DNA of 64,000 nt from Sclerodactyla briareus (Eukaryota; Echinodermata; Holothuroidea; Dendrochirotida; Sclerodactylidae): contig JAODTK010005834.1 of NCBI GenBank assembly GCA_026419785.1, positions 62,001 to 126,000 on the forward strand. Direction: 5' to 3'. Below the pieces are notes generated by a model. That model searched no databases. It was not told the DNA's origin and saw nothing but the letters and a program-made list of their open reading frames with translations. The position numbers were made by a program, and so were the translations under genes. Positions 1 through 64,000 of the stretch are shown here, in pieces. Numbering within the stretch: the first letter of the stretch is position 1; the number at the start of each line of letters is the position of its first letter.

Positions 1-213
1 ATACACGCGCTACGTCATACATAAACAGATAAATCGCAATGATTATCATTTCGGGTGTGGACCGACTCACCATGGTATATTCTGCAGGTAAATTTCATAA
101 TTGCGTATCAAGTGCCTCGTGGGCGGCAGGATGTTTCTACATACTGAGGTGAGCTTCTGAGCTGCACCGATGAGCACTAAAAGAGCGAAACAGGGACTGT
201 CTGCAGATTGAGT

Positions 214-238
214 TTATATATATATATATATATATATA
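214..238. repeat. (TA)n microsatellite
   Basis: A short run of about 12 uninterrupted TA dinucleotides. It is read directly from the sequence and has no coding content. Confidence 0.95.
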
Positions 239-365
239 CATGACTCGGTAAATCTTTGCCATGATCTCAATCAGTTTATACAAGGAACAAACTTCGCGAG
301 TACTTCCATGAGAATCCGGTCAGTAGGCAGGATGACGTCCAGCCTCGTAAGCCACGACGTTACCA

Positions 366-835
366 GTGGACCAACTTAGCCATGGCGCAACATTTAATAT
401 TGGCCAGTTTGCGAAGACTGCGCGTGCCCATCTTGACGCCTTTCTAGTAGAAGCTTCAAAGAAGATCAGTACCAATGACCTCTCAAGAGAAGAACAGCGA
501 TCTGTCAAGAGCTACGCAATAATGAAGACATTATTATCAAGAGCGCAGACAATGGAGGAGCAGTGACGGTGATGGATGCAGACGCCTATGTAACCGAGGA
601 AAAAAGCCAGCTTGGCAACGAAGTGTTCTCTCGACGCAGACCCGACTACAGCTGATAGATGTCGCCAGCAATTTAGAGTCAGACAACCTGAGCGGTAAGG
701 TGAGTGCACTTATTCCTGAGAGTCCTAAGGGCAGGCTTTCACTGTAGCCAGGCTACATAAGTTGCCCAAACTGGTCAAAGAGGCACGTGTCAACCATCCA
801 ATGATAACAATGAAGGGGGCGAGGACCCTGTTTAG
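366..835 (+). pseudogene. Penelope-like retroelement reverse transcriptase, N-terminal remnant
   Basis: Decayed coding sequence in at least two frames. The first part (366-511) ends in a polar stretch with LSREEQRSVK. One frame further on, 512-652 reads through NNEDIIIKSADNGGAV and then VMDADAYVTEEKSQL before a stop at 653-655. The pattern I-K-x-A-D-x-G-G-A-V-x-V-(M/W)-D-x-x-Y followed by E-x-x-x-Q-L is the hallmark of the region before the catalytic palm in Penelope-like reverse transcriptases. A later stretch near 705-780 resembles the following IPESPKAG and LPK.HK segments in broken frames. The YADD-containing palm and any GIY-YIG endonuclease are not visible. What is seen is the motif series; the family call is from knowledge of these elements. 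Confidence 0.6.
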
Positions 836-1027
836 ATGCTGTTGAGATAGCTGAAGGAGCTAAATCCCTAAATATCACCCCACCAGACAGGCCCGGTCTC
901 TCAGGAGGAACCAGAGCAGCCGAAAAATTTCACATCGACTCCCTTAGTTTTCCTACTTTTATTTTTTCGCAAACGGTTTACACAAAATGACAGGAGGTAA
1001 TAACGTGAACTAACTAATTATTATATC

Positions 1028-1030
<3 letters not shown>

Positions 1031-1107
<77 letters not shown>
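1031..1107. repeat. (TA)n microsatellite, 38 units
   Basis: About 77 bp of perfect alternating TA, seen directly. The Tyr-Ile reading frame on the minus strand through this run is only a by-product of the repeat. Confidence 0.98.
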
Positions 1108-1109
<2 letters not shown>

Positions 1110-2012
1110 GTAACAGGGTACGATGGACACTGTGGGAGATGGATTTAACTCCAATACTACACAACGGGATATTTTTGTCCCTCGGTGCGTTCCATACACA
1201 TGCTGTAGACTCCCCCCGTCAATTTTGAAGCAAACGACTGTGGTCACATTCTACTATCTGAACACAGCCTACACAGAGAAAGTCATCAAAGAAATTTTGC
1301 CAACGAAGATTGTTCTCTTATTATTGGGTTACGGTAGGGGTAGTATTGAATAATGGAAGACTATGTGAGCTAATTCTTTTAGTGATTTATACGTATAAAT
1401 TGATTTTACAGTGAGATTAATGATGAAAATCAAACGAACATGCGTACTTAGGCCGCGTCCGCTCTCGTTAGGCCAGTATAGTAACATCGCGTGCCTGTCC
1501 CACTCCCCAATGTAAACAATGAAGTGGGGTGAGTTGGGACAATATTGACGTCACTCAAAAAGAGCCATATGCTTCAAAAACTGAATAATTGTATTCCCGT
1601 TACTGTATTTTAAGAACCTTCAATGAATTCCGGATGTTGGGTAGCGCCAATGTACCCCAATTCATGGAATGAAATATTTCCACGCCCCCCAAAATAATAT
1701 GAAAGTGACACCATACATGTTTTGTATAGGACCAGTTCCACAAAATTATAGTCTTCCCAATTTGTAATCAAATTTTTCCATCAATTATACTCACAGCAGA
1801 TGTGGGGGAAAGTCAACCCTTGTTGACTTGAGGTTTGGAAAAGCTGTGACTCCTGAACTGAGTTTATTACTTGCCTCTATTGAGCTTGTACACTGACTTT
1901 CATTAAGTTCAGGAATGACTTGAACCATATTTTGACTCTTTGAATCAATGTGACTTGACCTGAACAGATTTTAGTGATTTCCCCTTCTCTCTCCTCACTC
2001 ACAGGATCAGTC

Positions 2013-3948
2013 ATGCCTCGTACCTACATGAGGAAGATGGAGAGAGGGGTGTATGGGCTTGCACGGTTACAGGCTGCCGTCAAGGAGATGAGAGAAAAGG
2101 GAACTGCTCTTAGACTGACTGCCCGAATGTATAGCATTCCGAAATCAACCCTTGAGCGTCATGTCAACGAGAAAGTAAAAACCCGGACAGTACCAGCCTT
2201 GGACTAACGTCATGCTTTCCTGCTGCGGTGGAAGATGATCTGAAGCATCATATCCTTGCATTGGAAAGCAGAGGTTTGGCATGACGCCAATAGAGGTACG
2301 TGCCATAGCCTACGATTTGCTGAGTCAGATGGGATTGAACACCCGTTCAATAATGATCAGAAGGTTGCGGGTTATGATTGGCTACAAGGGTTCTTGAAAA
2401 GAAACCCGGATCTTTGTGCGTAAACCAGAGCCGCTGGCTTGGAAAGGGAATGGCAAGACCGAGTTAGGGTTCAGAAGTTCCAGAGCCTCCTACAAGATAT
2501 TTTCGTCCAGGAGGATCTATTCAATTGCCCTCAGTATTTATAAATGGATGAAAGCTGGGGTTTCACAGGGTCACACACCTCCTAGAATTGTCGCAGCAAA
2601 GGTAAGAAAAATATCTATGCAATGACAAGTGCCGAGAAAGGGAACAACCACGACAGCGTGGTCTGTGGAAATGCATCAGGGGAATTCATCCCTCCATGTT
2701 ATCTTCAAGGGTAAAAAGGAAAGACCCGGCTCTGGAACAAGGGGCACCAGCTGGAACCGTGGTAGAAATGAGTGACAGTGGATGGATTGACAAAGATATC
2801 TTCTCACGGGTGGTTGAAAAGTTCTTCGGTGGTCAGCAAGAGAAATGGAGAAGGGAAGTGCCTGCTGATTATGGATGGCCATGCTTCCCATCTGACCATG
2901 GATGCCTTGAAGTATGCCAGTGAAAACAAAATCATGATGTTGTGTCTGCCGCCCCATAGCACACATTGGATGCAGCCACTGGATAAAACCATCTTCAAGT
3001 CACTCAATTCGAGTTATGACAAAGCTTGCGCGAAGTTTATGCACGAAAACCAGGCTGAGGCCATCAAAGATACCGGAGATAAGTCAAATCTTCAACACTG
3101 CCTATCATGCTGGAGCCACAATGGGCAATTTGGTCAATGGGTTCAAGTATACTGACATTTTCCCATCGGATATGCAGTGCCATACCGGACCGTGCCTTTG
3201 CACCTGCTGAGACCACAGAACAGCCAATGACAGCTTCTGGTGAGAAGGAGAGGGTGTATTGTTTCTGATGGTGCCTTAAATCCACGCGGGGCTCATCTTC
3301 TGCAGAGGGGGCATCGCAATCCACAGAAGGGGCCACACCATCAACAGAGAGGGCCGGGCCATCAACTGAAGGGGCCGCGCCATTCACCGCAGTCATGCAA
3401 CGCGTCCATCCACCGAGGGGACCTCCCCATCCACCAAGGGGGACTTGCCCACCCACGAGGGAGCACACCTCCCGACCATCATCAACCCGTCCATCCAGAC
3501 GGTCTTTGAAGACGTTGTTCCGATTCCGAAGGCTGCACCCGTGAAACGGAAGCGAAGCAGGGGGAAACTCTCTCAGGCCTTGTGACATCTCCGGATGTGA
3601 TTTCTCGACTGGAGAATGACCTTATCCAAAAACAATCTGCTGTACAAAGTAAGGCTCCTGCACAAAAAAGTGGCAATCAGCCAAAGTGGGAAAGGGGAAG
3701 GGTCCTGCGAAAAAAGTGAAAACCCAGAAGAAAGAAGAAGAGTAGTACAAGGGAAGTTAGTGACGGGATCAGGCTACCGCTGGTAATTTCTGCGGTTACT
3801 GCGAAGGCTTTTATTATGATGAGAGTGATGACGATGAGGAATGGCTTGCCATGCAGAGATGCCTCAAATGGTATCACGAGTCATGTTTCGGAATTTTTTT
3901 ACTGGGGGTGTAGTATGTCGGCAACGCAAGGAAAGAAGTGAGCACTGA
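2013..3948 (+). pseudogene. pogo-type transposase (HTH + DDE + C-terminal zinc cluster), broken
   Basis: Begins ATG at 2013 just after a good splice acceptor (polypyrimidine tract ending in CACAG at about 2003), so the parent element probably had a 5' intron. Residues 1-64 form a psq-like helix-turn-helix (ARLQAAVKEMREKG, then YSIPKSTLERHV). Frameshifts follow. The catalytic core is clear at about 2860-3060: LLIMDGHASHLT carries the second DDE aspartate, then CLPPHSTHWMQPLD. A proline- and glycine-rich linker with STEGA-type repeats lies at about 3290-3480. The end has CGYCEG, a D/E-rich run and CLKWYHESCF, the C-terminal Cys/His cluster typical of this group, with a stop at 3946. Stops and indels throughout mean it is not functional. 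It is a relative of the second copy at 45.5 kb. Confidence 0.85.
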
Positions 3949-4701
3949 CTTACATGGGGTAATAACATTTGTACAAATGTTATTCTTTGATCATTCATCT
4001 GTTTGATGTTGGCCTGGTATTTGTTAATTGAATCGTTCGGCAATTCCTCAGGTATTTCTTCAAATGAAACCTTGAAATATCAGTTTTCCAAATGTTCCTC
4101 AAGTATTATCTTCAAAAAAGAATGTAATAAATTAATGTAATGAAATAATTCTTAAAAATATTGAAATAAATAATTTAAATATTAAATGCCGTAAAAAAGT
4201 GAGTGAAAGGAACAAAGTATTGGTAATAGCATCCAATTGATGTAGGAAAGTAGGAGCTGCATTATATTGGTGGTGACACATGTGAATTAGGATTTAGAAT
4301 CTAAAATACCGATACCATAGTGACTTCCCACGAAATAAGATGGACTAAGCAAGGGACCTTAGCTTGCAGTATAATGACACATTGTGAATATTTTTTCCTA
4401 CCAGTCAGTCTGTTTTTAGGCCACCCCAAAGATTGGGTTTGTGAAATTTTGTTGGACATATTCTTGTCGGTGTGTATGAAGTTTATGGGGATGAAATGGG
4501 GGGGGGGGGGGTGGGTCATGGAGGGAACGAAGGTGTAGGTCCTGCAGGACAGGTGGGGGTGCAGGGCATGGGGTGGGGGTTGGAACTGTAAATGAATAAT
4601 ATTATTTCGAGTTAATTGTTTTCAGTCTTCATGTTGCATGAATCTTTTACTGACTCAATTGATGCTATTCAGTGGAACAAGTAAGATATTATTTTGGCGA
4701 T

Positions 4702-4739
4702 TGTCCCATCTCACCCCAATATCGGGGTGAGTTGGGACA
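4702..4739. repeat. Palindrome of the pogo terminal motif
   Basis: TGTCCCATCTCACCCC and CGGGGTGAGTTGGGACA face each other across a spacer of about 5 bp. This gives a near-perfect hairpin about 145 bp inside the right end of the pogo element. It is either a subterminal inverted repeat or the scar of a nested non-autonomous copy. Confidence 0.85.
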
Positions 4740-4903
4740 CTTGATTTTCATTTTTAAATTGCTGATGTTCTACTCTTTCATGTAATAATTTTATATCTGT
4801 ACATATGGTAAGTTAGTAAAGGGTGGGTAGGGGTAAGGTTCAGTATTGGCTGATATGTTTAATGGTGAGATATGCTTAAGTGTCCCAACTCCCCCCACTT
4901 ACC

Positions 4904-4972
4904 CATATATATATATATATATATAATATATATATATATATATAATATATATATATATATATAATATATATA
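4904..4972. repeat. (TA)n microsatellite with periodic TAA interruptions
   Basis: About 69 bp of TA repeat broken three times by an extra A at roughly 23-bp spacing. It starts at the end of the pogo element, which fits insertion into or expansion of a TA target. Confidence 0.95.
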
Positions 4973-4999
4973 GGTCGGAAAAATGATTGAAAAATGTTG

Positions 5000-6190
5000 T
5001 ATATGTTTTCACTTGTCATCGCTGCAACAAATTATATGTGGTGAACCTGTAGGCGTTTAAGCGGATCGGTTCACTGAACACTTCCGCTCCATTAGGCGAA
5101 ATGACAGAGGTTTCCAGTCGCCCGACATTTCAACCCCCCTCCTCGACTGCGTCATTAGGACATTCGGGTGACGGGGATGTTATAGTGTAATGGTAATAAC
5201 ACGACACGCATATCGGGCAGAACCTAAACTCGTATCACACATCTGAACAATGCACCTAGCTGGACTAAACTGTGAATTGGACACTTGCAGTCTCTTAACA
5301 TTTTTGGCAGTTTCATTCGGCTTTTTAGGGATCATGTTCTCTTCTGGCCATGCAGTTTGATTCTAAGCCCCTTTTGACTTGCCTGAATGAAATTCAGGAG
5401 TAGACTTAGTGGTCCGACCCACGATCCTACTCTATACTGTTATTGGGTTTGTTGTTTGCTGCATGTTGATTGAATGGTCAGCACAATATTTCATCTGTGG
5501 TATGCGTATCGCACCTGTTTGCATACATGAGACAGTCTACAGCCTAGACCACCGTACAGTTTGCAATACACTTGCTTTTTCGGGTTATATAGGGTGAGGA
5601 ATGCCCACATGGAAAATACATTAAGTTGTGTTTGTCTGTAATTGGAACTTTCCGTCTGAAAAATTGGTGCCGAACCAGGGAATGATGTATAGACCGTCGT
5701 ATAGTATGTTATTTTAGAGTTGCAATATGGTACTCGAAAACGTAACAAATATGGAAACCGCCGAACGGGGCTGGCTGACACGAGAGGCAATGACCTGATA
5801 GTTCAGTCAAACAAGATGGCGTCACGCATGTGGAACTCAACAATGCTATTTCTAACTTTGATTATCGCCTAAACCGAGTGGACACATTGCAAAAACTACC
5901 ATTGAACCGTTGTTGGGAATCGGACATTCTGATGAAGTGAAGCGAAAACCTCTATTTGAGTAAGTTGTCCGCCTTATTGACAATACAAAGTATGAAGGAT
6001 TCTAATATTAACACTAAAGTAATAATACGCCTGTTGAGCTAAGCTCAGTGGTGACGGTAATATGGACTCCCTATCACCCTATGGCTTTGTTGTACGCTCA
6101 GCCAGATTACCCAAGTTGGAGTAACCAAAATTTTCTGGAAACATTGGACTGGCAAGGTTTTGGGACAAGGTTGAGGCAAAAAAAATTGGT
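5000..6190. other. No confident gene; possible LTR and primer-binding site
   Basis: No convincing coding sequence. TGGTGCCGAACC at 5665-5676, preceded by an A/T stretch, resembles the start of a tRNA primer-binding site of an LTR retroelement (these begin with TGG, complementary to the tRNA CCA end). It lies about 0.5 kb upstream of a gypsy pol remnant. I could not find a matching second LTR, so this stays a suggestion. Confidence 0.25.
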
Positions 6191-6194
6191 TGCA

Positions 6195-8166
6195 GTAGGA
6201 TTGGATCTGCATTAACCCAAGATCGAAGCGGCCAGGCTAGGATCGAACGCTGGAATATGCGACTCCAAGAGTATGACTTTGAACTTGAGTACAAGCCTGG
6301 CGAAGACAATCCTGCGGACTACATGTCCCGTCACCCGAGTGTCAAATCGTGACGAGCAGTCAATCCGCATAGTCGAAGCTGCGAAGAAGACATTACTTCG
6401 TAGCAGAACATTCAGTACCCAAGGCCATGGCGACTCAATGAATCAGAGAGGCATCACTTTCAGATGCAAGCTAATGAAAGTCAAAACTGACAATTACCCA
6501 ATACATGGCAGAACTGCTCCGCGATGTGTCGAGGACTACCGCGGCCGCACTTCGCCAAGCCATAACATTCGTGATGAGCTCACCAGTAGCGAACGGACCA
6601 TATTGCTCTGCCGTTCGCGCATCGTAGTACCAAAATCGCTTTAACAAAGCGTTCTGCAAAATCGCCTAACGAGGGTAATCAGGGACTCATCAAAACAAAG
6701 CAACTACTAGAGAGAAGGCTCTGGTTTCCGGACATCGACCAACTCGCGCAAGAACTAACCAGCGCTGTCTAGCTTGTAACGCAAAAACCACGAGTCGCAA
6801 ACAGGAACATGTCAGAGCATACCCACAGCACCATGGAAGATTCGAGTTTTTAAACATCCCAGCTTAACGCAACCGCCAACCAATGACGACATCGCGCAAC
6901 GGAAAGCGGTCAATAGGGGAAAAGGGGAAAATAAGGAGGAAAACGAGCGGAGAGGAAGCGAACTTAAAGGCATCGCAAATCAGGATCGGCGACACAGTAC
7001 TTGTATCGCACCAAGGTAAAAAGCTAACCCTACAATACAATAAAGTGGACAGCATCAACAAAAAGCACAAATGAATCACTGCCACAGGGGCGTCGGAGCG
7101 TTCTGAAAAGTGGGGGGGACACACATCGAATGCAGATGACCATCAACGGAGTAGCGCCCACCATGGCTCGACGGAAAACGGCATGCCAGGTCAATAGCAA
7201 ACATCTACATGTGTGATTTGAGTAAAAGACAGAAAAAAAATGTCATCGTGCATACTAAGAAGATGTACGGAAATCTGCACATGGTTGTGTTTTTTATTAT
7301 CTCACCTAATCTGGCTTTGTTTGCGTGGGACCAGGGGTTACGAACAGTCTCTGAGGGAGCGAAGGGAGAAGCCATAGGCGTACGGGATCACTGCAATTTC
7401 AATTTGAGAGCAGAAAATTTGTACCCGAATTTGACAAGTCAGTCATTTAAAACTACCGGCGCGCGCGTTGCGCGCGACAAAAAAATGAATGTTCTCCGGC
7501 ATTTTATTTGAAAAGTCTGCAAAAAAATGCATCGCATTGTTTTACTTTGCATTTCTTTCCCAAATTTTCCCACGCTTTCCAAATTTTTCCACGATTTTTC
7601 GCCGAATTTTTCATCTCAGAAAATGGGGGGGGGACAGTCTGCCCAAGGCTTCTGAAATCAGTGAAGTGAAGTGGAGTGAACAAAATAATTCAAGCATTAC
7701 ATCGCATATTTAGCCTACAACGCCGAAGAAAAAACACCATTGTGCGCGAAACACTTGAAAAATTATGCACTTTCAGCTTTTGATTCAAATTCGAGAACTT
7801 GGTATGGAACATGGGTAATCTTTCGGCCCTAGTCGGGTCAGATCTTCACCTGGGGATTGAACCTGGAATTAGTGGACTTGAGACAATTTCCAACGCCGTT
7901 ATTGTTTGGTTAGACAAACATTGAATCAGTTTAGAGTGATACAAAAAATCGGGCAGTGACTATTACTTTTTATGACGGTTCGGAAAAGTGGGGAGACATA
8001 TCCCCCCACTTTTGAAAGTGGGGGGACAGGTCCCCCACCTGTTGACGCCCATGCACTGCCACACGGGACGGACAGAAAATTACCAGAAATTTGTCATTCT
8101 TCAAGTTATTCAACCCCAGAGCTACGCTTAAACAAAAAACGAGGAAGCTGACCTGGAGGATTTAAA
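6195..8166 (+). pseudogene. Ty3/gypsy pol remnant: RNase H end and integrase, interrupted
   Basis: At 6229-6350 the end of the RNase H domain reads ARIERWNMRLQEYDFELEY, then KPGEDNPADYMSRHP, diagnostic of Ty3/gypsy. At about 6590-6770, in broken frames, comes the H2C2 integrase zinc-binding region (ILLCRSRIVVP, then EGNQGLIKTKQLLERRLWFP). The DDE integrase core is missing: the sequence jumps at about 6840-6880 to the C-terminal integrase part (IRIGDTVLVSHQGKK at about 6984). This stops at ITAT at about 7086. It resumes after a nested insertion with RDGQKITRNLSFFKLFNPR at about 8062-8120. Only a 3' pol scrap survives, with several stops and an internal deletion. No gag, protease or LTR pair is visible. 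Confidence 0.85.
7087..8053. mobile_element. Non-autonomous insertion inside the gypsy integrase, flanked by a 10-bp direct repeat
   Basis: CACTGCCACA occurs at 7077-7086 and again at 8054-8063, and the gypsy integrase frame continues from one copy to the other. The intervening ~967 bp is therefore an insertion that duplicated about 10 bp of target. Its ends match as short inverted repeats: GGGGCGTC at the left and GACGCCC at 8044-8050, the right copy set 3 bp (ATG) inside the flank. Near the right end are two back-to-back hairpins, CCCCCCACTTT/AAAGTGGGGGG (8002-8025) and ACAGGT-CCCCC-ACCTGT (8026-8042). Subterminal direct repeats of GAAAAGTGGGG are at 7103 and 7983. It has no credible ORF. 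A 9-10 bp duplication fits MULE-type elements, but the family is an inference. Confidence 0.7.
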
Positions 8167-8169
8167 TCG

Positions 8170-9880
8170 TCATGTTCAACCCTGTGCCAATAACCAGGGA
8201 ACTTAATCTGCATGTAAATCATAGACCTCCCGACGTATCGTTTTGAAGAGAGGTAATGCCATTGGGCTATGTGAGTTGATTTGCTAGTAACCTCTCCGCA
8301 CTTTGTAATATATTAACGCCTTGGTCACAATCAGGGTTGGTACTCACCCAAAAAAAAAAGGTGTGTTACATGCCAAGTATATGAAAACAGCAAGTCCCCA
8401 CAGTTGCCACTATGGGATTTATCATTGACATCACTGGTGCTTCCACCTATGAAATTTTGAGCAAATTCCATTTGACAGATTTACGTAAATAACAATATTT
8501 GATACTCCAAATTTACTTTCTTTGTTACGAATTTTCACTTCCATTTCTCACTATTACACATTTGATGAATTAGATATAGTGCAGATTCAGTGTTAAAACT
8601 TATGTGCATAGTGCCAGCTTGAATTTCGCTTTCAAAGGAACCATCACTCATAATAGTAGGATGAAGAATAAGTGAGGAAATACAAGATTTACCATCAAAT
8701 GCCAATTGTTACAAATCAGGGATTTTTTCACATATTCATGATACTTTCAGTGATAAATAAAAAAAGCAAAATACATATTGACAGATTCATGTATTTTTTT
8801 CAGGTCTCTTTTCGTTTGTACCTGTTGAGAAGAATGATAATTAATACTTCAGTACAGATAACAAATTTCAAAACAATTGGCAATCACACTCAGCCACAGG
8901 GCATGTTCCTTATTTGTCATCGTCCGTACCCCCATTTGTAATAGCTGGAACAGAACTACATATATGGATGTTTTCTACATGTTGAAGGCATGTCACAGGA
9001 CTTCCTATTAACCACTATAACAATGATTGATATCAGTGTCTAGTTAAAACTAGAGAGTGGGGAAGAAGCGTTCAATTGTTCCTGTCCTACCGTCCTGTCC
9101 GTCACCCCATGTATTATTGGGGTTCATACATTTCTTCAGGAAAAAGCTTCTGTTTAAAGACAACTGACATAACATATTGTTGTTTTTATTCATTGCACGG
9201 GTAGCAAACTATAATCCAAGTGACCTGATATGATTTTGATGAATAATTGTTTCAATCTGTGTATGTAGGGGGAAATGTGTGAAACACTACTGTTTTATGA
9301 TGGATACAAATCACACCTCATCCTCATTGTCATTATAGCAACCAAACCTTCTGAAATGTTGTGGCTAAAACCAAGATTAACTGAACTGGGAACAGAGGAC
9401 TCCACCCTCTACACGGATTTGTGACATCCATGTCTCTAATAACTTCTACCAATGATTGCTACCATGGGGGTACGGACTAGGACAAAAAAAAAAAAAATTA
9501 TTTGGAAATGCGCACTTCCTATGACTGAAGCAAATGGCTGTTGCCAGCTGTAATGGGTAGCTATGCCCCCACAAGTTGGCAGCCTGTTTTCTGAAGGATA
9601 TTGACTAGTGATTCCATGAGAAACTGACCGATCTCCAAGGTGCAGAATGCTTTGAAACGCAAAAGTCTGGAGAGGCGGTTGAGAATGGAAAACATGAAAC
9701 AAATCGTCAACTGGTCTGGAAGACATAATCACTTCAGTTAAGCCAGCAGGTGTAATGACACAACCCCACAAGTATGCTTACAAGCCCTTCAGCAGGCCAT
9801 CAGCAGGCCATACTTTCCATCAAGTTGAAATTGTTTCAGGAAGGTGGGAAGGTTGAACAACTTACCTGAGCGAGGCAAAG
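8170..9880. other. No gene recognised
   Basis: A/T-rich spacer with short poly-A runs and no convincing reading frame, repeat or RNA gene on either strand. An open stretch at 8672-8941 has ordinary non-coding composition. Confidence 0.6.
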
Positions 9881-9884
9881 AAGA

Positions 9885-10687
9885 AAGAAGGATCTTGGTG
9901 GCTGAATGGATTGCAGCGAAAGCGCAGAAAGGATCGTATCTCGCAGGAGACAATTGAAGAAATCAAGGACTTCTTCAGAGATGGTTAGTCAGCAAACTGA
10001 CCCAGCAAGAAAGGTGCCAGCCAGGAATCAAACGGAGAGTTCCTTCCAAGGTACACAATGACATGTACACTACAAGAGGCCTACAGACATACAAGTACAC
10101 ATATCCTAGCACAAGGGTAGGATTTACAACTTTCAAGAAGGCAAAGCCGAAAAATGTGAAGAAGGTATCTTAACTAGAAAACGATCATGTTGTGGCCAAA
10201 TCTGTTGCACTGCCATGCTAAAAGCTGAAGGACTCAGAAATTGGTTGCCAAACTGAGCAGTGAAGCAACACCTTAAGATGGTCAAGCTTTCAAAGATGGA
10301 TGTTGGCAAACAGAACAAAAGTACATGGTAAACAAGTGGCAGTTGGTTAACATCAGCAATGGAGATAGAGTCAAAGCATCCACCTCATGTACGAGGCAAG
10401 AGACCACAAATCGCAGAATTCATCACTCATATAGAAAGACATGGACCTCTACCGTCACATCTTTTTCGAGCATCTTGGCAGCAGAAACGAAACAGTGCAT
10501 TGAATCTCTTTGGTGATACAGAGGCTGCCTTGGTGATGGCCTATGCAAAAATTATGCATGTAACTTCAAATATCAATCAAAATGCTTTCTTCGATAAGAA
10601 TCAAGTAACAGGCAATCCCATATGTTGTAGTACTAAAGTAAAGAGGAAAATCAGAGTATCCTCATCAAGCATGCCTGAGATCGGCTA
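9885..10687 (+). pseudogene. Relic of an unassigned TE-like protein family (family U1)
   Basis: Collinear coding-like blocks in shifting frames. A basic block KKKEGSWWLNGLQRKRRKDR is followed by ISQETIEEIKDFFRD and LPRYTMTCTLQEAY. Then comes STRVGFTTFKKAKPKNVKKV (about 10103-10170), and finally the open segment from 10359 with QIAEFITHIERHGPLPSHLF, RASWQQKR and NAFFDKNQVTGNP. From memory these blocks, in this order (D-I-S/T-E-x-V-x-x-F, S-F-x-x-F-x-x-x-R-P-K-x-V, H-L-F-R-x-x-W-Q, then a D-x-x-Q-S-A-x-x-x-x-x-Q-V-T block), recur in uncharacterised repetitive proteins of cnidarians, arthropods and other invertebrates. I infer a DDE-type transposase but cannot name a superfamily. Several stops and frameshifts make it a pseudogene. 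Confidence 0.5.
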
Positions 10688-10689
10688 AC

Positions 10690-11222
10690 GATGATGATTT
10701 GAAGGATGCAGCAGGTGTAAAACGCCATTTTGAGAATGCAGCAATCACTATTCTGAAGAAGACCATCAACCTAAAGAACATATAAATGAATGAGGCGGAT
10801 GCCGGCCCGCCAATAAAAGGAAAGACTCTTTTCAAGACATTCAACGTGAACATGATTGAGGTACCTTACTTCGCACAGCAACATGGAAAGTCCTTTATGC
10901 GATGGACTTGGTCGCCACGGTCAAAATTAAGCTTATAAGCTGTTGACAGTGGCAAGCCTCATTGATCAGTCAATAGTCCTCTTCAACTTCTGTCATTCAA
11001 ACCTGGAACATGGAAGAACAGTCATCAACAAAGAGGGCAAGAGTTACATCTCCCGGGAGGGAGTTTGTATTCATCAAAGAGCCTGATGTGGACCACACAC
11101 CCAGAAATGTCAAAACACTCCCCTGGTCACTTAAAATCTTCAGTGAAGAGCACACAAGAAAGGTGTCTCTACAACTGAATTCGGAGGCCTCTCATGCTTT
11201 TGCAACAGCTGCAAGTTAACTG
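10690..11222 (+). pseudogene. Coding-like remnant downstream of U1, unidentified
   Basis: Short open pieces in changing frames: DDDLKDAAGVKRHFENAAI, then PPIKGKTLFKTFNVNMIEVP and YFAQQHGKSFM, then 11010-11219 with SSTKRARVTSPGREFVF and EEHTRKVSL. Composition and lack of low complexity suggest former coding sequence, probably the 3' part of the same TE. No domain recognised. Confidence 0.35.
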
Positions 11223-11229
11223 TGGTCGA

Positions 11230-13030
11230 TGTCTCAATGAAGAATTTTTCCTCTGTGGACAACCTTTACTTGAAGATGTCTGTGCCATCTGCAACTCCAA
11301 CTGAGGACAAAGAGCATGTATCCTTTCTGTATTCATGATCCCTGTAGTAGCATTGTATCTTAAACCAGCTTGGGACAATTCTTCACTGCTGGAACATAGA
11401 GGGTTTGATTGCTTCCAAGGCACAAGGTCATTGAGGAAATTAGGCCTTATGGTCACCGGCATATAGGCCTACCCCTGTTATCTCACTTTCATATAATTTT
11501 GTGATACTGTACATTGCCTATAATATGCTGGCATACTCTATATTAGCCAAGAGTAAAAAACTTCACTGCACATTCTGGTACAAATTTCTCAGTTTTTATC
11601 TTTAATCCATAATGTAAATTCCACATACAACGCCAAATGTTTGGAGATATTTCTTAACAGTTAAACAGCGCTACTGTTCCACCTGATTTGTAAAAACGCA
11701 GAGCTATTCAATTGACCACTACAGCAGCTATCCGATAAAGATGCCCAGGTAAGATAGAGGTGGTGTGTTTTTTAAAAACATGAAAATGTACTTTTACCGA
11801 GTAATTCCTGACTTCACAATATATTCATGTATGATGTAATCCCCACTGCTAGAACAGGTTTCAAACAATCATTTTTTTTTAGATTAAAACAATCAGTTTT
11901 TTCTCAGATTTGAAAACCACAAGGTGACAAGCAAGTGCTACCTGGCTAGAGGAGGGGAAATTTGTTGCAGTCATGCTCATGGGAAGCAGAAGATACTGGA
12001 TAATGTATATACATGGCCGATGTAAGTTGATTTTCATGTTGTGGCATGCATCAATTGGAAAATATCATTCACTGAAATGATACCTGAATGTCTCAAAAAT
12101 TTAGAGCTTTGTTGAATGCTCAAACTGACCTGCTAACGCTGTCTCATTTGATGGTGATTCAATTCACCCTCCACTACTGCAAGTGTGACAGTGGGGCAGT
12201 TTAACAGATGGGCAGACAGAAGATGACATATCAATAGAACCACAGTCTGCCACTGTTTGTGGGATGACCGCACCACTGCGTCACAGCCGTGGGCAGTTCA
12301 GGTTTCAAACACTTGATTGAAAGCGTCAAAGAAATCGCACGTGGGAAGCCCTAATGTTAAAACAGTCTTCTTCAATAGAGGAACTATGAACGATTTGCTG
12401 TCAGAGACCAGACAGCACAGACCAATTTTTGACGTTCTTAATCCATGCTCAAGTGTAACTTTCATTGGGTGTGTCCCTGTCGCGTACCCCAACCCCGTAG
12501 CAAATTTATCCTATCAAAAAGTTCTTTAGCCAAGACACACAGTATTCAAATGTTACATCAAAATGGAACAAGGGCATCACTTGCCAACTTTTTGATTGAT
12601 ATGAACATGTATGGTAACGCTGCTGTCATGATAATAGTATGGTCTCCTGTAGGTCCGGGCGTCCTACAGGACACATGGCCTTTTATCTTCCTGCCATGGT
12701 AAACTTTTAGACTTACCGCCATGACACATATCATACTGTATTTGGAACACCCATCGCATTAGAATAATGTCATGTTTTAAATGTTGCCCAGAAATGGTGG
12801 TTACAAAGACTACATACAACTAAATGATATGAACATAAACCAACATGGTGTCCTGTCTGTAAACCCACCTACAGTATTGTGACGGAGCATGACACAAGTG
12901 AGTATTGCTCGTTGTAATTATTATTTTCATTTCATTTCTCTTTTATGATACTTGTTATTTCCATAATTTTTGAAGGACTTTTACTTGTTATATTGTAGAA
13001 CAAACCACTTTTCATCCATTTTAGCCAGGA
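11230..13030. other. No gene recognised; one strong hairpin
   Basis: No supported coding region. A perfect 9-bp inverted repeat TCCTGTAGG (12645-12653) and CCTACAGGA (12663-12671) with a 9-bp loop stands out. The open frames around 12300-12530 on both strands overlap each other and look like chance. Confidence 0.55.
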
Positions 13031-13032
13031 CA

Positions 13033-13280
13033 TTTCGCTTGGAAAAGCTGTTGAATGATTTGGGTGTATAGGTGCAGGTGAACCAGTTCTGATTCATGAG
13101 GACAACCAAGGTACAATCGCCTTTGTCCAAAGACCCAGTCAACCATCAGATGTCAGCACATGATATCCGCTACCATTTATCCGTACAGAAACTTGACCGT
13201 GGGAAGATAGTCCTACCTATTGTCCCACTGCTGATATGGTTGCATACATAATGACAAAACTCAGCAACAAAATTCATTTT
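13033..13280 (+). pseudogene. Ty1/copia RNase H domain remnant
   Basis: Reads FRLEKLLNDLG, a stop, then AGEPVLIHEDNQGTIAFVQ. A frameshift leads to AHDIRYHLSVQKLDRGKI and a further shift to PTADMVAYIMTKLS. The series E-D-N-Q-(G/S)-(A/T)-I, H-x-D-I-R-Y-H and P-T-x-D-M-x-A-x-x-x-T-K is the signature of the C-terminal RNase H of Ty1/copia polyproteins. This is the only copia-type sequence found in the window; no reverse transcriptase, integrase or LTR accompanies it. The two frameshifts and a stop show it is dead. Confidence 0.85.
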
Positions 13281-14740
13281 GGGTCAAATTTGACCACCTT
13301 TGTCCTCTGGTTTGGAGTGTCCTTAGACATAACTTCCCTTACCTTTAGTTTATAGATATTGATTATGAACATTTAGTGCTTATAGGTGACAGGACAGTTA
13401 TTTTGGTTATATCGTTTTATTGAACACTTGATCGCATCATTATAGTATTTGATCACATTACATGATTAATGGTTTTAAGGCATATCAAACATTCATTAAA
13501 AATTAGCTAGCTCACTTATATTTGCCCTCTAAAGGGAAAGAGATCATTGTGATCTGTATTTCCTATTACTGTATAATCATTTACGTTCATCAGTCGCCAC
13601 CCCAATTTCCGGTGTGATTGCTCAGCGAGCGATATTCTGTTTGTTTTACATTTTGGTTGACATGGCAACAGGAGATATTGTCTATCTGAAATAAAGATGG
13701 CGTCGATCGTGTTAAATCATAAGCAAATCGGGTCCTATATTATCTGCTTCAATCAGGACAACGTCCGAAATTACCCGCTCACAACAATCTCCTGACAGAT
13801 AATTGGCGTTTACATGGTGTTATTAAAAGAACTTAAAGAGTCAGGAAAATTGACACTGTTTTTTAGTTACTTCGCCCGCACAATCCAGTAACACGGGACA
13901 CTATTGCTAGATAGATTTTAAATATCCTGATGAGATCAGGAATTGACACTTTTAAGTTCGGGGCACATCGTGTTCGGAGTGCATCAGTTGCCAGGGCAAA
14001 ACAAACTTTGTACCAGTTCACTTATTTGGAAGAAGGCGTGCTGTCGTCCTAATCGTTTGCATGAATTCTACGATCTCAAATCAAGAGACCATCTCCTTTC
14101 CAGGAGAGTGTTTCCTCCAGTGCCCATAAGGTATGTTGTTACTTTTGTCTTTATTGGTTTTTTAATCCTTATTTGGCTTCAAAGTCTCTTTGTTCCTGGT
14201 AGTGTAGCACCGAAATAAAATATAAAATTTAACTCGACTTACCTGTAAGGTGAAGTTTGATCGTAATTTTAGGAGTTGCCCTACAACGAACGGATTAAAT
14301 AGCCTCTCCCACCCTCCCTCCTACAGTATGGGCTCCTCATCTCCTGAGAGTTGGTCTATTGTTTTTTCTAAGACAAACCGGCTTTCAACTGATTGACCGA
14401 AGCGTGGCGCTATCTCATTCATCCGCGTTCGTGTAGCAACTCATCAAATTACAATCAAACTTTTACCAACTTACATTTAGTCCCGTTTATTTTTAAATCA
14501 TTCTTCATTTTCCATTTTTTGTTTGGGTTTCCAAATGTCAAATAGCCGGCAGGTGTATGGACACAGCCATTATCTCGTATAATCACCGTACCTCAGTCTC
14601 GCTTTTGCATAGTACAAATAGCAACAACACTGCATCATTTCACCTGAACCGTGAATTGAATCTCAACTCGTTTTGGATTTTTACAGATTTTTTTAATTTT
14701 GTATTCCTGTCTTGTAGTGCATGAGGTGGTGAAATGTAGC
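13281..14740. other. Mostly non-coding; possible splice donors near 14.1 and 14.24 kb
   Basis: No identified gene. On the plus strand CCCATAAG/GTATGTT (about 14130) and on the minus strand CTTACAG/GTAAGTCG (about 14240) are good donor matches about 110 bp apart on opposite strands. The open plus-strand stretch 13943-14130 before the first donor is unremarkable in composition. This could be a divergent promoter with two first exons, but nothing else supports it. Confidence 0.25.
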
Positions 14741-14741
14741 T

Positions 14742-15635
14742 GACATGCCTGTAGGACTTATTCCAACAGAAGTACTGGAGCAGTTCTTGGAGTCCATTCA
14801 CCGATATTTTGACTGATGATCTCAAGGACAAGTTACAACAGTCAACTTCTTGGGCTCATGATTGACCATCCACAGACGTTGCGTGAACCCTTAAACTGGT
14901 TGTATATACTGAACTTTTGAACTGGGGAGGGCAATCAGAAATTCACTTTCTGAAGAACATTACTTCGATAACCGAATGCACAATAATGGCACAATAATAA
15001 TGGTCCCATTATAAAAGACTTGGCAGTACAAAGGAATGATTGCTTCCGTCAAGCAGAAATTTACTCAGAATTTAGCACGATATTAATGAACGATTTTCAC
15101 AGGTATGATTTGGATGTCCAGCAGCCCTTTGGCCCAAACAAAGGTCCCTTGTGCCACCAACTTGATTGTCTATGACAGAAACAGAGAGGAGTGCAACTAC
15201 TGATCTGAGCCAGTGCCAGTGATGGTGACGATGATAGCCTCATCCAATTAACAGTCATGCAGCAACTTAGAGTGCTAACCCAAATTTCAGAGAAGTGTAG
15301 ACACGGAGTTTTTGCCTGATGAATAACTATCTCTCTTCACACACTGTAGAATATTTCAGTTCTTTGTCCTTCCCTGAATTGCAAATGTTGTTCATCACAG
15401 AGCATCAAGATGCCTCCAAATCTTGAAAGCATTATAAGCTGGCACTGTTCATTCCAGTCACAAGTGCTGACCGTGAAAGAGTTTCAGCTGTCAGAACAAC
15501 ATAAAATCAAGCGAGGACAAACTGAGCAGCAAGACCTAAATCAACTCAGTAATCACACTGGAAGGCCCAAGTTATGAGGGATTCCCTTATGAGAAGGTAC
15601 TCACTGAGTGGAAGTGGGATTGAATCTTGTAAGTT
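14742..15635 (+). pseudogene. hAT-superfamily transposase, C-terminal part, broken
   Basis: Starts with ADMPVGLIPTEVLEQFLES and IHRYFD. After many stops it ends with LALFIPVTSADRERVSAV, NQARTKLS-like residues and the open piece VITLEGPSYEGFPYEKVL followed by TEWKWD (about 15555-15620). The sequence of L-x-x-x-(I/V)-P-V-(S/T)-S-A-x-x-E-R-x-F-S, a basic segment and EGP-x-x-x-F-(P/D)-(Y/F) is the C-terminal dimerisation region of hAT transposases of the ZNF862/ZMYM-like type. There is no intact frame longer than about 30 codons. It may belong to a different copy from the hAT fragment at 17.7 kb, since here the C-terminus lies upstream of that fragment's middle domain. Confidence 0.6.
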
Positions 15636-16371
15636 CTGGAGTCGATTTTTTTAGAGACACAACCTTGTACTGTGATCCATAAATTACCTACAAGTTCAAG
15701 TTCAACAACTTAGTCCTACAAGTTTGAAGTTCCATAACTAATGCATTTTCACAGCGCCTATAGTCCACTCCTGTGTGTCAATTATTTGTCTTCACACTTC
15801 CTTCATGGTTTTCACTGAGTGCACATGCACAAAGGCAAAACAGTCCCTATTTTGGAGTCTTTGGTAAACACTACAATAGGAAAGTGCTCTGTGCAGAAAC
15901 AATTCTGTCCCCCCCCCCCCAGGTGAAAGCCCCTCACAATTACTCAAGGGGGCATTCCCCCACCAGATTCTCAACCTGCCCAACCCTGACTGGAATATGG
16001 CCCCAGAAGCCGATCTGAGGTCTGACGATTGCATTAATAATATCTTTTTTTACTCACGTAGCCAACACCTATCTTATCCTTGGGCTATATGACACAGTGC
16101 ACTCTAAAAAAAAGGGTACGATCTCTGGTACTGGTCGTATTCCCCATTCTGCATCAGGAGTAGGGCCCATTTAACACGGGGTGCTACGCCGATACCTTAT
16201 ATATCTTAGCTGGCAAGTGATACTGACAGGTAGGGGCAGGGGGGCATGTCCCTCCAATATTTTAGTGGAGGGGCATTGTATCGAATGTCCTCCCTCGCAT
16301 ATTTGGAACCTGCCCTCGAATATTAATGCGTCATATACATCGTCCAATATCTGCGAGTGCCAGTAATATTA

Positions 16372-17407
16372 GACAAGGCGATCGCCCCCAAGTGTCTCGC
16401 CTAGTTGGGTGATCAGTGGTTGTCTTCTATTAGTCACCATGCAAACCTTACACGGCATTCCATGTGTTGCTGTCCGATTTTTGTATTAGCTTTAACCGGA
16501 ACAGCTACTAAGCAGGGACCAATTTCAAATTCATAAGAGCTGATTACGACCATGTCTACCACGGATATAACGTTTTTGTGGAAATATGACTGAAACTGCC
16601 TAAATTAGCAAATTAGACACATTAGTAACTTCCATTGACCCATTTCTCATTAAAACTATCTACAGGACCAATGGGGGACCACACTTAATACATTTCATGG
16701 GAATCCACAAACGGATACACACTGAATAAACCCCAGTTACTCTAGTCAATTTTCCAATTTGTGGGGACTAAAGGTAGATCATACCCACAAGCATCAAACA
16801 TGTACAAACTCTGAAATTTGGAATAAACTATCAAACGACACACTGAAATTACTCGCATTCTAAGTTTAAAATGTTGAAGAGTGAAAAGTTGAGCCATACC
16901 CACCAACTTACATGGAAATCTGTCAAACTTTGAATTATGCAAAATTGGGCACATTGAATGACCCCATTGACCCAGAATCCTTGTTAAAAAGTTTTGGACT
17001 GAAGGTAACAGTATTCACAAGTTTCGTGAAAATCTGACAACTTTGGAAATTTCGCAAGAGTTACCAAATTAGATGACTTAAACCCTATCATGTTCATCTA
17101 GTTTTATAATACCTTGCACCTATGTGCCAAATGAAGTCACCATAGCATCTACTGTTCATCCGTACGCTTTGTTAACGAGCCTAAACAATGATTACCTAAA
17201 TAGGCTGATTACCCTACTAATTAGTGACGTTTGCACCCAAAATCCAATCAGATTGTTTCACCCAACCCCGATACACAAGAATCATGAAAATCAGCCTTAC
17301 TGTTCCAGAGAACCTGCAAACGAGAAAGTGGGACACACATACGAACACACACAACGCACAGATGCTAAGTCCTCTCTTCTCCTGACTTTGTTCAGGCGAG
17401 ACAAAAA
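16372..17407 (+). mobile_element. TGTCTCGCC element 1 (Helentron-like non-autonomous element), near full length
   Basis: Left end has the palindrome GGCGATCGCC (16377-16386), then TGTCTCGCC (16393-16401). Right end has GGCGAGACA (17395-17403), the inverted copy, preceded by a near-hairpin CCTGAC-TTT-GTTCAGG. The body is built of degenerate repeats of about 110-130 bp, with phrases such as ACCCACCAAGTTTCATG, AAAATC and TTATGCAAATTAG. Four elements in the window share both ends. Subterminal inverted repeats, an internal minisatellite and a 3' hairpin, with no ORF, are the published structural hallmarks of Helentron-associated elements (DINE/HINE type). Assignment to that class is inference; an unusual MITE is the alternative. 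Confidence 0.65.
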
Positions 17408-17654
17408 TCATACTCCCAAAATTAATGTGATTGCAGTGCAATTTTTCTCACATCTGTCAGCAATATCACCTATGTTCTTTCAGTCACTAAGACCTCAAAA
17501 GTGGAAACACTGTCAATTTTAGTTCACTGTCAACTCCAGCGGTTTCCACTTGTGAACACCTGAAAATATTCTGTGAATACTCAAGAAGGTGGGTGTTTGT
17601 ATACTGGTAAAAAAACAGAATAATTATTCCCACGTTATCAGTAACTATTATTTA

Positions 17655-18606
17655 GGATACACGTGGATCCCGCATATTGCCGTCATCGTTGATGGGACAC
17701 AAGGTGTCACGGTGTTGAACAGAGACGTCATATTAGGTCCACAAATGGAGGAAACAACGGGGAAGCCAGCTCAAGTATGATCTTTGGATGCAGTTTAACT
17801 TTTGTTGGCAGAATTACCAACGTGGTCAGACATATGACGGTGGACCGCCACATGGAGAGGCAAATACAACGGGGCAGCAGGCTTCTATTCGAGACCAATG
17901 TCCACTAGCCCTACACTTCAGATTGCTTCCATATTCCTCATTTAGTCACAAAATGCACAAGTTCCCAAGTCCTCCAACACTGATGTTCGGCTGAACATAA
18001 CATGTTGAGGGAAGCTCTCGACTGGTTGAATGAATCGAGAAATTATACATTCTACAAGCAAATTGGCAAGTACAAAACCGAGTTCCAGCACATTGCTACT
18101 GATCCTGAACAAACACCTCCACTCCAGTCAACATTGAAACCCCTATGACCAACTGCGTTTTCTTTGTAGGCGTGTCGCAATCAAATCTCTCCCACCAGAA
18201 ACCTCCAATATTGGAAAGCTTGCTGGATGGGAGAGTCTATACAACGAACACAGCAGTGAGATCACGTATCCAGCATGGGCACTCTTATCTAGAAGTACCT
18301 TCTTGGGACAGTACGTCAGTTGCCTCTCACATTGTATCACCACTGGAGCAGCTCAACAGATCATGCGGCCAGAAAACCTCAATATCTTTGCTATTCTTGA
18401 GTTTTCCCTCTACATTTGAGTATCTCCGATCTGAGGATTCATTCTCCACATCTTCATCCACACAGAAGAGACGATCACAAGAGCATGGACTTGAAGCGCT
18501 AAAGTTTCTGCGAGTCTGTGCACCTCCAGATTGTTTGCCAAGACCAGCTCCAAGCCACTGCCCTGAATATGTTGATCACATTCAGAAAAGTTTCTATTGG
18601 TCATGA
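17655..18606 (+). pseudogene. hAT transposase of ZMYM1/DUF4371 type, central part, broken
   Basis: In shifting frames: HIAVIVDGTQGVT (17670-17710) matches the catalytic-core start V-I-x-D-G-T-Q. ETTGKPAQV follows, then RGQTYDGG (about 17824-17850) and an NG-AGFYSR stretch, matching C-R-G-Q-x-Y-D-G-A-A-x-M. Next come LREALDWLNESRNYTFYKQ, GKYKTEFQHIATD and LQSTLKPL, then VASHIVSPLEQLNRS (18310-18350). This order (IADGTQ, CRGQxYDGA, the helical insertion domain with LExLNRSLQ) is that of ZMYM1-like hAT transposases. Stops and indels interrupt every block. The C-terminal dimerisation domain is not seen downstream. Confidence 0.75.
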
Positions 18607-18619
18607 TGTTGCCACCTCC

Positions 18620-19940
18620 CAAATTAAAGTGAATTTCATTGGTATAAATGGTCCTGGCAACCTAAGATGCTCCAACTGGGACCAGGGGCTTCTATAACCT
18701 CCAAATGAACCACAAGGGTGAAACAGATGTACTGTGATAAGGTGGGATCCATGAGAGAAATAAGAGAGTTGCCATATACAGGAACAGTGCTGAAACTGGT
18801 ATCTATCAAAAACATCTGAAGAAGGATGTCAAGGAAGCTGAGCTCTCATTTCTCATGTCCTCTTTATGCATAAACAGATTGCTAGGCTTCTCATCTGTTG
18901 GACGAGGCGACGGTCAGAGAGCTTGTCATGCTGATTGGACCAAGAGCCAGCATGGGTCTTATATGCTTTAGATGCCAAACGTTGGTAGAAATGTGATTCA
19001 GGAACCTTATATGGATCCCAGAAAACTCACATGGCTGTGCAAGGATGATATTTTTTAGCACCTCACTTGTGGGCAAATGGCTGTAATGCAGACATCAATG
19101 ATGTGTGCCTGAAAAGTCATTTTGATAATTGCCATGATGGCATTGTCCCCATCCGAATTGTAATAGCTCCCTGTTGCTGCTCCTGATGACGATGAGAATT
19201 ATATTATAATGCTGCTATACCACTGGCACGAGAGAGATTTATGTCGGCTTTACTGAAGAGGGGATTAACACAGATTACCTATTACCTATAGCGATCAAAG
19301 GATATCACGACTACTTATCCTGGCCGTCATTTCAAGCCTAAGCACCACTTCTTACTCACATCCCCTTCAAATACATATGCACTGACTAGGTACTGGACCA
19401 TTCCCAAACACATCTGGGTATTGCATCAATTTCATTTGCCCTACAGACAACAGAAGGTACCTCCGTCATTACTTGTCCACAGAGAGCACTTTGACAGGAT
19501 AAAGATGTTGGGTCCGATTCCCAGTTCTAGTAGCGCCGCTAGCGAATGTGAATTTCTTGAGCAGAACAACGGAGAACCTTCTTCATGACATTGATGTTGC
19601 AAACTGTGCCATCGTGTATGGAATAAATGAGTTCCCTGATGTCCTCACTCAAGATCTTGGAGAGAGCCCGCTTTCCAAGGGAAAATTTGTATTCCTGTCT
19701 GCAAATTCTTTCTTTCACTATGATCGACAATCACATTGGCATTGCTACGGCATGCAGCCATCAGAGGAACAGATCTGGTTGTTATACAAGTTGTGATCTA
19801 CCCAACCACCAACCAGCCACTATTCATCGAGTAGCTACACACCAGAAGTCGGGGTGTTCACATATCTCCAGACTTAATGACTAAACAGAACTTGTTAGTA
19901 CATGTTGCAGTCCGGCGGAACCCTCCTTTTTAACTGTGCC
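18620..19940. other. No identified gene; scattered coding-like scraps
   Basis: Some short open pieces (about 19200-19560 and 19548-19796, plus strand) have coding-like composition, but I recognise no family. They may be more decayed transposon sequence. Confidence 0.35.
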
Positions 19941-19943
19941 GCC

Positions 19944-22900
19944 TCTGAAGTTTGTGCAATATTTCCAGCCGTATTCAGAATAGCTCATTGACGTCAGCGC
20001 TTGGCTGGTGCTGGAACATTTTGCGTACTTCACTGCGTTCAAAACGTACTTTGTCATTTCGCAATGCCCATCCCACATACACAACAAAACATTGGAGCAC
20101 CCGAATCTGGAATGGTAATTCAGTATGTGCTTTTCTCTCTGTTGTTAAGCACCTGTAACATTTTTTTACAATTGCACCTTTCCTGTTAATTTATCAGTTT
20201 GTAATGAGTTAACTTTCTGGATTAACTCATCCAGCATATGGTCAGTGCTAGAATTTATGCAAATAGTCTAACTGATGATTCGTTCTTTCATAGCGCGATT
20301 TAGGAGTCTACCAGTGCAGTGATGTCAGGCCAGACGACCGGGAGCTATGCTTTCGGTTAGGTGATTGCATCAAGTGACCTTATGAGGTGTTTTATTTTTT
20401 TTCGTTTGCCCTAACAGTTGAATTCAGTGCAAAATCATGAGAAAAAAAAGGAAATTCAGACTTCGTCAGTGTTCGTTGCTAACATGTGGGATAGAGGGAA
20501 CCCGCTATTGTTTTTAAAATCACGCCTCAAAAAATCAAATGCAACACGGGGGAATCCTGAAAACTTTAACTTTAATACAGTGAGATCATGTATGCCTCAC
20601 GCGCCTGCTTCTATCAATAAACAACAACAAGGTCATAATCAAGATAGCACTCATATTGCAGCTATCATGTTTTCTACTGGTTGTATTTTTCAAGACGACA
20701 CACCTGATTGCGGTCGATTCGCAAAGTGCTACGCCAGGCAGCCGGGGACCCGTCCAGGGTTGCAGCCGCCCAGGTTTGCACCGTAAGCTACATATAGCGC
20801 TTGTGCAGTGTTGTACACTTGGACAGAAGGGTTTTCCTGCCATGCAATGCACTGTGTATTTACTGAATTGAAAAGTCCCACGTGTGTATGTACAGTACAT
20901 GCAGTGCATGCTTCACACGGCGTCAGAAACGTTTTATAACGTTTAAGATTCTAATCGATTTTTCCAAGCTGCGAACGGGGGGAAATAATGTCATCCAGGA
21001 CTTCATTCGTTCTTCAAGAAAAAAGAGAAAAAATAACACAGACAAGTAAAGATACTCATGAAGAGACATTTACAATTCAGAGATACAGAGGTTCGAGTGC
21101 AATTTGAGACGAAGATTCGTCGAGTTTTGGTCATTGTGGGCTGAGCGCGAGCGGAACCACAACAGTTCTGCCGAGTTTTCACTGCAGGAGCAGTTTCCGT
21201 GACGTTGGATGGAATCGCCAGTCTGCACCAACGAAGAAAAAACCCACAAACTTTCAGACCAACTGTCAATTGGATTTTTTTGCTGAAGGTTTCAGAATCC
21301 TCTATTCTGTGGAAACTATGGAAGCCCCCAATTCCGTTGATGAAAGTTGACGTCAATGAGACTGTTGTGTGTGGACACACTGAACAGGTAGTACAGAACA
21401 CCATTCTCTTGAAATTTGTGCAATATTGCCAGCCTTATTCAGAAATAGCTAGTGACAGTCCCGCTTTGCTGGTGCTGACCAGTTCTTCACTGCTTTCACA
21501 CGATACTTTTGTCATGTTCGAAAATTGCCCATCCACATACTCGAACAAAAACAATATGGAGGCACCCGCTCTGGATGGTAATTCAGTGTGTGCGGTTCTC
21601 TTGTGTTAAACACCTGTAAACATGTTTCTAGCAATGCACTTCTACTTGTTTTAAATTATCAGCGGGAATAGAGTTCCACATTCTGGATGTACTTCATCCA
21701 GCATATGGTCAGTGCTAGAATTTATGCAAGTCTCTATCTGTGATTTCGTTCTAGTATTGCGATAGGAGGATACGGGTGAAGTAGATTGTCTGGCAGACGA
21801 CCAAAGAAGATCCCGCCTTTCTGTTAAGTGATTGCATCAGTGACCTGAAGTGAATGTATTTTATTTTTTCGTTTATCTAACAGAGTGCCGCATCAAAAGT
21901 TGATGTAAGTGAAAAATCATGCAGAAAAAATGAAAAAAATGCTGACTAGTCAGTGTTCGCCCCTACATGGAGGATCAGTGGGAATCGGATATTGTTTCAA
22001 AATCCGTCAAAAATTAAATTGCAACAAGGGAGATCCCGGCAAACTTTTACACGATGAGATCGTGTAATGCCCACACTGGTTTGGACTTCCCTATTAAATA
22101 AACAACAACAAATGTATAATTCATGACTAGCCACTCATATTGCAGCATCAGGATTGGCTAATGGGTTGTATTTTGAAGAACGACCTGACTGGATCGATTC
22201 GCCAAGCGCTACGCCAGGCGCCGGCCCTGGCCCAGGGTTGCAGTCGCCCAGGCTTTGCACCGAACCAAATATAGCGTAGTGCAGTGTGTACACTGTACTG
22301 GGGTTTTCCGGTCATGCAATGCAACTCAATGTGTATTTACTGCATTGAAGTCCCACGTGTGTATGTACAGTACATGCAGTGCATGTTAATCACACGGCGT
22401 CAGTATTATTATTATCACTTGTTATAAGTTCACAGATTCTAATCGATTTTCCAAGCTGCAAACGGGCGAATAATGTCATCCAAGGACTTCCATTCATTCT
22501 TCAAGAAAAAGAGAAACTAACACAGACAAGCCGATACTCCTGAAGAGACCTCCTTGTCGCGCAGGCTGAGCGCGAGCGGAACACAGCAGTTCCGCGACGT
22601 TGGAATTGACACCAACGAAGAAGAAACCACATAACTTTCAGACTAACTGTCAATTGGATTTGCTGTGAAGAGTGATATGACTTTACCACAGTTACCATAG
22701 TCATAGTGTCACCAGAGTTAGTAACATGTATGGCTCTTTTGTGAAAATCCCTCCCAAATAAACCATGAGGGGGCTGCAGGTCGTTTCCTAAATTTGGTAA
22801 TCCCTCTCAAGAAAAAATATGAGAGGGACTTTGGTCACTCTCTGATTTTGAAAATCCCTCCAAAAGTTTTTTCAGGGAGGGATTCCATCCCAGCCAAAAA

Positions 22901-23450
22901 TCCTTAGTGCTAACACCATGGACCTTGTTGAAAGTTGAATCCCATCATAGGTTTCAGAAATCCTCTATTTGGGGAAACTTTATGGAAGCCCCCAACTCCG
23001 TTAATGAAGTGACGTCATATGAGACTGTTGTGTGTACACACTGAACAGTAGTACAGAACACCATTCTCTTGAAATTTGTGCAATATTTCCCAGCCGTATT
23101 CAGAATAGCATAGTGACATCAGCGCTTTGCTGGTGCTGAAACAGTTCTTCACTGCGTTCAAACGATACTTTGTCATGTTCGCAATTGCCCACAACATATC
23201 GAACAAAAACATATGGAGCACCCGATCTGGATGGTAATTCAGTGTGTGCTTTTCTCTCTGTTGTTAAACACTGTAACATTGTTTCTACAATTGCACTCTA
23301 CTGTTAATTATCAGCTGGAATAGAGTTCACATTCTGGATGTACTTCATCCAGCATATGGTCAGTGCTAGAATTTATGCAATATTCTATCTGATGATTTCG
23401 TTCTTCGTAGTGCGATTTAGGAGGCTACGGTGCAGTATATTGTCTAGCAA
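19944..23450. repeat. Tandem array of ~1.47-kb units (two full units plus a partial third)
   Basis: The same landmark (GAARTTTGTGCAATATT...CCAGCC) recurs at 19947, 21411 and 23071, spacings of 1464 and 1660 bp. Long collinear similarity continues through each unit: TTCATCCAGCATATGGTCAG (about 20228, 21700, 23345), GTATGTACAGTACATGCAG (about 20886 and 22360) and ATGGAAGCCCCCAA (21320, 22982). The longer second spacing comes from an insertion at about 22690-22930 in unit 2. Unit 3 stops at about 23450. Copies differ mostly by single-base indels. There is no convincing protein, and open frames across it are not conserved between units. A TGACGTCA palindrome appears at 19989, 21348 and 23010. A diverged, shortened relative lies at 48.4-48.8 kb. 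Confidence 0.85.
22690..22930. other. Insertion within unit 2 of the tandem array
   Basis: This ~240-bp stretch has no counterpart in unit 1 and accounts for the longer spacing. It contains GAAAATCCCTCCCAAATAAA, GTAATCCCTCTCAAGAAAAA and GAAAATCCCTCCAAAAG, three repeats of an AATCCCTC motif, plus the inverted form GAGGGAYT. This is a small non-autonomous repeat of unknown type. Confidence 0.6.
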
Positions 23451-23594
23451 GTGTCTAGCAATCTAGTTGTTGACTCACAACCAGTTAAGTTGCGTTTCCC
23501 TTCACTAAACTCAGTCATTGTTATCCACACATATGAATGTTGAGGTGCTCCCCACCAAATTAGTCAGGGGTCCTCTCAAAACCGTAAGATCATA

Positions 23595-23661
23595 GGCTAC
23601 CTCTTTCCACCAAAAGTGATCACCAAGTCTCTTTTGAACCTTGTTTCAGGCGAGACAATGA
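23595..23661 (+). mobile_element. TGTCTCGCC element, 3' end only
   Basis: AAAGTGATCACCAAGTCTCT followed by TTTCAGGCGAGACA (to 23657) matches the 3' terminus of the other four elements, including AAGTCTCT and GGCGAGACA. The body is absent, so this is a 5'-truncated copy placed just after the tandem array. Confidence 0.65.
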
Positions 23662-23759
23662 AGCACAGCCCTGTTTGGTGCTCTCGTTGTATGATCAACG
23701 GCCACAAGGAGAAGACAACTTCCAGATCTACCTGTCTATAAAAGAGGCAAACGACATCG

Positions 23760-24071
23760 GTGTACATACCAGCAAAAGATATTAAGATACAGTACCGCTT
23801 TGATGACAGAACTGAGAAATGTACTAAGGTTCCGATTGGTTTAAAGACAAATCTGGCATTCACCATAGAATTGAGTGAATTCTCCTTTCCGGAGGACATT
23901 AAGGTAGACATGAATGGTACACACAGGAAGTACAATAGTCACAACAACCAAAAAAAAAATCACAATTCATTGGGAAATGTTATCAAAAGATGCGAATGGC
24001 TCTCAAAATTGCTAAGAACTGACTTCAATGACAGTAAAATTTATATTTTGTCCCTGTGCCGAGGGACCTAG
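23760..24071 (+). CDS. Open reading frame of 103 codons, unidentified
   Basis: Continuous frame from ATG at 23760. The product is polar and fairly basic, with no low-complexity bias except an Asn/Lys run, no signal peptide and no membrane segment. It lies between a TGTCTCGCC-element end and a MULE fragment, so a transposon origin is likely. I recognise no domain. It could also be a chance frame in A-rich DNA. Confidence 0.2.
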   Translation: MYIPAKDIKIQYRFDDRTEKCTKVPIGLKTNLAFTIELSEFSFPEDIKVDMNGTHRKYNSHNNQKKNHNSLGNVIKRCEWLSKLLRTDFNDSKIYILSLCRGT

Positions 24072-24214
24072 TGACCTCACAAGGGATTCTCTGACAGATT
24101 ATGTTGTGAACTCTTATAAACAATATGCACGTACAAAAGATTACTAAGCATGGCACGCTCAAAAAACACACTGACGCAAAGAGTGTGACTGTCTCAATTC
24201 TTTGCATGCCCATC

Positions 24215-24425
24215 TACGTGATTGTGGAGAATCTGTACAAAAACAATGCCCACTTGCCCATCTGTTTCTCTGAAGCCAGGATTTGGCACAACATTTATTA
24301 GTGCATGGAATGTTGGAAATGTGCGAGCTGCCTTCGGTCAATAGACCAGTGTGGATCATGAATCGTGAGTCATACCTATTTTTTTGGTGGGAGAATTTGG
24401 AACATGGGTGTTTCCATAAACAAGG
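24215..24425 (+). pseudogene. MULE fragment (copy D), 5' part
   Basis: About 200 bp nearly identical to 34226-34425. Both read VENLYKNNAHLPICFSEA and WHN(I/V)Y, a stop, then a Cys-rich piece (C-x-E-C) ending with a shared (V/I)NRxxxIMNRESY-type stretch in another frame. In copy C this is followed by the MULE transposase core, so I assign it to the same element. Here it breaks off at about 24425. Confidence 0.55.
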
Positions 24426-24703
24426 GGGTCATAACATAAATCACATTATGGTATCTTTTGCCAAAGAATTGTAATACCCAAAATCCATATTGTGAACATA
24501 TCATTAAATACATGTTCTTCTAAATGTATAATTAAGTGATTTTAAATAGATGTCGAAAAATATCACGATTTCAGGTGTTTTTCATTTCGTTTCTCTGTTA
24601 TTTTCTTTGAAATGCTGTGACATAAATGCCCTATAAAGTTGTGGAATTTTGGAAACATATAACACTGCCTACATAATTATCCAGTCAGTACGTCGATCAT
24701 AAA

Positions 24704-25840
24704 CAAGGCGATCGCCAAAAAGTGTCTCGCCTGGTTGCGCGATCGGTGGTTTTCTATTATTCACTACAACAAACAATCAACAATTCATGCAGCCCATTGT
24801 CATGTCAAACGAACATCACATATTTTCACGTATAAAACATAAAAATTCCCAAAATAACTGACCAATGAGTTTTGACTTCCTAATTTCAAAGTCCCTGTTG
24901 CTTTTTTGCTGTTGCTCCCTGTTGCTTTTTTCTTCTACATGCCCCCCCCCCCCCCTCCCTCACTCTCTCTCCATCATACCCAAATTTGAACAAAGTTTTA
25001 TCGCTCAGTCAACTCACTTCTTTGACCCGAAATCCAACTTGAAATGTTTTAATCCCCTCAGCAGCCTGGGCTTCTTTGTGCCTTTCAAATTCAGAATTTC
25101 CTTCATTATTCATTGCCTTTTATTTTTCCAAGCAGCCAGAAAATGCCATCCCCCCCCTGCAGGCAGCAAACACCCTCCCCCCCCCTCCACCACACACCAT
25201 CAACCTATCCCCATGCAGCAGTCAAGGATGTCCCAAAATATATCTTTAGGAAACCTCCACATTTGTCTATCTATTAATGCCTATTGCCAAGTTGGAAATT
25301 GGAATATATTATGCAAATTAGGCACATACAATGAGCTTATGAGGAGCAGTAAAAGTGTCACAGAAGCTATGGTCTACTCGTTCCCCAGTGCTTTATTCTA
25401 ACGAAAGCTATTATATGATGGAATTCAATCAAATTCATGAACATCAAACACATTCATATCCAGAAATGTTAGCGGACCATACCTACTGAGTTTGGCGAAA
25501 TTCTTACCAAGTTGGAAATTGGAATATATTATGCAAATTAGGCAAATACAATGACCTCTACTGACCCCAGCTGTACCTTTAAAATGATCAGGATCAAAGG
25601 TGGATCACATCTCCATGTTTTGTGGGAAAAATCCAACAACTTTCAAAAATTGCATAAATTATGCAAATTAGACCCATTAAATCCCCCCCCAGTGACCCCG
25701 ACGTCACTTAACTTTCTCGGGAAACCATGACAGGACAACATCCACCGAGTTTCGAGAAAATCTGACGAACTTGAAAAATTGCATAAATTATGCAAATTAT
25801 ACCACATAATTAGCATATTTTAGGCTGAAAATCTTCTCAG
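24704..25840 (+). mobile_element. TGTCTCGCC element 2, 3'-truncated
   Basis: Carries the full left end: GGCGATCGCC (24707-24716) and TGTCTCGCC (24723-24731), then CTGGTTGCGCGATCGGTGG. Two poly-C runs (about 24943 and 25150) and long degenerate repeats follow. For example AGTTGGAAATTGGAATATAT with TATGCAAATTAGGCA occurs at 25288 and again at 25509. The body fades at about 25840 without the GGCGAGACA end. The open frame at 24865-25401 lies inside this element and is a by-product of C-rich sequence. Confidence 0.65.
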
Positions 25841-26860
25841 TTACGATGTTGGTGGCTAGTATAGTCTAGTGAAATCGAGTGTGTTGTTTCATGCATAACT
25901 AAAATCACATGCATAACTTAAAATCACATATAGAGACATGAGTATTTGGACATATTAGGCAAAGTACATGGTTGATAAATTGGATAGTGGCAGCTATGGC
26001 GATGTAAGAAGCCAATAATGTTGTTCGAAGAGCATAGGCCTAGACCGCCTGAAGGCATGTAGGTTAGGTTATATAACATTGTACCACCATAGCCATAATT
26101 AATTGGTGTTTAATGGCTGGATGATACCTAGCCAACTTAAAGGCCTATTGCCATGGCTGTGTCCGGGATATTATGGCTTTGGGGGTGTGGCGCCGTGTCC
26201 GCCACGCCGGAAACAGGCGTTTGCGCGATAACTCTCCCCAACGATAGATCAAATTTACACGAAACTTGGCACACATGTCCACCCTTATGAAATTTGGATG
26301 AGTTCGAGAGTGGGCAATGCTGGGGATCGCTAATTTGCATAGTTTATGCAAAATTTCAAGGCTGTCAGATTTGAACGAAACTTAGGTGGGGTAGGGCGTA
26401 CGGGATGGTCACGATTGAATGAGGGGTAATTTCAAGGTAATCAGAGTCAAAATGCAATGCATGCCTCATCGATAGATGTAAGTGCATATTTCAATGCGCA
26501 GCCAATTCCCCACACATGAAACGGGTGGGGTAAAATTTGCATGGTATCAAATGTTAAGACTTTGGCAGTTTGAATCTCCAGTTCCACAGATTTTGTAAGA
26601 ATTTATTTCACTTTAACAGGTGAAACGAAAATGCCCAGCTCATGCCACTGCCCCCTTATCAACTACGGTGTAGGCTGAGGACTCTCCAACCTTTTCGCGA
26701 AACGATAATCTGAGTACATCTTCTGTTTCACAATTGGAGAATGCGAGGATGAGAAAGTACGGGTGGAGATGCTCCTTAAATAAAAAAAAAAAGGAGGGTA
26801 CAATGAAGGCGCAAGATGTCGGATTGAGGAGATGCGGGCGAGAAACCAACTGAAATCCGT
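25841..26860. other. No gene; diverged repeat similar in style to the TGTCTCGCC bodies
   Basis: Contains phrases such as ACGAAACTTGGCACACATGT, TTATGAAATTTGGATG and TTTGCATAGTTTATGCAAAA (about 26250-26355). These resemble the repeat monomers of the minisatellite elements but are not clearly the same family. No coding sequence supported. Confidence 0.45.
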
Positions 26861-27290
26861 CAAGAGAAAGGGTTACAGATGAAGCAAACCTCGAACAAGA
26901 TAGAGAAGGAGAAGCATGAACAAAAGCAGAAAGCAAAATGGAAGCAATGGAGACAAAAATAAAAAGGGAAAAGGCCAGACCAATTTTTTTTGTACCGCCA
27001 ATGAGAGGAAATACTCAACAAGAAAAACGAGGATGCATACCGCCTGACGAAACAGCAGAAACTGGCTTCTAGGATATGCAGCAATCCAAAGAGGCTGAAG
27101 ACACGCTAGCAGAAGCAGCAACAACAGCTGGCTAAAGCACAGGAACCTCTCCGGCAGCAACAAGAAGCAACCGAATGAAGCTAGCGATGAGCTACAGGGC
27201 AGGCTGGTTGAAGATTGTCAGGTCCGTGTTTGTGTAAGCAAAGAGAACCAGAAAGCCAAAAGGCTTAGTGCTTCCTTGACTCTTTCTGAC
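26860..27290 (+). pseudogene. Decayed coiled-coil coding sequence
   Basis: In plus-strand frames that shift every 60-100 bp, the sequence is dominated by Lys, Glu, Gln and Arg. Examples are NKIEKEKHEQKQKAKWKQW, RLTKQQKLAS, QQSKEAEDTLAEA, QQLAKAQEPLRQQQEA and ASDELQGRLVEDCQV. This is a long, interrupted heptad-type coiled coil. It may be an exon of a host coiled-coil gene that has become a pseudogene, or part of a TE. No catalytic domain is attached. Confidence 0.4.
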
Positions 27291-27369
27291 AACCTATAGC
27301 CAGACACAAGGACAAATGGGAGATTGTACCACTCAATATGGGCTACTAAAAGTCTGACAATTTCCTCTT

Positions 27370-28300
27370 TTTCCAACCAACCAACAAGGGTTCCTGTATT
27401 CTTAATAAGAGAGCCGACAAACTTAATTCACGGTTTCCAGACTGTGACCTCTGGTGACCTCAGAGACCTCTGACCTGACCCCAAAACAATGGGTTCAGGT
27501 ACTCATCATGGGGAACACACTACCAAGTATGAGCTTCATCCATCCAGGCGGGGCTTAAAGTTGTTAGCGGGTTGACGAGACAAAAATTGGCCAAAATATT
27601 GGACTCTTCACAAATTTCTCTGACCCCAAAAGTTCACCAACAACCTATACCAAAAAAAAAATACCAAAAAAAATACCAAAACAATAGGGTTCCTGTGCCC
27701 TCCCCATAAGAAAGCTACACACCAAAATCGAACTGATCACACAACCCATTCTGGACTTATTGTGTTTCCAAGGTTTTCAGACTTGGACCTCTAGTGTGAC
27801 CTCAGATGACGATGCTGACCTGACCCCAAAACAATAGGTTCAGGTCTAATCAGGGGAACAAACATACTAAGTATGAGCTTCATCCATCTGGGGTGGTCGA
27901 GTTATCAGTCGTGTTTACAAGCCAATTGGCCAAAATATTGACTTCTCACAAATTTTCTGTTTTTGGCCAAATTCACCATGACCTATACAAAAATAATAAG
28001 GGCCTGTACACCACCCATTAAGGTAGTACCACACAAATTTCAAACTGATTACCTAGCATTCGGGACTTATCATGTTTACAAGGTTCAGACTCTTTGAACT
28101 CTGGTGACCTCAGATGACCTCTGACCTGCCCCCAAAACAACAGGGTTCAGGTACTCATCATGGGGAAACACACAGACCAAGTACCGTATGAGCTTCATCA
28201 ATACGGGTGGGGTTCGAGTTATCGTTTGTTACAAGCCTGGGAGTCAAACACACAAACGCGTGACCGCATGTATTTCTTGACTTCGTCAAGGAATCAAAAA
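27370..28300 (+). mobile_element. Second minisatellite element family: ~300-bp tandem repeats with 3' hairpin
   Basis: Three degenerate units of about 300 bp (starting near 27370, 27680 and 28000). Each contains TGACCTCTGGTGACCTCAGA or a variant, TGACCTGACCCCAAAACAA, GTATGAGCTTCATCCATC and GAGTTATCG. The last unit ends in a perfect hairpin CTTGAC-TTC-GTCAAG (28276-28290) followed by GAATC and an A-run. The layout parallels the TGTCTCGCC family (internal tandem repeat, 3' hairpin, A-rich end), but the sequences differ. A single diverged unit recurs at 54940-55190. No coding capacity. Confidence 0.6.
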
Positions 28301-28636
28301 AAAAGCTTGCAGCAAGCTCGTCAGCCCACTTCCCAGTACCCCAATCGCATTTTGCAACTGCTGTAATCGATTGATTGAAAAAGTCAACACCACGAAGGCT
28401 GCGAGACGAAGACAAGAAACAGTTGTTGCATGAGGAAGGTGAGAGCTTTCAACACGCAGGAATTGTTGTTGGCTACCCTGAAATATTATCATAGTGGATA
28501 AACAGTGCTTGATTAAAAAAGAAGTACATGAACGCTGCGAATACGTGTGAACAGACGTGCATCAATACGCGAGTAGTGACGTCAAGGGTATATGAAACAG
28601 CTCCATTATCAGCAGAGTTCATTCGATTCCAGAACC

Positions 28637-28991
28637 ATGGCGAGTCAAGACGTCTTTTTCTACGTGCAAGGGCGCACCTGCTGCAAGGCCAACTTGGTCA
28701 GGGTACCGTCAAATCCACCTTGTCTCCAGTGTCGTGTAGCGACTTCACCCCAAACGGCGGGGTAAACAGCTTTTCACAACAGATTGTATCGGGATTGCTG
28801 GGAGTCACGTGGACAATAAAGCCACACTTCCACACCTAAGAGAAGGATTCTATCTGGCCGAAGAGAGAGAGGCCTGGGAAGCCCTGGGGGAGGAGGGCCA
28901 GAAAGCAAAGTCAGGAAGGAGACAAAGGACCCTATCTGGCACCATATGCTGGGGGTATGTGAAGGACCGCCCAAATGAATGCAGTGCCTAG
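28637..28991 (+). other. Short open frames, unidentified
   Basis: An ATG in good context (ACCATGG, 28637) opens a 42-codon frame beginning MASQDVFFYVQGRTCC and ending at 28765. A second frame (28809-28991) reads HLREGFYLAEEREAWEALGE then a basic stretch. Both look more coding-like than the surroundings, but I recognise neither and see no clean splice sites. Confidence 0.2.
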
Positions 28992-29306
28992 GCATCACGA
29001 GCTGAACCTTGCCACCACGTCAGGAAGGAGAACAGGGAAGGGTTGGGGTTGCTCCTGTTATGGGAGTTGCCTCCCCCTTCCCCCTACACCCAAAACAGCT
29101 CTTTTTAGGGCCAACCAAATACTCCAGAGAGATTTGCATTTCTTCAAACAAGCATTTTAGTGTCTTCTGTTTTTGACCGAAGCCTGGTCATGTTATATCA
29201 CTATGTGACCTCATTATGTGAACGTCACAAGGGTTGCATTATCGATTTTGAAGTATTTCGGGAGGGTAATCAGAGGTCAACTTCATTCAGTCTCTGAACC
29301 TCAAAC

Positions 29307-29437
29307 ATGTCGGACGCATCGGATGTAGAGATGAGTATGGAGTGGGCGGTCGAATATGCGAAAGGTCTCGAAGATGGTCAAGACTTGGCTGAGGATACGA
29401 AGTGGAGGAAAGGATGGCAAGAGGACTTATCGTCCGG
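29307..29437 (+). CDS. Possible first coding exon of a host gene
   Basis: ATG at 29307 (context AAACATGTCG) opens an acidic frame starting MSDASDVEMSMEWAVEY and continuing AKGLEDGQDLAEDTKW, RKGWQEDLSS. At 29437/29438 there is a good splice donor (TCCGG/GTATGTGT). Without splicing the frame stops at 29445. Residue choice, start context and donor together look like the first coding exon of a real gene. I could not find the next exon with confidence: a possible acceptor (TTTTACCAG, about 29530) leads into a frame that stops early. No domain recognised. Confidence 0.35.
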
Positions 29438-29559
29438 GTATGTGTGAAAGGGAGCAACTGGCAAGAGAAATTTTTTTGCAATACCCAAGATCAATTGTTT
29501 TCGAAACCTGGCTTACCTAGTTTTACCAGGTTCGAACTCCAGCATTGAGCGGACTGTGA

Positions 29560-29850
29560 GTCGATGAGTGACGGTCACAGTTCCAATGGCTCCCACAGAA
29601 TGTCACACCCGTCTATCACCACCCGCATGTCAACCCACAGGCTCACTAGTGGACCTCAATCCCGCCCAATCACCACCCAGGCCATCACCTGCCGCAAGGA
29701 CAGCCTAGTTAGCCATCATCAACAATGGACGAGGCCCCACCCCGGTATGAGGGTATCGACACATTATAGGGTTACCCTAGATGTAGGAGTTCCCCTCACA
29801 ACTGAAAACGGCTGCTTTTTAGGTCCACCAAATATACCATAAAGATTGAC
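29560..29850 (+). other. Open frame rich in Ser, His, Thr and Pro, unidentified
   Basis: A 92-codon frame (29564-29842) of low sequence complexity. It may reflect base composition only. No domain is seen. Confidence 0.15.
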
Positions 29851-30048
29851 CACTTGAGTCTTCTCTCAAACATACAATCCGTCCTATTTGAGCTCAATTG
29901 ACGTTTGGTTCTCGAAGTGAACACCATGTACAACTTCATTTTGAGCGAGGAGAACGTACGTACGGTTGGATCGTCGGTGAGTCAGAGGGAGGGGCGAATA
30001 TATTTTATAATCCGCTAACAACTCGTGAATTGAAATGGTTGGAAAAAT

Positions 30049-30358
30049 TTGATCGTCGTCGGAGGAGATATCTATTTTCACATACCGTGGTTAACCATAA
30101 CGTTCAAAAATAAATTAATATTCCCATTATGCTTCACCCCTGTGCCGAACTCAAGACCGGGACCGTGTGCAACAAACGATAAATCGAGGGACAATTGGTA
30201 CACTGGAATTGAAGTGGTGGAGATGGTGTACCAAGGCTTCTGGAATCTATGAATGTATGGCATTTTGAGGGAATACACATATATCCCAAATCGCAGAAGG
30301 GGGGCTATTTGTGGATTACATCAATACGTTTCTCGAAATGAAAACAGGGAAGTTCCAA
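30049..30358 (+). pseudogene. Polinton/Maverick-type protein-primed DNA polymerase B fragment
   Basis: In broken frames: NKLIFPLC (30112-30135), LHPCAELKTGTVCNKR (about 30131-30178), a Trp-Tyr-Thr-Gly stretch, then VWHFE-like residues and GGLFVDYINTFLEMK (about 30300-30345). The order K-L-x-F-P-L-C, C-A-E-x-x-x-x-x-x-C, G-T-W, a Y-E-V-W-H-F block, then G-G-L-F-x-x-Y-I-N-x-F-L-K-x-K is the end region of the protein-primed B-family polymerases carried by Polintons. Only about 100 codons remain. The fragment stops abruptly at about 30358, where MULE sequence begins. No Polinton integrase, ATPase, protease or capsid genes are seen nearby. Confidence 0.55.
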
Positions 30359-30850
30359 TCTCCAACCATCAGACAAATGAAAGTGAAATGAGCTGTGGGT
30401 GGCATGAGTGAAGAGTTTGTTCTGACAATTCCACTACGATATACTCTCTGTCAGACGAGCAATGTGTTTCCTTGAGCCTCAGGTCGAGAGGCATTCATTG
30501 AAACAATTTAACACACTAATCATGGATCAAGTGTCAAGCCGAACACCATTACAAGCCAACGAGCATTCAGCTGCAGCGTCATCTAGTAAGAACGCAAGTC
30601 CCTTGACCGATTCCACATCCACTTCAAAGCATGGTCGACCTGTCCTAACGAAGTTGCAGAAAACACGTTGCAACAGACCAAAGTTATTGCACAGTCCCGG
30701 AGAAATGCTCTTCTGTGTCGCAAGGAGTGGTGAAAAGTGGCACATCAGAAGAGAGATGATGGAACCACATATGAAGTTAACTCATGAACAGTCAGTAAGA
30801 AGCACGGAGCACATTAGCCGGTAAAAGGTTTATACAGCAGAGGTATCAGA
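30358..30850 (+). pseudogene. MULE transposase, C-terminal fragment (copy A)
   Basis: Starts at ACCATCAGACAAATGAAAGT and is collinear with 32195-32650 of copy B: GGCATGAGTGAAGAGTTTGT at both places, then CAATTTAACACACTAATCATGG and GTGTCAAGC. The longest frame (30462-30824) includes LKQFNTLIMDQVSSRTPL, matching the same block in copy B. In this MULE group this C-terminal region precedes a SWIM-type zinc finger; only VARSGEKWHIRREM-like residues remain of that part. The catalytic MULE domain is absent from this copy. Confidence 0.6.
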
Positions 30851-31029
30851 ACAGAAAAAGCCTAGAGGTACAGTGATTCTTGACTGCCTTGACCACTGAC
30901 TTGACATAAAAGGTGGTGCACCTATCTTGTTGAATATTGATATCAAGAATGTTAGAATCTTTACACACTAACAGGATGAATTCCCAAGAGAAGTGGAGAA
31001 AGTGTGTAGTGGCCAGAAACACTAAGGTG

Positions 31030-32650
31030 GTACCCACAGGCATCAACGATTCCTCTCACAACAACACAATCAGAGGGATGGTGGTAATAACTAATGTGCT
31101 CATTTACTATCGCGCAATAGACAGAGACTGAGAAAGAAGCTGAATTTTATGTTCCTTACCCACGGAAATAAGAAGAATGGCAATACCCCTCTTCCTACCA
31201 ATGGAAGAGCATTTGGCGGATAAAGTATGCCTTCGAGAGCCATAGTTCAGCAGTATCTACAATGAAAAATGTCAATTTCAGATGGTGAGTTAATGGCACA
31301 TGAAATCCCAGTCAGCTCCAAGATCAAGGCATCAAGTTCACCGGTGCGTACCAAGGGGGAACACTGATCAGTTACAATGATACTGAGAGCTTACTAATCA
31401 CATATAGACCAAAGAAAGAGATCATCATGGAACATCAAGATCTGCCTGAGGACTTGTTGATAACAGATGTGTGCTCAAATTCATGCTGTTTCAGTGGCTC
31501 ATCTGCATAGTTGTTTTACCCTCACAAGCATCGATTGATCCAACGTTCAAATTTGGCCAATATGAATTAACCCCAGTCATATATCGCCATCCACTCCTGG
31601 AAACGAAACAGAGTGGAATGCCTACCGTATTATTGGGCCCAACGAAATAAAAGGTAGTTGGTTTCACAGCACAGCGGTGAGACAGCACTACATAACGCTA
31701 CGCATGAAGGCTTCCCTCTAGCCACAGGTCCGAGGTGTTTCCGTCATTTCAAATCCAACTGCAGGAGGATATAAATTACATCAGCATCAGGTTCGGGCAA
31801 CACCAGGGGCACTTCATGCAGTAAGTCTTCAGGTAGTGAACGAGACCACCTCTACCAAAGATGGAGTTTCATTATTTCATTGACAGCCAGAAGTCCATGT
31901 ATGATGAGCCATGAGAGCAGGCTGCTTGGTGGACATGAAACACAGGAATTGTGGAAATACATGAAGAAGAATGAGACTATGATTGATGATCACATGATAC
32001 AAAGGCAGAGAAGAAAGGCAGGAATGCCTTGTAATTCACAAGGTAAACCACTGCGGGCAAACACAAACCAGTCAGAGAGCCTCAATGACATCCTCACTCG
32101 TGGGGAAAGGAGGCAATATCCAAAGCGCCAAAGAAGAAATCAACAACTAGCAAGCTTTCGTTTGTTGAGAACATATGGGAAGAAGTTCCTGATCCCCACC
32201 ATCAGACAAATGAAGTGAGACAAGCTTTGTGTGGCATGAGTGAAGAGTTTGTTTTGACAGAGAAAACAGATACCTCTCGGCGACCACGAATGGTTTTCTG
32301 GAGCCCAGGTCGAAGAGGCCAGTATTTGAAACAATTCAACACACTAATCATGGAAGAAGTGTCAAGCAGGACACCCATTACAATGCCCATGAGCATTCCA
32401 CAAGCAGCAGCGAAAGTCCTTGACCAGATTTCACATCCAGGCTTCAAAGCATGGTAGACATGTCTAACAAAGTTGTAGAAAAAATCGTCTTCAGACAAAT
32501 TTCACGCACAAATCCCGGAATGCCTTCTTGTCGCAAGGAGTGGTGAAGAGTGGCACATCATGAGAGTATGATGGATGCATAGCTGAAGTTTATCTCATGA
32601 CGGAAGCAACAGAGCACCTCGTTGAAGCCATGTAAAAGATGCAGCAAGTA
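31030..32650 (+). pseudogene. MULE (Mutator-like) transposase, longest copy (copy B), broken
   Basis: Blocks in changing frames: the HGNKKNGNTPL-like region near 31160; NPTFEFG-like and TYRHP-like residues with a PTVLLGP-like piece (31540-31645); then GETALHNATHEGFPLATG and RCFRHFKSNCRR (31675-31770), the end of the catalytic domain. After that come the open frame 31880-32218 (LWKYMKKNETMIDDHMI, GMPCNSQGKPLRANTNQS) and SKLSFVENIWEEV, then QALCGMSEEFVLTEK (32215-32270) and YLKQFNTLIMEEVSSRTP. The first-D region (D/N-P-T-F-x-x-G-x-Y-x-V-T-x-x-T-Y-R-H-P) and (D)-G-E-x-A-L...C-F-x-H-F are those of a MULE-type DDE domain. Many stops and small indels are present. Confidence 0.7.
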
Positions 32651-32855
32651 GTATATGAGGACATTCATCGAGGACCATTCAGCGATTAGTATTTGCATGA
32701 TGTCACATTTCCCTAGCAAAAGTGTCAGGGTAGTGGATTTGGTAGTTGTTCGAGGGTTGATGATGGTAATGAGCCAATGAGGGTCGAGCATTTGATCACG
32801 TGGCATTGAATGAGTGACGTCACATTTTGAGTTGGTATATAGGGCTGTGACATGT

Positions 32856-33134
32856 AGGAGTTTGTCATTGTGAACTATCACTGTCAACATTTCAACACGT
32901 TTCCAATGTAGTGTATGTGAGGAAATGATGCCTTTAATGGCATACGTCGACCACTGCTAGGAGGAACAGCGTAAGAGATCGAACGTCAGGGTGCCAAAGC
33001 GGAAGGATACGCCGCAGGAATAAGCTCTCTTTGGAGCGGAGGAAGAAGTCCTCCCCGCCGACCAAGTCCCCAGCTGAAGCCCCAACAAAGCCTCCACCAG
33101 GAGTTTGTCATTGTGAATCTACCACTGTCAACAT
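32856..33134. repeat. Pair of ~35-bp direct repeats
   Basis: AGGAGTTTGTCATTGTGAA plus CACTGTCAACAT occurs at 32856-32890 and, with small changes, at 33099-33134. The spacing of 243 bp could mark the flanks of a small insertion or a short tandem duplication. Confidence 0.6.
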
Positions 33135-33487
33135 GTTGCAGCAGATGAAGATAACTAATAATATGCCTTACACCATTGAGGATGAGGCCGTCTGAGGGAA
33201 GGACGCGGTACAGCAACCAGTCTTACCAGGGACGAGGAACGACAGCCCCAGCAGCCACAAGACCGAGAGCCAGCCTGGGAGAGGAGGCTGGTGATCAGAT
33301 TTTGGAGCAAGTTTATGGAAATGGGAGGCAGCAGGGGAGGAACGAGCTTCAGCCCACCATCCAACGCATGGAGCAGCAGCTTCGACAGGCCCAGGACGAA
33401 CGAGACGGCCTCAGCATGCTGGTGGACTTTTTGACAGATTTGATCGTGCAGCTGCCAGCACCCCAGCCAGCAGCCCCACAACAGTGA
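33032..33487 (+). CDS. Coding-like region with a 103-codon ORF, unidentified
   Basis: The upstream frame near 33000-33100 is basic and proline-rich (RIRRRNKLSLERRKK, then SPPTKSPAEAPTKPPP). The main frame from 33176 to 33487 is basic at its start, followed by an amphipathic helix (QRMEQQLRQAQDERDGLSML, then VDFLTDLIVQL) and a Pro/Ala/Gln tail, ending at a stop. This resembles a small gag-like or DNA-binding protein of a transposon, but I do not recognise a family. It sits between two MULE fragments. Confidence 0.3.
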
Positions 33488-34225
33488 GCGTGGTTCGACA
33501 GGGCCAGTGCTGGCCAGTGATCTCCCCCATTGGCCAGTGATCTCCACCATTCGCCATTTACACTGAGAGGCAGCAACATCTCCTGCACAGACTGACATTT
33601 GAGAGAACCAGAGGCTATTCATTAGGAACTGTACCATTTTCCATCCAGGTGTCCTATCCTGGACATGTGACTGCGGCCTACTCTGTTGTTGGCCTTGACA
33701 GGAGCCCCAAGGGACTATATGATGTTCGTCCGCTAGGCGTGCGTGGAGCAGCTTAGCTGTCCCAGCCCCGACTGAGGGTGTGCTCTACCGTTGTGTTCTT
33801 CGCTACCCACTACACTGGATGCTGGCGTCGCCTGCTGAAACAGCTCGCATCAAGGAGGACAGCCATGCAGTGTAGCACAACTGGAAGTCGTGAGCTCACA
33901 CACGCAGTTTTATACTGTGACTGAATATAATGTGTTTATGTTTATTGTTTCGGGCCGTGCTTTTATGTTGTATCATGATATGTAGTATTATTTTATATGT
34001 TGGGGAGAGTCAGCCAATCCTGGAATAAACTAGTAAACCGGAGATTAGGTTACCCCCACATTCGCTTTTGTTGTCCTCATTCCGATAGACCACGCTGTAT
34101 TATTTATTATTATGTGGCACATATTCCAACCTGTGCAAGCCCCGAACACTGCAGCCCTGGACCTGTTATGAGTAGCTTGGGTTGCGTAACGCACACAAGG
34201 GTCAGTGACCTGTGCGACACGAACA

Positions 34226-35515
34226 TAATTGTGGAGAATCTGTACAAAAACAATGCCCACTTGCCCATCTGTTTCTCTGAAGCCAAATCTTGGCACAACG
34301 TTTATTAGTGCGGGGAATGTAGAAAACGCGCGAGCTGCTCTTTGGTCAATAGACCACAGTGCGAATCATGAATCGTGAGTCATACCAATTTTTTGGTGGG
34401 AAAATTTGGGACAGACAAGAAACGTTGAAGTTGAAGAAAATCCATTTTGTGACCATTGTACTTTAAGAATAGGCACTTGGTCAGTTGCGAGTGCTACAGA
34501 GATTTCATTATTTCAAGAGAGTGTTCTGTACAAAAAGAAATTCCTGAAGAGATATCAAACCAATACTACCTTCAATGCATTCTATGAAAACATGCCGGCC
34601 CACAGCGATCCATATTATACTCCAGGATAAGGAGGGGAAGGTAATAACTAATGTTGCTTTATTGCAATTTACTATCCAGCAATCTACAGAGCTTAGAGCT
34701 GACATTTGATGTCCTTACCCACGGAAATAAGAAGAATGGCAATACCCTCTTTTTTTCCAAGCAGAAGAACACTTTGGCTGCTCTTCGAGCAGGCAATAGT
34801 TCAACAGTTATCTACAACAGAATGTCAATTTTCAAATGGTGGGCTCAATGGGCACAAGGAATCCCAATCAGCTCCCGAGATCAAGGCATCAGGTTCACTG
34901 ATACAAGGGGAGCACTGATCAGTAGGATGATACTGAAGAGCCACTATGTACATACAGACCAAAGAGAAAGAGATCGTCATGGAACATCAAGATCTGACTG
35001 AGGAATTGCTGATCAACCAAAGATTCAAGCTGTTTCAGTGGCTTATTGAATGGTTGTTACCTACAAGCATCAATCCAACGTTCGAATTTGGCCATTATAA
35101 AGTAACCCCAGTCACATATCGTCATCCATTCCCGGAAACAGAACGGAGTGGGGTGCCTCCCGTATTATTAGGCCCAACTGCTGTTCATCTCAGCAAAGAT
35201 TTACCGACTTTCAACCGATACTTTCTTCGATCACTCGCAGCTGTCCTCAGTTTAAATAAAATGTAGTTGGTTCCACAACACAGAAGGTGGGAGAGCAATA
35301 TAATGCTATGCATGAAGGCTTCCCTCTAGCCACAGGTCTGAGGTGTTTCCCTCATTTCGAATCCAACTGCAGGAGGATATTAGAATACATCAGCATCAGG
35401 TCCAGGCTATACCAGGAGCACTTCATGCAGTAGGTCTTCAGGAAGCCTAGTAGAGGTGGTCTCAGTAACTCCAAAGATCAAGTTTCATTGTGTGTAAATA
35501 TTGACAGCCAGAAAA
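34226..35515 (+). pseudogene. MULE transposase, N-terminal and catalytic part (copy C), broken
   Basis: The first 200 bp repeat copy D. Then an open frame (34406-34630) has VEENPFCDHCTLRIGTW and LYKKKFLKRYQTNTTFN. Near 34640 it becomes collinear with copy B (GGTAATAACTAATGT, then CCCACGGAAATAAGAAGAAT). The catalytic region is well preserved: INPTFEFGHYKVTPVTYRHP (35070-35130), PPVLLGPTAVHLSKDLPTF with NRYF (35157-35223), and NAMHEGFPLATGLRCF, PHFESNCRRILEYI (35300-35380). At about 35515, inside GACAGCCAGAA shared with copy B, the sequence switches to something unrelated. So copies A, B and C are rearranged pieces of one family. Confidence 0.7.
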
Positions 35516-35684
35516 CCACAGTCTGATCGGAACCATTGAAGCCCTCAAAGAAATCGCCAGCGGAGGACTCAACGTAACCATCCTGAAGGATGACGGTCAG
35601 CTGAAAGATTTAACCATCATGGAAGACCCCCTAAAGGATGAACTCCTCCAGGGAAAGTCAATTGTCCACGCTTTGGACCTATAG
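35505..35684 (+). pseudogene. Unidentified coding-like fragment fused after MULE copy C
   Basis: A 59-codon open frame reads SLIGTIEALKEIASGGLNVT, ILKDDGQLKDLTIMEDP and LKDELLQGKSIVHALDL and stops at 35682. The composition is that of a folded, soluble protein. The first few codons overlap the MULE-like GACAGCCAGAA junction, so the frame probably began upstream in another element before rearrangement. No family recognised. Confidence 0.35.
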
Positions 35685-35689
35685 TAGCA

Positions 35690-36700
35690 AAGGTTCTGGA
35701 TATTCCCTGAAACAGAACTGTGAAAACTGAAACTGAAAACGGAACCAACTACCAACCCAAACAGTACCGTCAGAACAGAAAATGCTGTCAGCAAGCTATT
35801 CCCGCCAAGCCTCCTCAAATCCTCCTCACATGTAAAATTTTTGAGTTCTTCTTTGCCAAAACACAACAGACAATTGAAAGGAATACTCAAAGCTCTGCAG
35901 TCTTGGAAAACAAAAAAGTCAAGGAATTCCAGCAATGAATTCAGCCAATGAACGCCTTAGAAATATTTTTTTTGATAGAGATATGAAATGTCAGAAATGA
36001 CATTCTTTCCTTGGTTCGTCGGCTAAAGTTCAGGGCAAACCTATTGTAAGAGTAATAAAGAGATCAGGAGAAAGTTCATTTACCCTACAAAGTCATGGAA
36101 ATTATTGCCCAGATTGCAGAAACCCTATAATAAAATGTTAGGCCAAAAAAAAAATACATGTTTAGCGTCCCCGCCCGCTTCCTTTTTGGCGCCCGCCTCC
36201 TTTAACTTTTTTTTTTAATTTAAAAAAGTGGAAAAAAAGTTGCATTTTCAATGGAAAAGTAGGTCATAGATGCCAGACCCTGACTTGTGTTCATAACATA
36301 TTAATAACAGTCATTTTGTATCGTCTGCATCTGAGTATTTTTTTATTTTTTCAAAGTCAAACTTGCTAATTCCACGGGCATTTTCCTTTTCCGGGTCGTG
36401 TTGTAGTAAACTTTGAGACATGCCCTTAACTTCCACTGTTTGCCGATCGATACCGCCTTAATGTATCGTACATTGCGACTGCAAAACTTGTTTTGTTTCG
36501 GGATATTTCATATCTGTACAACGTACAACAAAAATAGTGAAGTCCTACTAGTTTGTTCTCGTCAGACTCCTATAATTGAAAGCAATTCCATGTCTACGAT
36601 ATCTATATTTTTGGGTCGATTGAAGTTTTGATGAATAGGGATGATTTCCAATATTTATATGCCGAGATGTTCCTGGCAACCCTCGAACGCAAGTCATAAG
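35690..36700. other. No gene recognised
   Basis: A/T-rich sequence with poly-A and poly-T runs and no supported feature. A Lys/Gln-rich open frame (35720-35938) is consistent with A-rich composition. Confidence 0.5.
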
Positions 36701-37130
36701 TATGGATGTACAACCTTGCATTGAACGAGCGCGGGAATTACGGCACGTGCTAAAACCACGCGAATATCAAAGTTCATCTTCGTTCGATTTAATACGCGTG
36801 CTACATCAATGTCATCATGCACTCATCGGTACACTATTTTAGCACGTAGTATACGCGTACGAAGCCGAGTTTAGATCGATATCAACACATCTTCTTCCGT
36901 AGTGTGTTTCAACTTTATATTTTTTAGAAATATTTCCCGCTTGGGGCAATAATTATAAGATGGTCTTCGTTTTCGTTTCGATACGAACAGGGACAAGAAT
37001 CGTCAAGCCGTGGTAGGCTCGCACTGTGGTCGGAGGGAAGAAACCCTATGTGATATTTTCGCCGAGTTTGCGAGTGGGGAGCTTGATATGGAGACCCGAT
37101 TGACGACAAATACCAAGCTACGCCGGTGAG
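36700..37130 (+). promoter_or_regulatory. CpG-rich island with a possible first exon
   Basis: CpG dinucleotides are dense here compared with flanking DNA (for example GAACGAGCGCGGGAATTACG, ATACGCGTGCTAC, TATACGCGTACGAAGCC). A 55-codon open stretch without TE resemblance (36959-37125) includes REETLCDIFAEFASGEL and DMETRLTTNTKLRR. It ends at a strong splice donor, CGCCG/GTGAGTAG (37125/37126). The frame has a stop at 36956 and its only ATG is at 37088, so only the last 12 codons could be translated from this exon. I infer a promoter with a 5' exon on the plus strand; no downstream exon was found. Confidence 0.3.
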
Positions 37131-37479
37131 TAGTCATAGGCACACGGAAGAATAAACTCTTTCAGGAGTATCTTAAATTCATCGTGGGGGGTGGGGGGGG
37201 GGGGCAGAGAGGACCAGTGGTGGTATCCTTATTGTTATTTACAACGAAAAATATAGCCCTGGAGAAATTTTGCCTGCGCTTCGCAGCAGTACTGTGGTAG
37301 CCTACTTGGCCCTGTGCCTGTGTCAGTTTTTTTTTTCTTGAGAAGTTGATGGGGGGGGGGCATGACATGTAGGCCTAGTGTGGAGTAGGCTATATGACTC
37401 AGAATAGGCCTGCCCTACATGATCCATTTCAGTTTTTTTTTTTTTTCATATTCTTGATATTTTCCTCCAAAATGTTGAA

Positions 37480-38090
37480 TATAGGTAGGAGTTGATGCTA
37501 GGTACGACGTAATAGTCGTCTTGGGTAAGCTACATGACCCACGTCATGGTGAGTCTGGTCTCGGGTGTGATGCTATAGGGGTAAGACGGCATTGGCGTGT
37601 CGGTTGAATGACCCACGTCAGTTTTATTCTATTTATCTTCTTAAATGGCCATTTTGGTCGGGGGTGTGATGCTATAGGGGTACGGTGGCATTGGCATGTC
37701 GGTTGGATGACCCACGTCAGTTTTATTCTATTTATTCTTCTTAAATGGCCATTTTGGTCGGGGGTGTGATGCTATAGGGGTACGGTGGCATTGGCATGTC
37801 GGGTGAATGACCCACGTCAGTTTTTCCCTCTTAAGATGTTGAATCTGGTCGGGAGTATGATGCTAGGTACGACGTAATAGTCGTCTTGGGTAAGCTACAT
37901 GACCCACGTCAATTCTTCTTAAAATGGTGAGTCTGGTCTCGGGTGTGATGCTATTGGTATAACGTCATTGGCGTGTCGGTACATGACCCACGTCAGTTTT
38001 TGTCTTCTCAAAAAAATGCGGAATATGGTGGAGGATGAGATAGGTTGACGCGTCATTGGCATGTTGGGGTTATGACCCATGCAATTTTTC
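37480..38090. repeat. Minisatellite, about seven units of 70-100 bp
   Basis: Each unit holds ATGACCCACGTCA (at about 37537, 37607, 37706, 37806, 37898, 37984, and a degenerate one near 38070) preceded by a variant of GGTACG-CGTCATTGGC-GTGTCGG. Two units (from about 37640 and 37740) are almost identical over 100 bp. The block GATGCTAGGTACGACGTAAT at about 37495 recurs at 37860, which hints at a higher-order period of about 365 bp. Non-coding. Confidence 0.85.
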
Positions 38091-38399
38091 TTCTATACAA
38101 CAGAGTCTGGTTGGGGGCATGGCTAGGACCGCGCCGTTGCACTTGTCGGCGTGCCAAGTGGAGTTATCCTTATGGCAGGTGTATGGGGAGAGTTTAGCTG
38201 GACCGTCATGTTCTGTTGCAGATAGAGAGAGCGCTGGCATGTTGATTGTTCTGTCCCGTTCACTCTTCACAGATCATGGTCAATGTTGGAGAGTGAAAGG
38301 ACAAACTCACAGTTTCTGTGAAAGCAAGTGAGCTTGTTGAGACATCGTGAGTGTTCTTAGTCCACTATGTGGAATTACTATCTCAGACCCTGAACCACC

Positions 38400-40750
38400 T
38401 GCACCTCGTCCAGAGACTGTGAACGCCTTTGCGCTGATGATGGCAGGACAGCACCAAAGTGGGAGCCTCCCACCACCATACCCAGAAATAAAACCAAACA
38501 GAGAATCAAACTGAAAAATGACATTCTGAAGTGGTGCAGACGGAATGAATTGGCATGGACGCCCGATTCAATTGAGCAGGGTAAGCACTTCATGAGCACA
38601 TTGTCCGATGTTTTATGGGATCTTGATGGACACCGGGATACTCTGAAGAAATCGAGGTTTTGGGTTCCCGTCATGTTCGATGGATGAAGTACAACTGCCC
38701 AGAGAAGGGCCAAAACATCGTAAGAGGGCACATGGAAACATGGGAACATAGCTGATAACTTAGGACGTACTCATCATATCTGGAGCAGCAGTTCGATGCC
38801 ACCGGCCTTGTGCATTCAAGGAAGACAGCAAGGACAGACGTGGATGAATAGGAGATCTACTCGGCAAACCCTCATGATGACTTCTAACAAAGGCTCGCTC
38901 GCTACAAGGTAATTGCATGCTGTATTACTGCACACGAGCCATACACGCCTATCCTCGTCAACCAGTATGCTCCAACTGACCGACGACGTAGAATGGTCAA
39001 CTTGCAAGAACTGGCCTTCCCTAGCAAGACAGTGCGATACTCCTATACAGGGAGCTGCTCATATCTGCACTTCCTCTGGACAGTGAACGATAGTGACTCG
39101 GAAACGCCAGCCCCAGCAACGAACGACAACAACAAGAAGATATTAAAGAAGGATATGCCTAAATTCCATAGGTGCCATGAGCGAGGGCCTTCATGGCTCG
39201 TTCGGGAACGAACGGACAGGATCGAAGATCGCAGTGTGAAGAGAGGTGTATCGAGAGATGAGGAGACGCCTCAGCTGGATAGTTATCATCCGAATCGGAA
39301 GCGAAAGAAAGAATCCGCCGGATGATCGACCATGAGGATCCAGATCTAATTTGGGACCTTAGACTAAACAATACGAGACGACCAGAAGAATACCGAACGT
39401 AGACTTAGTCAACTGCCAAGAATTTTTTGCCAATAAACTGGAGACAGCAGTGGGGATGGACAGAAGGCACGATCAGTGACGAAGTGGCCAGGCTGTCACA
39501 CACCTAGCAATGGCAATGAGTGCAAGAGACTTGCATCAGAAGGTTGCAAGCGGAATGTGAGGAGGTGTCAAGCTACCCTCAGTTTGCAGTGGCTGCGTTT
39601 GCAATTCTGAACCAGCAGAGAAACTTCCGAACGGCACGCAAGAATTGGGGGAAGAGTCAAAAAAGAGTTAAATGATGGGTGCTGACGCAGTCAGAAAGAC
39701 CACTGGGATGATACTATGCATCAGCGATATTTTGTTATGAGAAGGGAATTGCTGTCAAATTTGTAACATTACAACGTTCGTTTGTCAAGGTGACAACCAC
39801 ACTGTAAAAGTAGGGGAGCCAGGAATTCTCCGTGTCAGCGGGATAGTGGCCAGCAAGTCATCGTTTGGGCTGTGACACAAGGTTATGGCAGTAGGAGACC
39901 AACGACTTCAAGAAGTTTTTCGCTATCGCGTCCGTGAGCTTCACATCAACATACCAGAAGATGGATGACATTTTGTATACAGGGCCAGCAGGTCCATGTT
40001 TTGGATTAAGGAGAACTGCTGTTTTGAGCCCTTGTTGCGCTACATGACACGCCTGTGACTCAACCGTCCCTGGATGAGGAGGGAAGACCAATCCGGTAGA
40101 ATGCCACTATCATGATGGTGGTCCAGATCATCCTTGTCCAATAGCATATTTCCTGTAAAGGAACTTGGACCAACTGGTTTCAGTTCAAACGCCCCCACAC
40201 CACAGCTGGAAAATCCTGCAGAAAGGGTCATGTCTAATTTGAACCTGGGCCTGCAAGGTGATGGGGTTGTCATAGCGAAGATGCCACATGGAGGGGAACT
40301 CAATCAGTCGAACATCTGAAGGCCTCAGGTAATTGGCCTAAAAAGATCCTAAAGTAAACGAGGAGTGAAATAGCATGCATCAGCCCTGATTCTTCTCGAA
40401 GCGTGTTCCGTAAGGCTCCAGTTGAAAGGGGAGACTTTTCGCAGTTTTTCGTGCGATTCAATAGGCGACAGTTGAACTTGTAGATAACCATGAAGAAAAT
40501 TTATGACGATTTTGATACCGGTATTGGGTACTGCTGGTATCTTCAAAAAAAAAAAAAAAACGAAACATTAAGCCTGACAAAAAGCTGAAGGAGTTCATGG
40601 CCAAGCATTGCAGACACGGGCCACTACCAACTCAGCCTGAAGAGTGGGAGGCAGACGGCCTGTGTGTGTGACCTCCCCAACCACTTCAGAAGTTTCCAGC
40701 TGTCATATATGAATAAGCCATCAATCTTGCATTCCAAGAGGTCAGTACTT
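38400..40750 (+). pseudogene. Long relic of an unassigned DDE-like transposase family (family U2)
   Basis: A single collinear protein in drifting frames. N-terminal: LKNDILKWCRRNELAWTPDS with TLSDVLWDLDGHRDTLKK (38515-38660). Middle: NQYAPTDRRRRMVNLQEL and VRYSYTGSCSYLHFLW (38963-39080), then NDSDSETPAPATNDNNKKIL, FHRCHERGPSWLVRERTDRI, and DHEDPDLIWDLRLNNTRRP (39325-39385). C-terminal: MAMSARDLHQKV, DNHTVKVGEPG (39790-39825), a second-Asp candidate HDGGPDH (40110-40135), ENPAERVMSNLNLGLQGDGV (40205-40270), and a Cys/His tail FMAKHCRHG plus CVCDLP (40595-40680). I remember the same order in large, repetitive 'uncharacterised' proteins of cnidarians and other invertebrates. D-G-G-x-D-H before N-P-(A/V)-E-R-x-M-S suggests a DDE transposase; I cannot name the superfamily. 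Stops and indels throughout. Confidence 0.6.
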
Positions 40751-40999
40751 GACCCCTCCAGGCTCCTGCTGAGAAGAGAATTATGAGGAAGCCAGCAGGC
40801 ATCTATTCTGGACACCATTGGCATAACTTGACCATCGACTGCTCAGTGAGCAGGAACAACTGGAGGAATAACATACAGTTAATCACCCCTCCTGCCTATT
40901 TCTCCAATTTATCATTGTTTATCTGTTATTCAAGTACTATGCCTGCCACTGTTGTCACTGAGTAAACTACAGTCACTGTAACCGTTCCCCAACAACCCC

Positions 41000-41800
41000 C
41001 CCCCCCCTACCCAAACCAACAACTCTCAGCAATAATGCAACTGTCGCTCAATGACTGCAGAATTCCACTCACAAGATGTTGAGTCACAACTGATTTTAGT
41101 GGTAATCAATTACATCTCGAAATTATCAACTTGAAGTGGTAACACTTTTTCACTCAGGTAACTGCAGAGGTTCCTCAAATATTAATGACATAACCATGAA
41201 TTCTCACCAACTACTGCATTCACCATGTCAGCCCCACATGAGCTGAAATGAATACTACAGCTGTTCATGACACACAGCCACTGGGAATGTCATGACCATG
41301 GTATTCCACCATTATCCTGCCTAATTCTCCATTATTATACAATGTATATATTCTATTCTAAGTTACCAAGTTTACTTTCTTGAAACCTTACAAAAATCAT
41401 CACCAACTTTTTCTACTTTTTTCACAACTGCTAAGAAGCACCACTCGGATGGTGAGCCAAGGGACGGATATGCCATCTCGAGGGCCCACCATCAACCCAA
41501 TTTAGAACCAGCCAGGCAGATCAAATCAGACAAGCCGACTGCCAATATGACTGAGCCAGACATCTCCGAGGTCATCCAAGAGGTGCAGCTGACCTTACAG
41601 AATACAGTGAGGACTAAGGGTATCTATGCTGGTGACGGATGAGCATCTAGACCACCCAATCAAAATTTGACCCTTCATATCTCCCTGGCTATAGTAGTTG
41701 TATAGGGGAAATTTGTTCATGATTTTGGGTGTCGTGTGGCTGTGTGTTCATGCTGTAGTGTAAAATATTGGAAAAGCTTGTGCTCGCATCCAAGGTAAGT
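41000..41800. other. No firm gene; possible 5' part of gypsy B
   Basis: A short open stretch near 41545-41640 (MTEPDISEVIQEVQLTLQN) lies upstream of the gypsy protease remnant and could be gag-derived. The rest is unremarkable. Confidence 0.3.
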
Positions 41801-41802
41801 GC

Positions 41803-42536
41803 GACACTAAGGGTGCACAGGCCAACATACTACCCGCTAGAATTTCAATCAACTTCAACTTCCATACCAAGTAGAGGTCAAGCTGGAGAAGTCGCAAATA
41901 GCCTCGTCGACAAGTTATAAGGGAGGAGGGGGTTAGAAGCCTGTGTTGGCTGCAATGTAACGGCCAATGTATTCAGTTCTCTGTCGCAGACACTGGGGCT
42001 GTTCTAGGGGTTTGTGCATCCAGAGACCTAAATTTGGTCAAGATTGTCATGGATGTGGACGAGAGACCAGAGGACCTGACTGAAAACTATGGTAATGCTT
42101 CCTGTGGTCTTGGTTGGCTGTCTCTAAAAGCCATATCACATCACCGTCGATCAAGCTGTCCACTCTGTAGTGAGTGCCCTCCTCCCACCCCCCCCCCCCC
42201 CCCCTCCCAGTGGCACTAAGAGACAAGCTCAAGCAAACGCTGGATGAGATGAAGACTCAGAATGTGGTTTGTGAAGTGAACCAGCCAATGGAGTAGGTAA
42301 ACTCATTCCAACCGGTAGTGAACCAGTGCCTGATACCAGCAGGAATACAAGTAAACATATCCAAAGACCCATTTCTACCACTTTAACCAGCGATGAGCCA
42401 GTCAAGGACATGAACACAGAAACTAGCAAGCCTATACCCAGCAGTGGGGACCTAACTGGGGATTGTACTCTACCCCGCTGTGGCCACACGAAGAGAACTA
42501 GACCTAATCGCTATGGTGACAACATTTATGGTTAGA
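41803..42536 (+). pseudogene. Ty3/gypsy pol remnant B: protease, start of reverse transcriptase, then C-terminal end
   Basis: Begins with a retropepsin-like active site, DTKGAQANILP (41803-41835; the usual D-T-G-A with one extra residue). The C-terminal part of the protease is at about 41975-42035 (VADTGAVLGVCASRDLNLV). The lead into the reverse transcriptase follows: VDERPEDLTENYGN, PYHITVDQAVHSV-like residues, a run of C, then VALRDKLKQTLDEMKTQNVV with CEVNQPME (42205-42295). At about 42310 it jumps to a Ser/Thr/Pro-rich tail ending TKRTRPNRYGDNIYG (to 42535), typical of a gypsy polyprotein C-terminus. The reverse transcriptase catalytic core, RNase H and integrase are therefore deleted. 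LTRs were not located. Confidence 0.75.
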
Positions 42537-42639
42537 CCCAATAGAGTCAGTTTATGGAAGGTCAATAAGTTGAGAGTACAGAAGCAGGGCAAGGCTAATA
42601 TTTATGACCTAACTATAAAATAGGGCTGAAGTATATTCA

Positions 42640-42900
42640 CATACTGTTGAATTGGGAGAAACGAGGCGTGACCACTGTATACATACACGGTGGTGTAAGG
42701 CTATACAAATTACAGGCATGTCCAGTTATCTACTGTGAGGGGAATGACCATCCCGGTTTTGATTGGCCAATGAGAGTGGAGGACAGCTCCTGGCTCCCAA
42801 ATGAACTTTATCACCCTAAAATTGTGGGAATGGACTGAGTCCACTCTTAATGAGCCCTTTGACCCAACAACTACTTTTGCACTGATTCTCTGCAGCATTC
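42640..42900 (+). other. No identified gene
   Basis: Open frames on both strands overlap and none is convincing. This may be the 3' untranslated region or LTR of gypsy B. Confidence 0.3.
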
Positions 42901-42924
42901 TCTATAAGCACTATGTATCCAGGT

Positions 42925-44028
42925 AACAGAAATATTCGTGAGAGGGACAAGTCTCTTGCCTGCTGGAAGTGTGGGAAGGAATTCCTACACCGTTAGTCCG
43001 CTTGGCCGGCAACGTTAAACATTTCACCTGCCCCGAGTGTGGCACTGTAGAACGCCACACTGCCGATTTTCATCCGAAAGGAGGAGTGATCTGGAAAGAC
43101 ATGGTTGTCACTCATACTCTCAAGACAATTCTTCAACAGCCTCCCATCGAAGCGCTGGCCGCGAGACCGGCCAGCTCAACAAGCCCAGAAGTGGTCACAA
43201 CCGCAGGAGCAAACGGCATGATTCTGTTGCGGCAGCACACTGAGCCAGAAAAACCGCATCCACCTCCCCACCCCAGGCCAATACAGTGGGGAACAACAAC
43301 CTTGGTGCCGTCAACAAGGTCTATCCAGACTCATCGGGCCCGACTCAGTCAGGAGGGACTCTTCCTGAACAGGCAGATGCCCCGACAACAGATGGATCCT
43401 TGGTGGGAACTTATTCCAGGCCACTGATACCCCTACCCCAGTATGCCCTTCCCTAAAAAAGACTCGCCCTGAGGTTCCAGTGGATGGGTTCCAACCCGTT
43501 GGACAAAACGGCAGTCCAGGTGGAAACATCTGTTGATACACTGGACCAACCACTAGGGGCCACTCCCCGCAGCGAGATATCCCGCAACTGGAGAGGACTC
43601 CAACATCCTGGGGAGAGGCCTGGAGTCCGAGGCTGACCCTCAGGACGTCCAGGAACTATTAGATTCATGGCCAACCCCTTTTCAGGGACAAAACAACCTG
43701 AGGCCACAGAAAGCTTCCAAGGCAACCAGACGAATGTCGACCAGCCAAACGTCCTGGAGAAATTCCTAGATGAGGTGGAGCTTCCGGCCAATGTGCCCTC
43801 TGAAACTGTCTCCACCTTAACCATGCCAAAACGGGGTCGGATATGGGAAGTGGTGGAATCTGCCACCCTTCCTGATGGCACTAAATATACCATAAGCTAC
43901 TGGGGGTACCAGCTACCGGAATACCTTGATGAGCGTGCTGGAATTTGTTCCTTTCATTGTGTGTGGAAATTTTTCTCTTTGTCTCTTACTGTTTGTGCAA
44001 TCCCATTTTCCATATACTATTTATACTG
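42925..44028 (+). pseudogene. Coding-like region with a Cys/His zinc-binding motif, probable TE protein
   Basis: In two adjacent frames: RERDKSLACWKCGKEFLH, then LAGNVKHFTCPECGTVERHT with ADFHPKGG. C-x2-C...H...C-x2-C...H-x4-H spacing resembles paired zinc fingers. A long low-complexity Pro/Thr/Gln-rich tract follows (to about 43430). Further open stretches then come, of which 43667-44029 is the longest and includes LEKFLDEVELPANVPSETV and IWEVVESATLPDGTKYTIS. The last 30 residues of that frame are hydrophobic and run into repeat sequence, so they are probably not real. A gag- or polyprotein-like product is the simplest reading. The family is unknown. Confidence 0.35.
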
Positions 44029-44067
44029 ATGGACAATGACAATCTCCTTCTGTTTCCTCAATATAAC

Positions 44068-44848
44068 ACAAGGCAATCGCCAAAAAGTGTCTCGCTGGTT
44101 TTGGATCGGTGGTTTGCATTATTCACTACCCAACAACCACTATTACAAAACCATTGTCAATGGCAACATAATCACTATTGTCACATATAACCACAAATCG
44201 TTTGACTCTTAATACCAAATTCCCTTAATTGCTTTTTCTCCTTCATGCCCCACCCCCCATCTGCTCTCCACGCCTCCCCAGGTAGAAAGAGGACAAGAAT
44301 GTTACATTATTTTTGTAGTCACAATCAAACCTATCACAATAATGCAAATGAGACACCTTAAATGACCTCCATGACCCCTACTCACTTTTGAATTTCTCGG
44401 GAACCATGGTAGACCACATCACCAAGTTTCGTGAAAATTCGAAAAACTTGAAAAATTGGCATAAATTATGCAATCAGACTTTTAAAAAAACCGCTTTAAT
44501 AATCAGCATCTTTTATGCTGAAAATCTAATCATTTCAATCTCCTGTCATCCAGGGTCCAACATGCCAAACCACATCAATGTAGCACATACGGTTCTTGCA
44601 TCATCTTGCTAACGCGCTTAAACCTCATTACATAAAATTAGGCTTCAATTACCCACTTATGACGTTTTGCTCTGCCCAAAATCTAATCTGATTGTTACAC
44701 CCAACCACAGTGCTACACACAAATTTCGTCACAATCGGCCTCACGCGTTTGTGAGAAATCCTACTAACAAGAAAGTGTGACAAACACACCCACATGCCAA
44801 AGTGATCTCTAAGTCTCTTCCTGAATTTCATTCACGGCGAGACAAAAA
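44068..44848 (+). mobile_element. TGTCTCGCC element 3, internally deleted
   Basis: Left end GGCAATCGCC and GTGTCTCGC with one C missing (44072-44095); right end GGCGAGACA (44836-44844). The total of about 780 bp is shorter than elements 1 and 4, so some internal repeat units are gone. The remaining body holds AAGTTTCGTGAAAATTCG and CATAAATTATGCAATCAGAC phrases. The 3' hairpin is degraded (CCTGAATTTCATTCACGG). Confidence 0.7.
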
Positions 44849-45542
44849 ATGAATGATGTCATACATATGGAGGAGAATATTTGACTCGCACATTACTCAT
44901 TATCACTTGCCGGGGCATGAGTCGTTGTTCTCTGCTTCGTTGTTTTGGATATTTCCATTGTTGTGATTTGTTTCGACACGCATACTACTAGTTTGGATTG
45001 TTCCGTAAGGTATGTCCATGTTACATGCTTTTTTTTGGTTGTTTATTTATAGTAGGATGTAGGGGAGATGGGGCTGGTTGAAAGAGAAAGGTCTCAAAGG
45101 AACACAAGCCGCAGGGGACTAGAATCAAAGGGAGTTGAGGATTATACTTGGTGCCCTCTTCCATGTATTACAACGAGTCAGGCTCACGAACAACATTCCC
45201 CAAGCGAAGAATGACTTCAGTATATGTCCTTTGGCCCTGGTAAGTAAATTCTGACTATATCAATGAATCCATTCTACCCTCAGTTCTAATTACATGGGGT
45301 GTGGTGGTAATATTACATGGGGTATATTAACTCACAAGACATGGCTTTTCAAGGACATGCCTATGCATGTGGGTAGAACAGAACAACATTTGGTTGATGA
45401 GTGTCCCAAATATGCATAAGGGAAAAAGTAGGAGGTGGCTTTTTTGGTCAACGTTCATTGCGTGAGAATGAATATCGATGGCAAATATTTGAAGGGTTGA
45501 GGTGAAATATAACCATGTCATATATTTGTTTACAGACTAATC

Positions 45543-47513
45543 ATGAGAAACTACGAGAGGAAAATCAACGCGCGGGCAGCACCAGATATACTGAAGCGTG
45601 CTGCTGAAACGGTTCTTCTCGAAAACAAATCTGTTCGGTCAGTTGCAAAAGACTACGATGTGTGTCATGTGACACTTTATCAGTTGCGTAGGTTGTCTTT
45701 AGGTTTGACACAGTGGTTGAATTGGACTTGGAGGTCATGCTGTTACTTCATTCTCCTCATAACACTACTATCAGCCTGTCATTATTTGACATATGTGTTG
45801 TTCATTTTGATATATTTCAGAGGAGAGTGGACCACTTGAATCCACAGTCCAGGTGAAGCGATGGTAAAAATGTGAGACAGGTACATAGGAATCGCCAGGT
45901 GTTCAGTGACACCCGGGAGAAGGAAACAGGCAGATTACCTTGAAATGGGCGGGCGGCTGGTTACTTCAGATTTCTCATTCAGAAGTGAGACAATTTGCCT
46001 ATGAATGTGCTGTAACGATTGACATACAAAAGCTTGGATTGACAACCAGAAGGCAGGGTCTGATTGGTTGACAGGTTTTCTGAAGTGGAATTCAGGAATC
46101 AGCATTAGAAACCCGGAAGCCACCAGCCTCGGCAGGAGGGCCCAGTTTCAACAAACATAATGTGGGTAGGTTCTTCGATAAGCTGTCAGATGGTTTCAGA
46201 TTCGAGCCTGCCAACATATGGAATGTAGACGAAACAGGGGTGACCACTGTGCAGAAACCCTGAAAGTGATAGCAACAAAAGGGTCAAGCAAGTTGGTGCT
46301 ATCACATCCAGTGAGAGAGGAACATTGATCACCCTCTGCGAAGCAGTGAATGCCATTGGCAATTCCGTCCCCCCATTGCTGATATTTCCCTGGGTCAATT
46401 TCAAAGACAATTTCATTTGCAACGGCCCTACGGTTGCATTGGTGCCGCAAACCCATCTGGTTGGATGAAAGAGGGAGTTTGTGTGGTCATGCAGCATTTC
46501 GTCAAACATGTGAAACCAACAAAGGAAAAACCAGCGCTACTCCTCTTGGATAACCATGCATTCACCTCTCTCGGAGGAATTGCGCTCGCCAAAGAGAATG
46601 GCGTTGTCCTCCTAGCCTTCCCCCCGCCTTACCTCACACGAACTCCAACCATTAGACAGGGGAGTATATGGGCCTCTGAAGAAATAATGAGATCGGCACA
46701 AAGTTGCCCGGATAAAGAACCCACCCAGGTCGGCTATGTTGATTTATGATCTACCAGCGATCATAAAGGAGGCCCTCCCGAAAGCCAACACACCTGCCAA
46801 CATATCAGTGGGTTCAGAAAGACGGGAATTGTCCCCTTCAACAGGGACATTTTTGAGGAAAAAATTATCTCCCTCTGACACACGGACCGAGTGTGTCAGC
46901 TCCGAAGGAACCACCCTCACAGCTGAGGAGGAGAAGAGGGGAGGGAGATGGCATGTTCTCCTGAAACCACTGCCTCCTACACATGCCAGCAGAGAACAAA
47001 GGTGCATCGGGGAGATTAATGATACCGAAGCACATGGATCCGATCCGTTGATCTGCTGGTCCTGGTCCTTCCACATCAACCGCTCCGCAGAACCGATTCC
47101 GGAGTCTAGAGTTCAGCCCCAAAGGTTCTTTCCAGATATTTTCCAGGGATCGAAACGTTCTCACCCTCTTCGCGCAGCTGCCAAGGGCCCCACCCAGGAA
47201 AAGTGACCAACAGTGGGAAAGCATCGAGGGTCATACGGCAATACTGACAGACACACCAAAAAAGAACGTGGTGGCTATGCAGCCAGTCTGCAAGCAAGGA
47301 AAACAAGCCTAAGAAGACGACTAGAGGCAAAACTGGAGGCAACAAAGAAGGAAGAGAAAACAGATTGCCCAGGCGGATACTCGACAAAATGAATGTCTAG
47401 TCTGTGCGAGGAATATGAAGATTCACAACCTGGGGAAAAGTGGGTCAGAGTTCTGGGTGCTTCGTTGGCCCACGAGGCCTGCACTGAAGGCCACGCCCTT
47501 TATTTACATGCCC
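45543..47513 (+). pseudogene. pogo-type transposase, copy B, broken
   Basis: ATG at 45543 lies just after a splice acceptor (TTGTTTACAG/ACTAATC), as in copy A. Residues 1-60 are a psq-type helix-turn-helix (LKRAAETVLLENKSVRSVAK, DYDVCHVTLYQL). After a gap with stops come the first catalytic Asp in NIWNVDETGVTTVQ (46215-46255), KQVGAITSSERGTLITLC and NAIGNSVPPLLIFP (46288-46395), then ANPSGWMKEG. The second Asp is in PALLLLDNHAFTS (46528-46570), followed by LAKENGVVLLAFPPP and YDLPAIIKEALPKA. The C-terminus keeps a CLVC and a HEAC pair (to about 47490), the same Cys/His cluster as copy A. Stops and indels are common. No clear terminal inverted repeats were found. Confidence 0.85.
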
Positions 47514-47519
47514 CCCATA

Positions 47520-48440
47520 ATTGCAGTGAGCTGTCAGATTAACGTGGCAAGAAAATCCAAGAAACATGAACTCACAACCCCTGATTTACATTTTTCGAAG
47601 CAATCAGGGACCACTTTTTCAGGTTTGCTCTATTTACCTGCATGTACCATATGTACTCCTTTTAAGTACTTTTTATATCAAGTTATGTTTTTAGCTTTAC
47701 CCGGAATGTATTTTCCTGAAAGTTTTCATGTGCAATATTATCATATGTTCAGACCGATTTTACGTCTGAGGTTGTATTCAAAATTTGCTGAAACGGTTCG
47801 CATGCGAATGTATTCTCAAACAATAAAACTGCACTGTGTAGCACAGACACTGCAAGTGTTAATATTAGCAAATTGTTTGCACCCTTCACATTTCACTGTT
47901 TGGTATATTACTCAGGGAGAGTACCTTTCGAGGGGGGGGGGGGCAAGTGTAATAATTAGCAGCTCTTGTTTATTTGACGTTATTTTATATGCACCTCAAT
48001 AAGTGGCCAATTGCCATGTTCAGTTCTAATATTTATTGTAAAACTCATCATTCATTAATAGTGTGATTTCTACAGGATTTCATTATTAGTTTATAACCGT
48101 GTAGGGGTCGTACACTCATTGCCTGTCTATTCAAGGTCAGTGACCAGTGACACTCTCTCCTTTGAGTGAACTGACCTACATTCCTAGGCTGCTCAGACAT
48201 TCCAGGTTGCAGATGTTACATTAATAGTTAAAATTAAGTTAGCATTTCACAAGGGAAAAGGTTGAAATTCTAAGTCGTGCAGGTTGTTAGCTCCCAGTTG
48301 TTTGGGCTGTGCACCAGAGCTCAATTATCATCCATATATATAAAGGGGCTTGATTTTGTAAGATTCCATTCCAGTTCGTGTAATAGAACAGTAGACTTGT
48401 TGAGAGTAACCTTTAGAAGGGCACGGTAATATTGTACATA
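47520..48440. other. No gene recognised
   Basis: The open frame that runs to 48002 is the A/T-rich 3' flank of the transposase read through, with no conserved content. A poly-G tract sits at about 47930. A short TATA-like ATATATAAAGG at about 48335 is not backed by a gene. Confidence 0.45.
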
Positions 48441-48760
48441 CTTAGTAGTTTGATAGTTATTTCCTCAATAAATTGAGTGAACTGCAACAGGCAGTATTTG
48501 CCAGCCTCCTCTCTAATTTTTGTAGTGCCGTCTTCGTTTCATGTACGCATTACTGTTCAGTACCGCGAGGTTACGTTACAATTGTGTTCGAACAGCACTT
48601 TGTCATGTTCGCGATTGCGCATTCCATCATTGCGCATCCAGCATCAGGTCATGGCTTGAATTTATGCATATGTTAGTTGGCTGATTTGGTTTTTTCGTAG
48701 CATGATTTAAAAGCCTACACCAGACGACGATGCCCAGAGCAGTAGATTTAGGCTAGACTG
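48440..48760. repeat. Diverged dispersed copy of the 1.47-kb array unit
   Basis: TTTGTCATGTTCGCGATTGC, CATCCAGCATCAGGTCATGG and GAATTTATGCATATG appear in the same order as in the array units at 20.0, 21.5 and 23.2 kb. The region between them is deleted. This shows the unit is also dispersed, so it may be a transposon rather than a purely local satellite. Confidence 0.6.
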
Positions 48761-49859
48761 CCTCAACCTTGTTCCAATGAACATACAAATAAAAATATAA
48801 CTTACAACTGAATATGTTTTCGGAGAGTATTGCATCAGAACCTAAGTGGAAAGTAATCTTTTTATTTTTTCAGGTTTTCTATCAGATTGATAGATTTCAA
48901 CATAAAAAGTTGATTTAAGTGTAAAATCATGAAAGGTCAATTTTCATTTCGTTGAAAGTTCCCAAATGACCATTGGCTTACATGTACAGCTGCTACACAA
49001 TGCAATGTTCCAAAATTTGTGCTGCTGAAAATGCTTCCACTTTAGTTTTAAAAGCTAGTTCATTCTCGTAGTACATTCGATCGAACTAGTACTGGTAGTA
49101 GAAAGGTAGTAGTTATTTTGCAACATTTGAGGACTAATGGTCCATAGTCCATACAAGGCAGTGCTAACTCCCTTTTAAGAGTTGTTTCAAACAGTGACCT
49201 GTCCAAGATAAAACACTGACCGTGGAGTACTCTGCAAGAACCTACACATCACCAAATATTGTATTACATATTAACAACACTGTAGTTTCAACACTGTTTA
49301 AAAAAAAAAAAACCTGTAAGGTACCACATTGCAGAAAGAGCCTACAGTAGATTGGAGAACAATTGTAGAATTACCTAAATAACTATGATATCCACCAGTT
49401 TAAACTTATCCTTGGACTTGAAAATACACTGTCATTTTTATTTGAACTACCTAAACTTACACTAGCAACAAGGCAAGGCCCCCTAGTGTTTCTGAAGTCT
49501 GTTTCCGAATCAACAGTACCCTGATAGAAGGCAGGAAAAGACTAAAACGAATTAAAGGAATGTAAACATGCACGTTTTTTAGCTACGGTAAGGATGAATT
49601 GAAGCATGTTGTGTGTTTGGGGACAACCCAGTTCTGCTGTCAGCGTATAACAGTTCTGAGATTCGGTATTTGCTCCCCAGGCAGATGGCCCAAGTCATGA
49701 CACTTGAGTTTACCCATGTATCCATTGCCAGCACCAGCTGTTGCCAATGGTAACACTGACTGTAATGGTTCAAATCGCTAATTTTCTAGCACAGCGCTTA
49801 TCATTCTCTACGACTCGACATTCCCTTTAAGGTGCCCCAGTAATCCATCTATCTGTGAG

Positions 49860-51080
49860 TGCGAGTTGAATAGTAGCAGGCATCGCTTGGGTGGATCGAT
49901 CCCTCCTGTGCGCATCACAATAGCTGCTCTACAAAGGCACAAAGATTTTACGACTGCAGATGTGCCTGTTCTTCTTGGCCACGCCCCCTTATCTCCGCAC
50001 GCCAGCCATACTGGGGCTAATCAACAGACTAGTGCTCCGACTGTATACCTGTTTTTTAAGATTGTCAAAAGCCATGCTGACTGGCCCCACTGGGAGACAA
50101 TGCAGACTTCGCGCAATGGACTCCTCGCTTAGTGATGAGACTCTAGCACAGACTTCCTGCCCCCCACATAGACAATGCAACATCACAACGCAAAGACAAC
50201 GGTCCGACTTTCCTGGCCTTACAGGGAGGCAGCAAACTATCCGGCAATTCCAACTACGTATGTGCCGACGGCAGGAAATTTTTTCAACAGTAAGTGAAGC
50301 GTTGCTGCCGGAATGTCAACAACTCAACATGCTCCTGTTTCTTCACATGTACCCGAGGAGTGATTGAGAGGGTTTGGTAGAATTGGGAACGTCTAAGGGA
50401 TTGAGCCAATTCATAGATGCATTGTTAGCAGTTACCACTTCAGCTTCGTGAACATTTGTTCACTGAAACCATGAATTAAATTAGCCTTGGTGGAATGTGC
50501 TGAGAAAGCACTGTACTCAGTATGGATGCAACCTTCCTGTACTTTGCAAGATGTAATAACATTTCCCTATCGCAATCAGCCACATTCACCATTTATGTTT
50601 ATCTGTTACAGGGGCATGAGAACCCACATATTGTGGTCTCTGTGTTAAAGAGGCACTGTACACAGTATTGGATGCAACCATGGGCGCCCTGGAAGGACAT
50701 TAACCCCTACCCCCCCCACACTTTGGCGATAGCTCCTGTGACTTTGACCATTTCACACAGTAATTTTCTACTCCAAAGCCAACCTTAACCCCCCCCCCAC
50801 TTTTTCATATGGAAGTGCTCCACTGGATGCAACTTCCCTATTCTTTGCGAATGGGGACGTTCGTGGAAATCAGCTCGAACAACAACCGATTTGATTCTGC
50901 TCTCTTCAAATTGATTCAGGTAAGAAAACATACATTACTTCAGGACCATACAAATACTGATAGGGATATTGAAGAACGAACTTCTTATCTGAACCCTGGT
51001 AGTAATCCTAATAACATTTCTAACAGTAATCGTCGAAGACCACAAACTCAAGTGAGGAGGCACTATTGTGTGTAACATCC
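49860..51080 (+). other. Coding-like patches, unidentified
   Basis: Two overlapping plus-strand frames at 49866-50370 and one at 50809-51075 look somewhat coding-like. The last contains SSNNNRFDSALFKLIQ followed by a good donor (TTCAG/GTAAGAAA, about 50919), so it could be an exon. A possible donor ACA/GTAAGTG lies at about 50291. No domain is recognised and no exon chain can be built. Confidence 0.2.
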
Positions 51081-51244
51081 TGACCATTCAGTTTGGTTTA
51101 CTCCTATCTGCGAGTTCTTTTAAGATATACCCAGACGCATACCTTTGTTGCTTCATAGTAATTATGGAATGTCACAGTGCAAGTTTCAGCAACATCTCCA
51201 GTGCGTGTTACACTTAACATTATACTAAAAACTGTGTGAAGCCG

Positions 51245-51335
51245 GCCTCACACTGTGCTAATTTACACTCTCCGCAAGGCTTGCAGAGCCTTGCAGTGAG
51301 ACATGCCGCTTCCTCGAGACTGCAAAGTGTGAGGC
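51245..51335. mobile_element. Short fold-back element (~91 bp)
   Basis: GCCTCACACTGTGC (51245-51258) and GCAAAGTGTGAGGC (51322-51335) are inverted repeats matching at 13 of 14 positions, with a 63-bp loop. This is the shape of a tiny MITE. No target duplication is evident. Confidence 0.5.
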
Positions 51336-51339
51336 GATT

Positions 51340-52318
51340 TCGAATGAGTTAAAAAGTTCCGCAAGGTCCACATCTTTTTTTATGGCAGATAATCGAATTA
51401 CCTTAAAAGGACCAACTTTGTCAGGAACAAATGTAGCCCCCCAAAGTTTCGTTCAAACCTAACAAAGTTTGGAAAATCGCCTGATTTTATGCAAATTTGA
51501 CCTCCGATGACTTTGGAATTACCTCTACTCTTTGCGGGATCAACTATAGTCCCTACCAATCAAGTTTTGTCACTAGGGGGTACATGTGTACCAATTTTAA
51601 GATCGATCGGATAAAGCTTTAAAGAGTCATTGCGCTAAGGCCAAAAGTTTCCAGTGGCGGCGGAGCCTGGGACAGCAGCGGCGGCTACACACCCAAACTC
51701 CTAACTAATCCCACCCACAATTCCAGTGTCGCAGGGATATAATGAGAGAGCTGATGAGAGAGACAATTGTCTGGCCTGTAACTTACATAGCCCTACTGTA
51801 TTGAACAACTGCACATGCTAGATGTTACAATTACATGAGACAAAATGATAGCAATGTCCTATCGTATGGTGACTATTTTTTCTACCAATGAACAAGTGGA
51901 TAATCAATAACCTCCATGATCAATGCGTATTGATCAGATATTTGAGTAATTTTGTAGTAGTGTGGAAGGGGAAACCACAGAGACGATGCAACATTTGATA
52001 GTCTGGTTGACAAACTACAAGTAGCTATTTCTCGTAGCTTCTGGTAGCTTCAGTGGACCACCATAGTCTCGCAAGCAAGCAGTGTGATCGATGGAAGCCT
52101 ATGTATAGTAAGACTGCAAGCCAGGCTACTCTAGTCAAGTAACTAAGCCCGGGCCTTGTGGGTTACATTGTTGCTATTGTTACTGTTGATGCATAATTTG
52201 TCTCAAGTTGTCAATGCATTGCCATAGCCTTGTTTATTTTCTTATTCCCTAGGCATCACCAGACTTGTCATGGATCAGCCATTAAAATCCAGTGATCCCG
52301 GCTAGTCCCCAATAAAAA
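51340..52318. other. No gene; repeat-like sequence near 51400-51640
   Basis: Part of this stretch (for example AAAGTTTGGAAAATCGCCTG, TTTATGCAAATTTGACC and ACATGTGTACCAATTTTAAG) resembles the monomers of the minisatellite elements. No coding sequence supported. Confidence 0.45.
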
Positions 52319-52610
52319 CAAGGCAATCATCCCCAGTGTCTCGCCTGGTTTCGGGATCAGTGGTTCTTTCCATCAGTCACCATGCAAACAATTCTAAGTC
52401 ATTCCATGTGTTGCTTCCAGATTTTACTATTGTCATTTAACAGAACAGCTTAATATCAATGACCAATTTCATTCATAGAACTCTTTTGACCGGTCTACTA
52501 AAGGAGTATAAGCTATGTGGAAATGTGACTAACATTGCCTACATTATGCAATTAGACCATACTACAACCTTCCATTGACCCCTTTTCTGCTCTCATTTCT
52601 AGTGCTGGAG

Positions 52611-52735
52611 GACTCGAGTCGTGACTCGGACTCGAGTCCGGACTCGAGTCCCTGTGACTCGGACTCGAGTCCGGACTCGAGTCCCTGTGACTCGGACTCG
52701 GATACTGATGACTCGGATTGAGAGGACTCGACTCC
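52611..52735. repeat. GACTCGAGTC minisatellite
   Basis: Tandem repeats of GACTCGAGTCC and TGTGACTCG in an approximately 33-bp period, each containing the palindrome GACTCGAGTC. It is inserted inside TGTCTCGCC element 4. The serine-rich open frames on the minus strand here are by-products of the repeat. Confidence 0.9.
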
Positions 52736-53699
52736 AACACTGCTCATTTCAAATATCCCAGGACTAATGGTGGAACACACTCATATTTAATATGTTTTCA
52801 TGAGAATCCAACAAACTAGAATATTTGCATGAATAGACAAATTATACACATTGAATAACACCCAGGGACTCGAGTCAATGTTAAAATATGGGGGGACTAT
52901 GAAGGTAGACCATACCAATCAAGCTTCATGAAAATCAAACAAATTTGTGAATTCGGAAAAAACTATGCAAAATTAGACACTTGAATGATCTCCAGTGACC
53001 TCCAGCCTATGTTAAAAATGTTGGAGAGTAAGGGTGAGCCATATGTTGAAAATGTTGGAGAGTAAGGGTGAGCCATACCCACCAAGTTTCATGAAAATCA
53101 AACAAACTCTGGAATTCCGCCTTTTAAAATATGCAAATTAGACACACTGAACGACTGTTGACCTCAAATCTATGTTAAAGATATTTGGCAATAAGGTAAC
53201 CCATACCCACCAAGTTTCATGAAAACCTGGCGAACTTCAAAATTATGCATAAATTATTCAAATTAAAAAGTTGAATGACCTCCAGTGACCCGAATCCATG
53301 ATAAAAAATTCAGAACCAAAGGTCAACCATCCCCACCAGGTTTCATGAAAATCCAAACAACTTTGAGATTTTGCATAAATTATGCAAATTAGACCATTGG
53401 AATGACCGCCAGTGACTCCAAATCTTTGTTAAAAAGTTTAGGGACTGATGGTAGACCATATTCATTAAGTTTGGTGAAGTGCCAAACCAAATCACTATAG
53501 CACCTACGGTTCATCGAAATCTTGCTAACGAGCCTGAACAATGAATTATATAAAATAGGCTAATTACCCTACTTAATTAGGTGACTTTCGGCACAAAATC
53601 TAATCAGATTGTGTTCACCCAACCCTGATACTACATAAAAAAATTCATCGCAAAGTGGGACACACATACACATACATTCACACACACACACCTACCCTG

Positions 53700-53985
53700 G
53701 TAGGGGGCCCTAACGGGGACACACAAACTGGACATTGATCTTTCACCTCTGGAAATGGGGACATCATGTTCAAAACCTACATAGGGGTCACCCCCTACCC
53801 CTACAAAGTACATTTTTAAGCAGTTTTAAGGGCCACGTAGGAACCGGGGTTCCCCATTCCGTCTTTTGTGGGGGCTTTTCCCTATGGAAACGGGGACAAC
53901 CAAACGGGGATATCCCCGTTTCGCGGCGTAACCCCAGTTACGTGAAAAGGATCACGTGTGTGTCCCCGTTTTACTGGAGCCAACA
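53700..53985. mobile_element. MITE-like insert with AACGGGGACACACA inverted repeats
   Basis: AACGGGGACACACA at about 53714-53727 is mirrored by TGTGTGTCCCCGTT at about 53958-53971, with flanking GGTAGGGGGCCCT and ACTGGAGCC of lower similarity. The insert is G/C-rich, unlike its A/T-rich host element. It contains a perfect 20-bp palindrome AAACGGGGATATCCCCGTTT (53902-53921). No ORF is convincing. Confidence 0.55.
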
Positions 53986-54056
53986 CGCATACATACACAC
54001 ATACAACAAAGTGATAGCTAAGTCTATTCCTGAACTTTGTTCAGGCGAGACAAAAA

Positions 54057-54939
54057 CCTGCAATACTTTGTGTGGAGTTAGGTGTACCTAGGCCTAGTCG
54101 CCGACTCGCGACGACTGATCCAGTATGTCTCACCTAAAATATAGTCGCTGCTGCTCACAACCAAATCTTTTGGCTCTGGGTACGAGAGAATCTCATCAGA
54201 TTACACCACCCTAACCCTAAAATACTGTCTAGAAATCCTAATTCCTAGATGTAAATGAAATCCCACAACTTACCTTTACAAACACCTCAACTGAACATGG
54301 CCCACTATCCTAACTAACATTATTCAAGCATTGCAGTTTGCTCACTAGATGCTCAGCTCAATCACTGGGGACTGATTATTTTATTTTTTTCCTGCCTGCT
54401 TGGCTCCATGTAGGAGCATTGAACAGTACGCCATTCAAGATTCAAGTGTGGAACCACTTCCCAACTGGTAGTGAAATCACGTTCTATTGACAGCTTTTTA
54501 AAGCGCAGTGTATGATTTACAGATAAGTTTTTGTCCATAATTGTTTTTCCCCTGCATCCGCGGGCTTTTGTAGCTCTTAGTCAGTAGCTGAAAAAGGAAT
54601 ATTAATTGGGCCTCTTGATGTATTCGGGTTAAGTAACTGATTTGGGAGTTGAGCATAGGGGAAAATATAATGCTCTTTCTCGCCTGAAGTTCATGAAGGG
54701 ACTTAGCAGTTGTATACCATCAAAACCAAATCACCAGTGAGGGAAGTCTGTGTATGTGTGTATAAGTTACCGTTCAATGCATCAATGCATTTTGCATAAC
54801 TTATGCAAACTTCAGAAGTTGCGCAAATGTTCAAGAATGTGTGACATAAAATTATATCTCCCTTATTATTATTCATCTATAGATCATCAAGCATCTTGAA
54901 CAACCTGGCTCTCTCACAGTCCCAAACATCTGGGACTGA
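54057..54939. other. No gene recognised
   Basis: Unremarkable sequence on both strands. TTCTCGCCTGAAGTTCATGA near 54675 vaguely resembles the TGTCTCGCC ends but is not enough to call. Confidence 0.45.
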
Positions 54940-55190
54940 CAATTCTTACCAGGTTCCTGTACTCCCCACAAGAAAGCTGCATACTAAATTAATCAAACTG
55001 ATCATACCATGCATTTCTGCACTTATCAATTAACAAGGTTTCCAGACTTATGACCTCTTCTCTTGACCTGATATGACCTTGAACTGACCCCAAAACGATA
55101 GAGGTCATGTACTCGATCTAAGTGGGGTTGAGTTATCGTGTTGACGAGGCTAGGCGTCACATATACAGACATAAGTACACACTGTCATGA
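54940..55190 (+). repeat. Single diverged unit of the 300-bp repeat family
   Basis: TTCCTGTACTCCCCACAAGA, AACAAGGTTTCCAGACTTAT, TGACCTGATATGACCTTGAA and GGGGTTGAGTTATCGTGTT follow the same order as in the units at 27.4-28.3 kb. Hairpin end not preserved here. Confidence 0.6.
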
Positions 55191-55199
55191 CTGCATAAA

Positions 55200-57120
55200 T
55201 TCCTCTGATTAGCAGTGGCCTTTGATGTCTACGAAGAATAGGATTCAAAGAGTGGCGTATGCAGAGGAGGTGACCACGGGTGAGCCTGCTCCGGCATTCA
55301 CCAAGGATTTTTTTCCACATTACAGTGAATATATTAGTAGGGGCTGGTCGGTCAAATTGTGAGACGCAATTTGTGTGTGTGAGTGGTGCGAGGAGGGGGA
55401 TGGGGGTACTTCAAAGCTGGACAGCCCATATTTGCAGAAGTTTTTTGTAGTTCAATCTCATTTTCGTCAGCCCTCTTTTCTCATGCACTTAGAGACGTAT
55501 TCCGGCCGTACGATGTAGGTTCGAACACGGAATTATTAAGAATTATAGTTAGATGTGGTCTACCTAAAATGTCTTGACTATACACAATTTTTCAAGATAA
55601 TTCAGGCCCACACCGGAATCACTATGAATCCCCAAACCTCATTGTCCTTCCCCCCTCAGCTCACAAGCCACTCATGTGGCCAATGTATTATCTATTGTAA
55701 CCACAGCAGACAGACATAGAAAATACCAACTGTTGCCTATTTTACATGGCTCCATAATAATGCTACTATCGAGTGAGGGTCGCAGTTAGGGGCAAAACAA
55801 ACTGCAAAACACCGACTTCACTTCAGCCTGAGCGCTTCGGTACAGCATGTCCAGGGCTTGGTTTAGCGTGTATGAGATGTCAATGATTCAGCATACAGCC
55901 CTTATACTATGGCACTGGTATACAAGAGACAAGCATGTAATACTTGTGCGAAGTAAAATCTCCACCTCAAATGTTTTTCTTTCCAAATGTAAGCTAAGGC
56001 GGGAGATAGTTCAGCGTGAGTGAGGCCGAGGGGTTCGTCTCATGCCGAGGCGTTTGGGGTTTGTGTGGCGGGCATGACCCATATTACAACTCAGCTAACA
56101 ATTGATCTGAAATTCACCAATTAGTCCCATGTCCAGATAATGCGCTCCTGCAGTAATATCCCAAGAAATCGATGAGATTATTTACTGTATCTTTTGAGTA
56201 TTTTTCCAATTCCTTTCCAAGCTTGTTTGTCACAGGGTTTTCAAATGTACATGCTTCGCTGGACTGTTTATTACGGAGGTTCCCATGGTGAACTACCAAC
56301 CAGCCCCCATTACACCATAATGAGTATTTAAAGAGTTGAGCACCTTATCTGACACACTTTTCGCAAATCAGTCTAGACTAAAGTTTTCAAAAATATAATG
56401 AACTAAAGTAACTAAATTCAAGTCTTGTTTACATCATAATGGTTCACAACATACATTTTCCAGTTGAGTATAATAAGTATCTGATGTACGGTCGTCAGGG
56501 AGCCTCTTAGATCATGGATTGCACACTCAGCTCTCAGTGCTACAAACATTATGGCCCAGTATAATGAGTCAGGATGGCTAGGTGGATCACAAAGTAGAGA
56601 CACACCAACAAACACATGTGATAACTATATAATGTGTATTTCCAAGTTGAAACTATGACTCTTCTTTTTAGTCACTAGTGATGACTGTTACTCTGTCCTA
56701 TTTTGCCTAATAAAAGCTAAAGGTTATAAGGTACCATAGGTCAATAACAGATTGTAAACAAAAAATACCACGGCCTTGTATCGCTACTCATCCCTCGTGG
56801 AAGTAACATGGAGGTTGAAAGTTGCATCAAGTAGGAGGAGGCAAGCTACATCAATTTGGCACCACTGCTTCAGAGAAGGCTAGTAAGGGTCCATTCTTCT
56901 CCTCTTCAAATTATCTGTTGAGAGGAGAGAGAAGAAGTTTACTTTATTCTTTAACTAGCGACATTATGGTAATAATATATAAATAGATACAACAGTATAC
57001 ATCATTGGAATCAACAGAATTTACACTAGGCTTCAGGTTGTAGACTATTCATGTCTCTGCGTTAAAAAAAAATTGTACTGTTAGTATTGAACGTGAGCCT
57101 GGAGTTTTGGAGAACATCCA
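55200..57120. other. No gene recognised
   Basis: A 61-codon minus-strand frame (56114-56299, with TNKLGKELEKYSKDTVNNLI) has fairly coding-like composition but no splice support. The rest shows nothing. Confidence 0.4.
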
Positions 57121-57133
57121 CAGGCAGAATATG

Positions 57134-57243
57134 GTTCTACTAAAGTCACGGCTATCCTGCTTCCAGTCTTGCTATATTCTAGTGAGGTGTGGACGCTCAC
57201 TGTTAGTCTGAGGCAAAAATTTCAGTTCCTTTTTGACTACCTC
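57134..57243 (+). pseudogene. LINE reverse-transcriptase C-terminal scrap
   Basis: Reads TKVTAILLPVLLYSSEVWTL then TVSLRQKFQFLF. The pattern K-x-x-x-x-x-x-x-P-x-L-L-Y-(G/S)-x-E-x-W-T-L...L marks the region just after the reverse-transcriptase domain in many non-LTR retrotransposons. Only about 35 codons are preserved. The following 150 bp could be more of the same in other frames. Confidence 0.45.
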
Positions 57244-57788
57244 ACTTCACCACACTATATGCCCGGCTCAATTAGATGACAATGGAAAGCTGGTCAGTAT
57301 GTTGATCATTTTGTCTGAACAGGCCATTATGAGGGGTGGGGAGAGGGCAACAAAGGACCAAAATCGGAGTGAACAAGGCCAAATTAAACTGATCGGCATC
57401 AAGGGTCATCCAACAGCAAAGAGGTGTAGTATGTGATCTTATTGTTCCTAATTGCGAAGTGCCTTTGGAGGGCTATTCATGCTCATGCAGGTCTATTTGA
57501 AACAAATACTTTTTGTTCTTACTCCCTACATGGGGGTACACAATGCATGTTTGGAATCGACGGTCATTTTGATGAATGCGTTATTCCATTAAAATTCACA
57601 GTGCAACCAGTGACTACTGTGCCATTAACACCCTTGTAAAAATCTCTTGCGTAGATTGAACAGGAATTTAAATTCCATAATTTGGGCCATAAATCCGATG
57701 CTCTAAGCATGGGACTTGCAAGTCATATAGCACACTTGTCTCATTGGTGATGAGACAGACATACACACACATTGATTAAAGTACTCAC

Positions 57789-58084
57789 CTCTATTATGGC
57801 TCCGACTCGAGGTTCTGTGTTTGTTACGAGGGGCCCGGGGTGACCATGCCTAATCGGACCATGTACAGCTTTTATCCTTGGGGGTGTAGGAGCCTTCGAT
57901 TTAGCTACAAAAGTACTAGGTCCAGAGTTCCTATTCCCTGTTACCATAGGGTTGTTCTCAGAGTTCACAGGAGCAGGATTGTTAGGGATTCTCTCCCCCG
58001 TAGGACTGGTTCCAGCCACGGGGGGCTGCGGAATGTTTGGTATGGCATCGAGCAACTCTTCGACAGCCCAGAAATCAGGATCCT
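57789..58084 (-). CDS. Internal exon of a host gene (98 codons, proline-rich)
   Basis: On the minus strand a strong acceptor (TTTTATTCTCTATTTTATTCAG, ending at 58085) precedes AGGATCCTGATTTC, and a consensus donor (ATAGAG/GTGAGTACTT) follows at 57788. The 296 bp between is open in one frame: two leftover bases, then 98 codons beginning DPDFWAVEELLDAIPNIPQP and ending LVTNTEPRVGAIIE, in phase 0 at the donor. The product is rich in Pro, Asn, Thr and Ser and probably disordered, with one basic patch (SKAPTPPRIK). No TE similarity and no stop or indel, unlike almost everything else here, so I take it as a real exon of a minus-strand gene. Function unknown. Confidence 0.7.
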
Positions 58085-59240
58085 CTGAATAAAATAGAGA
58101 ATAAAATGTTGCTTCTTTAGTGTTAGTGTCACTTATTAACAGGTGAGTGGGACAGAGAATGTTTCTCTCAGGTGATGCATTGTGATGCAGAGACTGGATA
58201 TATTTGCTCTCGTCTAATTGGATGGGAATTTCAATGCAGTCCTAAGAGCAAGATGAGAATGTGACTGCGAATACTGCACCTCTCCTAATCTCTGGGTAAT
58301 GGGTCTTTCCACGGTTGTAAGTGCACAGCTCCCACTGAACACTATGGGGTATAGACGAGACTCTTCCCATAGCTCTATCTCTATCGTTGAGGCCTAATTT
58401 TAAACTGTCAGCACTCTTGGAGAACGCAACCAATTCATCTCATCTCTTGGGATGTTATCGTGATAAGTGGGGGGGGGGGGGAATCTGTAAGTTTTTTGTT
58501 GAGTTTCGCACTGGTAGGATGTGCAGTTTCCCTCAGGGGAGTCTCGAAAAAATTGTTATGCACACTGTTCATGCAATGACAAACAGCTATTGAACCCCTT
58601 TGACCTTTGACACAATAGCATTATCATCTCATTAACTGTAACCATGAAGAGGCTTATTGTTGGAGAGGGAGGGCGAGTATAGCCAGTGTTCATACACATT
58701 TAAATGCCTATCTCTCAGCAACAATCAGCTCAAATTGGATGGCACTCTTAATGGCGTCATGAGTGGGGCATATAACATTTGTGACATCTGATCTCATTAT
58801 AATCATCAGGGGTGTGGCCTAATACCAAATATGTTCCAAGTTAGCAAGTAATCCAGCACTTTCTGATGACGATGTTACACTTCACTGAACCCTCTTTTTT
58901 TTTTTTTAGATACTTCAGTGTACCTAACCATTCTGTGCCACATATAGTGGTAGGCCGAGGAACACTATGTTCTCACAGTGTGAGTCCCAATTATTGAGGA
59001 GATAACTATACCCCAACCCCCCCCCCCCTCCCCATGTATCTTCCTGTCTCCACTACTCCAGCAATACTCCGTCTCAATGATTGTTGGGTGTGTCAGGAGC
59101 AGAGGAAAGAATGTCAGAGAATAGAGATATGCAGCACCAGGGCAAATATTAACTTCCTATTATCCTGTATTTCAGAGACTATTTATTAGTGTTTCCTTTG
59201 CAGAGGAAATGAAGGAAGTCTTAGATCAATAGTTACTTAC
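58085..59240 (-). other. Likely intron of the minus-strand gene
   Basis: No clear exon. A minus-strand open frame at 58242-58433 (KSADSLKLGLNDRDRAMGRV and similar) lacks a convincing donor, so it is not called. A poly-G run (about 58463) and a poly-T/acceptor-like stretch on the plus strand (about 58900) are present. Confidence 0.35.
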
Positions 59241-59315
59241 TGTCGTATCTGCATAAATAGCTTTTGTTATGTAGGACACACTGCTAACATCCTTATAGAT
59301 AAAACCAGAGATTTC
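59241..59315 (-). CDS. Possible 75-bp internal exon of the same minus-strand gene
   Basis: On the minus strand, ACTTTCAGGACATTAG (acceptor) is followed by exactly 25 open codons, EISGFIYKDVSSVSYITK then AIYADTT. It ends at a near-perfect donor ACA/GTAAGTAACT at 59240. Phase is 0 on both sides. The 57789 exon needs one base from its predecessor, so at least one further exon must lie between if they belong together. Short length makes chance possible. Confidence 0.35.
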
Positions 59316-59859
59316 CTAATGTCCTGAAAGTTTGGGGGTGGCCATAGAACACATACCCCCTGTCTCCCTGTGACCATGGCAATTCCTGTCTTGACTGGTA
59401 CTATCCAAACAACCAACTTGTGGTTTATCACTGCATAGGGGACAGCAACACACAGCAACACACGCCTTAGTAAGATTCAGTGTGAAGTGATGGTAAAGAA
59501 TTCACACCATCACCAGAAAACACCCCAGGGCCCACTCAACTCCTGCATAGTAAGACAGATGCATCTCAATCTGTGACTTGTTTTCTGGGCAAATGACCAC
59601 CTGAAGCCTGGTAAAGTAACAATAACATGACTAACATATAGTTTAAGTCCATTTAACTGCCAATGACCGGTGCAACATCACTCCGTCACCAACATTGTTA
59701 TTTCATGGTCGTTATTATCATGGAAGGTCTCCTCCTCTGGCGGCTAGACTGGATTGGGGGGCAAGGCTTCACATTTCACTCCCTGGGGGAGTAATACAGT
59801 GTCCCTGGGGGGTAGAAGGTAGCACGGAACCAGACCTGCCAGATAAAAAAGGCATAATT

Positions 59860-60258
59860 ATCAATAGTAATGCCTCTAGGAATTTTTGGCGCTGGATTTA
59901 CGGTCCTTTGGGGACAGATGGAGAGAGCATGGCTGCCATTCTGTCAGACCAATCCTGCAGAATGAGGTATTCACAAAGAAACAATTGAAATATTCTCTAG
60001 AATTTTTGGACAATTTTTCGTTGAGTTTTTATTCAGATCCCATTTTACATGATAGTTCGTTGCTACAAGGGCTTCGAAGGTCAACTGCATGATGAATTAC
60101 AAGAGGCTAATATAGTCGCTGGAGAGAAAGAATGCGTAAATCAAACCCGAGTTCGTACGACTTGTCCTGTACAGAGTACAGTCTTGGAGTTTGTGCATGT
60201 GTCTTGTGCAAGATCGAAAGCATCCCCTCATGCAATACTAAATGATGTCCTAAACTGA
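59860..60258 (+). other. Overlapping coding-like frames, unidentified
   Basis: 59886-60092 reads ALDLRSFGDRWREHGCHSVR, PILQNEVFTKKQLKYSLEF. 60037-60258, after a good acceptor (TTTTTATTCAG/ATCCC), reads IPFYMIVRCYKGFEGQLHDE and ends with a stop, with Cys residues in CVNQ, TTCP and VSCA. Both are open and low in bias, but in different frames. They could be a terminal exon on the plus strand or TE debris. Confidence 0.25.
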
Positions 60259-60259
60259 C

Positions 60260-62850
60260 ACAACCCTGCAATCTTTGTTTGCCTATTGAACTTCACACAT
60301 TATTTTCACTTTCGAAAAGCATTAAGTCTATTGGAGAGGAATTGCTGTAGTGGGTTGGTACGTTGAAATGGTTACTTTGGTGAGGGAAAGACAACAGAAC
60401 TTCTGATAATTGTTGACTTATTCAACAGCATGGACATGAAATACATGACATAACTTCCCAGGTTGTCCAAGTGTGATTTCATGTGTTGATTGCGCAATGT
60501 ATTCTCCCAAGTTCTCTTCATAATGGCCCCAACTTGTGAAGGCCGATAACTCCACATCGGAACACGTATTGAAATATGGTTTGGACGCTATATATACAGT
60601 TTTTCATTCTCATTGAAATCACGCTCTGTAGTATCCAAGCCTGCAGTTGTCCTTTGAAAGTACTTGTTTAGCATCGACTAATCATTAAGCTCTGGTCACA
60701 CTATAACAATAAACTGGGGCAGACATTAACAGCGTAAGATCTCATGATTAACGCGGCGCGGAGCAGCTGGGGGGGTGGGGTGGGAATATGCTGAGACATA
60801 GCATCTAAACTTCCCCTGAATGAGTCCGCAGAATTACTATTCAAGTTATCGGCACTATTGGCTTTGTGTGTGGGTGATAATTTCTATCTAATCATTACAT
60901 TTTGCCCGTATTGCCCTCAAACTGATTATTCAAATCAAAGAACCCAAAAGAAAGGCACGGCAAAAATTAGCGCAACTGCCCACCAAATCATTGATAGAAA
61001 ACTTGAACAATAATCCTAGTTCCCCCTGTGACGTCACAAGGGCAATTCTGGTAATTGTGGGTTTTGACCGACTCACACCATTTTATCTCGCAGAAAATTG
61101 GTGAGGAACTCTTGATTCTCTAATATAATCATTGAACCAGAGTATTTACCCAAAAATGAAGTCAACTTTACATGACGCATTAGGCCTTAGGGTTCAACTC
61201 CCCGCCATACTCCAATTAACTAAAACTCGAAGGCAAGAAAAACGATGATACATTTGGTGGTGGTCTGATTTCAAATTTGGTTCACCTTTCTCAGTACATC
61301 AACATCTTCATAACCGTTTTCATCAAGAAGTCCATTCCCGAAGGGGGGGACTAAATGTCACACCTTCTTCCGCTCAACCCTATTCTGATGACCAGGCACT
61401 TGTGTCACAATCGATCGCTTGTGCCACGATTTTCTCAGAGTCCTTGACGTAATGTCTTGGAGCGACTCTTCCTCGCTACGTGTTCAGCGAGCAGAAGACG
61501 CTGGTCGACAGTGATTACATAATAGCCCTTTTCGATGGGCGTATTTTTAAAAAAGTGTACGCAGCTACGGTTTCTCTTCCTCTCTTGTCGTGCATAGTGA
61601 GCGGTTGTGCCATGTACTGTTCATCTGTGAATTTAATGGAGTCCATCTTGCCTTGTTTTGGAGTTGAGACGGAACTTTTAAAAAACCCTGAAACCGTAAG
61701 TTCCTTTCCAATTTATATGCCTCAATTGTGTGATAATTATTGGCATCCAAAACAACAAATTCTGGGGGTTTTTTGTAGTGAACAATCTTTTCGGTTCTGT
61801 TGTTTTTGACGAATGGCAACTAGGACGGGCGTAGGGTCCTTACTGAATTCCAGTTGCGCATCGAACGCTGGGCTTCAAATACTCTTCAGGGCACCACGAT
61901 CGCCGGCGTTCTCTACTTTTACTTACTAGAGGACCACGCAAGTATGGAGCAGAACTTGTCGAACGTTTACCATGTTTACCAACTTGAATGATTTCTTCGA
62001 ACGACCTACCGAAGTAATTATAAGAGACCGGAAATGGATGCTATATAAATGAACGTATAATGAATTGTCGAACATAACTGAAATTGCTATATACTGAGCG
62101 TATATGAATTTAATCGAACGAATTGCAGATGCATAGTAGATTTGAGAGGAGAGATTTTATATATATGTTATTTTTGATGTTGCAATTCGTAAACGACTCT
62201 TTTCGTTATTCTAGTCCCACGCTTCCGTACTAACCTGCTTTTTTTAAAACCGTGCCCTTGGTCAATATCCTTTGCTGCGAGTCACTGCGCACAACTTCCA
62301 TCCAAGTTTCCAAAACCTACCCCGTACCCCTCGCTGGCCACCAACCTAATCACACCTAACTTCTTATCTCCCAGTTACTGTCACGATCCATTCAACATGA
62401 CCAAACCAACTCCGTCTACCTTACGATCTTGAATTTTAGGTAGACCTAGGGACTATCTCTTCCCTCCTAAGCCGACTTCCTATCGGTCAATTATTACCCA
62501 CATATCCATCTGATCATCCCATATCATTCTTCCTAGTCTAGCCAGATCCGTCTCCACTGCCAAGAGCACAACCTCTTTACAAACAAGAACTATGCAAAAC
62601 TGCAGTATACGGGAGCAATTGATTACATTGTTTTGAAGACAACGGTGAACCTTTAAAAAATATCTTCACAAAGTTCCCCCCCCTCATGACAGGGGCATGA
62701 GGGGTTGTTGAGGGGCATCTTGAAAATACCACAGTGACCACTTCATCATTATTATTCCAGCCCATAATCCTGGCAATTGAATCAATCGAACCTCCCAGGC
62801 ACTAGTAGTTCCATGAGTTCAACGTTTGAACAATTCACCTAATCCTATTT
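60260..62850. other. No identified gene; one long open frame and one CRE palindrome
   Basis: The longest plus-strand frame in this part is 61480-61809 (109 codons, Cys- and hydrophobic-rich: KVYAATVSLPLLSCIVSGCA). It is mirrored by an 84-codon minus-strand frame; neither is recognised. GTGACGTCAC at about 61028-61037 is a perfect CRE-type palindrome. Confidence 0.3.
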
Positions 62851-62855
62851 AACAA

Positions 62856-62999
62856 ATGCCAGGATTCACACTTACCATCCAATATAATCTGGTCAGCTAT
62901 GTAGGCGATGGAATTTTACTGCCAGAGGATGTTGGATGGTCATGGGAGGAATTGAAAATAACTTTGGAAAATATCACTGATGCGGATTTTATACCTTGA
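62856..62999 (+). CDS. Short coding-like ORF (47 codons), unidentified
   Basis: ATG at 62856 opens MPGFTLTIQYNLVSYVGDGI then LLPEDVGWSWEELKITLENI, stopping at 62997. One base further in, another frame continues LDEKNMEDSNSQK up to a possible donor (AAAAG/GTGCAG, about 63034). The true exon may therefore have lost one base, through decay or assembly error. The sequence has the look of a globular protein domain. I cannot name it. It could be a host exon or the start of a transposon protein. Confidence 0.35.
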   Translation: MPGFTLTIQYNLVSYVGDGILLPEDVGWSWEELKITLENITDADFIP

Positions 63000-63557
63000 T
63001 GAGAAAAACATGGAAGATAGTAATTCACAAAAGGTGCAGAGGAATTCATTCATTTTTTTTTTCAAACCTAAGTCCTAATTCATCTGTTGCACGGTCTGAT
63101 AGGTCAATGTTTCACACTGATTTTGTCAGGCGATTTTGCAATCCTGATATCAGATGTGTTACTTACTCATTTTCAAATGCTTAGATTGAAGTTGGGAACT
63201 TGGATCTTCTCCATACTAAATATATGGTACTACATTAATTGTCAGTGATGATAATAGTCAATATATCAATGAACCTTACTGGCAAAGAAAACATGAGTAT
63301 TACCCTGGGTTAATTGAATTGTTACTGATGAGTTGAGTGGAAAAATTATGACTTCAATTATGAATTTTCTTTTTCGTGTAACATTTCTCTCCCTCAGGCA
63401 ACACAAGCAATAGGGCAGCATTGCAACTGTAATTAGGCTCCTCTTCCTCAGTGTTCTATACTGTATTCACTATATTTATCCTGGAATTCTCTGATGTTTT
63501 GCAGGTTCCCTGGTATCCCCCCCTTTAGTACACCACTACTAACCCAGAATATTGTAC

Positions 63558-63667
63558 CTTATTTCTCATTTTCTCTTCCTCCTGTTTCCGTCTCATCTGT
63601 TCTCTGAATCTTGTTGTTTCTGTAGTTGCGCATCTTCAGCTGGAGTTTATTCTGCTTTCTGGAGTTA
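63558..63667 (-). CDS. Possible coiled-coil exon on the minus strand
   Basis: Minus-strand acceptor TTTTTCTTTTAG (63668 onward) leads into 110 bp with a weak donor GTACAAT at 63557. One frame is open to a TAA two bases before the donor (KQNKLQLKMRNYRNN, DETETGGRENEK), which would make it a last exon. A different frame reads FREQMRRKQEEEKMRNK, a classic coiled coil, but has a stop upstream. The signal is suggestive, not decisive. Confidence 0.25.
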
Positions 63668-63669
63668 CT

Positions 63670-64000
63670 AAAAGAAAAAGGATTTTTTTTTTTTAAGTCC
63701 ATGCAAATGATACAATCACAGGACTCCATGTTGCTTGCAAATAATGTAATACACATTGAGTTCATATCTCTCGATGCGATTTCCAAAAGAAAATGACAAG
63801 TTCTGAAATCCGTATACAAACTCTCATACAATATCTTACTTTAATTCCCGAACTACTTATTCCTTTTTCTTCCTTTTCTCTACTTGAAGTAGAAATTTCA
63901 ATGTACATGAAACTCGTTTAACTTGGAATCTCATTATTCAGTTTCTTCCCAAAAATATAATACTTCACATGGAATATTATTAGAAATTGAAAAGGGGTGG
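63670..64000. other. No gene recognised
   Basis: A/T-rich sequence with poly-T and poly-A runs. Nothing supported up to the window edge. Confidence 0.5.

Follow-up and report, generated by a model that had tools for sequence, protein, structure and literature searches.

The window, the whole stretch of 64,000 nucleotides analysed here (Sclerodactyla briareus contig JAODTK010005834.1, positions 62,001 to 126,000), carries a dead copy of a DNA transposon transposase gene, which as a locus is ordinary. When 245 proteins of one family (P0001-P0245, recovered as described below) were compared with the whole 64-kb window by tblastn (E<=1e-3), 227 of them matched 38279-40678 on the + strand and none matched elsewhere in the window. 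Reversed versions of the 245 proteins had no match at 1e-3; at E<=1 they gave 82 rows. The first-pass annotation had described a long relic with its motif blocks in one order; the blocks do lie collinearly along one protein family, and the relic begins slightly upstream (38279) of the start given there. The features are as follows.

38279..40678, + strand: transposase coding relic (tblastn), with frameshifts, stops and a probable deletion between 38684 and 38759
38279..38380, + strand: N-terminal piece, frame 2, matching P0001 residues 3-36; 2 stops
38341-38745, + strand: P0001 piece, frame 1 (tblastn)
38469..38684, + strand: helical region, frame 3, 45-52% identity to P0001-P0003; P0001 piece at 38469-38681
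38759..39169, + strand: NQYAPTDRRRR block, frame 2, about 43-44% identity to P0001-P0003; 2 stops
39174..39260, + strand: frame-3 continuation, AMSEGLHGSFGNERTGSKIAV.REVYREM; score 46 vs a shuffle maximum of 38
39184-40212, + strand: P0001 piece, frame 1 (tblastn); 15 stops
39405-40469, + strand: P0001 piece, frame 3 (tblastn); 11 stops
39771..39821, + strand: D1 block, TTFVCQGDNHTVKVGEP, aligned to P0001 TCFVCEDDKHTIKIGEP; score 72 vs a shuffle maximum of 41
40114..40131, + strand: D2 block DGGPDH, second catalytic Asp retained
40212..40226, + strand: NPAER, catalytic Glu retained (40221-40223)
40298-40678, + strand: P0001 piece, frame 2 (tblastn)
40600..40678, + strand: first part of the Cys/His tail, with KHC ... 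CVC (CVC at 40661; tblastn, frame reading)

P0001, the best family match to the relic, aligned to the window in seven collinear pieces in frames 2, 1, 3, 2, 1, 3 and 2 (best E 7.6e-78, tblastn); the pieces overlap because the frames alternate. The matches of P0001 and P0002 to the helical region contain no stop. Residues 139 to 200 of P0001, approximately 60 amino acids, are spanned by only 77 bases (38681 to 38759), and sequence has therefore probably been lost there. The first catalytic Asp of the relic has become Gly (39789-39791). The window retains no long open frame: 5 stop-to-stop frames reach at least 170 aa, the largest of them 225 aa. The copy in the window cannot be active. Three of the motifs that had been singled out, Q-Y-A-P-T-D-R-R-R (N at 38960), D-G-G-P-D-H (40114) and N-P-A-E-R-V-M-S (40212), lie in the family-matching frame, as does the CVC of the proposed Cys tail. 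The relic tail parallels HC and KKC..CVC in P0001-P0003. A further block, C-H-x-R-G-P-x-W-L-V-R, had been read in frame 2 past a frameshift and scored 18 to P0001, with a maximum of 37 in 200 shuffles. It was dropped as a family motif; frame 3 of the same bases scored 46 (maximum 38) and matches AM..FG..TGxK..REVYR.

The family was recovered with a query of relic pieces joined with X at the breaks. This first query matched 28 proteins at E<=1e-3, the best being P0001 (1.6e-75, 33% identity over 88% of the query). A profile of those 28 proteins matched at least 358 proteins, and the divergent member P0025 matched at least 350; each search was limited to about 8,000 scored candidates, and the two lists may overlap. 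The 245 proteins used here are the distinct ones among the matches listed. Relatives are 870-1,100 aa long, and the P0165 cluster has up to 390 member sequences (sequences, not species). Most listed family proteins have no source name. Among the matches listed, molluscs are represented among others by Mytilus, Crassostrea/Magallana, Ostrea, Saccostrea, Pecten, Pinctada, Mya, Mercenaria, Ruditapes, Dreissena and Patella, other animals by Paramuricea, Priapulus, Holothuria, Patiria, Anneissia, Antedon, Ptychodera, Branchiostoma and Myxine, and fungi by Rhizophagus and Scutellospora. The named sources bear out the statement of the first-pass annotation that such proteins occur in several animal phyla.

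No family row among the matches listed carried a Pfam annotation, and no transposase model of Pfam or NCBIfam was matched above its cut-off. The Pfam scans covered 46 and 47 members (1 shared), and each listed 25 of 40 families. The family profile matched 0 PDB sequences at E<=1. Searches of the open-access literature with family motif strings and the terms DD43E, DD43D, DD42E and DD44E returned no transposon paper. Viral and prokaryotic contigs gave 11 and 23 pattern matches, none confirmed as relatives, and a tblastn search of plasmids with P0017 (E<=10) gave two matches, both unrelated. The family is real, large and DDE-type, and it is without a name in the protein libraries used (Pfam, NCBIfam).

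An RNase H fold had been expected, with one catalytic D in DGGPDH and the E in NPAER, and the predicted structure of P0003 agrees with this. In its AF2 model, a strand at 531-538 holds D537, a strand at 637-642 is followed by D643, and a helix at 685-697 holds E687. The predicted topology is that of RNase H: the first D sits on strand 1, the second follows strand 4, and the E lies on the helix that comes after strand 5. All three catalytic motifs were present in 218 of the 245 proteins, the other 27 including fragments. D2-E spacing was 43 in 216 of those 218, and D1-D2 spacing was about 105. Mos1 was the best fold match of the P0003 model and of a second model. No ISAzo13 or Zator chain was among the fold matches listed, which is no evidence against kinship.

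Residues 1-96 of P0031, at its N-terminus, are predicted to fold into a ubiquitin-like domain, and UFM1 is one of the closest fold matches. Judged by order, the N-terminal piece of the relic would match the second half of this modelled domain. The predicted ubiquitin-like N-terminus is the most surprising feature of the family; to our knowledge such a domain is unusual on a transposase. In an intact enzyme, the N-terminal and helical regions may bind the element ends, and the modelled DDE RNase H core (D..about 105..D..43..E) would cut and rejoin DNA. The predicted fold and conserved triad suggest that the element moves by cut and paste.

We searched the 319-Mb genome assembly for other copies, and the counts are lower bounds. 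P0001 (tblastn) found at least three loci, namely the window, C883:31-2598 and C2448:243328-244194, with stops in all, and P0008 found the same three. The C2448 relic lies on the - strand at about 5332-6210 of its extracted neighbourhood (L015; the C883 relic is L014). The three relics have no DNA similarity to one another. Their neighbourhoods share one flanking repeat only, and a 171-bp DNA query found only the window itself. The relics either arrived separately long ago or stem from one very old family. As relics without shared DNA, the three copies give no element ends. Among 42 inverted pairs in 36000-43500, the longest of the 25 listed are low-complexity runs of poly-G/C and poly-T/A. 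P0166 (branch 2) gave 0 matches in the genome in a search with no positive control. PF07592 also gave 0, and this search was uninformative, with controls at 0 of 14.

These results allow more than one scenario. So few loci, all of them relics with dissimilar DNA, together with the single hit of the 171-bp query, would suit a decayed domesticated host gene rather than a transposon; however, the family clusters hold many member sequences and the three catalytic motifs persist across most of the family, and we consider this scenario scarcely credible. The family could also be a member of Tc1/mariner proper that carries additional domains. Mos1 tops the fold matches, and the family motifs DGGPDH and PP..S..NPxE resemble DNxxxH and PPYSPDxNPIE of the IS630 set. 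However, the profile scores to IS630 were 12.3 and 10.5, under shuffle maxima of 21.3-22.9, a comparison of little power, as ISAzo13 itself scored just 20.2 against the IS630 profile. The D-E spacing was 43 in the family vs 34 in all 20 motif-selected IS630 proteins, no Tc1/mariner Pfam family was among those listed (25 of 40 per scan), and the relatives are far longer than Mos1. Membership in Tc1/mariner proper thus appears very unlikely. According to extracts of PMC12730594, CMC and Transib carry C(2)C and H(3-4)H in the stretch from D2 to E; in the 218 family proteins, CxxC occurred there in 0 and H(3-4)H in 5. Likewise, C/DxxH at this position, given for hAT, MuDR, P, Kolobok and Dada in an extract of PMC10045372, was found in 3 of 218. 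The family thus lacks the motifs of both sets of superfamilies. Academ occurs in animals and fungi, is plentiful in bivalves and has elements of about 5.6 kb; it is an improbable identity for the family. Its host range and size are similar in the available parts of three reports, which describe it as bivalve-rich with a mean of 5,565 bp (PMC10294476), place AcademH in several fungal phyla (PMC10799480) and place Academ-1 in R. irregularis (PMC11075540). However, Academ elements bear a helicase or nuclease (PMC10045372, in extract). Neither domain was among the 25 of 40 Pfam families listed per scan, which covered proteins only (46 and 47 members). The Academ nuclease is XPG.

The ISAzo13 group (TP36, PF07592, NF033519), known from bacteria and archaea, shows a weak profile link to the family. 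The family core scored 36.5 against the ISAzo13 profile (P 3.6e-4, above all 60 shuffles) and a shorter core reached 35.6, its shuffles at most 33.4, whereas the whole family gave a profile-comparison probability of 5.8%. The best family match to NF033519 was 15.4 bits, with a curated cut-off of 200 bits. For PF07592 the cut-off was not reached (best E 0.14, in 1 of 47 members), and this model was absent among the 25 of 40 Pfam families listed for branch 1. The two groups share D1 in D-x-K..VG, HDF between D1 and D2, a DGG-type D2 and PP..SW before E, with a D-E spacing of 42 in ISAzo13 vs 43 in the family. ISAzo13 proteins are mostly about 330-430 aa (64 frames, 298-794 aa), and would therefore be too short for both added domains. 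The first-pass annotation knew no named superfamily for such proteins. This holds for the transposase models of Pfam and NCBIfam at their cut-offs; given the weak profile link to ISAzo13, the family may have a known affiliation at its deepest level.

Extracts of the literature report that Zator resembles ISAzo13, with 3-bp duplications in both (PMC10045372), pair Zator with ISAzo13-like elements (PMC5718144) and assign Zator and TP36 to the group of IS630-Tc1-mariner (PMC7386202, PMC8533490). Zator is a reported ISAzo13 relative (PMC10045372, in extract), and by this description it would be akin to our family. The family could be Zator itself as classified in Repbase, the protein libraries used then being without a Zator model; Zator is the eukaryotic superfamily linked in print to ISAzo13, with the shared duplication length (PMC10045372, PMC5718144, in extract). 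However, Zator is scarce in the mollusc survey (44 ORFs; PMC10294476, in extract), whereas the P0165 cluster alone has up to 390 sequences, and the available part of the R. irregularis report, whose library was built with a Zator profile, describes no Zator (PMC11075540), while family gene models occur there. We regard this identity as rather unlikely. As far as their extracts go, the mollusc and Rhizophagus surveys leave room for the family to have been counted as Academ or as unclassified (PMC10294476, PMC11075540).

Most likely, the family either is sister to the ISAzo13/Zator group or forms part of it; relative to Zator, it would be a large sister without a name or a portion of Zator that has gone unrecognised. 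The relic is probably a dead autonomous DNA transposon of the DDE cut-and-paste kind, on the mariner-like side and most likely of the ISAzo13/Zator branch. We propose, more tentatively and with the balance tipping slightly against it, a large undescribed DD43E superfamily, present in animals and in arbuscular-mycorrhizal fungi, that would be sister to Zator and of ISAzo13-like descent, with a ubiquitin-like start and a Cys-rich, CW-finger-like tail. Many predicted proteins, including ones labelled "uncharacterized" from molluscs, lancelets, echinoderms, a coral, hagfish and Rhizophagus, appear to be transposases of one family without a name in Pfam and NCBIfam. A family profile would allow such proteins to be reclassified and repeats to be masked better, and it would add a eukaryotic branch tied to a bacterial insertion-sequence family.

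Several repeats were also observed in the window. A tandem repeat with units of about 90-100 bp occupies 37493..38096 on the + strand, contains TGACCCACGTCA exactly six times and ends about 180 bases upstream of the relic; it may be a subterminal array of the element or an unrelated satellite. Long internal repeats at 19946-23449 and 31083-35445, with pieces 75-87% identical, suggest that the window holds further duplicated or mobile DNA. Units of 33-34 bp form short tandem arrays at 52610-52700 and 53004-53077, and partial repeats are common to 52.3-53.6 kb and 16.4-17.3 kb.
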